From the NCBI GenBank assembly GCA_018969485.1, contig JAGWYG010000014.1, positions 1-53,766 on the forward strand: a DNA stretch of 53,766 nucleotides, given 5' to 3'. Source of the DNA: Chloroflexota bacterium. Its GTDB lineage: Bacteria > Chloroflexota > Chloroflexia > Chloroflexales > Roseiflexaceae. Under the pieces are notes generated by a model. That model was not told the DNA's origin. It did not search any database and worked only from the letters and a program-made list of their open reading frames with translations. How positions within the stretch are numbered: position 1 is the first letter of the stretch; every line of letters starts with the position of its first letter. Both the position numbers and the translations under genes were made by a program. Shown here in pieces: positions 1-53,766 of the stretch.

Positions 1-453
1 GTGCGCCGACGCTGCGCCGCCCACTCCGATGATGACCACATCCTTCCCCTGTTGGCGGATGCAATTCACCAGCGGAATGAAGTCGCGGTCGCCGGTCGCC
101 AGCACGAACTTCTGGATGTTGGGATTGGTGTAGAGCGTCCGCATCGCGTCGATGCACAGATTCATGTCGACGCTGTTCTTGATCGCGCGGCCAGTCCGCC
201 CCAGATCACGATCGTAGTAGTACGTCGGCACGTACATCGGCTCGATGCCGTTGGCGTAGAGCGCGCTGGTCACTCGCGGATAGCGATACCAGTCGGCATA
301 GGCGCGGGCGATCACGACACGTCCGAGGTCCTCGACACGATCCATGATCATCTCGAAGTTCGGGTTGACGTCAAGCTTATCGCGAACGCTGACGTAGACG
401 TTCTCGAAGTCAATGAAGACTGCGACATCGGCGCGGGTTGCATCAGATCCCAT
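1..453 (-). CDS. NYN-domain (LabA/DUF88-like) protein, C-terminus cut by window edge
   Basis: The first 151 codons of a gene that reads out of the left edge of the window. The translation starts MGSDATRADVAVFIDFENVY and contains the NYN/PIN-like nuclease core: the Asp-bearing strand VFIDFENV, a middle NSVDMNLCIDAM segment and LATGDRDFIPLV. These give the acidic cluster typical of LabA/DUF88 proteins, which are thought to be Mg-dependent ribonucleases acting on RNA. The ATG has a GAGGAG about 14 nt upstream, which is a little far. Family-level assignment is good; the substrate and any C-terminal domain cannot be seen. Confidence 0.85.
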   Translation of the reverse strand, partial: MGSDATRADVAVFIDFENVYVSVRDKLDVNPNFEMIMDRVEDLGRVVIARAYADWYRYPRVTSALYANGIEPMYVPTYYYDRDLGRTGRAIKNSVDMNLCIDAMRTLYTNPNIQKFVLATGDRDFIPLVNCIRQQGKDVVIIGVGGAASAH

Positions 454-1110
454 CGGCTCTCAGGGTCTCTCCTCGTCGGGTGTGGAACCAGACACGCACG
501 CATGCTGCGCACCATCACAGCGCCGTATCGGCGCGACCACCGTCAGACCGGATGGCCGGCGCCACGGCGCGCTGTCGCAGACGATTCCCGCGGGGAGCCA
601 GTTGTCTTCAGCCAGACATGTCGGTATGGTATCCGGGCCGCATCACCGGTGAGGGTCAGGGTGTCGCCGCCATGATCGGCGCGGCACGACCGCTGCGTCC
701 TACCGGTGCGCGCTCCTGCCGCGCACAGCCCGAGATACGATGTTCGCTGACCTACGACGACGACGTGGGCGATGCAGCCTCCTGCACTACGCCGCTCCGG
801 CTCCCCGGTGTGCTCGCCAGTTCGACACACTCAGGCTGATCCAGCGCCCGCAACGCCCAGAGACTGGCCGTTGCCGGACGCACGCACTATAGCATTGCCG
901 GGCGGGAAGTGCAACCGCGCGTGGGGGTGGGCACATTGCGGCACGACGGCCGGGCCGCCAGCCCACGGAGCGCGACCGGGCGCGTGCCCTGCCCGGCGCA
1001 GGGCCACGGGGCCGTACCGCTCTGGCGGGTGCCCGACGGCACCCGCCGGTGGCTGACCGTGTGCGGCAGCCCCCGGCAGGCCTGGGCCGCCGGAGGCTGC
1101 ACCGCCGCGA
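454..1110. other. Intergenic, no convincing gene
   Basis: About 650 bases between the start of the NYN gene and the end of katG. Short open frames exist on both strands, but their products are Arg/Pro/Ala-rich and match no family I recognise, as expected by chance at this G+C. The only structure I see is the hairpin at 1024-1047. Confidence 0.5.
1024..1047 (-). terminator. Hairpin downstream of katG
   Basis: A perfect 10-bp stem (1024-1033 with 1038-1047, arms GGCGGGTGCC/GGCACCCGCC) with a CGAC loop lies 64 bases past the katG stop. There is no T-run, so termination is inferred from position and stem strength only. Confidence 0.45.
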
Positions 1111-3321
<2,211 letters not shown>

Positions 3322-3476
3322 TCACCCTCTCGATGGTCCCCGCGGCGATCGCGCGCCGAACCCGACGCACGGCCACGACGGCGGACGCTGTGTCTGCCTG
3401 ATGCCGGGATGCGCGCCTGCGCCCGCCCGTGCCCGGTGCGGCCGGCGCGCCGGAAGCGGCGGCAGGCCGCCCCCCG

Positions 3477-3482
3477 ATTATA
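3477..3482 (-). promoter_or_regulatory. Candidate extended -10 for katG
   Basis: On the minus strand the sequence reads TGGTATAAT, a perfect -10 with the upstream TG of an extended -10 element, about 155 bases before the katG start. No good -35 is visible at 17-19 bases. It lies in the intergenic region shared with the divergent isomerase gene. Confidence 0.5.
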
Positions 3483-3534
3483 CCAGTTGCCAGCGACGCG
3501 TGGCGCGCGTGCAGCCCGGCACCGCCGGTTCCGG

Positions 3535-3540
3535 TATACT
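3535..3540 (+). promoter_or_regulatory. Candidate -10 for the isomerase gene
   Basis: TATACT 34 bases before the ATG at 3574. The -35 region is not recognisable, so this is a position- and motif-based guess. Confidence 0.4.
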
Positions 3541-3573
3541 CAGCGCGGCAATCACCCATCAAGGAGCAGGTGT

Positions 3574-4461
3574 ATGGATTCGTCCGCTTCCGCCGGCCAG
3601 CGCTTCGGCGTGGCGCTGTTCACCCTGGCCGGCATGGCCGCCCGCGACCTCGAGGCGACGCTGCGGCTGGTGGCCGCGGCGGGCTACCGCGAGGTCGAGT
3701 TCTTCGGCCCGTATCCGTTCAGCGCGCCCGAGAGCATCGCCGGCTGGCAGGCGGTCGCCGCCCGGCTGGGGATCGCCGGGCATGCCTGGTACGGCCATTC
3801 GCCGGCCGAGGTTCGCGCCATGCTCGACCGGCTGGATCTCGGTGCGCCGGCGGCGCACACTGATCTGGCGACGGCGCAGACGCGTATGCCACAGCTCGCC
3901 GATGCGGCGGCGACGCTGGGGCATCGCTATGTCATCGTGCCGAGCGTGATGGAGTTTGGCCTGACGACGCTCGATGATTACCGGCGGCTGGCGCTCGAGC
4001 TCAATCGCATCGGCGCGATCGCCGCGGCACACGGCGTGCGCTTCGGGTATCACAATCACGGCTACGAGCAGGCGCCGATCGCTGGGCAGGTGCCGCTGGA
4101 CGTGCTGCTCGACGCGACGGATCCGGCGCTGGTGACGTTTGAGCTGGATGTGTTCTGGATGATCGCTGGCGGCGGCGATCCGTGCGATTACCTGACGCGC
4201 TGGCCGGGGCGCTTCGCGCTGATGCATCTCAAGGATATGGCGCAGCCGGTGCGGTTCGCCGACCGCGGCCAGACGATGGCGGAGATGATGGCGCTGTTCC
4301 CCCAGATGCGGGACGCCGGCGACGGGGTGCTGGATCTGGCGGCGATCGTGCGCTGCGCCCGGCAGTGCGGCGTCGGGCATCTGCTGCTCGAGCGCGACCT
4401 GGCCGCCGAGCCGGAGCAGACGCTGCGCCGTAGCTTCACGGCGCTGTGCGCCGCGCGCTGA
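3574..4461 (+). CDS. Sugar phosphate isomerase/epimerase (xylose-isomerase-like TIM barrel)
   Basis: 295 residues with AAGGAG 7 bases before the ATG. Family hallmarks of the AP-endonuclease-2/xylose-isomerase-like barrel are visible: an N-terminal LEATLRLVAAAGYREVEFFG strand-helix, HNHGYE (metal or substrate His), FELDVFWMIAGGGDP and LMHLKDM. These proteins isomerise or epimerise sugars or inositol derivatives in the cytosol. No signal peptide is present. The gene stands alone, between the divergent katG and a convergent lipoprotein gene, so the substrate cannot be inferred. A strong hairpin follows. Confidence 0.85.
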   Translation: MDSSASAGQRFGVALFTLAGMAARDLEATLRLVAAAGYREVEFFGPYPFSAPESIAGWQAVAARLGIAGHAWYGHSPAEVRAMLDRLDLGAPAAHTDLATAQTRMPQLADAAATLGHRYVIVPSVMEFGLTTLDDYRRLALELNRIGAIAAAHGVRFGYHNHGYEQAPIAGQVPLDVLLDATDPALVTFELDVFWMIAGGGDPCDYLTRWPGRFALMHLKDMAQPVRFADRGQTMAEMMALFPQMRDAGDGVLDLAAIVRCARQCGVGHLLLERDLAAEPEQTLRRSFTALCAAR

Positions 4462-4481
4462 TGCTGCCGCCCGACCGCCGG

Positions 4482-4516
4482 GGATGGTGGGGCACGCATG
4501 CCGTGCCCCACCATCC
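4482..4516. terminator. Perfect 15-bp hairpin between convergent genes
   Basis: Arms 4482-4496 (GGATGGTGGGGCACG) and 4502-4516 are exact reverse complements around a 5-base loop. It lies 20 bases after the isomerase stop and 30 bases from the stop of the convergent lipoprotein gene, so it could serve both directions. No T-run on either side. Confidence 0.65.
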
Positions 4517-4545
4517 GCCACACCCGCCCCCACGCTGCCCCCGCA

Positions 4546-7101
4546 TCACGGCGCTGCGCCGCCGATCCCGCCGGTGCCGTCCAGCACCACGCGGAAGCCG
4601 ACGTCGTACAGCACACAGCCGGGTATCGCACAATCGAGGCGCGTCGTCGCGCGGACGGCGTCGGCTGGCTCCATGAAGCTGCCGCCGCGCAGGATGCCGG
4701 TCTCGGCGACCCATTCCCAGGCGTTGCCGCTCAGGTCGAGCACGCCGTATGGGCTGGCGCCGGCCGGGTAGCTGCCCACCACCTGGAGGTCGCCGGCGAC
4801 GCCGCGGAAGTTGCTGCGCGATGAATCAGGCGCGGCGCTGCCCCAGGGGTAGGCGCGACCGTCATCGCCCTGCGCGGCGCGCTGCCATTCGGCATCGGTC
4901 GGCAGCCGGCCGCCCTTCCAGCGCGCATAGGTGCGGGCCTGCTGCTGGCTGATCCAGACGATCGGGTGGTTGGCGAAGGTGCTGTCGTTGATCCGGCTGT
5001 ACCAGTACGGCTGCCACTCCGCCGGGTAGTGCGCGCGGAACGTCGACACCTCCGGCGCCGAACAGACCCCGGCGTTCATGCAGCGGACGTAGTCGGCCTG
5101 GGTGACTTCGGTGCGCATGATGCGGAACGCCGCCAGACCGCCGCCGGCGGGGATCGTGATCCAGTCGGGATCGTCGATCGGTGCCGCGACCGTCGGCGTC
5201 GGCAGCGCCAGTTCGGGCCCGCGCGGCGGCTCGGCGCCCGCGGCAGCCGGCGCTGGCAGTTGCCCGTCGAGATCGATCGCGACCAGACTGCTGCCGTCGC
5301 TGCCGAGCAGCGTCGTGCCATCGGCCGACCAGTACAGCGCCGCGCGCGGGCCGCTGATGGTCCGCACCAGCGCCCCGTCGCTCGCGCGCCAGATGTACAG
5401 GTTGCCGTCGCTGTCACAGGCCACGATGTACTGCGCGTCCGGCGACCAGATCAGCTCGGTCACCGGCGATGCCAGCGGCATGCGCTGCTGCACCGCGCCG
5501 TCGCTCGTCCGCCAGACGACCAGCGCGTCGTCGACGACGCTGGCCAGCGTGCTGCCGTCGGCCGACCAGGCCATGCAGCCGCAGACCAGCATGCCGCCGG
5601 CGGGAATCACCAGCCGCACGCGCTGCGTCGGCCATTCCCACAGCACGACGGTGCCATCCTCCGAAGTGCTGGCCAGCAGGTCGCCGCCGGGCGAGAAGGT
5701 GACGCAGTTCACGTTGCCGGTGTGCCCCTGCAGCGGCGTCAGCTCGACGCCGTCGCTGTCGCGGAAGAGCCGGATCTGGTGTGCGCCCTGCGATGACACC
5801 GCGATGATGCCGTCGGGCGAATACGCCAGGCAGTCGCTCGGGAACAGACTCGCCTGCGACATGGCGACGCTGGCCGCCGGACGGCCATCGTCGACGCGCC
5901 ACACCGCGAGACTGCCCGTGTTGCTGGGAATGACCCCGTCGATGCCGGGCGGCACGCGCGCCAGGTGCGACAGCACCGCCAGCCGCCGGCCGTCGGGCGA
6001 CCACGCCACGCGGTAGGGTTCGTCAGTCATGCTGATCGCCCGCTCGTCGAGCACGCGCAGCAGCGTGCCATCGCGCCGCCACACCTGCAGGCCGGCGTCG
6101 AAGTAGGTCGATCCAGCGTTGACGGTCGCCAGCATCTGACGGTCCGGCGACCACGTCATCGCGGTGATCGGCCGGAATCCGCCGAGCGTGCCGCTCAGCC
6201 GACCGGTGCGCACGTCCCAGAATTGCACCACCTGCTGCGCCGGCTTGATCGCCACCAACGTGCTGCCGTCTGCCGACCAGACCAGGCCCGCGATCGGATT
6301 GTCGGTGTAGTCCGACCAGGCGATGGCCAAGCTGCCCACGCCGCTGAACCCCGCCCCGTATGGGTCGCGCCGGATATCGCGCTCGAGATCGCGATACCAG
6401 TTGGGAATGTCGTTCAGGCGCGCCAGCAGCGCGACATCGCCGGCGCGCCAGATGAAGATCTCGCTGGGTGTCTCCCAAGAACTGGACACCGCCGCGAGAT
6501 ACTGGCTGTCGGGCGACCAGGTCTGCGCAGTGAGCCGCGTGCCAGTCTCGGCTTCCTGCGCCTGCAGGATGCCGTCGGCCGACCAGCGGCCGTCGGGCGA
6601 CTGGTCTGTGTCTGGTGGCGCGATGCCCAGCGCCTCGTCGGGCGTCAGCGTCCGCGTCGTGCCGCCGGCGTCGATGTCTACCGACAGGACGCGCTGGTCG
6701 CCCATCAGCTGCTGACCCGTCCAGATCAGCAGTTCGGCGCCATCGGGCGACCACGCGAGCTGTGTGGCGGCGGCGTCGGCGACGTAGAAGCCGAGATCGC
6801 CGCCGTCGGGCAATCCCACCAGGCGCACCCCCGCATCGGTGCCGATGGCCAGCGTGGTGCCGTCGGGGTGCAGCGCGACTGCGCCGGTGAGGCCGCCCCA
6901 GCTGATGCGGGTGGCGAGCTCATCGGGCGCGTCGGGCGACGCGACCGGCAGTGCCGGCGCGAGCGTCGACGTCGGCGCCGCGGTCGGCGGTGCGCCGGGT
7001 TCGGGTGTCGCCGTCGGCGCAGTGCCGGTGATCGCCGGCAGATTGGCGCATGCGCTCAGCAGCGCGAGCAGCGAGAGGTGAATGACGATCCGCGCTGGCA
7101 T
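4546..7101 (-). CDS. WD40-repeat lipoprotein with C-terminal FGE-sulfatase (SUMF1) domain
   Basis: 851 residues. The ATG at 7101 is chosen because AGGGAGG lies 8 bases upstream and the protein then begins with a lipoprotein signal ending LLALLSAC (Cys18). An earlier in-frame ATG at 7137 would overlap the preceding gene and spoil the signal. After an Ala/Pro/Thr linker come roughly ten WSPDG/WSADG-type WD40 blades (residues about 50-620). Residues about 640-845 form an FGE-sulfatase domain (WITIPAGG, RTEVTQADYVRC, GGRLPTDAEWQRAA, YPWGS, DLSGNAWEW, RGGSF). Many members of this fold are not formylglycine generators, so activity is not assumed. The upstream gene also encodes a WD40 lipoprotein; the gap is 14 bases. 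Confidence 0.9.
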   Translation of the reverse strand: MPARIVIHLSLLALLSACANLPAITGTAPTATPEPGAPPTAAPTSTLAPALPVASPDAPDELATRISWGGLTGAVALHPDGTTLAIGTDAGVRLVGLPDGGDLGFYVADAAATQLAWSPDGAELLIWTGQQLMGDQRVLSVDIDAGGTTRTLTPDEALGIAPPDTDQSPDGRWSADGILQAQEAETGTRLTAQTWSPDSQYLAAVSSSWETPSEIFIWRAGDVALLARLNDIPNWYRDLERDIRRDPYGAGFSGVGSLAIAWSDYTDNPIAGLVWSADGSTLVAIKPAQQVVQFWDVRTGRLSGTLGGFRPITAMTWSPDRQMLATVNAGSTYFDAGLQVWRRDGTLLRVLDERAISMTDEPYRVAWSPDGRRLAVLSHLARVPPGIDGVIPSNTGSLAVWRVDDGRPAASVAMSQASLFPSDCLAYSPDGIIAVSSQGAHQIRLFRDSDGVELTPLQGHTGNVNCVTFSPGGDLLASTSEDGTVVLWEWPTQRVRLVIPAGGMLVCGCMAWSADGSTLASVVDDALVVWRTSDGAVQQRMPLASPVTELIWSPDAQYIVACDSDGNLYIWRASDGALVRTISGPRAALYWSADGTTLLGSDGSSLVAIDLDGQLPAPAAAGAEPPRGPELALPTPTVAAPIDDPDWITIPAGGGLAAFRIMRTEVTQADYVRCMNAGVCSAPEVSTFRAHYPAEWQPYWYSRINDSTFANHPIVWISQQQARTYARWKGGRLPTDAEWQRAAQGDDGRAYPWGSAAPDSSRSNFRGVAGDLQVVGSYPAGASPYGVLDLSGNAWEWVAETGILRGGSFMEPADAVRATTRLDCAIPGCVLYDVGFRVVLDGTGGIGGAAP

Positions 7102-7115
7102 GGGGGTGCCCTCCC

Positions 7116-9131
7116 TTACATCGAGCCAATCTGCCACAGGCGAATGCCGACATCCTGCGCCGCCACGGCTAGCTGCGTGCCATCAGGCGACCAGGCGACT
7201 GCGCTGAGGCGCATGCCGGTCTCAATCCGCCGGACCTCGCTGCGCCGTGCGGTCGACCAGACGATGATGCGGCCGGTGGCGTCGAACGCGGCGATCAGCT
7301 GGCCGTCGGACGATGCCGGGACGATCTGCGTCTCGTAATCGAGTTCCAGCGCGCTGCGCAGCGCCGTCTCGGGCCGCTCGGCGGTGGCGCTCCAGCGGTA
7401 GCTGCCGCCGTCGCCGACCCAGTAGCCAATGCCGTCGTACGCTTCGGGATCGGTCGCATCGTCAAGCAGCGTACCGGTGGCGACATCAAAGACGCTCGTC
7501 GCGCCCGGGACGGGCGCACTGCGGAATGTCAGGGAGATCGCCACCCTGCGCCGATCGGGCGACAGCGAGTCGATGGATGGGCTGTAACCGCAATCCGCCA
7601 GGATTGCGCTGATGCGGCCGGTCGCCAGTTCGTAGCGCATGACGCTGCACTCGGCGACGTACACCACCAGGCCGCCGCCGGGGAAGAATCCCACCGCACC
7701 GTCGCCGAAGCGGCGCACCGGCTGGCGGGTCGCGGCATCGATCAGCACGCCGTCGCACAGGGCATAGGAGCCGTCGGGCATCCATTCGGCGCCACCGCCG
7801 CCGGGGGCGGACCACGCGCCGAGGCAGGCGCCGTCGGCGACGCGCCACAGTGCCGCGACGCCGTCGCCGCCACTCACCAGCAGGCTGCCGTCCGGCGACC
7901 ATGCCAGCGCGGTGGGAACGCCGGTGTTGTTCCACGGCATGCGGGCGATCGGGGCGCCGGCGCGCGTCCATACATCAAGGCTGGTGACGCTGCTGCCGAC
8001 CAGCAGCGTTCCATCGGCCGACCAGCGCAGCCGCCCCAGCGTGCCGATCGTGGCGACGCGCGCCGTGCCGCCGGCCAGTTCCAGGATGCGCCCGGCGACG
8101 GGCACTGCCGGTCCCGATTCCGGGCGGTCGGCAAACCGCGGCAGCACCGCCGCGGCGTCGCCGAACTGTGCGGCGCACTCGACCGCGACGGCGCCACCGT
8201 CGGGCGCCACCGCCGCCGCCACGGCCCGCGCCCCCGCGAGGCCCTCGAGCCGCCGCACGCCATCGACGCGCCACTCCTGCAGCAGGCCGGCGTCGGTCGC
8301 GCCGATCATGTGCCACTGATCGCCGGCGCCGACCGGCACGCCACGCTCGTCGTCGGCCAGCGCGCGGCGGTACACCTCGCTGCGTTGCGCGGCGTCCCAG
8401 GCCACCAGGGTGCGCGCGCCGCTCTGGCCTTCGGCGCCTGCCTGCCCCACCGCTGCCAGCGATGTGCCGTCCGGCGCCCACCCGAGCGCGACGACGGTGC
8501 CTTCCAGCGCCAGCGCCGCCAGCGCCTGCGGCGCGGTGCGGTCCAGCAGCAGCACCGCGTCCGCACCTCCCAGCGCCAGCCAGCGGCCGTCCGCCGACCA
8601 TGCCAGCGGGCCGTCGGCGGTGAGCCCGGCTGCGTCGTGGCGCGCCAGCACGGCGCCGCTGGTGCTGTCGACCGCCTGCACCGCGCCGGCGGTCCGCACG
8701 ATGACGGTGCCCCCGTCGGGGGCCAGACCCAGCCGGTACGGTTCCAGCAGCAGCGGCCGCGTGAGCTCGGCCAGGCTGGTGCGACGCCACTCGACGCCGC
8801 TCTCGGCGTCGAACCACGACGCCCCCTCGATGTCGAGGACGACGACGCTGCGATCGGCCGCCGACCAGGCGAGCTCGAGCGGGCGCGCGCGCCCGATGCG
8901 TCCGGGTTCGGGCGGGATCGCCGGCGGGGCGGTGGCGACCGGAGCGACCGCGGCATCGCCGGTCGCCGCGGTGGCGGTAGGCGCCGTGGCGTCGGGCGCC
9001 GTGGCATCATCCGGGATCGCCGTCGGCGCCTCCGGCGGGATCGCCGGCAACGCACATGCGCTCGACCAGACGGTCAGGCTCCCCAGTGCCAGCGATCGTA
9101 TCACGCGACGCCGCGACCATCGTCGATCCAT
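7116..9131 (-). CDS. WD40-repeat lipoprotein with twin-arginine-like signal
   Basis: 671 residues from the ATG at 9131, which has GGAG 9 bases upstream. The N-terminus MDRRWSRRRVIRSLALGS has an Arg-rich, Tat-like n-region and ends in a lipobox (VWSSAC, Cys26), so the protein is probably exported folded and lipidated. A low-complexity Ala/Pro/Thr segment follows, then about twelve beta-propeller blades recognised by WSADG, WAPDG and WSPDG motifs, the last ending VAWSPDGTQLAVAAQ. No catalytic domain is visible; it is probably a binding scaffold on the cell surface. It is first in a two-gene unit with the WD40-FGE gene and probably shares a role with it. Confidence 0.85.
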   Translation of the reverse strand: MDRRWSRRRVIRSLALGSLTVWSSACALPAIPPEAPTAIPDDATAPDATAPTATAATGDAAVAPVATAPPAIPPEPGRIGRARPLELAWSAADRSVVVLDIEGASWFDAESGVEWRRTSLAELTRPLLLEPYRLGLAPDGGTVIVRTAGAVQAVDSTSGAVLARHDAAGLTADGPLAWSADGRWLALGGADAVLLLDRTAPQALAALALEGTVVALGWAPDGTSLAAVGQAGAEGQSGARTLVAWDAAQRSEVYRRALADDERGVPVGAGDQWHMIGATDAGLLQEWRVDGVRRLEGLAGARAVAAAVAPDGGAVAVECAAQFGDAAAVLPRFADRPESGPAVPVAGRILELAGGTARVATIGTLGRLRWSADGTLLVGSSVTSLDVWTRAGAPIARMPWNNTGVPTALAWSPDGSLLVSGGDGVAALWRVADGACLGAWSAPGGGGAEWMPDGSYALCDGVLIDAATRQPVRRFGDGAVGFFPGGGLVVYVAECSVMRYELATGRISAILADCGYSPSIDSLSPDRRRVAISLTFRSAPVPGATSVFDVATGTLLDDATDPEAYDGIGYWVGDGGSYRWSATAERPETALRSALELDYETQIVPASSDGQLIAAFDATGRIIVWSTARRSEVRRIETGMRLSAVAWSPDGTQLAVAAQDVGIRLWQIGSM

Positions 9132-9542
9132 GGCTGTTTCTCCATCCACGTGCGATCCATCAGCAAATGTGCCAGGCAGCACGCTATGCGCCATCATCAC
9201 CAGATCGGCGTCATCGTGCTTCTGGAGTCACCATGCTCAGTCTACACCAGAATGCATGCCTGGTCGAGTCAGGAGTGCGACGCGCAGCGTGCGACATGCA
9301 GCGTGCGGCACGAAGCGGCATCGCCTGCCAGAGCGCTGCTGTGTACGCATGGGCCATTCGTATCTGGTGCAGATGCAGAAGACACGGATGTCTGTGGCGT
9401 TGTGGCTTCATGGGCGTGTCACGCGGACTGCGGCACGATGGTGGGGTCGGTGGGGTTGGCCTGGCGAGCGGCTATGGCAGCGCTCATGGCGGAGCGCTGG
9501 CGGCCAGCAGCGCGTCAGGCGTTGCATGCGCGGCCATGGCGG
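9132..9542. other. Intergenic, nothing recognised
   Basis: About 410 bases between the WD40 lipoprotein start and the 3' end of the oxidoreductase gene. It is less G+C-rich than its surroundings and should contain the promoter of the lipoprotein pair, but I see no clear -35/-10 pair, hairpin or coding frame with family resemblance. Confidence 0.4.
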
Positions 9543-10598
9543 CTATTCGAACGTGAGTCGCGGCACAGTACTCTCGATCGGCTGCATCTGGCCGGTTCGA
9601 CCGGCCTCGCGCGCCTTCAGCAGCACCTCCAGCACGTGATAGGCATGCTCCGGCGCGTTCATTGGCGGCGAACCGCTGCGAATACAGCTGACTGCGTGCC
9701 GCAGGCCATCGAGGTAAGACCACTCGGGCGCCGGCTCATCGAGGTGTTCCCAGGTGCCAGTCGCCGTCAGCCAGCGATCGATGCCGCGCGGTGCCCAATC
9801 ATCGCCCTGCAGCCGGATCGTTCCGTGCGTGCCATACAGCTCGATCGTCGCATCGCGATACTGTTGGATAGCAAAGCTGCTGGTGACGCTGGCAAACGTG
9901 GCATCGCCGAAGTCGAGCAGCAGCATGGCGTTGTCTTCGGCCGAGACCTGCACGCGGCGATCGCCGACCCGGCGCTCCGGCGCGGTGATGCCCGTGACGG
10001 CGCCGACGCGCCGCACCGGGCCGAGCCAGCCGGTCAGGCTGGTGACGTTGTACACCGCGAGGTCGAAGAGTGGCCCGCCGCCGCCGGCCTGGTAGTACCA
10101 GCCGCTCCAGTCGGGGCCGCTGTGACCGCACAGCCCGCGCGCGGCGACGACGGTGCCGATCATGCCCTGGCGCAGGAATCGCCCGATCTGCTGGTAGGTT
10201 GGGCTGAGGACGATGTGGGGCGCGACGATCAGGAACCCGGGGCTGCGCGCCGCGAGCGTCACCAGGTCGGCAGCCTCGCCGAGCGAGAGCGCCATCGGCT
10301 TCTCGAGCAGCACGTGCTTGCCATGACGCAGTGCGTCCGCCGCGATCGACGCATGGGAGGCCGGCGGGGTCAGCACCAGCACCAGTTCCACGGCGTCGTC
10401 GGCGAGCACTGCCCGGTAGTCGGTGGTGAAGGCCGGCTGGCCAGGCAGTTGCAGCAGAGCCGCGCGGCCCGGGTCGCTGTCGCAGACGACGCGCAGCACA
10501 GCGAGCCCGCGGGCCTGCAGGTCGCGGGCGATGGGGAGGTAGCCATCCTGCATGACGCTGCCGCAGCCGATGATGCCGATGCGAACGGGATGCGCCAT
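9543..10598 (-). CDS. Gfo/Idh/MocA family oxidoreductase
   Basis: 351 residues. The ATG at 10598 has GAGGAG 9 bases upstream. The N-terminal Rossmann fold has a proper dinucleotide motif (IGIIGCGSVMQ), then VLVLTPPASH and the family signature LLEKPMALS with the cofactor-contacting Lys. The C-terminal domain contains GGGPLFDLAVYNV, equivalent to the GG-x-hhD-x-G/h segment. These enzymes oxidise or reduce sugars and sugar acids with NAD(P). The gene stands alone; its promoter region has been overrun by a gene fragment and repeats at 10781-11300. Confidence 0.9.
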   Translation of the reverse strand: MAHPVRIGIIGCGSVMQDGYLPIARDLQARGLAVLRVVCDSDPGRAALLQLPGQPAFTTDYRAVLADDAVELVLVLTPPASHASIAADALRHGKHVLLEKPMALSLGEAADLVTLAARSPGFLIVAPHIVLSPTYQQIGRFLRQGMIGTVVAARGLCGHSGPDWSGWYYQAGGGGPLFDLAVYNVTSLTGWLGPVRRVGAVTGITAPERRVGDRRVQVSAEDNAMLLLDFGDATFASVTSSFAIQQYRDATIELYGTHGTIRLQGDDWAPRGIDRWLTATGTWEHLDEPAPEWSYLDGLRHAVSCIRSGSPPMNAPEHAYHVLEVLLKAREAGRTGQMQPIESTVPRLTFE

Positions 10599-10780
10599 CA
10601 GTGCTGCTCCTCGTGGTGTGCTGTGGGCCAGGCGCTTGCCCGCCATCGCTGCCGATGTGGCATGCTGCCGCGCTGGACGACGCGCGGCGGCACGGGCGAC
10701 CGGCGGGCGGGCCAGCGTGCCGCCATGCTCCCATCCGGCGCAGCACGGCGGGTGGCGCCGGCGCGGCGCGTCTGGCCGGC

Positions 10781-10850
10781 GCGTTTGCGCTCGCCGCAGC
10801 ATGGCCGGCCGCGCAGGTTGTCCGATCCGGCCACTGCGCATGCGCCACCC
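10781..10850 (-). pseudogene. Fragment of a duplicated monooxygenase gene
   Basis: These 70 bases match 11449-11518, inside the intact monooxygenase gene, at 64 of 70 positions by hand count. Read in the same frame the fragment gives VAHAQWPDRTTCAAGHAAAS against VAYAQWPDRAAYAAGHAAAS in the gene. Similarity fades at the repeat copy that starts at 10874 and is lost on the other side by 10780, so only about 23 codons of the second copy survive. Confidence 0.7.
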
Positions 10851-10873
10851 GGCTGCCCTCCCTTACAGGGGCG

Positions 10874-11002
10874 GGTTATCCCACAGAGGCATGGGACAAC
10901 GCATGCTGATGCGGCGAGCGCACGCCCAGATGTTGCGGGATGCCCGGCCAGGGCGCGGGCACACAGCGCCGTCGTCGGCCAGGCTCGCCGCGGCATCCCA
11001 AC
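10874..11002. repeat. Dispersed repeat, copy A
   Basis: 129 bases, in the same orientation as copies B (11172-11300) and C (13913-14039). All three begin near GGTTRTYCCAYAG and end GCTCGCCGCGGCATCCCAAC. By hand count A and B agree at about 84% of positions without gaps. The left end can fold: GTTATCCCAC pairs with ATGGGACAAC around a 6-base loop. Confidence 0.8.
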
Positions 11003-11171
11003 GCCTCCGGGCGCGGGTCGCTCCACCGTGTGGGCGATAGTGGCAGGCCGCGTCGGCGGCCGTGGCCCTGGCGGCACGCCCTGCGGCGGCACGCCGTCGG
11101 GGGAAACCCCTCGGCTCCATCGCAGCGCAGCCCGCCTGCGCGGGCTATCGAAAGCGCCCCCTACGGGGACA

Positions 11172-11300
11172 GGTTGTTCCACAGGGGCATGAGATAGCGC
11201 ATTCTGATGCGGCAAGCGCACACCCGGACGTTGCGGGATGTCCGGCCAGGGCGCGGGCGCCAGGCGCTGCAGCCGGCCGGGCTCGCCGCGGCATCCCAAC
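11172..11300. repeat. Dispersed repeat, copy B
   Basis: Second 129-base copy, 169 bases after the end of copy A. It keeps both ends and the conserved middle (TTGCGGGATG, CCGGCCAGGGCGCG), but its left hairpin is more damaged than in copy A. Confidence 0.8.
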
Positions 11301-11360
11301 GTCCCGGAACGAACTGCCGCCCTGGACGCGATGCGGCCGCGGGCCGCCGCACCCGGGGCA

Positions 11361-11699
11361 TCATGGCTGCAGCAGATCATCGGCGACCTCCCACTGCTCG
11401 GTCGCGAGGTGCTCCGCGATCGAGTGCGCCATCAATGCCGCCGCCGCCGCGTTCGCGCTCGCCGCAGCATGGCCGGCCGCGTAGGCCGCCCGATCCGGCC
11501 ACTGCGCATACGCCACCCAGGTGCCGTCCTGCGCACGATGCAGCCGCGAGCCCAGGCCGCCGCGCGTCGCCGCGATCGATGCGGTCATCGCGCGCCAACC
11601 CTCGCGGAACTGCGCCTCGTGCCCTGCCTTGATCCGCCAGCGGTACACCACGATCAGCATCGTGTGGCCATCCGTTCGCTGCGGCGGTGCGCCGCTCAT
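11361..11699 (-). CDS. Antibiotic-biosynthesis-monooxygenase (ABM) domain protein
   Basis: 112 residues, or 99 if translation starts at the ATG at 11660 (MLIVVYRWRIKAG), which begins exactly at the first strand of the domain. Neither start has a strong ribosome binding site. The sequence is a one-domain ferredoxin-like ABM fold: MLIVVYRWRIKAGHE, FREGWRAMTASI, RGGLGSRLHRAQDG, WVAYAQWPDRAAY. Such small dimers include cofactor-less monooxygenases and haem-degrading enzymes, but many are of unknown function. A 70-base piece of a second copy lies at 10781-10850. Confidence 0.75.
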   Translation of the reverse strand: MSGAPPQRTDGHTMLIVVYRWRIKAGHEAQFREGWRAMTASIAATRGGLGSRLHRAQDGTWVAYAQWPDRAAYAAGHAAASANAAAAALMAHSIAEHLATEQWEVADDLLQP

Positions 11700-11723
11700 G
11701 CATCCGATCCCGGCCAGCGCGCG

Positions 11724-12308
11724 TCAGCCGCCGTCCGGCAGCCCATTGCGCCGGCACGCCTCGCCGATCAGGGCGTCGATCAGCCGCTCCGGCTGGTCGG
11801 CGAGCGCATCGACGTACCCGATGGCCCACGCGCAGCCGGATTGCGCGAAATGCTGGCGCCACGCCGGCCACGCACGCAGTTCGTCGATGGTGAACGCCTG
11901 CCCGCCGCCCCGTTCGGCGTGACCACCGCCGATCGATTCGTCCAGCCAGAAGGGCCTGGCGCTGTACGGCATCAGAAACACCCCGACCACGTGATGACCG
12001 GCATCGTCGTGCGTCGGTGCCAGGTTCGTGTAGCTGAGCCTGATGCTCTCGCGCGCGGCGGCAGCGTCGTCGAGCGGCCGGGATTGCCCGTAGAGCGCTG
12101 CCGATGTCAACGAGCCGATGCCAGGCCACGTGAGCCCCGCTTCGGACACCACCGCGCGCTTGCGCTGCCGGGGATAGGCCAGCGCGGTCCAGCCTCGTTC
12201 GTGATACAGCGTCATCACATCGAAGATCCGGTATTCATGGCCGGCGAATTCCAGGATGATGTGCTTCTGCTCGTTGGGAAACGCGCGCACCAGACGTGGT
12301 TCGCTCAT
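11724..12308 (-). CDS. Hypothetical protein with a DUF2442-like N-terminus
   Basis: 194 residues. The ATG at 12308 is preceded by GGTGA at 5 bases and removes an implausible 16-residue leader. Residues 1-60 (RLVRAFPNEQKHIILEFAGH, EYRIFDVMTLY, then AVVSEAGLTWPG) resemble DUF2442, whose members carry a fDV core and a WP-x-G ending. The remaining 130 residues (GHHVVGVFLMPYSARPFWLD, FTIDELRAWPAWRQHF) I do not recognise. No signal peptide or membrane segment. It lies 24 bases upstream of the monooxygenase gene and could be cotranscribed with it. Function unknown. Confidence 0.6.
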   Translation of the reverse strand: MSEPRLVRAFPNEQKHIILEFAGHEYRIFDVMTLYHERGWTALAYPRQRKRAVVSEAGLTWPGIGSLTSAALYGQSRPLDDAAAARESIRLSYTNLAPTHDDAGHHVVGVFLMPYSARPFWLDESIGGGHAERGGGQAFTIDELRAWPAWRQHFAQSGCAWAIGYVDALADQPERLIDALIGEACRRNGLPDGG

Positions 12309-12549
12309 GATTGTCACCATGCTGCACACCAGTGCCGGCAGCGGGCGATGCCACACCCGCCGGCCGTGGTGCCGCAGCCCGCCACCCCGTCAGTGCGAGC
12401 CGTGGCCCCGGTCGGCTGCCCGGTGCTCCGTGGCCCACCCGCACTCGCAGACGGCGCCCGCTGGCAGCCACGCGGCACCCGCCCGAGCGCGCTGGTGGCC
12501 AGCGCCAGGCTCGCCCGTCGCCAACCGCGCAACACATGCCGGGCGAACC

Positions 12550-12870
12550 TCACGGTTCGCCGCCATGCGGCCCCCAGAACACGACCCACGTCGCGAAGTC
12601 GGGCGAGAAATGTTCGAAGCGGTGAACCACACCGGCCGGCACGAAGAACACCATATTCGCCACGAATGGCGTCCGCTCGGCGCCGCAGACGAAGTCACCC
12701 GAGCCGGCGATGATGAGATAGAGCTCATCCTGCTCGTGGGGCACCTGCGGGTCGGTACCGACCGGGGCGTACAACTCCACCGTCATCGAGCCATGAGCCA
12801 GCGCCTGCACGAAGCGCTCGCCATCGGGGCCGGGCAAACGGGCCATCAGGCCGGCGCATGAAGCATGCAT
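12550..12870 (-). CDS. Small cupin-domain protein
   Basis: 106 residues from the ATG at 12870, which has AAAGG about 9 bases upstream. It is one cupin barrel: VPHEQDELYLIIAGSGDFVC carries the His and Glu of motif 1 and FFVPAGVVHRFEHFS carries motif 2 with its His, so a metal site is likely. The form resembles the cupins that bind small acids or act in sugar and polyketide metabolism, but no substrate can be given. It lies 114 bases downstream of the P-loop kinase gene; 12309-12549 after it holds nothing I recognise. Confidence 0.75.
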   Translation of the reverse strand: MHASCAGLMARLPGPDGERFVQALAHGSMTVELYAPVGTDPQVPHEQDELYLIIAGSGDFVCGAERTPFVANMVFFVPAGVVHRFEHFSPDFATWVVFWGPHGGEP

Positions 12871-12984
12871 CGAATGGGCCTTTCTTGCCTCAACGGCGAC
12901 ATCGCATACCACCGGGCGGATCGTGCGGGGGTGCCGCGCGCCATGCGCGCGCACCGGGCGGCCATCGCGACCGGCCGGCACCGC

Positions 12985-13530
12985 TCAGGCATGCTCCAGC
13001 AGCGCGCGGATCGCGGCCCGCGAGCGCACCACATGGAGCGTCGCATGGGCGCCGTAGCGTGCCACCAGCGCCAGTTCACGCTCGCGCTCCGCATGGCGGC
13101 CGCGCCAGACGCACCACATCAGCCACCACTCGTCGCGCAGCTGGCGCCACGCCGACGCCTCGCAGCCCGCGGGCAACTGCGTATGCGCCGGGCGACGCAG
13201 CCCGCGCACGAACGCCCGTGAGGCGCAGACCCACCACGGTGTGTCAAGATACACGACCGTATCCGCCCGCACGAGCCGCAGCGCGAGCGTCTCGTGATAG
13301 TTGCCATCGCAGATCCAGCGCTCGCCCGCCAGCAAGCCCGCCTGCAGCGCACGCCACTCCGCCTCCGGCGGCGGCACCCAGCCCGGCCGCCAGAAGTGGT
13401 AATCCAGATGGATGACCGGCAGGCCAGTCACCGCCGCAAGCTGCCGCGCGAAGGTGCTCTTGCCGGCGCCGGCCATGCCGCTGACGATCACGCGCTGGCC
13501 GATGCGGCCAGGGCTCCCGCGCCCGTCCAT
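12985..13530 (-). CDS. P-loop nucleoside/adenylate-kinase-like protein (FlaR/topology modulation type)
   Basis: 181 residues. The ATG at 13530 has GAGGTG 5 bases upstream. The N-terminus contains a complete Walker A (VSGMAGAGKSTFARQLA), followed by LPVIHLDYHFWRPGW and RWICDGNYHETLALRL, the pattern of the adenylate-kinase-related FlaR/topology modulation proteins. ADTVVYLDTPWW is the Walker B-like strand. These small cytosolic proteins probably phosphorylate a nucleotide or small substrate, but the role of this type is not settled. Confidence 0.8.
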   Translation of the reverse strand: MDGRGSPGRIGQRVIVSGMAGAGKSTFARQLAAVTGLPVIHLDYHFWRPGWVPPPEAEWRALQAGLLAGERWICDGNYHETLALRLVRADTVVYLDTPWWVCASRAFVRGLRRPAHTQLPAGCEASAWRQLRDEWWLMWCVWRGRHAERERELALVARYGAHATLHVVRSRAAIRALLEHA

Positions 13531-13912
13531 CACACACCTCACATCAACCACGGCGCCATGCCCCCCCGGGCAGGCTACCGCCGCGGCCCGATCCGCCGGC
13601 GAGCCAGGCTGCGCGGGTCAACGCCACGCGCCATGGCACAACCGAGGCTGCCCATCGCTGCCGGATGGCATGCCGCCGCCGAGGCAGGCTTGTGCCACGG
13701 GCGTCAGGCCAGTCGGGAATACCGCTGACGCTCTGGCGCCGTGATCCAGGGCAGCCACAAACGCCGGCGGCAGCCAGCGCGCGTCCGCGCCGGGCGCGCT
13801 GGCGACGCTGCCCCGGCGCGTGAGCACCAACCGCCGTGCCGGAGCATCCGCAGCGGCATGCTGCGCACCATACCACGCGCCGCCACCCCACGCAAGCACC
13901 CTCACGCGGGCA

Positions 13913-14039
13913 GGTTGTTCCATAGAGGCATGGGATAACGCATCCGGATGCGGCAAGCGCACGCCCAGGCATTGCGGGATGCCCGGCCAGGGCGCGCGCA
14001 CGGCGCCGCAGCCAGCCAGGCTCGCCGCGGCATCCCAAC
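13913..14039. repeat. Dispersed repeat, copy C
   Basis: 127 bases, 2.6 kb from copy B and in the same orientation. It shares both ends and most internal positions with A and B. The left hairpin (GTTGTTCCAT with ATGGGATAAC) is largely kept. Confidence 0.8.
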
Positions 14040-14105
14040 AACCGACCCCCGAACGGCGCAAGCACCTCGCGGGATGCGCCCGAGAGCAGCGCCGTCGCGC
14101 CCGCG

Positions 14106-14136
14106 TTGCACGCATCGGCGCCGCGCGTAGTATAAT
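14106..14136 (+). promoter_or_regulatory. Sigma-70-type promoter of ppdK
   Basis: TTGCAC (14106-14111), 19-base spacer, perfect TATAAT (14131-14136); predicted transcription start near 14143, about 80 bases before the ppdK ATG. Confidence 0.65.
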
Positions 14137-14221
14137 CGCCTCTGGTCGGGCGGCCAGCCGAATGCACCGCGATCTGGCCAGCGCCAGATCATCGACGAGA
14201 GAGACTTGAGGAGCGAGGACG

Positions 14222-16897
<2,676 letters not shown>

Positions 16898-16934
16898 GCC
16901 TGCTGGCGCGCGGCTGAGGTGGCTGGTGTTCCAT

Positions 16935-16960
16935 GGGGCGGGTCTGCCGCGATCCGCCCC
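16935..16960 (+). terminator. Hairpin after ppdK
   Basis: GGGGCGGGTC (16935-16944) pairs with GATCCGCCCC (16951-16960) through 9 Watson-Crick pairs and one G-T pair, with a 6-base loop, 38 bases after the ppdK stop. No T-run. Confidence 0.5.
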
Positions 16961-17042
16961 GTGCCGTCGGGTGGCGACCGGCCAGTGCGCGATGCACGGG
17001 CGCGGGCGCCGCGCCGGCCGTCCGAGCGGAGCATGGTGTGAC

Positions 17043-17888
17043 ATGCCGACGGTGATCCACATCATGAGCGCCAACGCCACGTTCCAGCAGATCGAGGCGT
17101 TGCGCCGCAACCGCGAGAAGCGCCATCGGCTGGGGCTGTTCGTCGTCGAGGGCGTGCGCGCCATGAATCTGCTGCACAGCACCGGCTGGCCGACCGAGGC
17201 GCTGGTGTACGCCGGTGGCGTGGCGCGCTCCGATTGGGCGCACCACCTGATCGCCAGCGCGGCGGCGCCGACCCACTATGTGCTCGCCGCCGAACTGCTG
17301 GCCCGGCTGAGCGCCAGGCAACAGCCATCGGAGGTGCTGGCGCTGGCGCATATTCCCGCCGATGATCTGGCGCGGCTGCCGACGCCGCCCGATCTGCTGG
17401 CGCTCCTGTTCGACCGGCCGGTCAGCCCGGGCAATCTGGGGACGCTGATCCGCTCGGGGGATGCGCTGGGCGCGCATGGCCTGATCGTCAGTGGCCATGC
17501 TGCCGACCTGTACGACCCCGAGACACTGGCGGCCAGCACGGGGTCGCTGTTCGCGCTGCCGGCGGTGCGCGTCGCCAGCCCGCGCGCGATCGAGCCCTGG
17601 CTGGCGCGGCGCCCGGGCGTGCGGCTGGTGGGCACCGACGAGCATGGCGGCGTGGCGGTCGATGCCTTCGACTGGCGTGGCCCGACGGTGCTGGTGGTGG
17701 GCAACGAGACCCGCGGCATGAGCGCGCAGCTGCGCGAGCGCTGCGATGCGATCGTGCGCATTCCGATCGGCGGCGCGGCATCGTCGCTGAATGTCGCCAG
17801 CGCCGCCTCGATCGTGCTGTACGAGATCGGCCGGCAGCGGCGTGGTGCTGCCGGAGCGCCGCCGCGCGCGCAGTGGAGCGCGCGATGA
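17043..17888 (+). CDS. TrmH/SpoU-family RNA 2'-O-methyltransferase
   Basis: 281 residues. After an N-terminal RNA-binding region (ATFQQIEALRRNREKRHRLG, LFVVEGVRAM) comes the SPOUT methyltransferase domain with its trefoil knot: motif 1 VSPGNLGTLIRSGDALGA with the catalytic Arg, motif 2 VVGNETRGMS, and motif 3 IPIGGAASSLNVASAASIVLYE. These proteins methylate a ribose 2'-OH of rRNA or tRNA using SAM. The ATG at 17043 was chosen because homology starts right after it; its ribosome binding site is poor. The stop overlaps the start of the next gene (ATGA), so the two are translationally coupled. Confidence 0.92.
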   Translation: MPTVIHIMSANATFQQIEALRRNREKRHRLGLFVVEGVRAMNLLHSTGWPTEALVYAGGVARSDWAHHLIASAAAPTHYVLAAELLARLSARQQPSEVLALAHIPADDLARLPTPPDLLALLFDRPVSPGNLGTLIRSGDALGAHGLIVSGHAADLYDPETLAASTGSLFALPAVRVASPRAIEPWLARRPGVRLVGTDEHGGVAVDAFDWRGPTVLVVGNETRGMSAQLRERCDAIVRIPIGGAASSLNVASAASIVLYEIGRQRRGAAGAPPRAQWSAR

Positions 17889-18346
17889 GCGATGCGTCCG
17901 AGACGGATCTGCCCCGCGAGCGCCGTGGCTCGGCGCACTGGCTCGATCAGCTGATCGAGCGCGCCCGCGCCGCCGGCGAGTTCGACGGACTGGCGGGCAC
18001 CGGCCGGCCGATCGACACCAGCGACGATCTGCTGGTGCCACCCGAGCAGCGCCTCGCGTTCCGCATGCTGCGCTCGCACGGCTTTGCGCCGCCGTGGGTC
18101 GAGGCGCGCCGCGACATCGACACCGAGCGCCGGCACCTGGCCGCGTGGCTGCAGCGCACGCGCGCCCGCTGGCCAGCGCTGCATCCGGCACAGCGCAATG
18201 TGGCGCGCGCCGACTACCGGCGCCAGATCGAGGAGCTCCGGCGCATGATCCTGCACTACAACCTGCGCGTCCCGCCGGCGGTCGAGCAACTGCCGCTGCC
18301 GGATATCGCCGCCGAGCTGGCGCGCCTCGACGCGGCCGATGCCTGA
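17885..18346 (+). CDS. DUF1992 (DnaJ subfamily C member 28-like) protein
   Basis: 153 residues. The ATG overlaps the methyltransferase stop (ATGA) and has GGAG 7 bases upstream. The central part (WLDQLIERARAAGEFDGLAG, TGRPIDTSDD, PPEQRLAFRMLRSHGFAPPW) is the DUF1992 domain found in bacterial proteins and in DNAJC28 of eukaryotes; no J domain is present. Function unknown. The rest is Arg-rich helix. It ends 20 bases from the convergent EamA gene. Confidence 0.85.
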   Translation: MSDASETDLPRERRGSAHWLDQLIERARAAGEFDGLAGTGRPIDTSDDLLVPPEQRLAFRMLRSHGFAPPWVEARRDIDTERRHLAAWLQRTRARWPALHPAQRNVARADYRRQIEELRRMILHYNLRVPPAVEQLPLPDIAAELARLDAADA

Positions 18347-18366
18347 CGCGCCGCCGCGCGCTGCGC

Positions 18367-18798
18367 TCAGGGGCGCAGCACCATCACCACGGCGCCGATG
18401 CTGATCAGCGCGATACCGAGCCACTCGCGCGGCGCCGGGCGTTCACCCAGGAATGCCACCGCGAACACCGCCACCAGCACGACGCTGAGCTTGTCGACCG
18501 GCGCCACCTGTGCGGCGCGGCCGAGCTGCAGCGCCCGGAAGTAGCACAGCCACGAGGCGCCCGTCGCCAGCCCCGACGCCGCCAGCCAGCCGAGCGTGCC
18601 GCGGTCGAGCGTCAGTGGATTGCGCCATTTGCCGGCCAGCCCGACGAACCCCGCCAGCGCCGCGACGACGACCAGCGTGCGCAGCAGCGTCGCCAGGTCC
18701 GAATCGATTCCCTGCACGCCGATGCGGGCGAAGATCGCCGTCAGCGCGGCGAATGCCGCCGAGAGCAGGGCCCACGCGACCCAGGGAGCATGATTCAT
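18367..18798 (-). CDS. EamA-family (DMT superfamily) small membrane transporter
   Basis: 143 residues with about five hydrophobic helices and one EamA domain (WALLSAAFAALTAIFARIGV, LAASGLATGASWLCYFRALQ, APVDKLSVVLVAVFAVAFLG, ISIGAVVMVL). Most EamA proteins have two such domains; this half-size form presumably works as a dimer in the inner membrane. GGAGG lies 4 bases before the ATG at 18798. The substrate cannot be inferred. Confidence 0.88.
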   Translation of the reverse strand: MNHAPWVAWALLSAAFAALTAIFARIGVQGIDSDLATLLRTLVVVAALAGFVGLAGKWRNPLTLDRGTLGWLAASGLATGASWLCYFRALQLGRAAQVAPVDKLSVVLVAVFAVAFLGERPAPREWLGIALISIGAVVMVLRP

Positions 18799-18924
18799 GG
18801 TGCCTCCATCGCGCTGCCCGAGCGGCCAGGCGTCGGCCGCCGGCGACAGCATACCATGAGGGCCGCTCTGATGGGTGAGCGGCCCCGGCTGCCCCGACCA
18901 CGGCGTGGCGGGATGCGCAGCGGC

Positions 18925-19015
18925 AGGGCGCGCGCGCATGCGGGTTCGGCGTGACCGAGCGACGCCAGCCGCTGCACCTGCTCGGCGAAGGGCGCGCGCG
19001 CATGCGGGTTCGGCG
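18925..19015. repeat. Pair of 27-bp direct repeats
   Basis: Positions 18925-18951 and 18989-19015 are identical (core GCGCGCATGCGGGTTCGGCG), with starts 64 bases apart. The sequences after the two copies differ. Confidence 0.8.
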
Positions 19016-19219
19016 CTCCCACGCAGCGCGGCAGCACGACCAGGCATGCATGCCGCCGCCGCCGCGCGTGCGTCCACCGGCGGCATCCGGTGCCTGCGCG
19101 CAGCCCCCGGCATGCGATCGGAGCGCGCCAGCAAGCGGCGTGCCAGCCGCCCGTGCCACCGGCACGCGACGCAGGGAGGCAACTCCGCGTGAACAGACAC
19201 CGATCGCGTGAGATTCCCA

Positions 19220-19248
19220 TTGAACCCACACGGCGCCGCGGCTAGAAT
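19220..19248 (+). promoter_or_regulatory. Promoter of the glycan-uptake operon
   Basis: TTGAAC (19220-19225), 17-base spacer, TAGAAT (19243-19248), followed by a leader of about 60 bases to the binding-protein gene. Good sigma-70 fit at ideal spacing. The YesN-type regulator encoded at the end of the same operon is the obvious candidate activator (inference). Confidence 0.65.
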
Positions 19249-19313
19249 GGCAGCGGCGCCACCATGCTGCAGTGCGTGGCGCGAGCGTATCCACCGAGCG
19301 AGGGAGAACAACG

Positions 19314-21017
19314 ATGTCAGCTCTGCGAGCGGATCTCCGCTCACTGGCGACCATGCTGCTGCTGGTCGCGACGCTCGCCGCCTGTGGCGGCGCGCCGGCG
19401 ACCGTGCCCGATGCGCCGACGGCCGCGCCCGAGGCACCAACCGCCGCACCAACCGCCGCACCAGAAGCCCCCGCAGCGCCGACGGCCGCGCCCGAGGCAC
19501 CGACCGCCGCGCCCGAGGCGCAGCCGATCACCATCCGCATCATGACCTGGCACGGCCCCGATGGCAACACCGCCTACTACGAGGGGTACAAGACGCTCAC
19601 CGACGCCTACACCGCGGCCAACCCCAACGTCACCTTCGAGTTCGTCTATCAGCCGCTCGACGGGTACAAAGAGCTGCTCGACACCCAGTTCGTCGCCGGC
19701 AGCGCGCCGGAGATCATCCACATGCAGCCGTGGATGATCAACGAATACGCCAACAAGGGCGTGCTCCACAACCTGAACAACGCCTACAACTCCACCAGCC
19801 CGTACGTCGACGGCCCGGCCTGGATCGCCTCGTTCGCCGGCGGCGAGGACACCTTCGCCGGCGTGCGCTCATCGAACAAGTTCGGCGGCATCTTCTTCGT
19901 CCCCAGCGACAGCAGCGCAGTGCTCTCGATCGGGCAGCCGTTCTACTACAACAAGGACCTGTTCCGCCAGGCGGGCCTCGATCCCGAGAATCCGCCACAG
20001 GACTGGGAGCAGTTCCGTGCGGCGCTCGCCGCGCTGAAGGACGCCGGCGTCATTCCGATCGCCGCCGACAATGGCCGCTGGATCGGCTGGTCGCTCGGCC
20101 AGGTCGGCTATCAGTTCGGCGAGCGCTACGTCGACCAGTTCTACGATGCCAAGTTCACCGGCGACCGTGGCCTGGAGTTCTACTGGGACAAGGTGTATCT
20201 GGCGCTGGCCAATGGCCAACTGACCGACGCCGAGTACTACGGCGACATGCTGTCGCTGTGGAAGGACTACGCCCAGTACTGGCAGGAAGGCTGGACCGGC
20301 ACCTCGGAGGCCGATGCGCCCAACCTGTTCATGACCGGCCAGGCGGCGCTGCTGCAGTCGGGCTTCTGGGATTTCCAGTCGTACAGCGCCCTGATCGGCG
20401 ACAAGTTCGAGTGGGGCGTGTTCCCGGTGCCGGTGATCACCAGCGCCACCTCGTCGTTCGGCATCGGCAAGTACGGCGCGCCAGCCGGCACGCAGGACTA
20501 CGGCTTCACCGTGAACGCGGCGGTCGAGTCCGATCCGGCGCTGGCCGCGGCCGTGATCGACTTCCTGCAGTATATGACCAGCCTCGAGGCGCAGACGACC
20601 TACGTCGGCATTGCCAAGTCGTTCTCGCCGGTGGTCGGCGTGCCGATCCCCGATGAGATCCGCGGCTTCATCGCGCCGGAAGCGCTGGCCACCGCCCGCG
20701 AGGTCGTCGGGCCATCGTTCATCGAGTGGGGCGATGGTGCCATCTGGCCGGGTCTGTCGCAGGACTTCCTGCTCGGCAACATCGATCAGGCCGCCTACCA
20801 GGCCGAAGTCGCCGCGTCGTCGCAGGAAGGGGCGAAGGCATACGTCGAGAGCATGCTGGGCCCGGACGGGTTCCAGGCATCGATCGCGGCGGCGCAGCAG
20901 ACGCTGGCCGATCTGCAGGCCGAAGGCGCCTCGGAGCTGATGATCGCGTCGCAGCAGCGCACGGTCGAGAACCTGCAACTGCGCTACGAGATGATGCAGA
21001 CCTACTACACACCGTGA
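19314..21017 (+). CDS. Sugar ABC transporter substrate-binding lipoprotein
   Basis: 567 residues. AGGGAG lies 8 bases before the ATG. The signal ends in a lipobox (LLVATLAAC, Cys24), followed by a 45-residue tether made of APTAAPEAP-type repeats. Then comes a family-1 extracellular binding fold: ITIRIMTWHGPDGNTAYYEG, FEFVYQPLDGYKELLDTQFV, APEIIHMQPWM, FYYNKDLFRQAGLDPENPPQ and the Trp/aromatic-rich ligand region. These proteins capture oligosaccharides outside the membrane. First gene of the apparent 11-gene operon, 83 bases before the permeases. Confidence 0.93.
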   Translation: MSALRADLRSLATMLLLVATLAACGGAPATVPDAPTAAPEAPTAAPTAAPEAPAAPTAAPEAPTAAPEAQPITIRIMTWHGPDGNTAYYEGYKTLTDAYTAANPNVTFEFVYQPLDGYKELLDTQFVAGSAPEIIHMQPWMINEYANKGVLHNLNNAYNSTSPYVDGPAWIASFAGGEDTFAGVRSSNKFGGIFFVPSDSSAVLSIGQPFYYNKDLFRQAGLDPENPPQDWEQFRAALAALKDAGVIPIAADNGRWIGWSLGQVGYQFGERYVDQFYDAKFTGDRGLEFYWDKVYLALANGQLTDAEYYGDMLSLWKDYAQYWQEGWTGTSEADAPNLFMTGQAALLQSGFWDFQSYSALIGDKFEWGVFPVPVITSATSSFGIGKYGAPAGTQDYGFTVNAAVESDPALAAAVIDFLQYMTSLEAQTTYVGIAKSFSPVVGVPIPDEIRGFIAPEALATAREVVGPSFIEWGDGAIWPGLSQDFLLGNIDQAAYQAEVAASSQEGAKAYVESMLGPDGFQASIAAAQQTLADLQAEGASELMIASQQRTVENLQLRYEMMQTYYTP

Positions 21018-21100
21018 CCTGATCGCCGCTGCCACGAACACCGCCGCGGTCGCGGGTGGCGACGCCCGCGCCGCGGCGGATTTGCCGACGAGGATCACGC

Positions 21101-22006
21101 ATGGCTGCTCCCCGTGCCGCCGCCCGCCGCCGCCCGCTCGACCAACTGCTGCTCGGGCTGGCGTTCGTCGCCCCGGCCCTGCTGCTGAACCTGGTGTTCG
21201 ACTGGTATCCGATGTTCGACGGCATCTACCGCTCGTTCTATCGCTGGGACGGCTACAGCACGGCGGTCTGGGTCGGTCTGGGCAATTTCGAGCGCCTGCT
21301 GAACGATACGGTATTCCGTACGGCGCTGTGGAACATGGCCTTCTTCCTGGCGGCTGCGATCGTGCTGATGTTCCCGACGATCGTGGCGAGCGTGGTGCTG
21401 TTTCGCATCCGCCACCAGCGCACCCAGTTCGTCTACCGCGTGCTGTTCTGCATCCCGATGGTCGTGCCGTGGCTGGTGATCATGCTGATGTGGCAGTTCA
21501 TGTACAACCCACAGTACGGCCTGTTCAACCGGCTGATCGAGGCGCTCGGCATGCCGGACCTGACGCAGACCTGGCTCGGCGATCCGGATCTGGTGAAGTG
21601 GTGCCTGGTCTTCATGGGATTCCCGTTCGTCACGACGAATGCGGCGCTGATCTACCTCGGCGGCCTCAAAAGCGTCTCGGAGTCGGTCTGGGAGGCGGCA
21701 GCGCTCGATGGCGCGGGACCCGTCCAGACATTCCTCTATCTCGAACTCCCGCTGATCGCGGGCCAGTTCAAACTGAACTTGATCGGCACCATCACGGCAG
21801 CGATGACCGGCTATGGGACACAGCTGATCCTGACCAAGGGTGGCCCGGGTTTCGCGTCGATGGTTCCCGGATTATATATGTATTTTTCGGCATTCAAAAG
21901 CCAAAAATACGGGTATGCCGCATCGATCGGCCTGACGCTGTTTCTGATGTCGCTGGTCATCACGCTGCTCAGCATGCGATTCTTCAAAGACACGGAAGAG
22001 GCATGA
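21101..22006 (+). CDS. Sugar ABC transporter permease (MalF/UgpA type)
   Basis: 301 residues, six predicted membrane helices; CGAGGAT lies just before the ATG. The cytoplasmic EAA loop that docks the ATPase is ESVWEAAALDGAGPVQTF, the canonical EAA-x3-G form, followed by LPLI. The N-terminal first helix (LGLAFVAPALLLNLVFDWYP) matches the UgpA/MalF group. Its stop overlaps the next permease gene. With its partner it forms the channel for the sugar bound by the preceding lipoprotein. Confidence 0.95.
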   Translation: MAAPRAAARRRPLDQLLLGLAFVAPALLLNLVFDWYPMFDGIYRSFYRWDGYSTAVWVGLGNFERLLNDTVFRTALWNMAFFLAAAIVLMFPTIVASVVLFRIRHQRTQFVYRVLFCIPMVVPWLVIMLMWQFMYNPQYGLFNRLIEALGMPDLTQTWLGDPDLVKWCLVFMGFPFVTTNAALIYLGGLKSVSESVWEAAALDGAGPVQTFLYLELPLIAGQFKLNLIGTITAAMTGYGTQLILTKGGPGFASMVPGLYMYFSAFKSQKYGYAASIGLTLFLMSLVITLLSMRFFKDTEEA

Positions 22007-22008
22007 TC

Positions 22009-22857
22009 ATGGCAACACAGGTGCAGGCCAGACGCCAGCGACCGTTTCCCTGGGCCGAGGCGCTCAAACATGCCACCATCGTGCTGGTCTGCCTGGCCCT
22101 GCTGTTTCCGCTGTTCCTGATGGTGATGATGTCGGTGAAGGACAAAGAACAGATCGTCTATGAGTTCTTTGCCATCCGGCCGCCGTTTCATCTTGAGAAT
22201 TACACGATTGCCTTTGGCTATATCGCGCCATTGATCTCAAACAGCGTGGTGCTGGCCGTCGGCTCGACGCTGCTGACGGTATCGGTGACGGCGCTGGCGG
22301 GCTACGCATTCGGCCGACTCGAGTTTCCGCTGAAGAACCTGCTGTTCGGCATCCTGTTCGCCAAGATGATGCTCCCCGGGATCATGAACCTGATCCCGTC
22401 GTTCACGCTGGCCTGGAAGCTCGGCATCCTCGACACGCCGTTGCCGGTGATCCTGTTCTGTGCCGGCACGTCGCAGCCCTTCTGGGTGTTTGTGATGCGC
22501 ACATTCGTCGCCCAGCAGCCGCGCGAGCTGTTCGAGTCGATGCGGATCGACGGTGCCAGCGAGTTCCAGAACTTCCGATACCTGGCGGTGCCGCTGCTGC
22601 GGCCGATGATCGCATTGATGTCGATCAATGTCTTTGTGTTCGTGTGGAACGACTACATCTGGCCGCTGGTGACGATCCAGTCGTTCGAGAAGCGGCCGCT
22701 GACAGTCGGCCTGGCCTATCTGACGCAGGCCAATCCGGGCGATTATGGCATGCTGACGGCAGGCTACGTCATCGCAGCGCTGCCGCTGCTCGTCCTGTTC
22801 TTCATCTCGATGCGGCAGTTCATCGAGGGACTGACGGCAGGCTCGATCAAGCTCTGA
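22009..22857 (+). CDS. Sugar ABC transporter permease (MalG/UgpE type)
   Basis: 282 residues, six predicted helices, CUT1 family. An ATG at 22003 overlaps the previous stop (ATGA), but GAAGAGG ends one base before it and is best placed for the ATG at 22009, so the latter is chosen. The EAA loop (ELFESMRIDGASEFQNFRYL, then AVPLLRP) keeps the Gly and the following Pro but has Ser-Met in place of Ala-Ala. The C-terminus ends FISMRQFIEGLTAGSIK, typical of MalG/UgpE proteins. No ATPase gene is present in the window; a shared MsmK/UgpC-type ATPase elsewhere is presumably used. Confidence 0.94.
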   Translation: MATQVQARRQRPFPWAEALKHATIVLVCLALLFPLFLMVMMSVKDKEQIVYEFFAIRPPFHLENYTIAFGYIAPLISNSVVLAVGSTLLTVSVTALAGYAFGRLEFPLKNLLFGILFAKMMLPGIMNLIPSFTLAWKLGILDTPLPVILFCAGTSQPFWVFVMRTFVAQQPRELFESMRIDGASEFQNFRYLAVPLLRPMIALMSINVFVFVWNDYIWPLVTIQSFEKRPLTVGLAYLTQANPGDYGMLTAGYVIAALPLLVLFFISMRQFIEGLTAGSIKL

Positions 22858-22878
22858 GTGAACGGCAAGGACACCCCG

Positions 22879-25149
22879 ATGGTCGACTGGTCGCAGCCCT
22901 GGTTGATCGACGATATCGCGGGGCTACGGGCCGCCCTGCTGGCGCCGGGCGCCGGCGGGCAGCGCAGCGTCGTCTGGCGTATGCTGGTGCAATCGGCGCG
23001 GCGGGCGCCGGAGGCCTACCCGTGGTACACGGCGTTTGTCGCGCTGATCACGCGCGAGCCGGCCGACATCGCGCGTGCGCGGCAGGTACTGGCGTGCTAT
23101 CTCGGCAAGCTCGACGCGGTACGTTTCACCTCGGGGCTGCAGCTGCACTTCTGGTGTTTTGCCTTTCCGCACGCCAAGTGGAGCCTGATGTTCCAGTGGC
23201 TGTGCAGCATCGGCGCCTACGGCGACGACGAGCGCCGCGCGATCACCGCGCAGCTCGTCAGTTTCCAGTTCACCAACATGCACTACGGGCTGCGCACCAA
23301 ACCCGAGCCGGCGTGCGTCGACAACCAGACGCTGGCGCTGGCGCTGAGCAACGCGCTGGTCGGCATGCTATTCAGCGGGCACAGCGCGCTCGCCGAGCCA
23401 TTGCGGCGCGACGGCCTGCGGCGGCTGCCGGCGATCCTCGGCGCGCTGCCGGCATCGGGATACAGCGGCGAAGGCAGCGCGTACATGGATGGTGTGATCG
23501 GCCCGGCGGTGACGCTGGCCGTCGAGGTGCTGAATCGGGCGCACGGGCGCGACGACGGCCTGTGGGCGACGCCGCAGCCGGGCGGCACGCCGCCGATCGC
23601 GGCGCTGCGCATGGTCGCGCGCGAGGCGCTGCCCGGCGGGCTGCTCCTGCCGTGGGACAACTATGGCTATCAGTTTGGCGTACGCTCGCCGCTGGCCTAC
23701 GGTGCCGCGCGCACCGGCGAGGCGGTGTTCTTCGCGGCGCTGGCGTCGTGCATCTGGTCGTACGACATCGGCGTCGGCTGGGCCTACGACGATCTGGTCT
23801 GGACCGTGATCTGGTGGCCGGCGGCGGCGGCGCCGGCCGAGGGGGCGCACGGCTGGTTCGAGGAGCAGGTCGGCGGTGCGCTGTGGAGCGCCGACCGGCA
23901 GCGCGGGGTGCTGCAGATCTGGGACGACTCGGCGCCGGGGATACCGACGCGGGCGCACGTCAACCCGAACGCGGTGCTGTTTCACGCGCACGGCGTGCCG
24001 CTGAGCGCCGACGGCGCCGCCGACAGCCAGGGATGCGCGCGTTTCGCCTTCGCCGATACCTGGCGCGAGGTGGGCTATCTGTCGCTCGACGCGCCGGTGC
24101 GCTACAACTACGGCGACGGCTGTGGCGGCGCGCACTCGGTGATCCTGTTCGACGGCTGGGAGGGCCTGCGGCTGCACCAGGACCAGCCGCAGCGCGGCGC
24201 GGCGGCGCACGCGCCGGCGATGCTGCGCTGCGATGTCGCCCCGTTCTACCGCGAGAGCGTGCCGGATGTCCGCCGCGTCGAGCGCCGCACGCTGCTGCTC
24301 GACGAGCGGTTTGTGGTGATCGAGGACCTGATCGAGAGCGAGGCCGAGCATGACGTGACGGCGCGCTTCGTGCTGCGCCCGGAGTTGGCGCCGGCGCCAT
24401 GTGGCGTGCGCATCGTCACGCCCGAGGGCGTGAGCCTGCAACTGGTCGAGGCGCTGCACGCGGCCACCTTCCGCTGCGAGGCGGTGGCCGGCTTTCCGGC
24501 GCGCCCCGACGGCCGGGCGGTCCTGGCCGATGTCGTCGCCCGCGGCCGGCAGGTGCGCTGGCTGTTCGTGGCGCTGGCCGGGCCGGGCCGCGTGGCGCAG
24601 CCGCTGACGGCACTGCAGGCGATCGCCGACCCGGCCGGCACGCTCGACGATGCGCACGCGCGGCGCCTGTTGCGCGCCAGCCCGCTGCGGCTCGACGGGC
24701 AACTCCCGCCGCACCTCGAACGCGACCTGCCGCTGGTGCGCACCTGGTGGTACCGCACGACGCTCCGGCGGCCGGCCGGCACGGCCTGGCTGCGGCTGCC
24801 GCTCGGCCTGGCGCGGCCGCGTGTCCTGCTCGACGGCCGGCCGGTCGACCTCGCGCCATGGGCCACGTCGCTGGCATTGCTGCCGCCCGACGTGCCGCTG
24901 CCCGACTGGATCGCCGCCGATGCGGCGTTCGAACTGGTAGTGCGCAGCGATGTGCCGCTGAGCCACTACGAGGGCGGCGGCGACGGCACGCTGGGGCTGT
25001 GCGGCGGCTTCGCGCTGTGTCTGCCCAGCGCCGTCGAGCAGATTCGTGCCGCCTGCCTCGCCGACGGCGTGCTGGCCGTCCAGACCGACCAGGCGTGCTA
25101 TCGGTGGCCGTACGCCCTGTTGCCCGCCGATGCGCCGGCAGGAGCATGA
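22879..25149 (+). CDS. Putative heparinase II/III-like polysaccharide-degrading protein
   Basis: 756 residues. An in-frame GTG directly after the permease stop (22858) is possible, but AAGGA lies 8 bases before the ATG at 22879. The N-terminal 350 residues look all-helical and Trp/Tyr-rich (FWCFAFPHAKWSLMFQWLCS, SGYSGEGSAYMDGVIGPAVT), like the alpha/alpha toroid of heparinase II/III and alginate lyases. The second half looks beta-rich (NYGDGCGGAHSVILFDGWEG, RRTLLLDERFVVIEDLIES), like their C-terminal beta-sandwich. There is no signal peptide, so it would act on imported glycan in the cytosol. The catalytic residues of known lyases could not be assigned with confidence, and it may be a new family. 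Confidence 0.6.
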   Translation: MVDWSQPWLIDDIAGLRAALLAPGAGGQRSVVWRMLVQSARRAPEAYPWYTAFVALITREPADIARARQVLACYLGKLDAVRFTSGLQLHFWCFAFPHAKWSLMFQWLCSIGAYGDDERRAITAQLVSFQFTNMHYGLRTKPEPACVDNQTLALALSNALVGMLFSGHSALAEPLRRDGLRRLPAILGALPASGYSGEGSAYMDGVIGPAVTLAVEVLNRAHGRDDGLWATPQPGGTPPIAALRMVAREALPGGLLLPWDNYGYQFGVRSPLAYGAARTGEAVFFAALASCIWSYDIGVGWAYDDLVWTVIWWPAAAAPAEGAHGWFEEQVGGALWSADRQRGVLQIWDDSAPGIPTRAHVNPNAVLFHAHGVPLSADGAADSQGCARFAFADTWREVGYLSLDAPVRYNYGDGCGGAHSVILFDGWEGLRLHQDQPQRGAAAHAPAMLRCDVAPFYRESVPDVRRVERRTLLLDERFVVIEDLIESEAEHDVTARFVLRPELAPAPCGVRIVTPEGVSLQLVEALHAATFRCEAVAGFPARPDGRAVLADVVARGRQVRWLFVALAGPGRVAQPLTALQAIADPAGTLDDAHARRLLRASPLRLDGQLPPHLERDLPLVRTWWYRTTLRRPAGTAWLRLPLGLARPRVLLDGRPVDLAPWATSLALLPPDVPLPDWIAADAAFELVVRSDVPLSHYEGGGDGTLGLCGGFALCLPSAVEQIRAACLADGVLAVQTDQACYRWPYALLPADAPAGA

Positions 25150-25151
25150 TG

Positions 25152-25721
25152 ATGCACGATATCGCCATGATGGAACGTGTGCTGTGCGATCCGGCCAGCA
25201 TCCCCCACGCGGCGCAGCACCCCGACTGGGAGGTGCGCTATGCCGCGGCCGTCGCCATCGAAGCATGCGCCGACCCGGCCTGGCTGCCGACCGTGCGGGC
25301 GATGTGGCAGCACGAACTGGCCCGGCCCGACTACACCCGCGCCAGCGTACGGTTCGTCGAGCACGTCGGCGACACGCGCAACGCCGAGATGATCGGCCCG
25401 CTCACCGCGGTGTTTCCCGCCGGCACCGATGACGCGACGCGGGCCGCATGGGCATGCCGCGGCCGCGTGCGGCAGGCGCTGGCGTTCGCCATCGCGGCCA
25501 TCGGCCAGTGCGACGACGGGCTGCGATGCATGCTGCACGACCGGCTGCTCGCAGCCGACGAGGACTACCCGGTGAAGGCGGCAGTCGCGCGGGCGCTGGC
25601 GCGGGTCGGTACCGCCGCCAGCATCGCGCCGCTGCAGGTCGCGCTGGCGCTCGACGAGTGGTGCACCCATACCGAGGCGGCGCTGGCGCTGGCGGCGCTG
25701 GCGGCGCGCAGCAGCGAATGA
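25152..25721 (+). CDS. HEAT-like repeat protein
   Basis: 189 residues. Three ATGs (25146, 25149, 25152) follow GGAG; the last is best spaced at 7 bases, while the first overlaps the previous stop. The sequence is Ala-rich paired helices: EVRYAAAVAIEAC, RVRQALAFAIAAIG, PVKAAVARALARVG and TEAALALAALAAR, the pattern of HEAT/PBS-lyase-like repeats that make curved protein-binding surfaces. No enzyme motif. Why it is in a glycan operon is not known; its stop overlaps an in-frame ATG before the next gene. Confidence 0.75.
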   Translation: MHDIAMMERVLCDPASIPHAAQHPDWEVRYAAAVAIEACADPAWLPTVRAMWQHELARPDYTRASVRFVEHVGDTRNAEMIGPLTAVFPAGTDDATRAAWACRGRVRQALAFAIAAIGQCDDGLRCMLHDRLLAADEDYPVKAAVARALARVGTAASIAPLQVALALDEWCTHTEAALALAALAARSSE

Positions 25722-25735
25722 AGGGAGACCCGACG

Positions 25736-26599
25736 ATGCGCAGCATGATGATCGGCATCGGCTCGACCGCCTCGCAGCCCGGCGACGTGGCCGGCAATCT
25801 CGCACAGATCGCCGCGCTCGCGGCGCGCGCTGCAGCCAATGGCTGCGCGCTGCTGCTGACGCCCGAGTTGAGCGCGACCGGCTACGGCGGCTATCCGGCC
25901 GTGCTGGCGTGTGCCGAGCCGGCCGGCGGCGGGCCGATCTGGCATGCGCTCGCCGAACTCGCCGCGCGCCACCGGCTGGTGCTCGCCGCAGGGTTCGTCG
26001 AGGCCGTCGGCGCGCGCCGCCACCTGGCCCACTACGTGGTCTACCCCGACGGCCAGACGGTCGTGCAGCGCAAGCACCGCGTCACGCCGCGCGAGGCGCC
26101 GCTCGAGCCGGCGGTGCCGCTGTTCTTCGACGACACCGAGGAGATCGGGCACGTGCCGCCGGGCCAGGCGCGCTTCGTCCCCTTCGTGATCGCTGGCGTG
26201 CGCTGCGCGCTGGTGATCTGCGCCGACCTCGGCGTGCGCGAGCGGCGCGCCCTGCTGCGCCGCGACGCCATCGAGCTGATGCTGCTGCCGACCGGCGCCG
26301 GCGGAACGCGCGGCGAGCGCTTCGATGACGCCGACCTGGCCGCGCCGGGTGGGGTGCCGCGCTACCTGGCGGCGCTGCGTGCCGCCTGTGATCCCGGCGA
26401 CGGAGCGCGTGAATGCATCGAGGACCAGCGCGCGCTGGCGGCGGTCAACATGGTTGGCTTCGATGGCCATGCGTTGTATCATGGTGGCCAGGGGTCCATC
26501 GTCGATCCGTCGGGCGACATCGTCGCGCTGCTGCCCGGCATCCCGCTGCTCGAGCGGCAGCAGGCGCGCTTCGCCTGTGGCACGGTGCTGTTTCCCTGA
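25736..26599 (+). CDS. Carbon-nitrogen hydrolase (nitrilase superfamily)
   Basis: 287 residues. AAGGGAG lies 8 bases before the ATG at 25736. The Glu-Lys-Cys catalytic triad is complete: Glu44 in LLLTPELSATGY, Lys113 in VVQRKHRVTPRE, Cys162 in ALVICADLGVRE. The fold core is otherwise recognisable (NMVGFDGHALYHGGQGSIVD, PSGDIVALLPG). Members cleave amides or nitriles in the cytosol. In a glycan operon it may remove an amide or N-acyl group from an imported compound, which is inference. An Asp follows the catalytic Cys where a Tyr, Trp or Glu is common. Confidence 0.88.
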   Translation: MRSMMIGIGSTASQPGDVAGNLAQIAALAARAAANGCALLLTPELSATGYGGYPAVLACAEPAGGGPIWHALAELAARHRLVLAAGFVEAVGARRHLAHYVVYPDGQTVVQRKHRVTPREAPLEPAVPLFFDDTEEIGHVPPGQARFVPFVIAGVRCALVICADLGVRERRALLRRDAIELMLLPTGAGGTRGERFDDADLAAPGGVPRYLAALRAACDPGDGARECIEDQRALAAVNMVGFDGHALYHGGQGSIVDPSGDIVALLPGIPLLERQQARFACGTVLFP

Positions 26600-26618
26600 T
26601 GCCGACCGGGAGGAACCG

Positions 26619-29081
26619 ATGACTGCGCTGACTGATGGGCCGATCACGCTGCCGCGCTGGTTCGACGGCACCTCCTGTACCGCCGCCGCGTTCCTGCTCG
26701 GCGGCATCGGCACCGGCAATGTCTCGCTGGGCGCGCGCGGCGAATTGCGCGACTGGGAGATCTTCGGCACCGCCGGGAAGGGCAACGCCCTGCCGAATAC
26801 GTTCTTCGCGCTGCGCTACGCCGGTCCCGGCGCCGAACCGGTGGCGCGCGTCCTCGAAGGGCCGATTCCGCCGCCCTACACCCGCTCGCACGGCTTCGTC
26901 GACCATGAGGTCGCCGGCCTGCCGCGCTGCGCCGCCGCGCGCCTCAAGGGCGAATACCCCTTCGCGACCGTCGAGCTCCGCGATCCGGCGCTGCCGCTGA
27001 CGATCACGCTCGAGGCCTTCACGCCGTTCGTGCCGCTCGATGCCGATGACTCCGGCCTGCCGGTCGCCATCCTGCGCTACCAGGTGCAGCACCACGGCGA
27101 CCAGCCCGCCGATGTCGCGGTGGTCGGCTCGCTGGCGAACCTCACCGCGCTCGAGGCCTTCGAGCAGCACACCTGGCGCGCCATCCGCATGGCCGACGGC
27201 GTGCGCAATGCCTACCGCGACGATGGCGTGCTGCGCGGGCTGTGGTTCGAACCGCGCACGCTCACGCCGGAGCACCGCTGCTACCGCACCATGAGCCTCA
27301 CCACCCCCGACGGCGGCGTGTCCTGCAAGCGCCGCTGGCTCAACGGCGGCTGGTGGGACGGCTTGCAGGAGTTCTGGGATGACTTCTGTGACGATGGCCG
27401 GCTGGAGGCCGAGCCGGGCTATGTCGAGCGCGATGCACCGGCCGATTTCGACGACCGCATCGGCTCGCTGGCGATCGCGCGCACGCTGGCGCCGGGCGCG
27501 ACGGCGACCTTCACCTTCGTCCTGAGCTGGCACGTGCCCTGGCGTCCGCGCTCGTGGAGCGAACGCATGTATCACGAGGTGCGCGAGCGTGGCGCGCGCG
27601 TCGCCCCCGATGCGGCGGGCGGCCTGCCGCTGATGCGCACCTACTACTCGCTGCGCTTCGCCGATGCCTGGGGCGCGGCACGCTTCGCCATCGACCAGCT
27701 GCCCCGCCTCGAGCGCGCCAGCCGCGCCTTCCGCGACGCCCTCTACGGCTCGACTGTGCCGGCCGAGATCGTCGAGGCGATCGGCGCGACGCTCACCGCG
27801 CTGCGCAGCCCGAGCTGCTTTCGCCTGGAGGATGGCACCCTGATGGCCTGGGAGGGGTGCTTCGATGACGAGGGGTGCTGCGAGGGGAACTGTACCCACG
27901 TGCTGAATTACAGCCAGACGGTGGCGTATCTGTTTCCGGCGCTCGAACGCTCGATGCGGCGCCTGGAGTATCTCGTCGAGACGACGCCCGCCGGCAAGAT
28001 GCATTTCCGCAGCTATCAGCCGTTCGGCATGGACGGGCACGACCACGTGCCGGCGGCCGACGGGCAGCTTGGCACGCTGGTACGGCTGTATCGCGAATGG
28101 CGCCTGTCGGGCGATGAGGCGTTCCTGCGCGAGGTGTGGCCGCGCGCCGCGCAGACGCTCGACTTCGCCTTCGACGCCTGGGACCGCGACGGCGACGGTG
28201 TGCTCGACACCGATCTGTTCAATACCTACGACATCAGCTTCCAGGGCCCGACCTCGATGGTGAACTCGCTGTTTCTGGCGGCATTGCTGGCGGGCGCCGA
28301 GTTGGCTGCGCATCTCGGCGAGCCAGAGCGCGCCGCGCGCTACCGGGCGGCGTTCGCGCGCGGCAGCGCCGGCACCGATGCCCTGCTGTGGGGCGGCGAC
28401 TACTACGTGCAGCGTCTGGTGTCGCGTGACGGGCAGCGCTATCAGTACGGCGGCGGCTGCCTGTCCGACCAGCTGTTCGGCCAGACGCTGGCGCACCTCA
28501 GCGGGCTCGGCTACCTCTTGCCGGTCGAGCATGTCCGCGCAGCCATCCACGCCGTGTTCCGCCACAACTGGCGCACCAGCTTCGTCAACCACCACAATGT
28601 CCAGCGGACATACGCGCTCAACGAGGAGCACGGGCTGATCCTGTGCTCGTGGCCCACGGGTGGGCGGCCGCGCCTGCCCTTCCCATACGCCGACGAAGTC
28701 TGGACCGGGATCGAGTACCACGTGGCGACGCACCTGATCTACGAGGGCGCGCTGGCCGAGGCGCGCACGATCGTCCAGGGGGTGCGGGCGCGGCACGACG
28801 GCGTGCGACGCAATCCGTGGGACGAAGTGGAGTGCGGGCATCACTACATGCGCTCGCTGGCCAGCTATGGCCTGCTGGTCGCCTGGTCGGGCGTCGTGGC
28901 AGATCTGCCGCATGGCACGATCCGGTTCGCGCCGTGTGCCGCCGGCGCGCGGTTCCAGTGCCTGTTCGCCTGCGATGCCGCCTGGGGCATCTACCATCGC
29001 GAGGTGGATGCCAGCGGGGCGGTGCGGCAGTGGCTCGAGGTGCTCGGTGGCGACGCCGGCGCGCTCAGGCTGCTGCCGTGA
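26619..29081 (+). CDS. Glycoside hydrolase family 116 (GBA2-like) protein
   Basis: 820 residues; GGGAGGA lies 5 bases before the ATG. The N-terminal beta domain begins LGGIGTGNVSLGARGELRDW, the family opening (GGIGxG...RGxxxDW). The C-terminal (alpha/alpha)6 domain contains LMAWEGCFDDEG (Glu412), NCTHVLNYSQTVAYLFPALE and VLDTDLFNTYDISFQGPTS (Asp538). By comparison with GBA2/TxGH116, Asp538 aligns with the acid/base Asp and Glu412 lies in the region of the nucleophile. Family members are retaining beta-glucosidases, glucosylceramidases or xylosidases. No signal peptide, so it is cytosolic and acts after uptake. Confidence 0.88.
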   Translation: MTALTDGPITLPRWFDGTSCTAAAFLLGGIGTGNVSLGARGELRDWEIFGTAGKGNALPNTFFALRYAGPGAEPVARVLEGPIPPPYTRSHGFVDHEVAGLPRCAAARLKGEYPFATVELRDPALPLTITLEAFTPFVPLDADDSGLPVAILRYQVQHHGDQPADVAVVGSLANLTALEAFEQHTWRAIRMADGVRNAYRDDGVLRGLWFEPRTLTPEHRCYRTMSLTTPDGGVSCKRRWLNGGWWDGLQEFWDDFCDDGRLEAEPGYVERDAPADFDDRIGSLAIARTLAPGATATFTFVLSWHVPWRPRSWSERMYHEVRERGARVAPDAAGGLPLMRTYYSLRFADAWGAARFAIDQLPRLERASRAFRDALYGSTVPAEIVEAIGATLTALRSPSCFRLEDGTLMAWEGCFDDEGCCEGNCTHVLNYSQTVAYLFPALERSMRRLEYLVETTPAGKMHFRSYQPFGMDGHDHVPAADGQLGTLVRLYREWRLSGDEAFLREVWPRAAQTLDFAFDAWDRDGDGVLDTDLFNTYDISFQGPTSMVNSLFLAALLAGAELAAHLGEPERAARYRAAFARGSAGTDALLWGGDYYVQRLVSRDGQRYQYGGGCLSDQLFGQTLAHLSGLGYLLPVEHVRAAIHAVFRHNWRTSFVNHHNVQRTYALNEEHGLILCSWPTGGRPRLPFPYADEVWTGIEYHVATHLIYEGALAEARTIVQGVRARHDGVRRNPWDEVECGHHYMRSLASYGLLVAWSGVVADLPHGTIRFAPCAAGARFQCLFACDAAWGIYHREVDASGAVRQWLEVLGGDAGALRLLP

Positions 29082-29110
29082 GCGCGGGACAGCAGCGCGG
29101 GAGCGCGGCA

Positions 29111-30142
29111 GTGGTGCAGCCGGCGGGCGAGCGGATCCGCATCGCCATCGTCGGGCTGCACTTCGGCGGCTGGATGCTCGAGCACGAATTCGCCGGCCCG
29201 GCCGCCGCGTGGTTCGAGCCGGTGGCGGTCTGCGACCGCGATGCGGCGTTGACGGCGCAGTGGGCCGCGCGCTGCGGCCTGCCCGGCTACACCGATCTCG
29301 CGACGCTGCTGGAGCAGGTGCCGTGCGCGGTGATCGGCCTGTTCACCGGGCCGGTCGGGCGGGCGGCGCTGATCCGGCAGATCATCGACGCCGGGCGCGA
29401 CGTGATCACCACCAAGCCGTTCGAGCGCTCGGCCGCCGCGGCCGCGCAGGTGCTGCACGACGCCCGCGCGCGTGGCCGCGTGGTGCTGAGCAACCTGCCC
29501 GCGCCGCACATGAGCCGCGACATCGCCCAGATCCGGCGCTGGTGCGACGAGTATGCGCTGGGCCGGCCGATCGGCTATCATGCGGCCACCTGGTGCGCCT
29601 ACCGCGAGCAGGCCGATGGCAGCTGGTACGACGATCCGGCGCAGTGTCCCGCCGCACCGATCTTCCGCCTCGGCATCTACCTGCTCGACGACCTGGCGTG
29701 GTTCATGGCGCCGGTGGCCGACGTGCAGCTGGCGCAGTCGCGCATCAGCACCGGCCGGCCCACCGCCGACACCGCGGCGCTGACGCTCAGGCACGCCGAT
29801 GGCACCATCGGCACGGTGTTCGCCTCGTTTGCCATCGATGATGGGCAACCCTATCGCTGCGCGCTGCAGCTACATTTCGCCCACGGCACGATCACCCGCA
29901 ACGTCGGCGCGATCGCGGCAGCGCTGCCGCACCAGTCGGCGCAGCTCACGCTGAGCGCACGGCACGCTGCACGGCAGCACATCGCCAGCACCACCATCGA
30001 CGACACCGGCGCGGGCTACCAGTGGGCGGCATACGCCGCGGCGCTCGCCGGGCGGCAGACACCCGACGACGCCACCATCGCGCGGTTCGTCGCGCCGCTG
30101 CGCCTGTTCGAGCGCATCGTCGCCGCGGAGGCCGGCCGATGA
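29111..30142 (+). CDS. Gfo/Idh/MocA-like oxidoreductase with atypical nucleotide-binding loop
   Basis: 343 residues from the GTG at 29111, which has GGGAG 7 bases upstream; a GTG at 29078 overlapping the GH116 stop (GTGA) is the alternative. The first strand-turn is IRIAIVGLHFGGWMLE, where a Gly-x-Gly-x-x-Gly/Ala loop is usual. The family EKP motif is TTKPFER, so the Lys and Pro are kept but Glu is replaced. C-terminal IFRLGIYLLDDLAWFM fits the family. It may be a dehydrogenase with altered cofactor binding or a non-catalytic relative. Its stop overlaps the next gene's start (ATGA). Confidence 0.8.
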   Translation: MVQPAGERIRIAIVGLHFGGWMLEHEFAGPAAAWFEPVAVCDRDAALTAQWAARCGLPGYTDLATLLEQVPCAVIGLFTGPVGRAALIRQIIDAGRDVITTKPFERSAAAAAQVLHDARARGRVVLSNLPAPHMSRDIAQIRRWCDEYALGRPIGYHAATWCAYREQADGSWYDDPAQCPAAPIFRLGIYLLDDLAWFMAPVADVQLAQSRISTGRPTADTAALTLRHADGTIGTVFASFAIDDGQPYRCALQLHFAHGTITRNVGAIAAALPHQSAQLTLSARHAARQHIASTTIDDTGAGYQWAAYAAALAGRQTPDDATIARFVAPLRLFERIVAAEAGR

Positions 30143-31083
30143 CCGGGGTCGCGCTCGTCGGCCAGAACGGCCACCAGCTCGATGCGGCGCGCGTCCTGGC
30201 AGCCGGCGCGCAGCTCGTCGGCGCCTACGATGCGCCGCCCGGGCCGGGGCGGCACTATCCCTCGCTGGAGGCCCTGCTCGACGATCCGGCGGTGACGCTG
30301 GTCTCGATCTGCGCGCCGCGGCGCGCCGACCAGCCGGCGCTGATCCTGCGCGCGCTCGCTGCCGGCAAGCACGTGCTGGCCGAGAAGCCGCTGGCGATGA
30401 GCCACGCCGCGCTCGACGACGTGGTGCGCCACGCCGCGGCGTACCAGCGGCACTGCTACGAGATGGACAGCAGCGGCGAGGCGCCGTACGTCGCGGTGCG
30501 TCGGCTGCTCGCCGCCGGGCAGATCGGCGCGGTCGTGCAGATCATCGCCCGCAAAGCCTATCCCTACGCCGACTGGCGGCCCGACGACCCGGCCGTCGAT
30601 GGTGGCCTGATCATGCAGGCGGCGATCCATGCGGCGCGCTGGATCGTGCAGACCTGCGACCAGACGGTCGTGCGCGTCGCCGCCCACGGCACGACCGCCG
30701 GGCCGCGGCCGGGCGTGCTGATGAGCGCTGCCGGCATCCAGGCACAGCTGGCCGGCGGCGGCGTGGCCAGCATCAGCGCCAGCTACCTGCATCGCGCCGA
30801 AAGTGGCGACTGGGCCGATGACGAGCTGCGCGTGTACGGCAGCGCCGGCGTGATCGTCGCCGCCGGCCGCGCGCGCACGCTGCGCGTCATCACGGCGGCG
30901 GGGCTGCGGTACCACGATGCCAGCGCCTGCGAGCCGATGCTCGAGCAGGTGCTGGCGCGCATCCGCGGCGCCGTGCCGGCGCCATCCCCGCGGCGCCAGC
31001 ACCATGCCACGCGCGTGGTCATCAGCGCCGCCGAGAGCGCCGCCCGCGCCGGCGCGTGGCTCGCGGTGCCCGATGAACCATGA
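30139..31083 (+). CDS. Gfo/Idh/MocA family oxidoreductase
   Basis: 314 residues, start overlapping the stop of the preceding family member (ATGA). The N-terminus is short and divergent (MTGVALVGQNGHQLDAARVL) with no GxGxxG; the EKP motif is intact (GKHVLAEKPLAMS). The C-terminal domain has DGGLIMQAAIHAARW, with His where the family often has a catalytic or substrate-contacting residue. Two neighbouring, dissimilar members may form one heteromeric enzyme or act in successive steps on a released sugar; this is inference. Confidence 0.8.
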   Translation: MTGVALVGQNGHQLDAARVLAAGAQLVGAYDAPPGPGRHYPSLEALLDDPAVTLVSICAPRRADQPALILRALAAGKHVLAEKPLAMSHAALDDVVRHAAAYQRHCYEMDSSGEAPYVAVRRLLAAGQIGAVVQIIARKAYPYADWRPDDPAVDGGLIMQAAIHAARWIVQTCDQTVVRVAAHGTTAGPRPGVLMSAAGIQAQLAGGGVASISASYLHRAESGDWADDELRVYGSAGVIVAAGRARTLRVITAAGLRYHDASACEPMLEQVLARIRGAVPAPSPRRQHHATRVVISAAESAARAGAWLAVPDEP

Positions 31084-31119
31084 CCGATCGACTGCCGTGC
31101 CGTCCAGCGAGGTGCGATC

Positions 31120-32172
31120 ATGGCCCAGGTCCTGCTCGTCGATGACAACCAGCGCGCGCTCGAGGGGTTGCGGCGCCACATTCCGTGGCAGACGGCCGGG
31201 TGCACCTGTGCCGGCGTCGCCGCCGACGGCGTCGAGGCGCTCGAGCGCGTGGCGCTGCTGCACCCCGACGTGGTGATCACCGATGTCCGCATGCCCCGGA
31301 TGGACGGCCTCGAGCTGTGCCGCCAGCTGGCGCACCAGCTCCCCGGCATACGACTGATCGTGCTGTCGGCGTACGACGACTTCGCCTACGCCCAGCGCGC
31401 CATCGAGTACGGCGCCGTCGGCTATGTCCTCAAGCCCGTCGACGACCGCAAGATCGCCGAGCTCGGCCGCATGCTCGGCGGCATCGCCGAACACCGGCGC
31501 CAGCATGCCGCACGCCTCGCCGCCTTCTATGCCGCCGATGCCGCGCCGGCGCTGGCGGCGGCGGTGCATGCCGGCGATGCCGCGGCAGCCGGGCAGCGGC
31601 TCCACGCACTGCTCGACCCCACCGCGCCGTTCGGCGCCGTGCGCGATATCGCCAGCCACGCCCTCACCGTACTGCTGCGCGAACTCGCGGCCAGCGGGCA
31701 GCCCGCCACCATCGCCGGCCTCAGCCTGGGCCAGGCGCTCGCCCACCTGCACGCGCTCCACGCCGCTGCACTGCTGCGCGACACGCTGACCGCGTGGTAC
31801 CAGCAGGCCTGCCAGACGATCAATGCGCGCCGCACTCCCGCCAGCCGCGCCATCGTCGCGCGGATCTGCGCCTACCTGCACGAGGCCTACGCCGATCCCG
31901 GCATCACCACCTACGCGATCGCGCAGCGGTTCCACATCAGCCAGAGCCATCTGTGCCAGGTGTTTCGCGCCGTCGAGCACACCAGCATCCACGCGCGCCT
32001 CACCGACATTCGCATCGGGCACGCCTGCCGGCTGTTGCGCGATACCGGCTGGCCCATCCTCGAGATCGCCCGCCGCACCGGCTATCCCGATGCCCAGTAC
32101 TTCACGCGGGCATTCCGCCGACACCGTGGCATCGCCCCCAGCGACTACCGCGACCGGCAGCGGTGCTCCTGA
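31120..32172 (+). CDS. YesN-type response regulator with AraC output domain
   Basis: 350 residues; GAGGTG lies 5 bases before the ATG. The receiver domain has the acidic pair Asp8/Asp9, the phosphorylated Asp55 (VVITDVRMPRMDG), the Ser/Thr switch LSAYDDF and Lys in YVLKPVDD. After an Ala-rich linker come two AraC helix-turn-helices (TTYAIAQRFHISQSHLCQVF and ILEIARRTGYPDAQYFTRAF). This is the architecture of YesN, which controls polysaccharide-uptake genes in Firmicutes. It lies one base before its cognate kinase gene and most likely activates the operon that contains it. Confidence 0.94.
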   Translation: MAQVLLVDDNQRALEGLRRHIPWQTAGCTCAGVAADGVEALERVALLHPDVVITDVRMPRMDGLELCRQLAHQLPGIRLIVLSAYDDFAYAQRAIEYGAVGYVLKPVDDRKIAELGRMLGGIAEHRRQHAARLAAFYAADAAPALAAAVHAGDAAAAGQRLHALLDPTAPFGAVRDIASHALTVLLRELAASGQPATIAGLSLGQALAHLHALHAAALLRDTLTAWYQQACQTINARRTPASRAIVARICAYLHEAYADPGITTYAIAQRFHISQSHLCQVFRAVEHTSIHARLTDIRIGHACRLLRDTGWPILEIARRTGYPDAQYFTRAFRRHRGIAPSDYRDRQRCS

Positions 32173-32173
32173 G

Positions 32174-33937
32174 ATGCCGCTCGCCCGCCGCATCTTCCTG
32201 CTCGTCAGCGGCGCCTTCGTCGTGCTGCTCAGCATCACGGCCGCGGCGATCGCCCTGTCGTTCTCCAGCACGCTGGTTGCCACCACCGAGGCCACGCTCC
32301 AACTGGTGATGCAGCAGAACCAGCGCACCGTCAACGCCGCGCTCACCCGCGTCGACGGGCTGGTCGTCGACCTCGACAACGACCGCTACCTGTACGAGCA
32401 GCTGGTGCGCCGCGCCGGCGAGCGCTCGGTCGACCAGTCGATCGCGCGCCAGGAGATCGGCCGCCACCTGATCCGTACCGTGTATGTGCCGCTGCGCACC
32501 TCGTTCAGCCGGGTCAATTACTGGTTCTTCGTCGATGAGCGCGTCGGCGCGAGCGACCTCTACCGCAGCTACGTCTTTCCCGCGAGCCGCATCAGCACGA
32601 CGGCGCAGGCCGTCGGGCAGCCATTCTACGCCGCCGCCATCGCCGCCGACGGCCGGGTCGCCTGGTCGAGCGATCCGGCGCGCCCGGGACGCATCCGTGC
32701 CGCCAGCGTCATCCGCGGCCTGTTCAGCCCGGTCGCGATCCCCGACCTCGGCATCCTGCTGATCGAGCTCGATGTCGCCGACCTGCTCGGCGACGTGCAG
32801 CGCTCCGGCATCGGCGACCGGTCGGGCTATCTGCTGATCGATCCCGCCGGCATCATCCATCCGGTCGGCGCCGAGGCGCCGGCAGTGCTGCCCGAGGCCG
32901 TCTGGCGGGTGCTGCGCGGCGAGCGCGCCACCGCCCGGCCGATCGCCGATGGGGACCGGCTGTACAGCGTGCTGCGCCTCGACAACGGCTGGCAGCTCGT
33001 CGGCATCACGCCGATCGACGGGTTGAACCAGCACTCCCTGCGCGTGGCCAACGTCATCGCGCTGATCACCATCATCGCGCTGGGCGTCGTGCTGCTGCTC
33101 TCGTTCATCATCGCCCGCTCGGTCTCGCGGCCGATCGCCTCGCTGGCCCACGCGATGCGCCAGGCCGATTTGGCCGGCGCGCCGGCGCTCGCCGATCGCG
33201 CATCGCGCGACACGCTGGAGATTGCGGCGCTGTATGCCGCCTACCAGGCGCAGATCAGCCACATCAGGCAGCTCCTCGCGCAGGTCTATCAGTCAGGCAT
33301 CGAGGTGAAGCAGGCCGAGATCCGGGCGTTGCAGGCCCAGATCAATCCGCACTTCCTGTACAACACGCTCGACGCCATCAGTTGGTCCGCGCGCGACCAG
33401 GGCGTCGCCGATGTGCCGGCGATCGTCTCGTCGCTGGCGAACATCCTGCGCTACAGCATCGACGACTCCGAGCGCCCGGCGACATTGGCGGAAGAATTGG
33501 CGATCGTCGCGGATTATCTGGCGATCCAGAACTACTGCTATGGCCTCGCGATCACGCTCGACGCGACGGATGTGGCCGATCTGGTGGGGAACGTGCCCCG
33601 CTTGACGCTGCAGCCGATTGTCGAGAATGCGATCCTGCACGGGTTCCTCGAGCGTGGCGTCCGCGCGGGGGCCATCCGGCTGCGTGGCATCGTGCTGCCT
33701 GCCGGGATCACCATCGAAATCGAGAACCCGGGGCCGGCGGACATCGCGGCGCTGCAGGCGCTGCTCGACGGGCCGGCGCCGCCGCGCCGCCACGGCATGC
33801 GCAACGTGCACCGGCGGCTGCGCATGCTCTTCGGCGATGCTGCCGGGCTCAGCGTGCACGCTGCGCCGGGTGGCGGGCTGGTGGTCGCATTGCATCTGCC
33901 AGCGGCCGGCCGCGCGGCCGCGCCGGGTGGTGGCTGA
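32174..33937 (+). CDS. YesM-type sensor histidine kinase
   Basis: 587 residues, ATG one base after the regulator's stop, so coupled. Two membrane helices (residues about 8-30 and 290-315) flank a 260-residue extracytoplasmic sensor domain resembling dCACHE (WFFVDERVGASDLYRSYVF, AFYAAAIAADG-like segment, ending NGWQLVGITPIDGLN). A HAMP domain follows (IIARSVSRPIASLAHAMRQA). The kinase is the His_kinase type: His393 in QAQINPHFLYNTLDAISW, N-box IVENAILHGF, and a short G-box HGMRNVHRRL. It probably senses a sugar or the loaded binding protein outside the cell. Confidence 0.93.
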   Translation: MPLARRIFLLVSGAFVVLLSITAAAIALSFSSTLVATTEATLQLVMQQNQRTVNAALTRVDGLVVDLDNDRYLYEQLVRRAGERSVDQSIARQEIGRHLIRTVYVPLRTSFSRVNYWFFVDERVGASDLYRSYVFPASRISTTAQAVGQPFYAAAIAADGRVAWSSDPARPGRIRAASVIRGLFSPVAIPDLGILLIELDVADLLGDVQRSGIGDRSGYLLIDPAGIIHPVGAEAPAVLPEAVWRVLRGERATARPIADGDRLYSVLRLDNGWQLVGITPIDGLNQHSLRVANVIALITIIALGVVLLLSFIIARSVSRPIASLAHAMRQADLAGAPALADRASRDTLEIAALYAAYQAQISHIRQLLAQVYQSGIEVKQAEIRALQAQINPHFLYNTLDAISWSARDQGVADVPAIVSSLANILRYSIDDSERPATLAEELAIVADYLAIQNYCYGLAITLDATDVADLVGNVPRLTLQPIVENAILHGFLERGVRAGAIRLRGIVLPAGITIEIENPGPADIAALQALLDGPAPPRRHGMRNVHRRLRMLFGDAAGLSVHAAPGGGLVVALHLPAAGRAAAPGGG

Positions 33938-34088
33938 TGCCGCCACACGGTACGATGCGTGGTCGTAACCGGATGTGCGACAATTGGACCGTGCGGATCA
34001 TCCCTGTGGCGTCGGGACCGACCGGCCGTCTGCGCTGTGCTGGCGCCGGGCTGCCGGGTGGTCGTCGCTGATCGTACGGGCATACAGT

Positions 34089-37000
34089 ATGGTGAGATCA
34101 CATCTTCGAGTGCTGGGGCCGGCCGAGCTCGAGCGCGATGCCGGCAGCCTGCCGCTGGCACACGAGCGTCACGCGCTGCTGCTGGTCTATCTTGCGCTCG
34201 AGGCGCCGACGCCCCAGGATCGCGATGCGCTGACCCAGCGCTTCTGCCCGCACGAGAGCCACAGCCGGTCGGCAGCCTGGGTACGCCAGGGGCTGACGGC
34301 GCTGAGCGCCTGGGCACGGCCGCGCGGCACTGCCAGCGGCGCGCCAGGGTGGGCCAGCACCAGCGGGCTGGCACAGCCCGATATCGCCTCGACCGGCTGG
34401 CTGCGGATCAGCCGCCATGCGGTGTCGGTCGACCCGACACAGCTCGCGGTCGACGCGCTGCGGTTGATGCAGATTCATCAATGCGTCAGTGGACACCAGC
34501 ATCGCCAGCTCACCGGCTGCCCGGTGTGCCTGCCCCAGCTAGTCGAGGCGGCGGCACTCGTCCGGGGCGTGCCGCTGGTCGGCCTTGAGGCCGCCGACGG
34601 CGCCGGGCTGGAACGCTGGATCCACGCCCGCCGCGCCGAGCTGACCGATGCGGCCCGCAGCATCTTCGCCGCGCTCGTCGAGACGAGACGGCGCATGGGC
34701 GATCACGCGGGCACCATCGACCACGTGCGTCAGTGGCTCAGGCTCGAGCCGACCAACGAAGCGGTGCATCGGCTGCTGATCGATGCGCTGGCGCGGCACG
34801 GCTCGCGCGCCGCCGCGCTGCAGCATCTCGACTGGTTCCGCCAACTGGCGAGCAGCCGGCTGGGGTACGAGCTCGAACCGGCGACCCTCGACCTCGAGCG
34901 GCGCATCCGCGAAGGGCGCATGCCGCGGTTGCCGCCACAGCCGCGACCGGGCAGCGATATCACCGATCACGGTCGCGCCACCCTGCGCGACCAGATTGTC
35001 GCGACCATCAACGAGGCCGGCCAGCGGCTGGTGAGCATCACGGGGGCTGACGGGGTTGGCCGGGCCGTGCTGGCGCGCGCCGTAGCGCGGCTCGCCGCAC
35101 CGCTCTTCAGCGCGGGGGCCGCCGCCCTCTCGCTCGACACTGTCGACGATGACACCACCCTGATGATCCGCATCGGCCAGGCCCTCGCCGTCCCGTTCAC
35201 CCACCGTGATGCCGCGCCTGTCCAGCTGGCGCGGTGCCTGGCGCGCCACGACGGGCTGCTGGTGATCGACCGGCTGAGCCCGCGCCTCGAGATCGGCCCG
35301 CTGCTGGCGTGGCTGCTCGAACGCGCGCCGCGCATGACGATCGTTGTGGCGACGACGCAGCGCATCGGGCTGCGCGCCGAGACCGTCTTCACGGTCGACG
35401 GGCTCGCGGACGCGCCGGCACTGCAGCTGTTCGGTGCCCATGCCACCCCCGGGCTATCCCGGCTGGCGCCCCACCAGATTCATGCACTGTGTGGTGCGCT
35501 GGATGGCGCGCCACTGGCGATCGTGCTCGCCGCAGGCTCGCTGGACGCCGCCGATCTGCCGGGGCTCCTCCGGTCGATCGACGCCGGCGCGCCGGGCAGC
35601 AGCACGGTGCCCCGCTGGAGCGCACCGCTGTTCGAGCACATCTGGCGACGGCTCAGCCGCGCCGAGCAGTCCATGCTGGGCGTCCTGGCAATGTTTTGCG
35701 GCCCGTTCGACGCCCGTGACGCATTGCGCGCAGCCGCCCTCGCCGACGCCGGCCAGGACGGCGCACCCGATGATGGGCAGCATGTCCTGCAGCTCCTGCT
35801 GCGCCGCGGCCTGCTCCACGAGATCGGGGCGAACCAGCCGCTGGAGCTGCACCCGCTCGTCCGGCGGGAAGTCGGCGAGCGGCTCGCACGCGATGCCGCC
35901 CGGCTCCAGGGCGCCCGGGCAGCCCACGCGACCCACGTGCTGGGCCAGTTGAGTGCAGGCGCGATCGTCACACCGAACGCCACCAGCCGCCGGTATGCCA
36001 TGCAGCTGGGCGACTCGCTCAGCGACATCGCCACCGCGTGGCGCTGGGCGTACGAGACGGGCGCCTGGCACTGGCTCGACGCGTCGGTCGCCACGCTCAT
36101 CATGATCGCCATCGGCAACGGCTGGTGCGGGCCGGTGCATCGCATGCTCGGCGCTGCGGCGGCGAGCGCCGGCGATGACGGGCGCGAGCGCGCGACGCGG
36201 CTGACGGTGATGGCGTCGCGGGTGGCGCGCCATGCCGGCGAGCCAGATGCCGCCCGCGACTATGACCGGCGGACGCTGCTGACGATGCCCGGGACGGCGT
36301 CGGAGGACCTGCGCGCCCAGGTCGCGATCATCGAGTCATGGTATCGATGCGAGCGGGGCGATCACGCGGGCGCCGATGCGCTGCTGACGGCCGTCGCGCA
36401 GGATGCGGCGCGCCACCGGACGCTGCATGCCACGACGGATGTCTGGCTCCGGCGCGAGCTGGGCCGGATGGCGCTGGCGCGCCGGGACCATGACGCCGCG
36501 GCGGCGGCGCTGCGCGCGGCGCTGCGCGGCGCGCGACAGCTCGATGACACCCTCACCACCGTGGCAGTGCTGCATGAACTGGTGACGATTGCGATCGCCC
36601 AGGGTGATCATGCGCGCGCGCTGGCGCTGCTCGACGACGCGCTGTTGCACGCACGGGCGCTGGGCGATGCCAGCAGCCTGCTGGCGACGATCGAACGCAT
36701 CGCCACGCTGCGCCTGCAGGAGATGCACGATATCGACAGCACGATCGCGCTGCTCGAGGAGGGCCTGGAGATCGATCAGCGCTGTATCGCGCCGGATCAG
36801 ACGTGGCAGCTGCGCGCCCTGCTGGTCGATGCCCTGGCGCGCCGCGGCGCCTATGATGCTGCGCGTCGGGCGGTCCTGGCGGGTCTGGCGCAGCTCGACC
36901 TCGAGGTGGACCCCTGGCCGATCGCGTTCGCCAGTGCAGCCAGCTACGAGTGGCACGTCGGCAACGCCGACGCCGCCGCCATACTGTGGGGCGTCGCCAT

Positions 37001-37157
37001 GCGCGGCGCCCAGCCGCGCATCCGGCAGCATGCCGAGACGATGCTGCGCATGGCGCAGCTGCGCCTCGGCGCCGCACCGAGCGCGCAGCTCGCCGCCCGC
37101 GCAGCCGGCCTCTCGCTGCGCGATTGCATGCGGCTCATCGAGACGCGGCTCGCCTGA
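34089..37157 (+). CDS. SARP/BTAD-type large transcriptional regulator with degenerate ATPase domain
   Basis: 1022 residues. The ATG at 34089 is chosen because the typical SARP opening (LRVLGPAELERDAGSLPLA) follows it; the ribosome binding site is weak. Residues about 1-125 are the OmpR-like DNA-binding region, unusually short and diverged. Residues about 160-275 are the bacterial transcriptional activation domain (ARSIFAALVETRRRMGDHAG, DALARHGSRAAALQHLDWFR, LGYELEPATLDLERRIREG). A STAND-like ATPase region follows, but its Walker A reads GADGVGRAVLA, lacking the Lys-Ser/Thr. Residues about 690-1010 are TPR-like helices. It lies 151 bases after the kinase gene. The target is unknown. Confidence 0.8.
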   Translation: MVRSHLRVLGPAELERDAGSLPLAHERHALLLVYLALEAPTPQDRDALTQRFCPHESHSRSAAWVRQGLTALSAWARPRGTASGAPGWASTSGLAQPDIASTGWLRISRHAVSVDPTQLAVDALRLMQIHQCVSGHQHRQLTGCPVCLPQLVEAAALVRGVPLVGLEAADGAGLERWIHARRAELTDAARSIFAALVETRRRMGDHAGTIDHVRQWLRLEPTNEAVHRLLIDALARHGSRAAALQHLDWFRQLASSRLGYELEPATLDLERRIREGRMPRLPPQPRPGSDITDHGRATLRDQIVATINEAGQRLVSITGADGVGRAVLARAVARLAAPLFSAGAAALSLDTVDDDTTLMIRIGQALAVPFTHRDAAPVQLARCLARHDGLLVIDRLSPRLEIGPLLAWLLERAPRMTIVVATTQRIGLRAETVFTVDGLADAPALQLFGAHATPGLSRLAPHQIHALCGALDGAPLAIVLAAGSLDAADLPGLLRSIDAGAPGSSTVPRWSAPLFEHIWRRLSRAEQSMLGVLAMFCGPFDARDALRAAALADAGQDGAPDDGQHVLQLLLRRGLLHEIGANQPLELHPLVRREVGERLARDAARLQGARAAHATHVLGQLSAGAIVTPNATSRRYAMQLGDSLSDIATAWRWAYETGAWHWLDASVATLIMIAIGNGWCGPVHRMLGAAAASAGDDGRERATRLTVMASRVARHAGEPDAARDYDRRTLLTMPGTASEDLRAQVAIIESWYRCERGDHAGADALLTAVAQDAARHRTLHATTDVWLRRELGRMALARRDHDAAAAALRAALRGARQLDDTLTTVAVLHELVTIAIAQGDHARALALLDDALLHARALGDASSLLATIERIATLRLQEMHDIDSTIALLEEGLEIDQRCIAPDQTWQLRALLVDALARRGAYDAARRAVLAGLAQLDLEVDPWPIAFASAASYEWHVGNADAAAILWGVAMRGAQPRIRQHAETMLRMAQLRLGAAPSAQLAARAAGLSLRDCMRLIETRLA

Positions 37158-37158
37158 G

Positions 37159-37203
37159 GATGGCCCAGCCTGGCGCAGGTGGGTGCCCGCGGGACGGGCC
37201 ATC
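37159..37203. terminator. Possible bidirectional terminator between convergent genes
   Basis: GATGGCCC (37159-37166) and GGGCCATC (37196-37203) are exact reverse complements in the 51-base gap between the SARP gene and trpG. The 29-base interior is long but G+C-rich and may fold itself. No T-run. Confidence 0.4.
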
Positions 37204-37208
37204 GGCAA

Positions 37209-37778
37209 TCATGCGGTGCGCTCGACAAAATTGCGCAGCAGGGCATGGCCGTGCTCCGTCATGATCGATTCGGGATGGAACTGGACACCCTCGACCGGAT
37301 GCTGGCGATGGCGCAGGCCCATCACCAGCCCGTCATCGGTCCAGGCAGTCACCTCGAGCTCGGCGGGCAGGTCGGCGCGGCGCACGATCAGCGAGTGGTA
37401 GCGCGTCGCGCGGAACGGCTGCGGCAGGCCCGCGAAGACACCCTGGCCGGCGTGCATGATCGCCGACAGCTTGCCATGCATCACCTGCGGCGCCCGCGTC
37501 ACCACGCCGCCGTACGCGGCGCCGATCGCCTGATGGCCCAGACACACGCCCAGCAGCGGGATGCGGCTGCCCAGCCCACGAATCAGCGCCACGCTGATAC
37601 CAGCCTCGGCGGGCGTGCACGGGCCCGGCGAGATCACGATGCCCGCCGGCGCCAGCGCCGCCACCTCCTCGACCGACACCTCATCGTTGCGGCGCACCAC
37701 CACTGCCGCGCCGAGCTCGGCGAGGTACTGGTACAGGTTGTAGGTGAACGAGTCATAGTTGTCGAGCAGCAGGATCAT
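37209..37778 (-). CDS. trpG: Anthranilate synthase glutamine amidotransferase component
   Basis: 189 residues. This class-I glutamine amidotransferase supplies ammonia to TrpE for anthranilate synthesis. The opening [17 protein letters not shown] is diagnostic for TrpG/PabA. The nucleophile Cys79 lies in [13 protein letters not shown] and the His-Glu pair in [11 protein letters not shown]. The ATG overlaps the trpE stop (ATGA). TrpG and PabA cannot always be told apart and one protein may serve both tryptophan and folate, but the trpE coupling favours tryptophan. Confidence 0.96.
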
Positions 37779-39271
37779 GCGTCCCTCCCCAGCCGTTCGG
37801 CCAGCTCGATGGCGCGCAACAGCGCCGCCGCCTTGGTACAGCTCTCGTCGTACTCCGCCTGCGGATCGCTATCGGCCACCACGCCACCGCCCGCCTGGAC
37901 AAACGCCGTCCCATGCTGCACCAGCATCGTACGCAGGGCGATGCAGGTATCGAGATCGCCATTGAACCCGACATGCCCCACCGCTCCGGCGTAGATGCCG
38001 CGCTGCTCGTGCTCAAGCTCGGCGATGATCTCCATCGCGCGGATCTTCGGCGCACCGCTCACCGTCCCCGCCGGGAAACAGGCCCGCAGCGCGTCCAGCG
38101 CCGTCAGATCCTCGCGGATCCTGCCGGTCACATGGCTCACCAGATGCATCACATGGCTGAACTTCTCGACCTGCATGAACATCGGCACGCGGACGCTCCC
38201 CGGCTGCGACACGCGGCCGATGTCATTGCGCCCGAGGTCCACCAGCATCAGATGTTCGGCGCGCTCCTTCTCGTCGGCCAGCAACTCGGCCGCCAGCGCC
38301 GCATCCTCGGCGGCATCACGGCCCCGGCGCCGCGTCCCGGCGATCGGGTGGGTCGTCACCGTACCATCCTCGACGCGCACCAGCAGTTCGGGCGACGCGC
38401 CGACCAGATCAGCATCGGGCATGTGCAGGTAGAACATGTACGGTGACGGATTGATCGTGCGCAGCGCGCGGTAGATCGCGAACGGATGGGCGGTCACCGG
38501 CTGGCTGAAGCGCTGTGACGGCACCACCTGGAAGATATCGCCCGCGGCGATGTACTCCTGGGCCTGCCGCACCCGGCGCGTATATTCCTCGAGGCTGACG
38601 TTCGAGGTCGGCGCCGTCGGCGGAGCCGAACGGTCGCCCATCGGCTGGAGCGCCGCATCGGCCGGCAGCGGGGCCGCGAGGCGCTGGACCAGCGTCGCGA
38701 TGCGTTCGGCGGCGCGCTGGTACTCCGCCGCAAGGTCGGCGGCATCGAGGTGCACGTGGGCGATCACCTTGATGGTATGGCGCACGTGGTCGAACACCAG
38801 CAGCTGATCGACGAACTGCCACACCCCGTCGGGGATCTCGTAGCGTCGTGCGGCCGGCCGTGGCAGGCGCTCGAACGTGTCGACCGCATCGTAGCTGAGG
38901 TAGCCCACCGCGCCGCCGACGAAGCGGGGCAGATCGGGCAGGCGCACCGGGCGATACTCGACCAGGTACGAGTGCAGCAGCGCCAGCGGATCGGTGTACG
39001 GCAGCGTCTGCTTGTACCCCTGCTGGACCGCCGACGCCACGCCGCCCTCGAAGCGCAGCGTGAGATACGGATCGGTGCCGATGAACGAGTAGCGGGCGAT
39101 ATGCTGGCCACCCTCGACGGACTCCAGCAGGAACGCATACGCGCCGCGCGCCACCTTGAGGAACGCCGACACCGGCGTCTCGAGATCGGCGAGCACCTCG
39201 GCGTAGACCGGGCACAGGTTGCCGGCGGCGCGCAACGTCTCGATGTGTTGCAGCGAAGGTTGGATCTGCAT
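37775..39271 (-). CDS. trpE: Anthranilate synthase component I
   Basis: 498 residues, normal length. It converts chorismate to anthranilate with TrpG. The N-terminal regulatory region contains [18 protein letters not shown], including the LLES segment that binds feedback tryptophan. The C-terminal chorismate-binding domain has ITHPIAGTR-type [52 protein letters not shown] and [21 protein letters not shown] lies 7 bases before the ATG. It follows trpS by 53 bases and is coupled to trpG; I see no attenuator or T-box in front of it. Confidence 0.96.
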
Positions 39272-39324
39272 CGCGGTCTCCTCCGGCGTGGCGCGCTCGC
39301 GCCAGTGCCATGGGCATCAGATCA

Positions 39325-40326
39325 TCACAGAAAGCGCAACCCCATCGCCGACTTCATGCGGTCGAGGGTCTCATCGGCTTCGCGGCGCGCCCGCTCGCTG
39401 CCCGCGGCGAGGATCTCCTCGACGATGCGCGGCCGGCGCTCGAATGCTGCTCGCCGCTCGCGGATCGGGTCGAGGAACCGGTTGAGCGCGGCGGCGAGCT
39501 TGCGCTTGACCTCGACGTCGCCGACGCGGCCGGTGCGATAGCGCTCTTTCAGATCATCGACCTCGGCGGTGTCGGGGTTGAACGCATCGTGATACATGAA
39601 CACCGGATTCCCCTCGACGCGGCCGGGAATGTCGGCGCGCACGCGATTCGGATCGGTGTACATCGTGCGCACCTTCTGCTCGACGGTCTTCGCGTCGTCG
39701 CTGAGGTAGATGGCATTATCCAGGCTCTTCGACATCTTGGCCTTGCCATCGATGCCGACCAGGTTCGGCACATCGCCGATCAGCGTATCGGGTTCGGGCA
39801 GCACCTCGCCGTACAGGCTGTTGAAGCGCCGTGCGACCTCGCGCGTGACCTCGAGATGCGAGGCCTGATCCTTGCCGACCGGCACCAGATTGGCGCGGAC
39901 GCACAGGATATCGGCGGCCTGCAGCACCGGATAGCCGAGCAGGCCGAGCGACGGCTGCTCGATCTCGAGGTCCTGCATCACCTCCTTGAGCGTCGGCACG
40001 CGCTGCAGGCGGGGCACGGTGGTGAGCATGCCGAGGATCAGCGCGATCTCGCTGATGGCTGGCACCAGCGACTGCAGCACATAGGTGCTGCGCCCGGGAT
40101 CGATGCCGACGCTGAGATTGTCGAGCACCACGTGGCGGATGTTCTCCTGCGTCAGGCGCAGGCGCTCGAGCTCGGTGCGCGTGGTCAGCATGTGCAGGTC
40201 GGCGACCAGGAAGAAGCACTCGTAGGTGTCCTGCAGGCGGGCGCGATTGGCCATGGTGCCGACATAGTGGCCGAGATGCATCCGGCCGGTGGGGCGATCG
40301 CCGGTGAGTATGCGCTGGCGGGTCAT
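39325..40326 (-). CDS. trpS: Tryptophanyl-tRNA synthetase
   Basis: 333 residues, class I aminoacyl-tRNA synthetase charging tRNA-Trp. GGGAG lies 7 bases before the ATG at 40326; an earlier in-frame start at 40377 has no such site. The HIGH-like motif is [11 protein letters not shown] and the KMSKS motif is [31 protein letters not shown] is the Trp-binding region. It is the first gene of an apparent trpS-trpE-trpG operon, so charging and synthesis would be transcribed together. Confidence 0.96.
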
Positions 40327-40379
40327 GTGCTGGCTCCCTGTGCTCCAGCCGGCCGCAGCCGGCACGCGGGGTTGCATGG

Positions 40380-40385
40380 TATGAT
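40380..40385 (+). promoter_or_regulatory. Candidate extended -10 for the secreted glycosidase-like gene
   Basis: TGGTATGAT, a TG-extended -10, 45 bases before the ATG at 40431 and divergent from trpS. No recognisable -35. Confidence 0.4.
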
Positions 40386-40430
40386 GGGCGGCGAGACAAC
40401 CGCCGATCTGACGAGAGACGAGGCCGGTCG

Positions 40431-42371
40431 ATGAATGCCCGACGACGCACCCTGCGGCGCCTCGCCGCGGGCGCCGCCGCCGCGCTGGGGCTCGCGCTGA
40501 CGCGCGGCAGCAGCCATGCCGAGGGGGAAGCGCGCCTCACCGCCGAGCCGGTGCGGGCGGCGCCGCTGGAGACCGTGCGGCTCGATGCCGCGATCCCCGG
40601 CTACACCGGGCCAGTCAGCGCGCTGGTGTTCGATGCGGCCGGCCGGCTGGCGCAGCGCGTCGATGCGGCCATGCAGGACGGCGCCGCCAGCCTGACGCTG
40701 CGGGCGCGCGGCGCGCTCGGGCCGCAGTGGGTCGCGCTGTTCGCCGGCGGCCAGGCGGTGGGCACCTGGCCTGCGCTGTTCACCATCGACACCCAGACGG
40801 CGCTGTGGACTGGCCAGGCGCGGTTCGACGGCTTTGTGCCGGCGGCGCGCGCGCTGCTGGCCAATGCGCTGCTGCGCTACCAGCTTGCCGATGGCCGCAC
40901 GCTGGCGGGGTACCGTTCGCCCGACAGCCCGCTGGTCTGGCTGCGCGACCACGTCTACCAGCTGCGCGGCGCACGCTACCTGGATCCCGTGCTGCACCCG
41001 ACGCTGGAGCACTTCCGCGCGCTGCAGGCCGCCGACGGCAGCCTGCCCGACGTGCTGCCGCGCCCGTACATCGTCGAGCAGGCGTTCCGCACGCCGGTCG
41101 AGGCCGACGTCGAGTACCTGTTCGTGCAGGGTGTCTACGATCAGTGGCAGGTGACCGGCGACGACGCCTGGCTGGCGGCCCAGCGCGACGCGCTGCGCCG
41201 TGCGCTGCACTACACGCTGAGCGATCCGCTGCGCTGGGATGCCGCCCGCGGCCTGGTGCGGCGGCCGCGCACGATCGACACGTGGGATTTCGAGATCGGC
41301 CCGACGACGACGAATCCGGCCGATGGCACGCCGGCGCCGCGCCACTGGATCGACGGCCAGACGGTCTGGGGCATCTTTCATGGCGATAACACCGGCCTGG
41401 CGCATGCCCTCGGCCTGATGGCGCGCATCGAGGAGCGTGTCGGCGATGTGGCGCTGGCGGCGGCGTGGCGCGCGCGGGCGGCGTCGATCATGGCCAACCT
41501 GACGGCGCTGAGCTGGAACGGCCGCTTCTTCCGGCACCATGTCGCCGATCTGCCGCGCCCGATCCCCGGCGTGGCCGAGGGCGAGCAGCTCAGCCTGTCG
41601 AATGCCCTGGCGCTGAACCGCGATGGCATCAGCGCCGGGCAGGCCGGGGCCATCCTGGACAGCTACCTGGCGCGCGCCAACGATCCGGCGCGTCGTGCGT
41701 TCGCCGAGTGGTACAGCATCGACCCGCCGTTTCCTGCCGGCGTCGTCGGCCTCGACGGGCGCAGCGGCGAACTGCCGGGCGAGTATGTCAACGGCGGCAT
41801 CATGCCGCTGGTCGGCGGCGAGCTGGCGCGCGGCGCATTCCGCCATGGCCACGAGACGTACGGCTTTGCCACGCTCGACCACTACTGGCAGCGGATGCTG
41901 TCGCGCGGCCGCAGCTTCCTGTGGTACCGGCCCGACGGCGCCGAGGGCGTCGGCAGCGACTCGACGATCCCGCACGATGGCTGGGGCGCGATGGCGATGC
42001 TCACCGCGCTGCTCGAAGGCGCCGCCGGCGTGATCGACCGTGGCATCCGGCTGCGCGATGTCGAGCTCAGCCCGCGCTGGAGCGCCAGCGATGTCGCCGG
42101 CGCCTATGTCGCGGTGCGCTACGCCGCCGGCGATGGCTATGTCGCCTACACCTGGGAGCGCCACGCCGATGCGCTGCAGCTCGAGCTCACCAGCAGCGCC
42201 GAACGCGTGACGCTGCGGCTGCTGCTGCCGGCCGAGGCGCCGCCGCCGCCGCCCGACGTCTGGCTCGATGGCGCGCCGGTCGCGGCACGGCTCGAGACGG
42301 TCGGCGTCAGCCGCTACGTGGTGCTCGAGACCGCCGGGCTGGCCGCCAGCGTGCGGGTCGCGTGGCAGTGA
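40431..42371 (+). CDS. Exported (alpha/alpha)6-barrel glycosidase-like protein
   Basis: 646 residues. The N-terminus ([20 protein letters not shown], cleavage near SSHA-EG) is a probable Tat signal, so the protein acts outside the cytoplasm. A short beta domain (residues about 35-125) precedes a helical barrel (about 130-545) with glucoamylase-like conserved patches: [73 protein letters not shown] and [14 protein letters not shown] small beta-domain ends it. I cannot place it in one GH family; GH15/GH63/GH37-like clans are candidates. It overlaps no neighbour and ends 7 bases from the convergent channel gene. Confidence 0.7.
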
Positions 42372-42378
42372 GCTCATG

Positions 42379-43185
42379 TCACGAGTCGCGTGATCGGCGC
42401 TCGATCAGGCGCTGCAGCTCGACGACGTGCTGCGACAGCTGCTCGATCCGCTGTTCGAGGTTGATGGCGCGCGCGTCGGCGTGCTCCTGCTTCTCTGCCT
42501 CGATGTTGCTCATCAATACCCCGATGAACAGATTGAGCACCGCGAAGGACGTGATGATGATGTACGGGATGAAGAACAGCCACGCCCACGGATAGACATC
42601 CATCACCGGCCCGACGATCTCGGCCGACCAGCCATCGAGCGTCATCAGTTGGAACAGCGTCAGCATCGAGTGCTCGAGCGAGCCGAACTGGCGTTCGAAC
42701 GAACTGCCGAATAACCCGGCCGCCAGCACCGCACCAATGTACAGCAGCAGCGCCATCACCAGCATGATCGATGTCATGGCCGGGATGGCGCCGACCAGCG
42801 CGTTGATGATCGTGCGCATGCTCGCCACCGTGCTGAACAGGCGCGTCACGCGCAGGACGCGCAGCGCGCGCAGCACCGACAGCGCGCCGGCCGCCGGAAT
42901 GAGCGAGATGATCACGATGATCAGATCGAAGATGCTCCACGCCGAGCGGAAGAACGACCAGCCGTAGGCCGTCAGCCGCAGCACGATCTCGACCACAAAC
43001 ACCGCGATGGCGATCCGGTCGAACAGGTGCAGCACAGCCATCGCCGACTCGACGCGATGCAGGTTCACCTCGAGGCCGAGGGTGATGGCATTCACGATGA
43101 TCACGCCGATGATCAGACGCTGGAAGCGCGGATGCTCGACGAGCGCCTGCGCCCGTTGCCGCACGCCGTCACGGTGGTGTGTCAT
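42379..43185 (-). CDS. One-domain voltage-gated cation channel (NaChBac/BacNav type)
   Basis: 268 residues; GGAG lies 5 bases before the ATG. Six membrane helices form one voltage-gated channel repeat that would assemble as a tetramer. S4 carries four gating arginines at every third position (Arg106, 109, 112, 115 in VLRALRVLRVTRLF). The pore reads LFQLMTLDGWSAEIVGPVMD, followed by S6 (FFIPYIIITSFAVLNLFIGV) and a C-terminal coiled coil (about 228-262), as in NavAb. The selectivity filter TLDGWS (182-187) differs from the TLESWS/A of sodium-selective relatives, so the ion is uncertain. Confidence 0.92.
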   Translation of the reverse strand: MTHHRDGVRQRAQALVEHPRFQRLIIGVIIVNAITLGLEVNLHRVESAMAVLHLFDRIAIAVFVVEIVLRLTAYGWSFFRSAWSIFDLIIVIISLIPAAGALSVLRALRVLRVTRLFSTVASMRTIINALVGAIPAMTSIMLVMALLLYIGAVLAAGLFGSSFERQFGSLEHSMLTLFQLMTLDGWSAEIVGPVMDVYPWAWLFFIPYIIITSFAVLNLFIGVLMSNIEAEKQEHADARAINLEQRIEQLSQHVVELQRLIERRSRDS

Positions 43186-43249
43186 GAGGGCTCCTCATCT
43201 TCAGGCATAGGCGGCGGGCAGCGCCCACCGCCCACTACAGGCCACCCGG

Positions 43250-44611
43250 CTACGCGCCGACCGACGGCAGGCCCGCCAGCGCCATGGCCACCTCCTCGTC
43301 CGAATACTCGAAGTCGTGCAGCCGGCCGGCGTGATAGTCCATGTACGCCTGCATGTCGAAATGGCCGTGCCCGCACAGGTTGAACAGGATCGTCCGCGAC
43401 TCGCCGGTCTCCTTGCAGCGCAGTGCCTCGCGGATGGCGCCGGCGACCGCGTGGTTGGCCTCGGGTGCCGGGACGATCCCCTCGGCGCGCGAGAACTGCA
43501 CGCCCGCGGCGAATGTCTCAAGCTGCTGCATCGCCGTCGGCTCGATGTGGCCGAGTTGCACCAGGTGGCTCACCATCGGCGACATGCCGTGGTAGCGCAG
43601 GCCGCCGGCATGGAAGCCCGACGGCACGAACGTGTGGCCGAGGGTGTGCATCTTGACCATCGGCGCCATCCTGGCGGTGTCGCCGTAGTCGTAGGCATAG
43701 CGGCCCTTGGTCAGGCTCGGGCAGGCCGCCGGCTCGACGGCGACGATGCGCACATCGCGGCCGCCGCGCAGCTTCGCGCCGATGAACGGGAAGGTGATGC
43801 CGGCAAAATTGGAGCCGCCGCCGGTCGCGCCGACAATGATGTCGGGATAGTCGCCGGCCATCTCCAGTTGCGCCTGCGCCTCGAGGCCGATCACCGTCTG
43901 GTGCAGCAGCACGTGGTTGAGCACGCTGCCCAGCGCGTAGCGCGCGTCGGGGTCCTGCGCTGCCACCTCGACCGCCTCGCTGATGGCGATCCCGAGGCTG
44001 CCGGTGCTGTCGGGCGTACTGGCCAGGATGGCCCGGCCGGCGTTGGTCGTCGGGCTGGGGCTGGCGATCACCGTGGCGCCGACGTTCTCCATCAGCGCGC
44101 GGCGGTACGGCTTCTGCTGGTAGCTCACCTTGACCATGTAGACGACGATCTCGATGCCGAACCAACTGCCGGCGAGCGCCAGCGATGATCCCCACTGACC
44201 GGCGCCGGTCTCGGTGATGATGCGCTTGACGCCTTCCTGCTTGTTGTAATACGCCTGCGGCACGGCGGTGTTGGGCTTGTGCGAGCCGGCCGGGCTGACG
44301 CCCTCGTACTTGTAGTAGATCTTCGCCGGCGTGTCGAGCGCGCGCTCGAGGCGCCGCGCCCGGTACAGCGGCGTCGGCCGCCACTGGCGATAGATCGACC
44401 GCACCTCCTCGGGGATCTCGATGTGGCGCTCGGTGCTCACCTCCTGCATGATCAGCGCCATCGGGAACAGCGGCGCCAGATCTGCCGGGCCGATCGGCTG
44501 GCCGGTGACGGGATGCAGCGGCGGCGGCGGTGGCGTGGGCAGATCGGCGGCGATGTTGTACCACGCCGTCGGCAGCCGGTCTTCATCGAGCAGATACTTC
44601 ACCTGGTCCAC
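43250..44611 (-). CDS. trpB: Tryptophan synthase beta chain, TrpB2 type
   Basis: 453 residues, longer than ordinary TrpB (about 400) and with the N-terminal extension of the TrpB2 group ([20 protein letters not shown]). The PLP Lys is in [14 protein letters not shown] and the phosphate-binding loop is [23 protein letters not shown] contains the catalytic Glu. It makes tryptophan from indole (or indole released by TrpA) and serine. The GTG start at 44611 has AGGAGG 8 bases upstream. A T-box leader with a Trp specifier precedes it. No trpA is adjacent, as is usual for TrpB2. Confidence 0.95.
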
Positions 44612-44639
44612 GGACGTTCCTCCTCACTGTCGGCCACGA

Positions 44640-44951
44640 TGCCTCGAACACACGACGACCCCTCGCCCGCCAAGGGACGAGAGGTCGATTCTCGTGGTGC
44701 CACCCTCGTTCGCCGCCGCTCACGCGCCGACGCACTCTCCGGGCGCCGCCGGAACTTGGCCCGGCGAGGCCCTGCGCCCTGATAACGGTGGCGTCTCCGG
44801 CGGTTCCTAGGGTGCACCTCCCGGTGCACATTCGCTCCGCGACTCCCGGGTCCATTCGGGTGGCGCCATGCACCGGCTCACACCAGCCGCCGGCTCTCTG
44901 GGCACGCTACCGCCGTACTCTTCCCGTTCAACGTCGTTGTGATCTGTTGTT
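44640..44951 (-). ncRNA. T-box riboswitch with UGG (Trp) specifier, upstream of trpB
   Basis: The leader between the promoter and trpB carries the T-box signature AGGGTGGCACC (44706 down to 44696) that pairs with the tRNA acceptor end. Stem I is recognisable: an AGTA loop-E strand, AGAGAGCCGG then GGCTGGTGTGAGCCGG distal elements, and GAATGG, in which the codon after GAA is UGG (44854-44852). A specifier for tryptophan in front of a tryptophan synthase gene agrees with the gene's role: uncharged tRNA-Trp would turn the gene on. Confidence 0.92.
44656..44687 (-). terminator. T-box terminator-like hairpin
   Basis: CGACCTCTCGTCC (44687-44675) pairs with GGGCGAGGGGTCG (44668-44656) over 13 positions including two G-U pairs, 6-base loop. 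It directly follows the T-box sequence and would compete with the antiterminator. The tract after it (TCGTCGTGTGTTC) is only moderately T-rich. Confidence 0.6.
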
Positions 44952-44957
44952 GCGCCG

Positions 44958-44986
44958 AGTATAGCAGCCGCATCGACCGCTGTCAA
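44958..44986 (-). promoter_or_regulatory. Promoter of the T-box-trpB unit
   Basis: On the minus strand, TTGACA (44986-44981), 17-base spacer, TATACT (44963-44958): a near-consensus sigma-70 promoter. The -35 overlaps the last codons of pyrF, so trpB has its own promoter although it follows pyrF on the same strand. Confidence 0.8.
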
Positions 44987-45801
44987 TCGCGCGCTGCCGC
45001 CGCGATCGCCGCCCGCAGCCGCAGCGCCTCCCGCCGCGCGGCGTCGGCGAAGTCGGCGCCGGCGCCGGCATACAGGATGCTGCGCGAGACGTTGACCAGC
45101 GCGCCGCCACCGGACGCATCGCGCGTCGCGCGCACCGCCGCCGCCAGATCGCCGCCCTGGGCGCCGATGCCGGGCACCAGCAACGGCACCGCGGGGCACA
45201 GCGCGCGCACGGCCGCCGCCTCGGCGGGGAACGTCGCGCCGACGACCAGTCCGACGTTGCCGGCGGCGTTCCACTCGTATGCCGCGCGCCGCGCGATCTC
45301 GAGATACAGCGGCCGGCCGTCCTCGAGCCGCAGTTGCTGCACCTCGGCGCCGCCGGGATTCGACGTACGACACAGGATGAAACAGCCGCGGTCGCGCCGC
45401 GCCAGGAACGGCGCCAGCGCGTCGCCCCCCAGATAGGGGCTGAGCGTCACCGCGTCGGCGCCGAGCACATCGAACGCTGCCCGGGCGTAGGCCTCGGCAG
45501 TCGAACCGATGTCGCCACGCTTGGCGTCGAGGATCACCGGCACGCCCGCCGGCACCGCCGCGATCACGCCGGCCAGCCGCTGCATGCCGTCGGTCCCCTG
45601 CGCCTCGAAGAAGCCGCTGTTCGGCTTGAAGGCACACACGACATCGGCCGTCGCCGCGATGATCTCGCGGCAGAAGCGCGCCACGGGGTCTGCCTCGCCG
45701 CGCAGCACCGCCGGCAACCGACCCGGCTCGGGGTCCAGGCCGATACAGAGCCACGATCCGTGGCGTGCCGCGGCGGCGGCGAGCTTCGCACCGAACGTCA
45801 T
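44983..45801 (-). CDS. pyrF: Orotidine 5'-phosphate decarboxylase (subfamily 2)
   Basis: 272 residues. It decarboxylates OMP to UMP, the last step of pyrimidine synthesis. The active-site strand LDAKRGDIGST carries the catalytic Asp-Lys-Asp set; WLCIGLDPEP, CAFKPNSGFFEAQG and LVPGIGAQGGD are the other conserved loops. The length and the DAKRGD form place it in the type-2 group found in Actinobacteria, Chloroflexi and others. GGGGAG lies 7 bases before the ATG. No other pyr gene is in the window. Confidence 0.95.
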   Translation of the reverse strand: MTFGAKLAAAAARHGSWLCIGLDPEPGRLPAVLRGEADPVARFCREIIAATADVVCAFKPNSGFFEAQGTDGMQRLAGVIAAVPAGVPVILDAKRGDIGSTAEAYARAAFDVLGADAVTLSPYLGGDALAPFLARRDRGCFILCRTSNPGGAEVQQLRLEDGRPLYLEIARRAAYEWNAAGNVGLVVGATFPAEAAAVRALCPAVPLLVPGIGAQGGDLAAAVRATRDASGGGALVNVSRSILYAGAGADFADAARREALRLRAAIAAAARD

Positions 45802-45906
45802 CGATCTGCTCCCCCAGCGTCATCAGGCTCCGCTGCGATTGTACGACGACTGCCGGCGCGGATCAATCAGCCGGCGTCATGGAATCCCGCTCCGGACCGG
45901 CGATCT

Positions 45907-45924
45907 TTGTGCGAGATCGCACAA
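45907..45924. promoter_or_regulatory. Perfect palindrome, candidate operator upstream of the sigma factor gene
   Basis: TTGTGCGA-GA-TCGCACAA: two exact 8-base half-sites around a 2-base centre, ending 16 bases before the -35. Length and position suit a dimeric regulator. It is not the CIRCE or LexA consensus. Confidence 0.5.
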
Positions 45925-45940
45925 TCTCCCCGCAAAGGGG

Positions 45941-45970
45941 TTGACTTCCCCGGCGGCATGATGCTATAGT
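45941..45970 (+). promoter_or_regulatory. Promoter of the primary sigma factor gene
   Basis: TTGACT (45941-45946), 18-base spacer, TATAGT (45965-45970); predicted start near 45977 gives a leader of about 150 bases. Confidence 0.75.
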
Positions 45971-46126
45971 GGCGCGAACTGAGGAGGAACGTCTGCCGAC
46001 GCGTGTGGGGCGCGGCGCGCCGCAGCAAACACGCGCCACGTCGGGCGGGGCCGGCGTCGGCGCGCGCACCGACGACGACACCCCGCCGCCAACAGCGCCC
46101 GATGATGGTACGACGAAAGCACAGCC

Positions 46127-47314
46127 ATGACGACGCAGACTGACAGCTCGACGCCATCACCATGGGCGGGTGCGATCGAGCAGATGCTCCAACTCGGTCG
46201 GGTGCGCGGCTATCTGACCTATGCCGACATCGTCGAGTGCTGCCCGCAGCCGGAGCTGCAGATCGCCGATATCGACCAGCTCTATGCCGTGCTCCACGCC
46301 GAGGGCATCCAGGTCGCGGAGCGCATCGAGGACGCCGAAGCGCCGGCTGATGGCACGACGCTCGAGGACGAGAGCCTCCCCGAGCTGCCCGATCTCGCCG
46401 ACGTCTCGCTCGACGATCCGGTGCGCATGTATCTCCAGGAGATCGGCCAGGTGCCGCTGCTGACGGCCGACCAGGAGGTCGCGCTGGCGCGGCAGATGGA
46501 GCTCGGCGTCGCGGCGCGCTGTGCGCTGGCGCGCGGCGGGTTCGCCTCGGCCGCCGAACGCCAGGCCTGCGAGCAGCAGATCGTGCGCGGCGGCGAGGCG
46601 CGGCAGCACCTCATTCAGGCCAATCTGCGGCTGGTCGTGTCGATCGCCAAAAAGTACACGTCGTACGGGCTGACGATGATGGACCTGGTGCAGGAGGGCA
46701 ACATCGGCCTGATGCGGGCGGTCGAGAAGTTCGACTACACCAAGGGGCACAAGTTCTCGACGTATGCGACCTGGTGGATCCGTCAGGCGATCACGCGGGC
46801 GATCGCCGACCAGAGCCGCACCATCCGGCTGCCGGTGCACATGGGCGAGGCGATCTCGCAGGTCAAGCGGGCCTCGCACCGGCTGCAGCAGGCGATGCAG
46901 CGCGAGCCGACGCCCGAGGAGATCGCCGATGTGATGGGCATCTCGTCGGTGAAGGTGCGGCGCACGCTCGAGGCGTCGATGCAGCCGCTGTCGCTCGAGA
47001 TGCCGGTGGGGCAGGAGGGCGAGGGGCGCATGGGCGATTTCATCGAGGACGACCGGATCTCGACGCCGGCCGAGGCGGCGACGGTGTCGCTGCTGCGCGA
47101 GCACCTCGAGGAAGTGCTGCAGAAACTGCCGGAGCGCGAGCGCAAGATCATCCAGCTGCGCTATGGGCTGCGCGATGGCCGCTACCGGACGCTCGAGGAG
47201 GTCGGGCTGGAGTTTGGCATCACGCGCGAGCGCATTCGCCAGATCGAGGCGGTGGCGCTGCGCAAGCTGCGGCACCCGCATCTGGGCAAGAAGCTGCGCG
47301 GGTATCTCGACTGA
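46127..47314 (+). CDS. rpoD: RNA polymerase primary sigma factor (RpoD/SigA)
   Basis: 395 residues. Region 1.2 ([20 protein letters not shown]), region 2 ([67 protein letters not shown]), region 3 ([13 protein letters not shown]) and region 4 ([38 protein letters not shown]) are all complete, so it reads -10 and -35 elements such as those noted in this window. Region 1.1 is short. The SD is weak (GAAAG). Its final A is shared with the start of the HD-domain gene (TGATG). Chloroflexota often have several such sigma factors, so it may not be the only one. Confidence 0.95.
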
Positions 47315-47823
47315 TGCCGGGGGGGGCGGGCTATCGGCTCCGTCAGTTTGGCGCGGCGCTGCTGGCACGGGTGCAGCCGGACGAGCGCCGCTGGGTGGCC
47401 GGGGTGCTGCGGCCGGCCGAGCTGCGGCTGTTCGAGCGGATGCCGCGCTACGACCAGCGGCATGCGCTGGACGTGTGCCTGGCGCTGCGGCGGGACGGTC
47501 GGGGCGATCCGGACATCTGGTGTGCGGCGCTGCTGCACGATTGCGGCAAGTGCGATGATCGCGGCCGGCCGATGCCGCTGGTGTGGTACGGCGTGTTCGT
47601 GATCCTGCAGGCGTGCTGGCCGGCGGCCTACCGCGCCGCTGCGCGCAGCGGCCGGGCGGCGTGGCGCTGGTTCGGCATCCATGCGGCCCACGAGCAGCGC
47701 GCCGTGCGGCTGGCGCAGCAGGCCGGCGCGCGCCCGGGGGTGCTGGTGATCCTCGCGGCCATCGCCAGCGGTGCGCCTCACCCCGGTGCCGATGCGGTGC
47801 GCCACGCCGATGCTCGCCACTGA
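47314..47823 (+). CDS. HD-domain protein
   Basis: 169 residues, start overlapping the sigma-factor stop by one base (TGATG). The metal-binding HD pair is visible in DIWCAALLHDCGKCDDRGRP, preceded by RYDQRHALDVCLALR, which supplies the first His. The C-terminal half is hydrophobic and Ala/Arg-rich (VWYGVFVILQACWPAAYRAA, then HAAHEQRAVRLAQQAG). HD proteins are metal-dependent phosphohydrolases; the substrate is unknown. It overlaps scpA by 14 bases. Confidence 0.8.
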   Translation: MPGGAGYRLRQFGAALLARVQPDERRWVAGVLRPAELRLFERMPRYDQRHALDVCLALRRDGRGDPDIWCAALLHDCGKCDDRGRPMPLVWYGVFVILQACWPAAYRAAARSGRAAWRWFGIHAAHEQRAVRLAQQAGARPGVLVILAAIASGAPHPGADAVRHADARH

Positions 47824-48544
47824 GCCGGCCATCAGCGTGATCGTCGACGGCTTCAGCGGGCCGCTCGACCTGCTGCTGCGGCTGATCGAGCGCGCCGAGC
47901 TCGACATCACCACCATCGCGCTGGCGCGCGTCACCGATGACTACCTGGCGCAGGTGCGCGCGCTCAGCGCCCCCGATCCGGCGCAACTCTCGGCATTCAT
48001 GCTGCTGGCGGCGCGCCTGCTGGTGATCAAGTCGCGCGCGCTGCTGCCACGTCAGGTCGTCGTGCGCGACGACGAGCCCGATGACGGCGCGGCGCTGGTC
48101 GAGCAACTGCGCGCGTGGCAGGTTCACAAGCGCGCCGCGATCGCGCTGCGCGCGCTCGACGAGCACGGCGGGCGCATGTATCGCCGCAGCGCAGCGCCGC
48201 CGCCCCCCGTCCTGACCGGCCCGGTCGGCGCGACGGCCGCCGATCTGGTGCGGGCGCTGGAACGCCGCGTCGCGCTGGCCGATCTGCGGCAACTGCCGAT
48301 GACGCTGCCGGTGCCGCGCACGATCACCGTCGTCGAGATGAGCGCACGCATCATCGGGCTGCTCGACGGCGACGCGCGGGTCGAGTTCCGCCGCTTCGTC
48401 GGCCATGCCGCCCCACGCATCGAGATCGTCGTCGCGCTGTGGTCGGTGCTGGAATTGCTCAAGCGGCGGGCGATCGCCGTCGAACAGCACGACGCCTTCG
48501 GCCCGATCGAGGTCTGGCGCCGTCGCGATGCCGCCGACGTATAA
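47810..48544 (+). CDS. scpA: Segregation and condensation protein A
   Basis: 244 residues from the ATG at 47810, inside the end of the HD gene. A GTG at 47771 is also in frame but adds residues without family similarity. ScpA is the kleisin that bridges SMC heads in chromosome condensation. The start ISVIVDGFSGPLDLLLRLIE is the family's diagnostic N-terminus; FMLLAARLLVIKSRALLP follows. The C-terminal winged helix (RIEIVVALWSVLELLKRRAI, FGPIEVWRR) is present. scpB, usually next, is not in the window. Confidence 0.93.
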   Translation: MLATEPAISVIVDGFSGPLDLLLRLIERAELDITTIALARVTDDYLAQVRALSAPDPAQLSAFMLLAARLLVIKSRALLPRQVVVRDDEPDDGAALVEQLRAWQVHKRAAIALRALDEHGGRMYRRSAAPPPPVLTGPVGATAADLVRALERRVALADLRQLPMTLPVPRTITVVEMSARIIGLLDGDARVEFRRFVGHAAPRIEIVVALWSVLELLKRRAIAVEQHDAFGPIEVWRRRDAADV

Positions 48545-48545
48545 T
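48540..48545 (+). promoter_or_regulatory. Possible -10 for the aminotransferase gene
   Basis: Perfect TATAAT overlapping the scpA stop codon, 34 bases before the next ATG. No convincing -35. Confidence 0.4.
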
Positions 48546-48578
48546 GAGGCTGTACTGGCCCGCTCGGAAGGAGAAGGT

Positions 48579-49832
48579 ATGACCGCGCTCGATCTGGCCT
48601 GGATCCGGCAGCAGTTCCCCGCATTGGCGCTCGAGGTCGCTGGTGCGCCGGCGGTGTTCTTCGATGGCCCCGGCGGCACCCAGGTGCCGCAGCGGGTGAT
48701 CGACGCCGTGTCGCAGTATTACATTCACGCCAATGCCAACACGCACGCCGCCTTCATCACCAGCCAGCGCAGCGATGCCCTGATCGAGGCGGCGCATGCG
48801 GGCATGGCCGATCTGCTCGGCTGTGATGCCGACGAAGTCGTGTTCGGCGCCAACATGACGACGCTGACGTTCGCGCTGAGCCGGGCGCTGGGGCGCGAGC
48901 TCGGGCCGGGCGACGAGATTGTGGTGACGCGGCTCGACCACGACGCGAACGTGGCGCCGTGGCTGGCGCTGGCCGAACGCGGCGTGACCATCCGCCATGT
49001 CGATATCGATGCCGAGGATTGCACCCTCGACATGGACGATCTGCGGCGCCAGATCAACGCGAACACGCGCCTGGTGGCGGTGGGCTACGCGTCGAACGCC
49101 GTGGGGACGATCAATCCGGTCGCCGAGGTGGTGCGGCTCGCCCATCAGGCCGGCGCGCTGGCGTTCATCGATGCGGTGCACTATGCGCCGCACGGCCCGA
49201 TCGATGTGCGTGCGCTCGGCTGTGACTTCCTCGCCTGCTCACCCTACAAGTTCTTCGCGCCGCACATGGGCGCGCTGTACGGCCGCCGCGAGCACCTGAC
49301 GCGCCTGCAGCCCTACAAGGTGCGCCCCGCGTCGGACGCGACGCCGGATCGCTGGGAGACCGGCACCAAGAACCACGAGGGGCTGGCGGGTGTCGCCGCG
49401 GCGATCGACTATCTCGCCGAACTGGGGGCGCGGCTGTCGCCCGCGGCCGGCAGCCGCCGCGAGCGGCTGCTGGCGGCGCTGCACGCCATCCAGGCGTACG
49501 AGCGCGGCCTGAGCGAGCGCCTGGTCGCCGGGCTGACCGCCCTGCCGCAGGTGACGTTCCATGGCATCCGCGACGCCGCCCGGTTCGCCGAGCGCACGCC
49601 CACGGTGTCGATCACCGTCGCCGGGCACCGGCCGCGCGCGGTGGCCGAGTACCTCGGCGCCCGCGGCATCTTCGTGTGGGACGGCAACTACTATGCGCTG
49701 AGCCTGAGCGAGCGGCTCGGCGTCGAGGCGCACGGCGGTATGGTGCGCATCGGGCTGGTCCACTACAACACCGCCGAGGAGATCGACCGCCTGCTCGTGG
49801 CATTGCGTGAGTTGTCGGATGGCGCACGGTGA
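48579..49832 (+). CDS. Class-V aminotransferase, cysteine-desulfurase-like family without the catalytic Cys
   Basis: 417 residues; AAGGAG lies 5 bases before the ATG. It has the PLP fold of the NifS/SufS group: AVFFDGPGGTQVPQRVIDAV, FGANMTTLTFALSRALG, DHDANVAPW, the SNAVGTINPV loop, FIDAVHYAPHGPID and the PLP Lys224 in CSPYKFFAPHMGALY. In SufS a mobile loop carries the sulfur-accepting Cys (RxGHHC); here the matching segment is IFVWDGNYYALSL, with no Cys. It is therefore unlikely to be an ordinary desulfurase; an epimerase, lyase or other class-V activity is possible. Confidence 0.85.
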   Translation: MTALDLAWIRQQFPALALEVAGAPAVFFDGPGGTQVPQRVIDAVSQYYIHANANTHAAFITSQRSDALIEAAHAGMADLLGCDADEVVFGANMTTLTFALSRALGRELGPGDEIVVTRLDHDANVAPWLALAERGVTIRHVDIDAEDCTLDMDDLRRQINANTRLVAVGYASNAVGTINPVAEVVRLAHQAGALAFIDAVHYAPHGPIDVRALGCDFLACSPYKFFAPHMGALYGRREHLTRLQPYKVRPASDATPDRWETGTKNHEGLAGVAAAIDYLAELGARLSPAAGSRRERLLAALHAIQAYERGLSERLVAGLTALPQVTFHGIRDAARFAERTPTVSITVAGHRPRAVAEYLGARGIFVWDGNYYALSLSERLGVEAHGGMVRIGLVHYNTAEEIDRLLVALRELSDGAR

Positions 49833-51060
49833 TGATGATGCGCGGCTGCGCGAGCTGGCGCGGATGCGCCGGCTCGCCGGCGCGCTGCTGGTCGTCGCCG
49901 CGGTGATCTTCGTCGTGGCGTATCGCTACGAGCCGGACGTGCCATGGCTGCGCCTGGTGCGCGCCGCCGCCGAAGGAGCGATGGTCGGCGCGATCGCCGA
50001 CTGGTTCGCCGTGACGGCGCTGTTCCGTCACCCGCTCGGCATCCCGATCCCGCATACGGCGATCATCCGGCGCCGCAAGGATGCGCTTGCGGCCAGCATC
50101 GGCCGCTTTGTGCGCGACAACTTCCTCACCGCCGAGGTGATCGTCGGGCGGATGCGCGCGGCCGATCCGGCGCGGCGCATCGGTGCATTCCTCGCGCGAC
50201 CCGAGGTTGCGGCGCGCCTGGCGCAGCTCGGCGTGGGCGGCATCGCCGGCGTGCTGCGCGTCATCGATGATGCCGATGTGCAGCAGGCGCTGGAGCGCGC
50301 GGTGCTGGGCCGCGCGGCGGCGATCCCCGCTGCGCCGACGGCCGGCCGGGCGCTGCATGCGCTGCTCGGCAGCGAGCGGCGCCGCGAGCTGCTGCACAGC
50401 CTGGTGCAGGCGGCGGCGGCCCTGCTCGACACCCACCGCGAGGTGGTGCGGCGCCAGATCATGGAGGGCGCGCCGTGGTGGCTGCCGCCGGGCGTCGACC
50501 GCGCGATCGTGGCGCGGCTGCTCGAGGCGCTGGTGCGTGTCGCGGCCGAGCTGCGCACCGATCCGGCGCATCGTCTGTATGGCGAGTTCGATGGGCTGGT
50601 CGACGCGTGGATCGAACGGCTGGCCAGCGATCCGGCATGGCGTGAGCGCGGCGAACTGCTCAAGCACGAGGTCCTCGCTGATCCGCTGGTGCGCGAGGTG
50701 CTCGCGTCGCTGTGGCGCGATCTCAAGCAGACGCTGGTGGATCAGCGCGATGACGCTGGCGTGCGCGCCGCCCTGGTGCGCGCCTCGGCGCAGGTTGGCG
50801 CGGCGTTGATCCACGATGACCTGCTGGCGGCCAAGGTGAATGACTGGCTCGAGGCGCTGGTGCGCTATGCGCTGGCGGAGTACGCCGATGAGGCCAGCGT
50901 GCTGATCGAGCAGACGGTGCGCCGCTGGGACGCCGAGACGCTCACGCGCCGCATCGAGGTGGTGGTCGGGCGCGATCTGCAGTTCATCCGTATCAATGGG
51001 ACGATCGTCGGCGGGCTGGCGGGCCTGCTGATCGCGCTGGTGTCGTCGCTCATCCGCTAG
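49819..51060 (+). CDS. DUF445 membrane protein
   Basis: 413 residues from the ATG at 49819, overlapping the aminotransferase gene by 14 bases. One membrane helix near the N-terminus (LAGALLVVAAVIFVVAY) leads into the family signature GAMVGAIADWFAVTALFRHP and IPIPHTAIIRRRKD. A long helical middle region follows, and a C-terminal helix (GTIVGGLAGLLIALVSSLI) returns to the membrane. The function of DUF445 is unknown; it is related to the YheB/YjiN group of membrane proteins. Confidence 0.9.
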   Translation: MAHGDDDARLRELARMRRLAGALLVVAAVIFVVAYRYEPDVPWLRLVRAAAEGAMVGAIADWFAVTALFRHPLGIPIPHTAIIRRRKDALAASIGRFVRDNFLTAEVIVGRMRAADPARRIGAFLARPEVAARLAQLGVGGIAGVLRVIDDADVQQALERAVLGRAAAIPAAPTAGRALHALLGSERRRELLHSLVQAAAALLDTHREVVRRQIMEGAPWWLPPGVDRAIVARLLEALVRVAAELRTDPAHRLYGEFDGLVDAWIERLASDPAWRERGELLKHEVLADPLVREVLASLWRDLKQTLVDQRDDAGVRAALVRASAQVGAALIHDDLLAAKVNDWLEALVRYALAEYADEASVLIEQTVRRWDAETLTRRIEVVVGRDLQFIRINGTIVGGLAGLLIALVSSLIR

Positions 51061-51083
51061 CGGCGTGAATGGAAGGAGACGCG

Positions 51084-52403
51084 GTGATTGATCTGCTGAT
51101 CCGCCAGGCGACGGTGGTGCCGGTGGCCGGCCCGGTGCGGCCCGCGTGCGATATCGCGATCGACGGCGGGGCGATCGTGGCGCTGGGCCCCGGGCTGCCG
51201 TTCGCGGCGCGGCGCGTGATCGACGGCCGCGAGCGCATCGTCATCCCGGGGCTGATCAACGCCCATACGCACCTGGCGCTCACCGTGTGCCGCGGGATCT
51301 CGCATGGCGACCTGTCGGCGCTCTACGATGTGATGTGGGCGGTCGAGCAGCACATCACCGGCGAGGACGTCGCCGATCTGGCGCTGCTCGGCGCGCTCGA
51401 GTGCCTGCGCGGCGGAACGACGTGCGTCAATGACCATTACTTCTTCGCCGAACAGGTGGCCCAGAGCCTGACGACGCTGGGCATTCGCGCGCTGGTGGGC
51501 CACACCGTGATGGCGAGCGGCGGCCCGTGGGTCGGCGATGCCGAGCTCGCCGAGGCGCTGGCATTTGTCGCGCGCTGGCATGGCCGTGATCCGCTGGTGA
51601 CGCCGACCCTGGCGCCACATGCCGCCGACACAACGACCGGGCCGTGGCTGCAGGCGCTGTACGCCGCGGCCGAACGGCACGATGTGCTGTTCCACATCCA
51701 CGTCGCCCAGACCGACCGCGAGGTCGCGACGATCGCGGCGCGCAGCGGGCAGTCGCCGGTGGCGTATCTTGCCAGGCTGGGCGTGCTGGGGCCGCGGACG
51801 CTGGCGGTGCACTGTACGCGGGTCGACGACGCGGATCTGGCGCTGCTGCTGGCGAGCGGGTGTGCGCCGGTGTACTGCCCGACGGTGCATGGCCTGCGCG
51901 GGCGCGTGCTGCGTGCCGCCGAGCTGCGCGAACGCGGCGCGCGGGTGGCGCTGGGCACCGACTGTGCGGCGGGCAACGATGACTATGACATGCTGGAGGA
52001 GCTGCGCCAGGCGATCGCCGGGCAGCGGATCATCCGACGCAGCGCGTCGCTGATCCAGCCGGCCGAGGCGCTGGCGTGGGCCACCCGCGACAATGCGCTG
52101 GCGCTGGGCCTGGCAGGCCGGGTGGGCGTCATCGCGCCGGGCATGCGCGCCGATCTGGTGGTGGTGCGCAGCGATACGCCGCGCATGACGCCATGCCTTG
52201 ATCCGGTGAATACGCTGGTGATGTGTGCGGGCGAACGCGAGGTCGAGCACGTGATCGTCGATGGCCGGGTGCTGATCGACGCCGGGGTGGCGACCAGCGT
52301 CGATGAGCGCAGCGTGGTGCGGCGCGGACGCGCCGCCGCCGAGCGGGTCATCGAGCGGGCGCTGCGGGCCGGCGCCCGGCTGCCGGGGCTGTCGCGCGGC
52401 TGA
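51084..52403 (+). CDS. Amidohydrolase, SAH/MTA deaminase-like (ATZ/TRZ family)
   Basis: 439 residues. The GTG at 51084 sits 5 bases after GGAAGGAG; an ATG at 51069 overlaps that site and is less likely. The metal-binding residues are seen in LINAHTHLALTVCRG, FHIHVAQT, LAVHCTRVDD and ALGTDCAAGNDDYDMLEELR; the last resembles the GTDGAASNNxLDM signature of S-adenosylhomocysteine/methylthioadenosine deaminases. It probably deaminates a purine nucleoside or aminated ring in the cytosol. It ends 5 bases from the convergent photolyase-domain gene. Confidence 0.85.
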   Translation: MIDLLIRQATVVPVAGPVRPACDIAIDGGAIVALGPGLPFAARRVIDGRERIVIPGLINAHTHLALTVCRGISHGDLSALYDVMWAVEQHITGEDVADLALLGALECLRGGTTCVNDHYFFAEQVAQSLTTLGIRALVGHTVMASGGPWVGDAELAEALAFVARWHGRDPLVTPTLAPHAADTTTGPWLQALYAAAERHDVLFHIHVAQTDREVATIAARSGQSPVAYLARLGVLGPRTLAVHCTRVDDADLALLLASGCAPVYCPTVHGLRGRVLRAAELRERGARVALGTDCAAGNDDYDMLEELRQAIAGQRIIRRSASLIQPAEALAWATRDNALALGLAGRVGVIAPGMRADLVVVRSDTPRMTPCLDPVNTLVMCAGEREVEHVIVDGRVLIDAGVATSVDERSVVRRGRAAAERVIERALRAGARLPGLSRG

Positions 52404-52408
52404 TGGCG

Positions 52409-52843
52409 TCAGGCATCGTCGGGCGGCGTGGGCTGCAGCGCCAGCGGGCCGGCCTGCTGCCAGTACCGCGAGAAGCGCCGCAGATCGAGCGGGACGTCGG
52501 GCGGAATGAACGGCGGCGGTGCGAGCACCTCGACCGTCAGGGTTGCCGCCAGGCGCCGGCAGATCGCGGCGAAGCCCGGCGACACCGAGTCGCTGGTGGC
52601 GACGCGCCGGGCGCCGTGGGCCGCCGCAAACGCGGCGACCTCGGCGGCCACGCTGCCGCGCACGATCGTGACCGGCAACTCGAGCAGGCACTCGTAGATG
52701 AACACGATGCGCTTCAGGCTGAGGCGCCGCCGCAGCAGCGCGTCGTCCCACACGAACACCGCCGGCGCGGCGGGGAACGCGCGCAGCGCCGGGCCATCGG
52801 GCGCGAGGCAGTCGCCGTGTACCCATACGACCGTCGGCGTCAT
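52409..52843 (-). CDS. Photolyase-type alpha/beta (antenna) domain protein, stand-alone
   Basis: 144 residues. The start overlaps the stop of the FAD-domain gene (ATGA). The sequence VVWVHGDCLAPDGPALRAFP, PAVFVWDDALLRR, RIVFIYECLLELPVTIVRG and VAAFAAAHGARRVATSDSV follows the N-terminal Rossmann-like domain of DNA photolyases, which holds the antenna cofactor: the first strand, the DxxL..A pattern and the F(I/V)xECL region. The FAD-binding half is missing and is encoded just upstream, so the two products probably form one two-subunit photolyase or cryptochrome (inference). Confidence 0.75.
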   Translation of the reverse strand: MTPTVVWVHGDCLAPDGPALRAFPAAPAVFVWDDALLRRRLSLKRIVFIYECLLELPVTIVRGSVAAEVAAFAAAHGARRVATSDSVSPGFAAICRRLAATLTVEVLAPPPFIPPDVPLDLRRFSRYWQQAGPLALQPTPPDDA

Positions 52844-53655
52844 CGCGGCGCCTCCGGCGGCAGCTGCGGAAACAGCCGGCGGTACAGCACGGCGCGATCG
52901 CCGGCGAACGGGCAATCGCCGGCGCGCGGACAGCCGCGGCAGAAGCGCCCGCCGCTGAGCCGCTCGAGGTTGTCACGGTCGAACCAGTAGGGTTTGCTGC
53001 TGAAACTGCTGGCCACCCACTGCCACGAGAGGTTGTTGCTGGCCGGATCGCCGTCGAGCAGGTGCTCGAGGAACCAGCGCGCGCCCGCCTGCCAGCGGAC
53101 CCGGCGCCAGTGGACCAGGTAGGCGGCGAGCCACAGGCGCGCGTGATTGTGGAGGTAGCCGGTGTCGCGCAGCTGCTGGCTGAAGGCATCGATGCAGGCG
53201 AGGCCGGTGGTGCCCTGCGCGACATCGTCGGGCAGCGCCGCCGCATAGGCCGATGCCGGCCAGCCCGTCTTGAGCGGCTCGCGATCGCGCCAGATGCCGC
53301 GGCCGATCTGGCGGTAGACGCGCTGCCAGTAGTCGCGCCAGCCGAGCTCGTTGATCAGCTTGCCGGCATCGGCGGCGCGCCGCACCGCCGCCAGCGCGGC
53401 GTCGCGCACCTCGGCGAGCCCGATCACGCCGTGGCGCAGGTATGGGCTCAGGCCGGTGACTGCGCCGTCGAGCGCATTGCGCGTCGCGGCGTAGCGCACC
53501 GGATTCAGCCGCGCCAGCCGCTCGCGGGCCGCCCGCTGGCCGCCGCGGATCGGGCTCACGGTGGCGTCGCGTGCGGCGGCCTCGGGGAACTGTTCGCGCA
53601 CATAGGCCACGAGGTCGGCGCGGTCGGCGAACGAACGACGCAGCGGTGCGCTCAT
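52840..53655 (-). CDS. FAD-binding domain of a DNA photolyase/cryptochrome, stand-alone
   Basis: 271 residues. GGGAG lies 7 bases before the ATG at 53655, which overlaps the stop of the gene before it. The helical FAD-binding domain is clear: LSPYLRHGVIGLAEVRDAAL, LINELGWRDYWQRVYRQIG, IDAFSQQLRDTGYLHNHARL, and FLEHLLDGDPASNNLSWQWV. The normal TGTDAxPYFRIFNP end is replaced by SSFSSKPYWFDRDNLERL and a Cys cluster FCRGCPRAGDCPF, which could bind metal. The N-terminal antenna domain is lacking and is encoded by the next gene. Confidence 0.88.
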   Translation of the reverse strand: MSAPLRRSFADRADLVAYVREQFPEAAARDATVSPIRGGQRAARERLARLNPVRYAATRNALDGAVTGLSPYLRHGVIGLAEVRDAALAAVRRAADAGKLINELGWRDYWQRVYRQIGRGIWRDREPLKTGWPASAYAAALPDDVAQGTTGLACIDAFSQQLRDTGYLHNHARLWLAAYLVHWRRVRWQAGARWFLEHLLDGDPASNNLSWQWVASSFSSKPYWFDRDNLERLSGGRFCRGCPRAGDCPFAGDRAVLYRRLFPQLPPEAPR

Positions 53656-53766
53656 CGGCCGGCTCCCGTCGGACGCCCGCCGCTGCGCGCGTAGCGCCGG
53701 CATGCGTCGCTGCAGTACTTCGTCGCCTCCCAGTTGCGCGCCAGGCTCTTGCGCCAGGTGAATGGC
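53652..53766 (-). CDS. DUF2256 small zinc-ribbon-like protein, N-terminus outside the window
   Basis: The last 37 codons are seen: PFTWRKSLARNWEATKYCSD, ACRRYARSGGRPTGAGR, stop. This matches the C-terminal part of DUF2256, a roughly 50-residue protein with two Cys pairs, here YCSDAC, that is often found beside photolyase genes. Its stop overlaps the ATG of the FAD-domain gene (ATGA), so three genes in a row are coupled. The start is beyond the right edge. Confidence 0.8.
   Translation of the reverse strand, partial: PFTWRKSLARNWEATKYCSDACRRYARSGGRPTGAGR

Follow-up and report, generated by a model that had tools for sequence, protein, structure and literature searches.

The closest described counterparts of the locus analyzed here are Phr4/Phr5 and the fused Phr6 of marine Synechococcus and Cyanobium, published in 2022 as a two-gene, domain-inverted photolyase (PMC9426592). 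The authors of that study favored (6-4) repair for Phr4/Phr5, on the basis of the Fe-S cysteines and of a phenotype under UV-C but not UV-B, and they left open whether programmed frameshifting joins the two products into one protein. A stand-alone antenna partner, which a sequence-only reading of our locus had considered not well described, was thus already in the literature. A second line of work concerns the "short photolyase-like" (SPL) proteins, which are described as CPD repair enzymes without an N-terminal domain (PMC9649867). One of them is found in S. elongatus (PMC9178010), and SPL and NewPHL proteins together have been assigned CPD repair on single-stranded DNA and an inverted topology (PMC13274461). 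SPLs have been proposed to be an ancestral photolyase that has no antenna domain.

Our analysis covered a stretch of 53,766 nucleotides from a Chloroflexota contig (referred to as the window here), at whose right end three minus-strand genes follow one another in the order DUF2256, FAD domain, antenna domain. The FAD-binding (catalytic) half of the photolyase is encoded by a phr4-like gene of the SPL type (53655..52840, minus strand), whose product of 271 amino acids is referred to as P0001. It is followed by a phr5-like gene (52843..52409, minus strand) for a stand-alone alpha/beta antenna domain of 144 amino acids (P0002). Two ATGA overlaps, read directly from the minus strand, connect the DUF2256 stop with the phr4 start (53652..53655) and the phr4 stop with the phr5 start (52840..52843). 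The DUF2256 gene, which codes for a predicted small zinc-ribbon-like protein, is cut by the contig end, and its 3' part of 37 codons lies inside the window (53652..53766, minus strand; PF10013, E=1.3e-9, 38.4 bits against a cut-off of 25). The ATGA link to DUF2256 that had been reported earlier therefore stands, but the window holds the 3' end of that gene and not the complete gene. Contig C238 of the same genome ends in the 5' part of a DUF2256 gene and shares an 18-base overlap with the window end. Joining the two would give an intact DUF2256 protein of 56 amino acids, MRGVNKRDLPQKPCVTCGRPFTWRKSLARNWEATKYCSDACRRYARSGGRPTGAGR, which shows a Cys-x2-Cys ... Cys-x3-Cys pattern. The same genome separately encodes a fused class I photolyase (L003:3356-4807), and it also has a DPRP/PhrB-type protein with the His-His motif and four cysteines on contig C61.

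The identity of the catalytic half is given by its own matches. P0001 belongs to FAD_binding_7 (PF03441, E=1e-23), with no N-terminal antenna domain, and phmmer matches it to class I photolyases of known structure (1e-20). It fits the SPL class, and its predicted single-chain structure is of middling quality (pLDDT 75). For the 144-amino-acid protein, the assignment came from evidence other than its own Pfam match. Scanned alone against DNA_photolyase (PF00875), it reached E=0.042 and 14.2 bits, below the cut-off of 26.6, and a PDB sequence search with it returned one meaningless match only (E=0.058). However, 12 of its 15 relatives match PF00875 (best, 4.4e-6), and hhalign paired a profile of these 15 relatives with one built from class I antenna domains (probability 90%, E=1.5e-6, 135 columns). 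The AlphaFold (AF2) model of the antenna protein (pLDDT 84.6) retrieved photolyase/cryptochrome chains as its 27 best PDB matches in Foldseek and aligns with PhrB (4dja) over 127 columns at 2.3 Å. The same domain also occurs fused behind the same FAD domain in natural proteins. Given the PF00875 matches of the relatives, the profile-profile alignment, the predicted fold, and these natural fusions, we identify the protein as a photolyase antenna domain, as the sequence-only reading had claimed. None of the three proteins matches PF04244, the DPRP N-terminal domain.

We consider it likely that the two genes code for the subunits of a single DNA photolyase of the Phr4/Phr5 (SPL) type. In such an enzyme, the phr4 subunit would bind FAD and a 4Fe-4S cluster and dock on UV-damaged DNA, while the phr5 subunit would assemble with it into a heterodimer. 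The antenna subunit would be expected to carry a second chromophore, take up blue light, and hand the energy on to the FAD in phr4; the FAD, reduced and excited, would then give the electron that splits the lesion, in our reading a CPD.

The cysteine cluster CRGCPRAGDC noted earlier in P0001 is present as Cys239-x2-Cys242-x5-Cys248 (52912..52941, minus strand), and a fourth cysteine, which had been missed, lies at position 154 (codon 53194..53196, minus strand). Cys154, Cys239, Cys242, and Cys248 align with Cys350, Cys438, Cys441, and Cys454 of A. tumefaciens PhrB, respectively, the ligands of the PhrB 4Fe-4S cluster, and the surrounding KPY...N...YC-x2-C...CPF pattern aligns as well. By this alignment, the suspected metal site becomes a predicted Fe-S site, with the four residues as predicted 4Fe-4S ligand positions. 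Their spacing equals that in Phr4 of RS9916 (169, 254, 257, 263) to within one residue. Across 106 distinct relatives, all four cysteines are found in 101, the exceptions being two Anaerolineales and three Alphaproteobacteria, and the position of Cys154 alone is a cysteine in 103. In these five phr4 relatives (L127, L133, L134, L136, and L139), some or all of the Fe-S cysteines are lost while the split arrangement is kept.

Scanning one genome for each bacterial and archaeal species with the patterns [LM]HNHAR[ML]W or HLLDGDPA gave 80 named loci. P0001 has the active-site motif His-Asn-His-Ala-Arg and does not carry the His-His-x-x-Arg motif of the FeS-BCPs; within its His-Asn-x-x-Arg motif (His169-Asn170, codons 53146..53151, minus strand), the Asn takes the position of the catalytic His of (6-4) photolyases (PhrB His366). 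The position of Asn170 is Asn in 106 of 106 distinct relatives, a count that is partly selected because the pattern behind the 80 loci itself contains His-Asn; the motif is also kept in 12 relatives (set A1) found without the scan pattern. Outside the scan patterns, as are the cysteines, lies Glu103 (codon 53347..53349, minus strand), which aligns with the class I CPD-specific Glu (A. nidulans Glu283) and is conserved as Glu in 104 of the 106 relatives. Position 174 is Leu in P0001, and Met (97) or Leu (9) in the relatives. The alignment further shows that FAD-site, Trp, and lesion-contacting residues are conserved in phr4 proteins. In class I CPD photolyases, the Glu contacts the lesion, and an SPL from Rhodococcus fascians reportedly carries both FAD and an Fe-S cluster and repairs CPDs.

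These residues bear directly on the lesion that the enzyme would repair. In the Drosophila (6-4) photolyase, His365Asn abolishes repair and His369Met greatly reduces it (PMC9852545); these two histidines correspond to Asn170 and to position 174 of P0001. Given the Asn, Met/Leu, and Glu of the active site, these Drosophila mutants, and the SPL papers, we prefer CPD over the published (6-4) prediction, a specificity that the CPD-type active site suggests. That the same two-subunit enzyme repairs (6-4) lesions instead, the view taken of Synechococcus Phr4/Phr5, seems unlikely to us. Its four Fe-S cysteines do align with those of a (6-4) enzyme, PhrB, and the phenotype in Synechococcus and E. coli is specific to UV-C (PMC9426592), but the catalytic His is replaced by Asn in every relative, nearly all of them have Glu at the CPD position, the corresponding His365Asn exchange kills the Drosophila activity, and SPLs are described as CPD repair enzymes (PMC9649867). 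The published (6-4) assignment thus faces an objection that is specific and can be tested.

Repair is a far more probable role for phr4/phr5 than sensing, since the residues for CPD repair are kept and a UV-C survival phenotype is seen in a phr4 mutant (PMC9426592). Of the "repair or sensory" alternatives put forward earlier, it is thus the first that finds support. The family includes cryptochromes, and the genome has an ordinary fused photolyase and a PhrB-type protein besides, which would leave room for a cryptochrome-like blue-light sensor in place of a repair enzyme; we regard this as very improbable, given that the residues for lesion contact and the FAD site are conserved and that phr4 has UV survival phenotypes in Synechococcus (PMC9426592). 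E. coli carrying phr4/phr5 gains UV-C survival, in line with a repair role, with no significant difference between light and dark (PMC9426592). Such similar protection is odd for a photolyase and counts against the photolyase reading.

The conservation of the pair was assessed in close relatives and in the 80 named loci. P0001 is 55-66% identical to cyanobacterial proteins (55-62% for the marine Synechococcus orthologues, among them ones whose neighbor is the antenna gene), and phr4 orthologues occur in about half of 60 relatives as well as in named Cyanobacteria, Acidobacteriota, and others. Together with the genome of the window, 32 of 61 close genomes have a true phr4 (broken or partial in two of them), and 31 of these 32 have the antenna gene (Fisher p=4e-11); the only one without it, G056, shows a partial phr4 match only. 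The 80 loci come from Cyanobacteria, Chloroflexota, Acidobacteriota, an Acidimicrobiia bacterium, Alphaproteobacteria, a Planctomycete, and a MAG labelled Tatlockia. Of these loci, 57 carry the antenna gene downstream and on the same strand, 7 have a fused FAD-antenna ORF, and 16 have no antenna gene in the stretch examined; for 15 of these 16 the genomes were searched, and an antenna gene was found elsewhere in all (17 of 17 genomes searched). Wherever the two are adjacent or fused, the FAD domain comes first. With few exceptions among the genomes tested, in five phyla, the FAD gene has the antenna gene with it, and the fused form occurs in four phyla. Split or fused, the arrangement is found in seven bacterial phyla, as a rule in genomes with a DUF2256 gene. 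Fused as well are three proteins of 456-472 amino acids with the Fe-S cysteines, on Deinococcus plasmids (L173, L174, L180).

Because the same arrangement recurs across many genomes, chance can be excluded as its origin, and because natural fusions share the FAD-then-antenna order, the reversed order is not odd within the phr4 family. The earlier description of a split photolyase with coupled genes in reversed order is therefore borne out by the ORFs, the domains, the two ATGA overlaps, and the wide co-occurrence, the last of which that reading had proposed to survey. Fragments left behind when a photolyase was broken up, through rearrangement or a sequencing frameshift, for which a dispensable role beside the complete class I photolyase and isolated broken phr4 cases such as that in G045 might be invoked, are contradicted by intact orthologous pairs in many genera and several phyla, with the FAD domain first and invariant functional residues, and we give this explanation almost no weight.

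The survey also turned up several unusual loci. The fused Deinococcus photolyases, located on large plasmids, are annotated only as FAD-binding domain-containing protein. In one relative, phr4 appears broken into two reading frames (G045:C1:2565557-2566353), and in another, an antenna-domain gene that is 37% identical was found (G033:C126:59625-60008) in a genome in which no phr4 was found, possibly a solo antenna protein. At four loci from Acidobacteriota and an Acidimicrobiia bacterium (L109, L112, L114, L122), a third photolyase-family gene follows DUF2256-phr4-phr5, making up a photorepair cluster; this gene is class I/DASH-like and scores far under the NCBIfam cut-offs. Many Chloroflexota have a DPRP/PhrB-type gene upstream of phr4, in the order DPRP-(DUF2256)-phr4-phr5 (L071, L077, L103, L106, L127; L006, L012, L015-L024).

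The distribution of the genes also speaks to the number of polypeptides. Relatives of genus g3 have an acyltransferase-like gene of ~340 codons between phr4 and phr5, and many Nostocales have no antenna gene in the 6 kb flanking phr4 on each side but carry it at another place in the genome. With an intervening gene or distant loci, the products are certainly two polypeptides in those lineages, where frameshifting is not needed. This is a partial answer to the question raised in the Synechococcus paper of two polypeptides versus one frameshifted protein. A quick tree, in which many forks are weakly supported, places the window protein inside an SPL clade together with the Synechococcus split and fused forms, with class I far outside. 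In the same tree, whose deep forks are poorly supported, fused forms appear in at least three places: a Planctomycete, Deinococcus with a Rhodospirillales, and Cyanobium/Synechococcus.

A published paper that mentions DUF2256 gives no function for it. DUF2256 was found in all 40 named phr4 genomes tested versus 2 of 14 control genomes, while DPRP was found in only 27 of those 40. Among 221 sampled Chloroflexota, 16 have phr4, 18 have DUF2256, and 24 have DPRP; phr4 and DUF2256 occur together in 15, and a DPRP (PhrB-type) photolyase is present in all 18 DUF2256-bearing genomes (Fisher p of about 1e-19 and 1e-21 for the phr4/DUF2256/DPRP association, uncorrected for shared ancestry). In Chloroflexota, Acidobacteriota, and an Acidimicrobiia bacterium, the DUF2256 gene immediately precedes phr4. 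Of 299 Pseudomonadota genomes, 88 have DUF2256, and at 12 of 30 loci examined there its neighbor within ~1.5 kb is DPRP or another member of the photolyase family and not phr4. A strict requirement of phr4 for DUF2256 was rejected, as 8 of the 32 close phr4 genomes have no DUF2256 match, which shows that DUF2256 is not essential. Its use as a marker of phr4 alone was likewise rejected, given three Chloroflexota with DUF2256 and DPRP but no phr4, and given the 12 Pseudomonadota loci. The linkage suggests that DUF2256 probably assists Fe-S-type photolyases, with a role in maturation, stability, or DNA/partner binding; it might help to load the cluster or the chromophore, or to bind a partner. 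For the complex of all three proteins that the sequence-only reading suggested, the evidence is likewise genetic linkage. The co-occurrence ties this small protein family to photorepair genes across several phyla.

Compared with known systems, the locus has the appearance of a real, conserved, working-looking two-subunit photolyase of a kind already described in cyanobacteria. It resembles Synechococcus/Cyanobium Phr4/Phr5 in its adjacent genes, with FAD first and antenna second, in the four Fe-S cysteines, and in the equal tail spacing. It differs in its Chloroflexota host, in the ATGA overlap, where Synechococcus has a seven-base spacer, and in the DUF2256 gene directly upstream; none of the cyanobacterial loci examined has it nearby, and their genomes have it elsewhere. 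The NewPHL/Phr7 single-stranded DNA photolyases, the nearest outside group in the quick tree, share the FAD-first order and the His-Asn motif but have no Fe-S cysteines and carry a C-terminal Z-domain in the same chain. The idea that this Z-domain is a decayed antenna subunit was rejected (hhalign probability, 2%). PhrB (FeS-BCP, PF04244 DPRP) has the four Cys ligand positions and the KPY...N...C-x2-C...CPF tail in common with phr4; unlike phr4/phr5, it is one chain with the antenna first, a His-His-x-x-Arg active site, and a long C terminus. The class I CPD photolyase of the same genome shares the FAD-site, Trp, and lesion-binding residues, but it is fused, has the opposite domain order, and is without Fe-S cysteines. 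Finally, the SPL class (Xu et al. 2021, as cited in PMC9649867 and PMC9178010) is described as antenna-less, whereas in the window a neighboring gene supplies the antenna. It is possible, at slightly less than even odds in our view, that four-Cys "antenna-less" SPLs are generally two-subunit Fe-S CPD photolyases with a separate antenna protein and with DUF2256 as their dedicated accessory. If so, the proposal of an ancestral antenna-less SPL would lose much of its basis, and DUF2256 would gain its first functional assignment. The two-gene arrangement itself is already known; the extension to other phyla, the objection to the published specificity, and the link to DUF2256 are what the present analysis adds to it.
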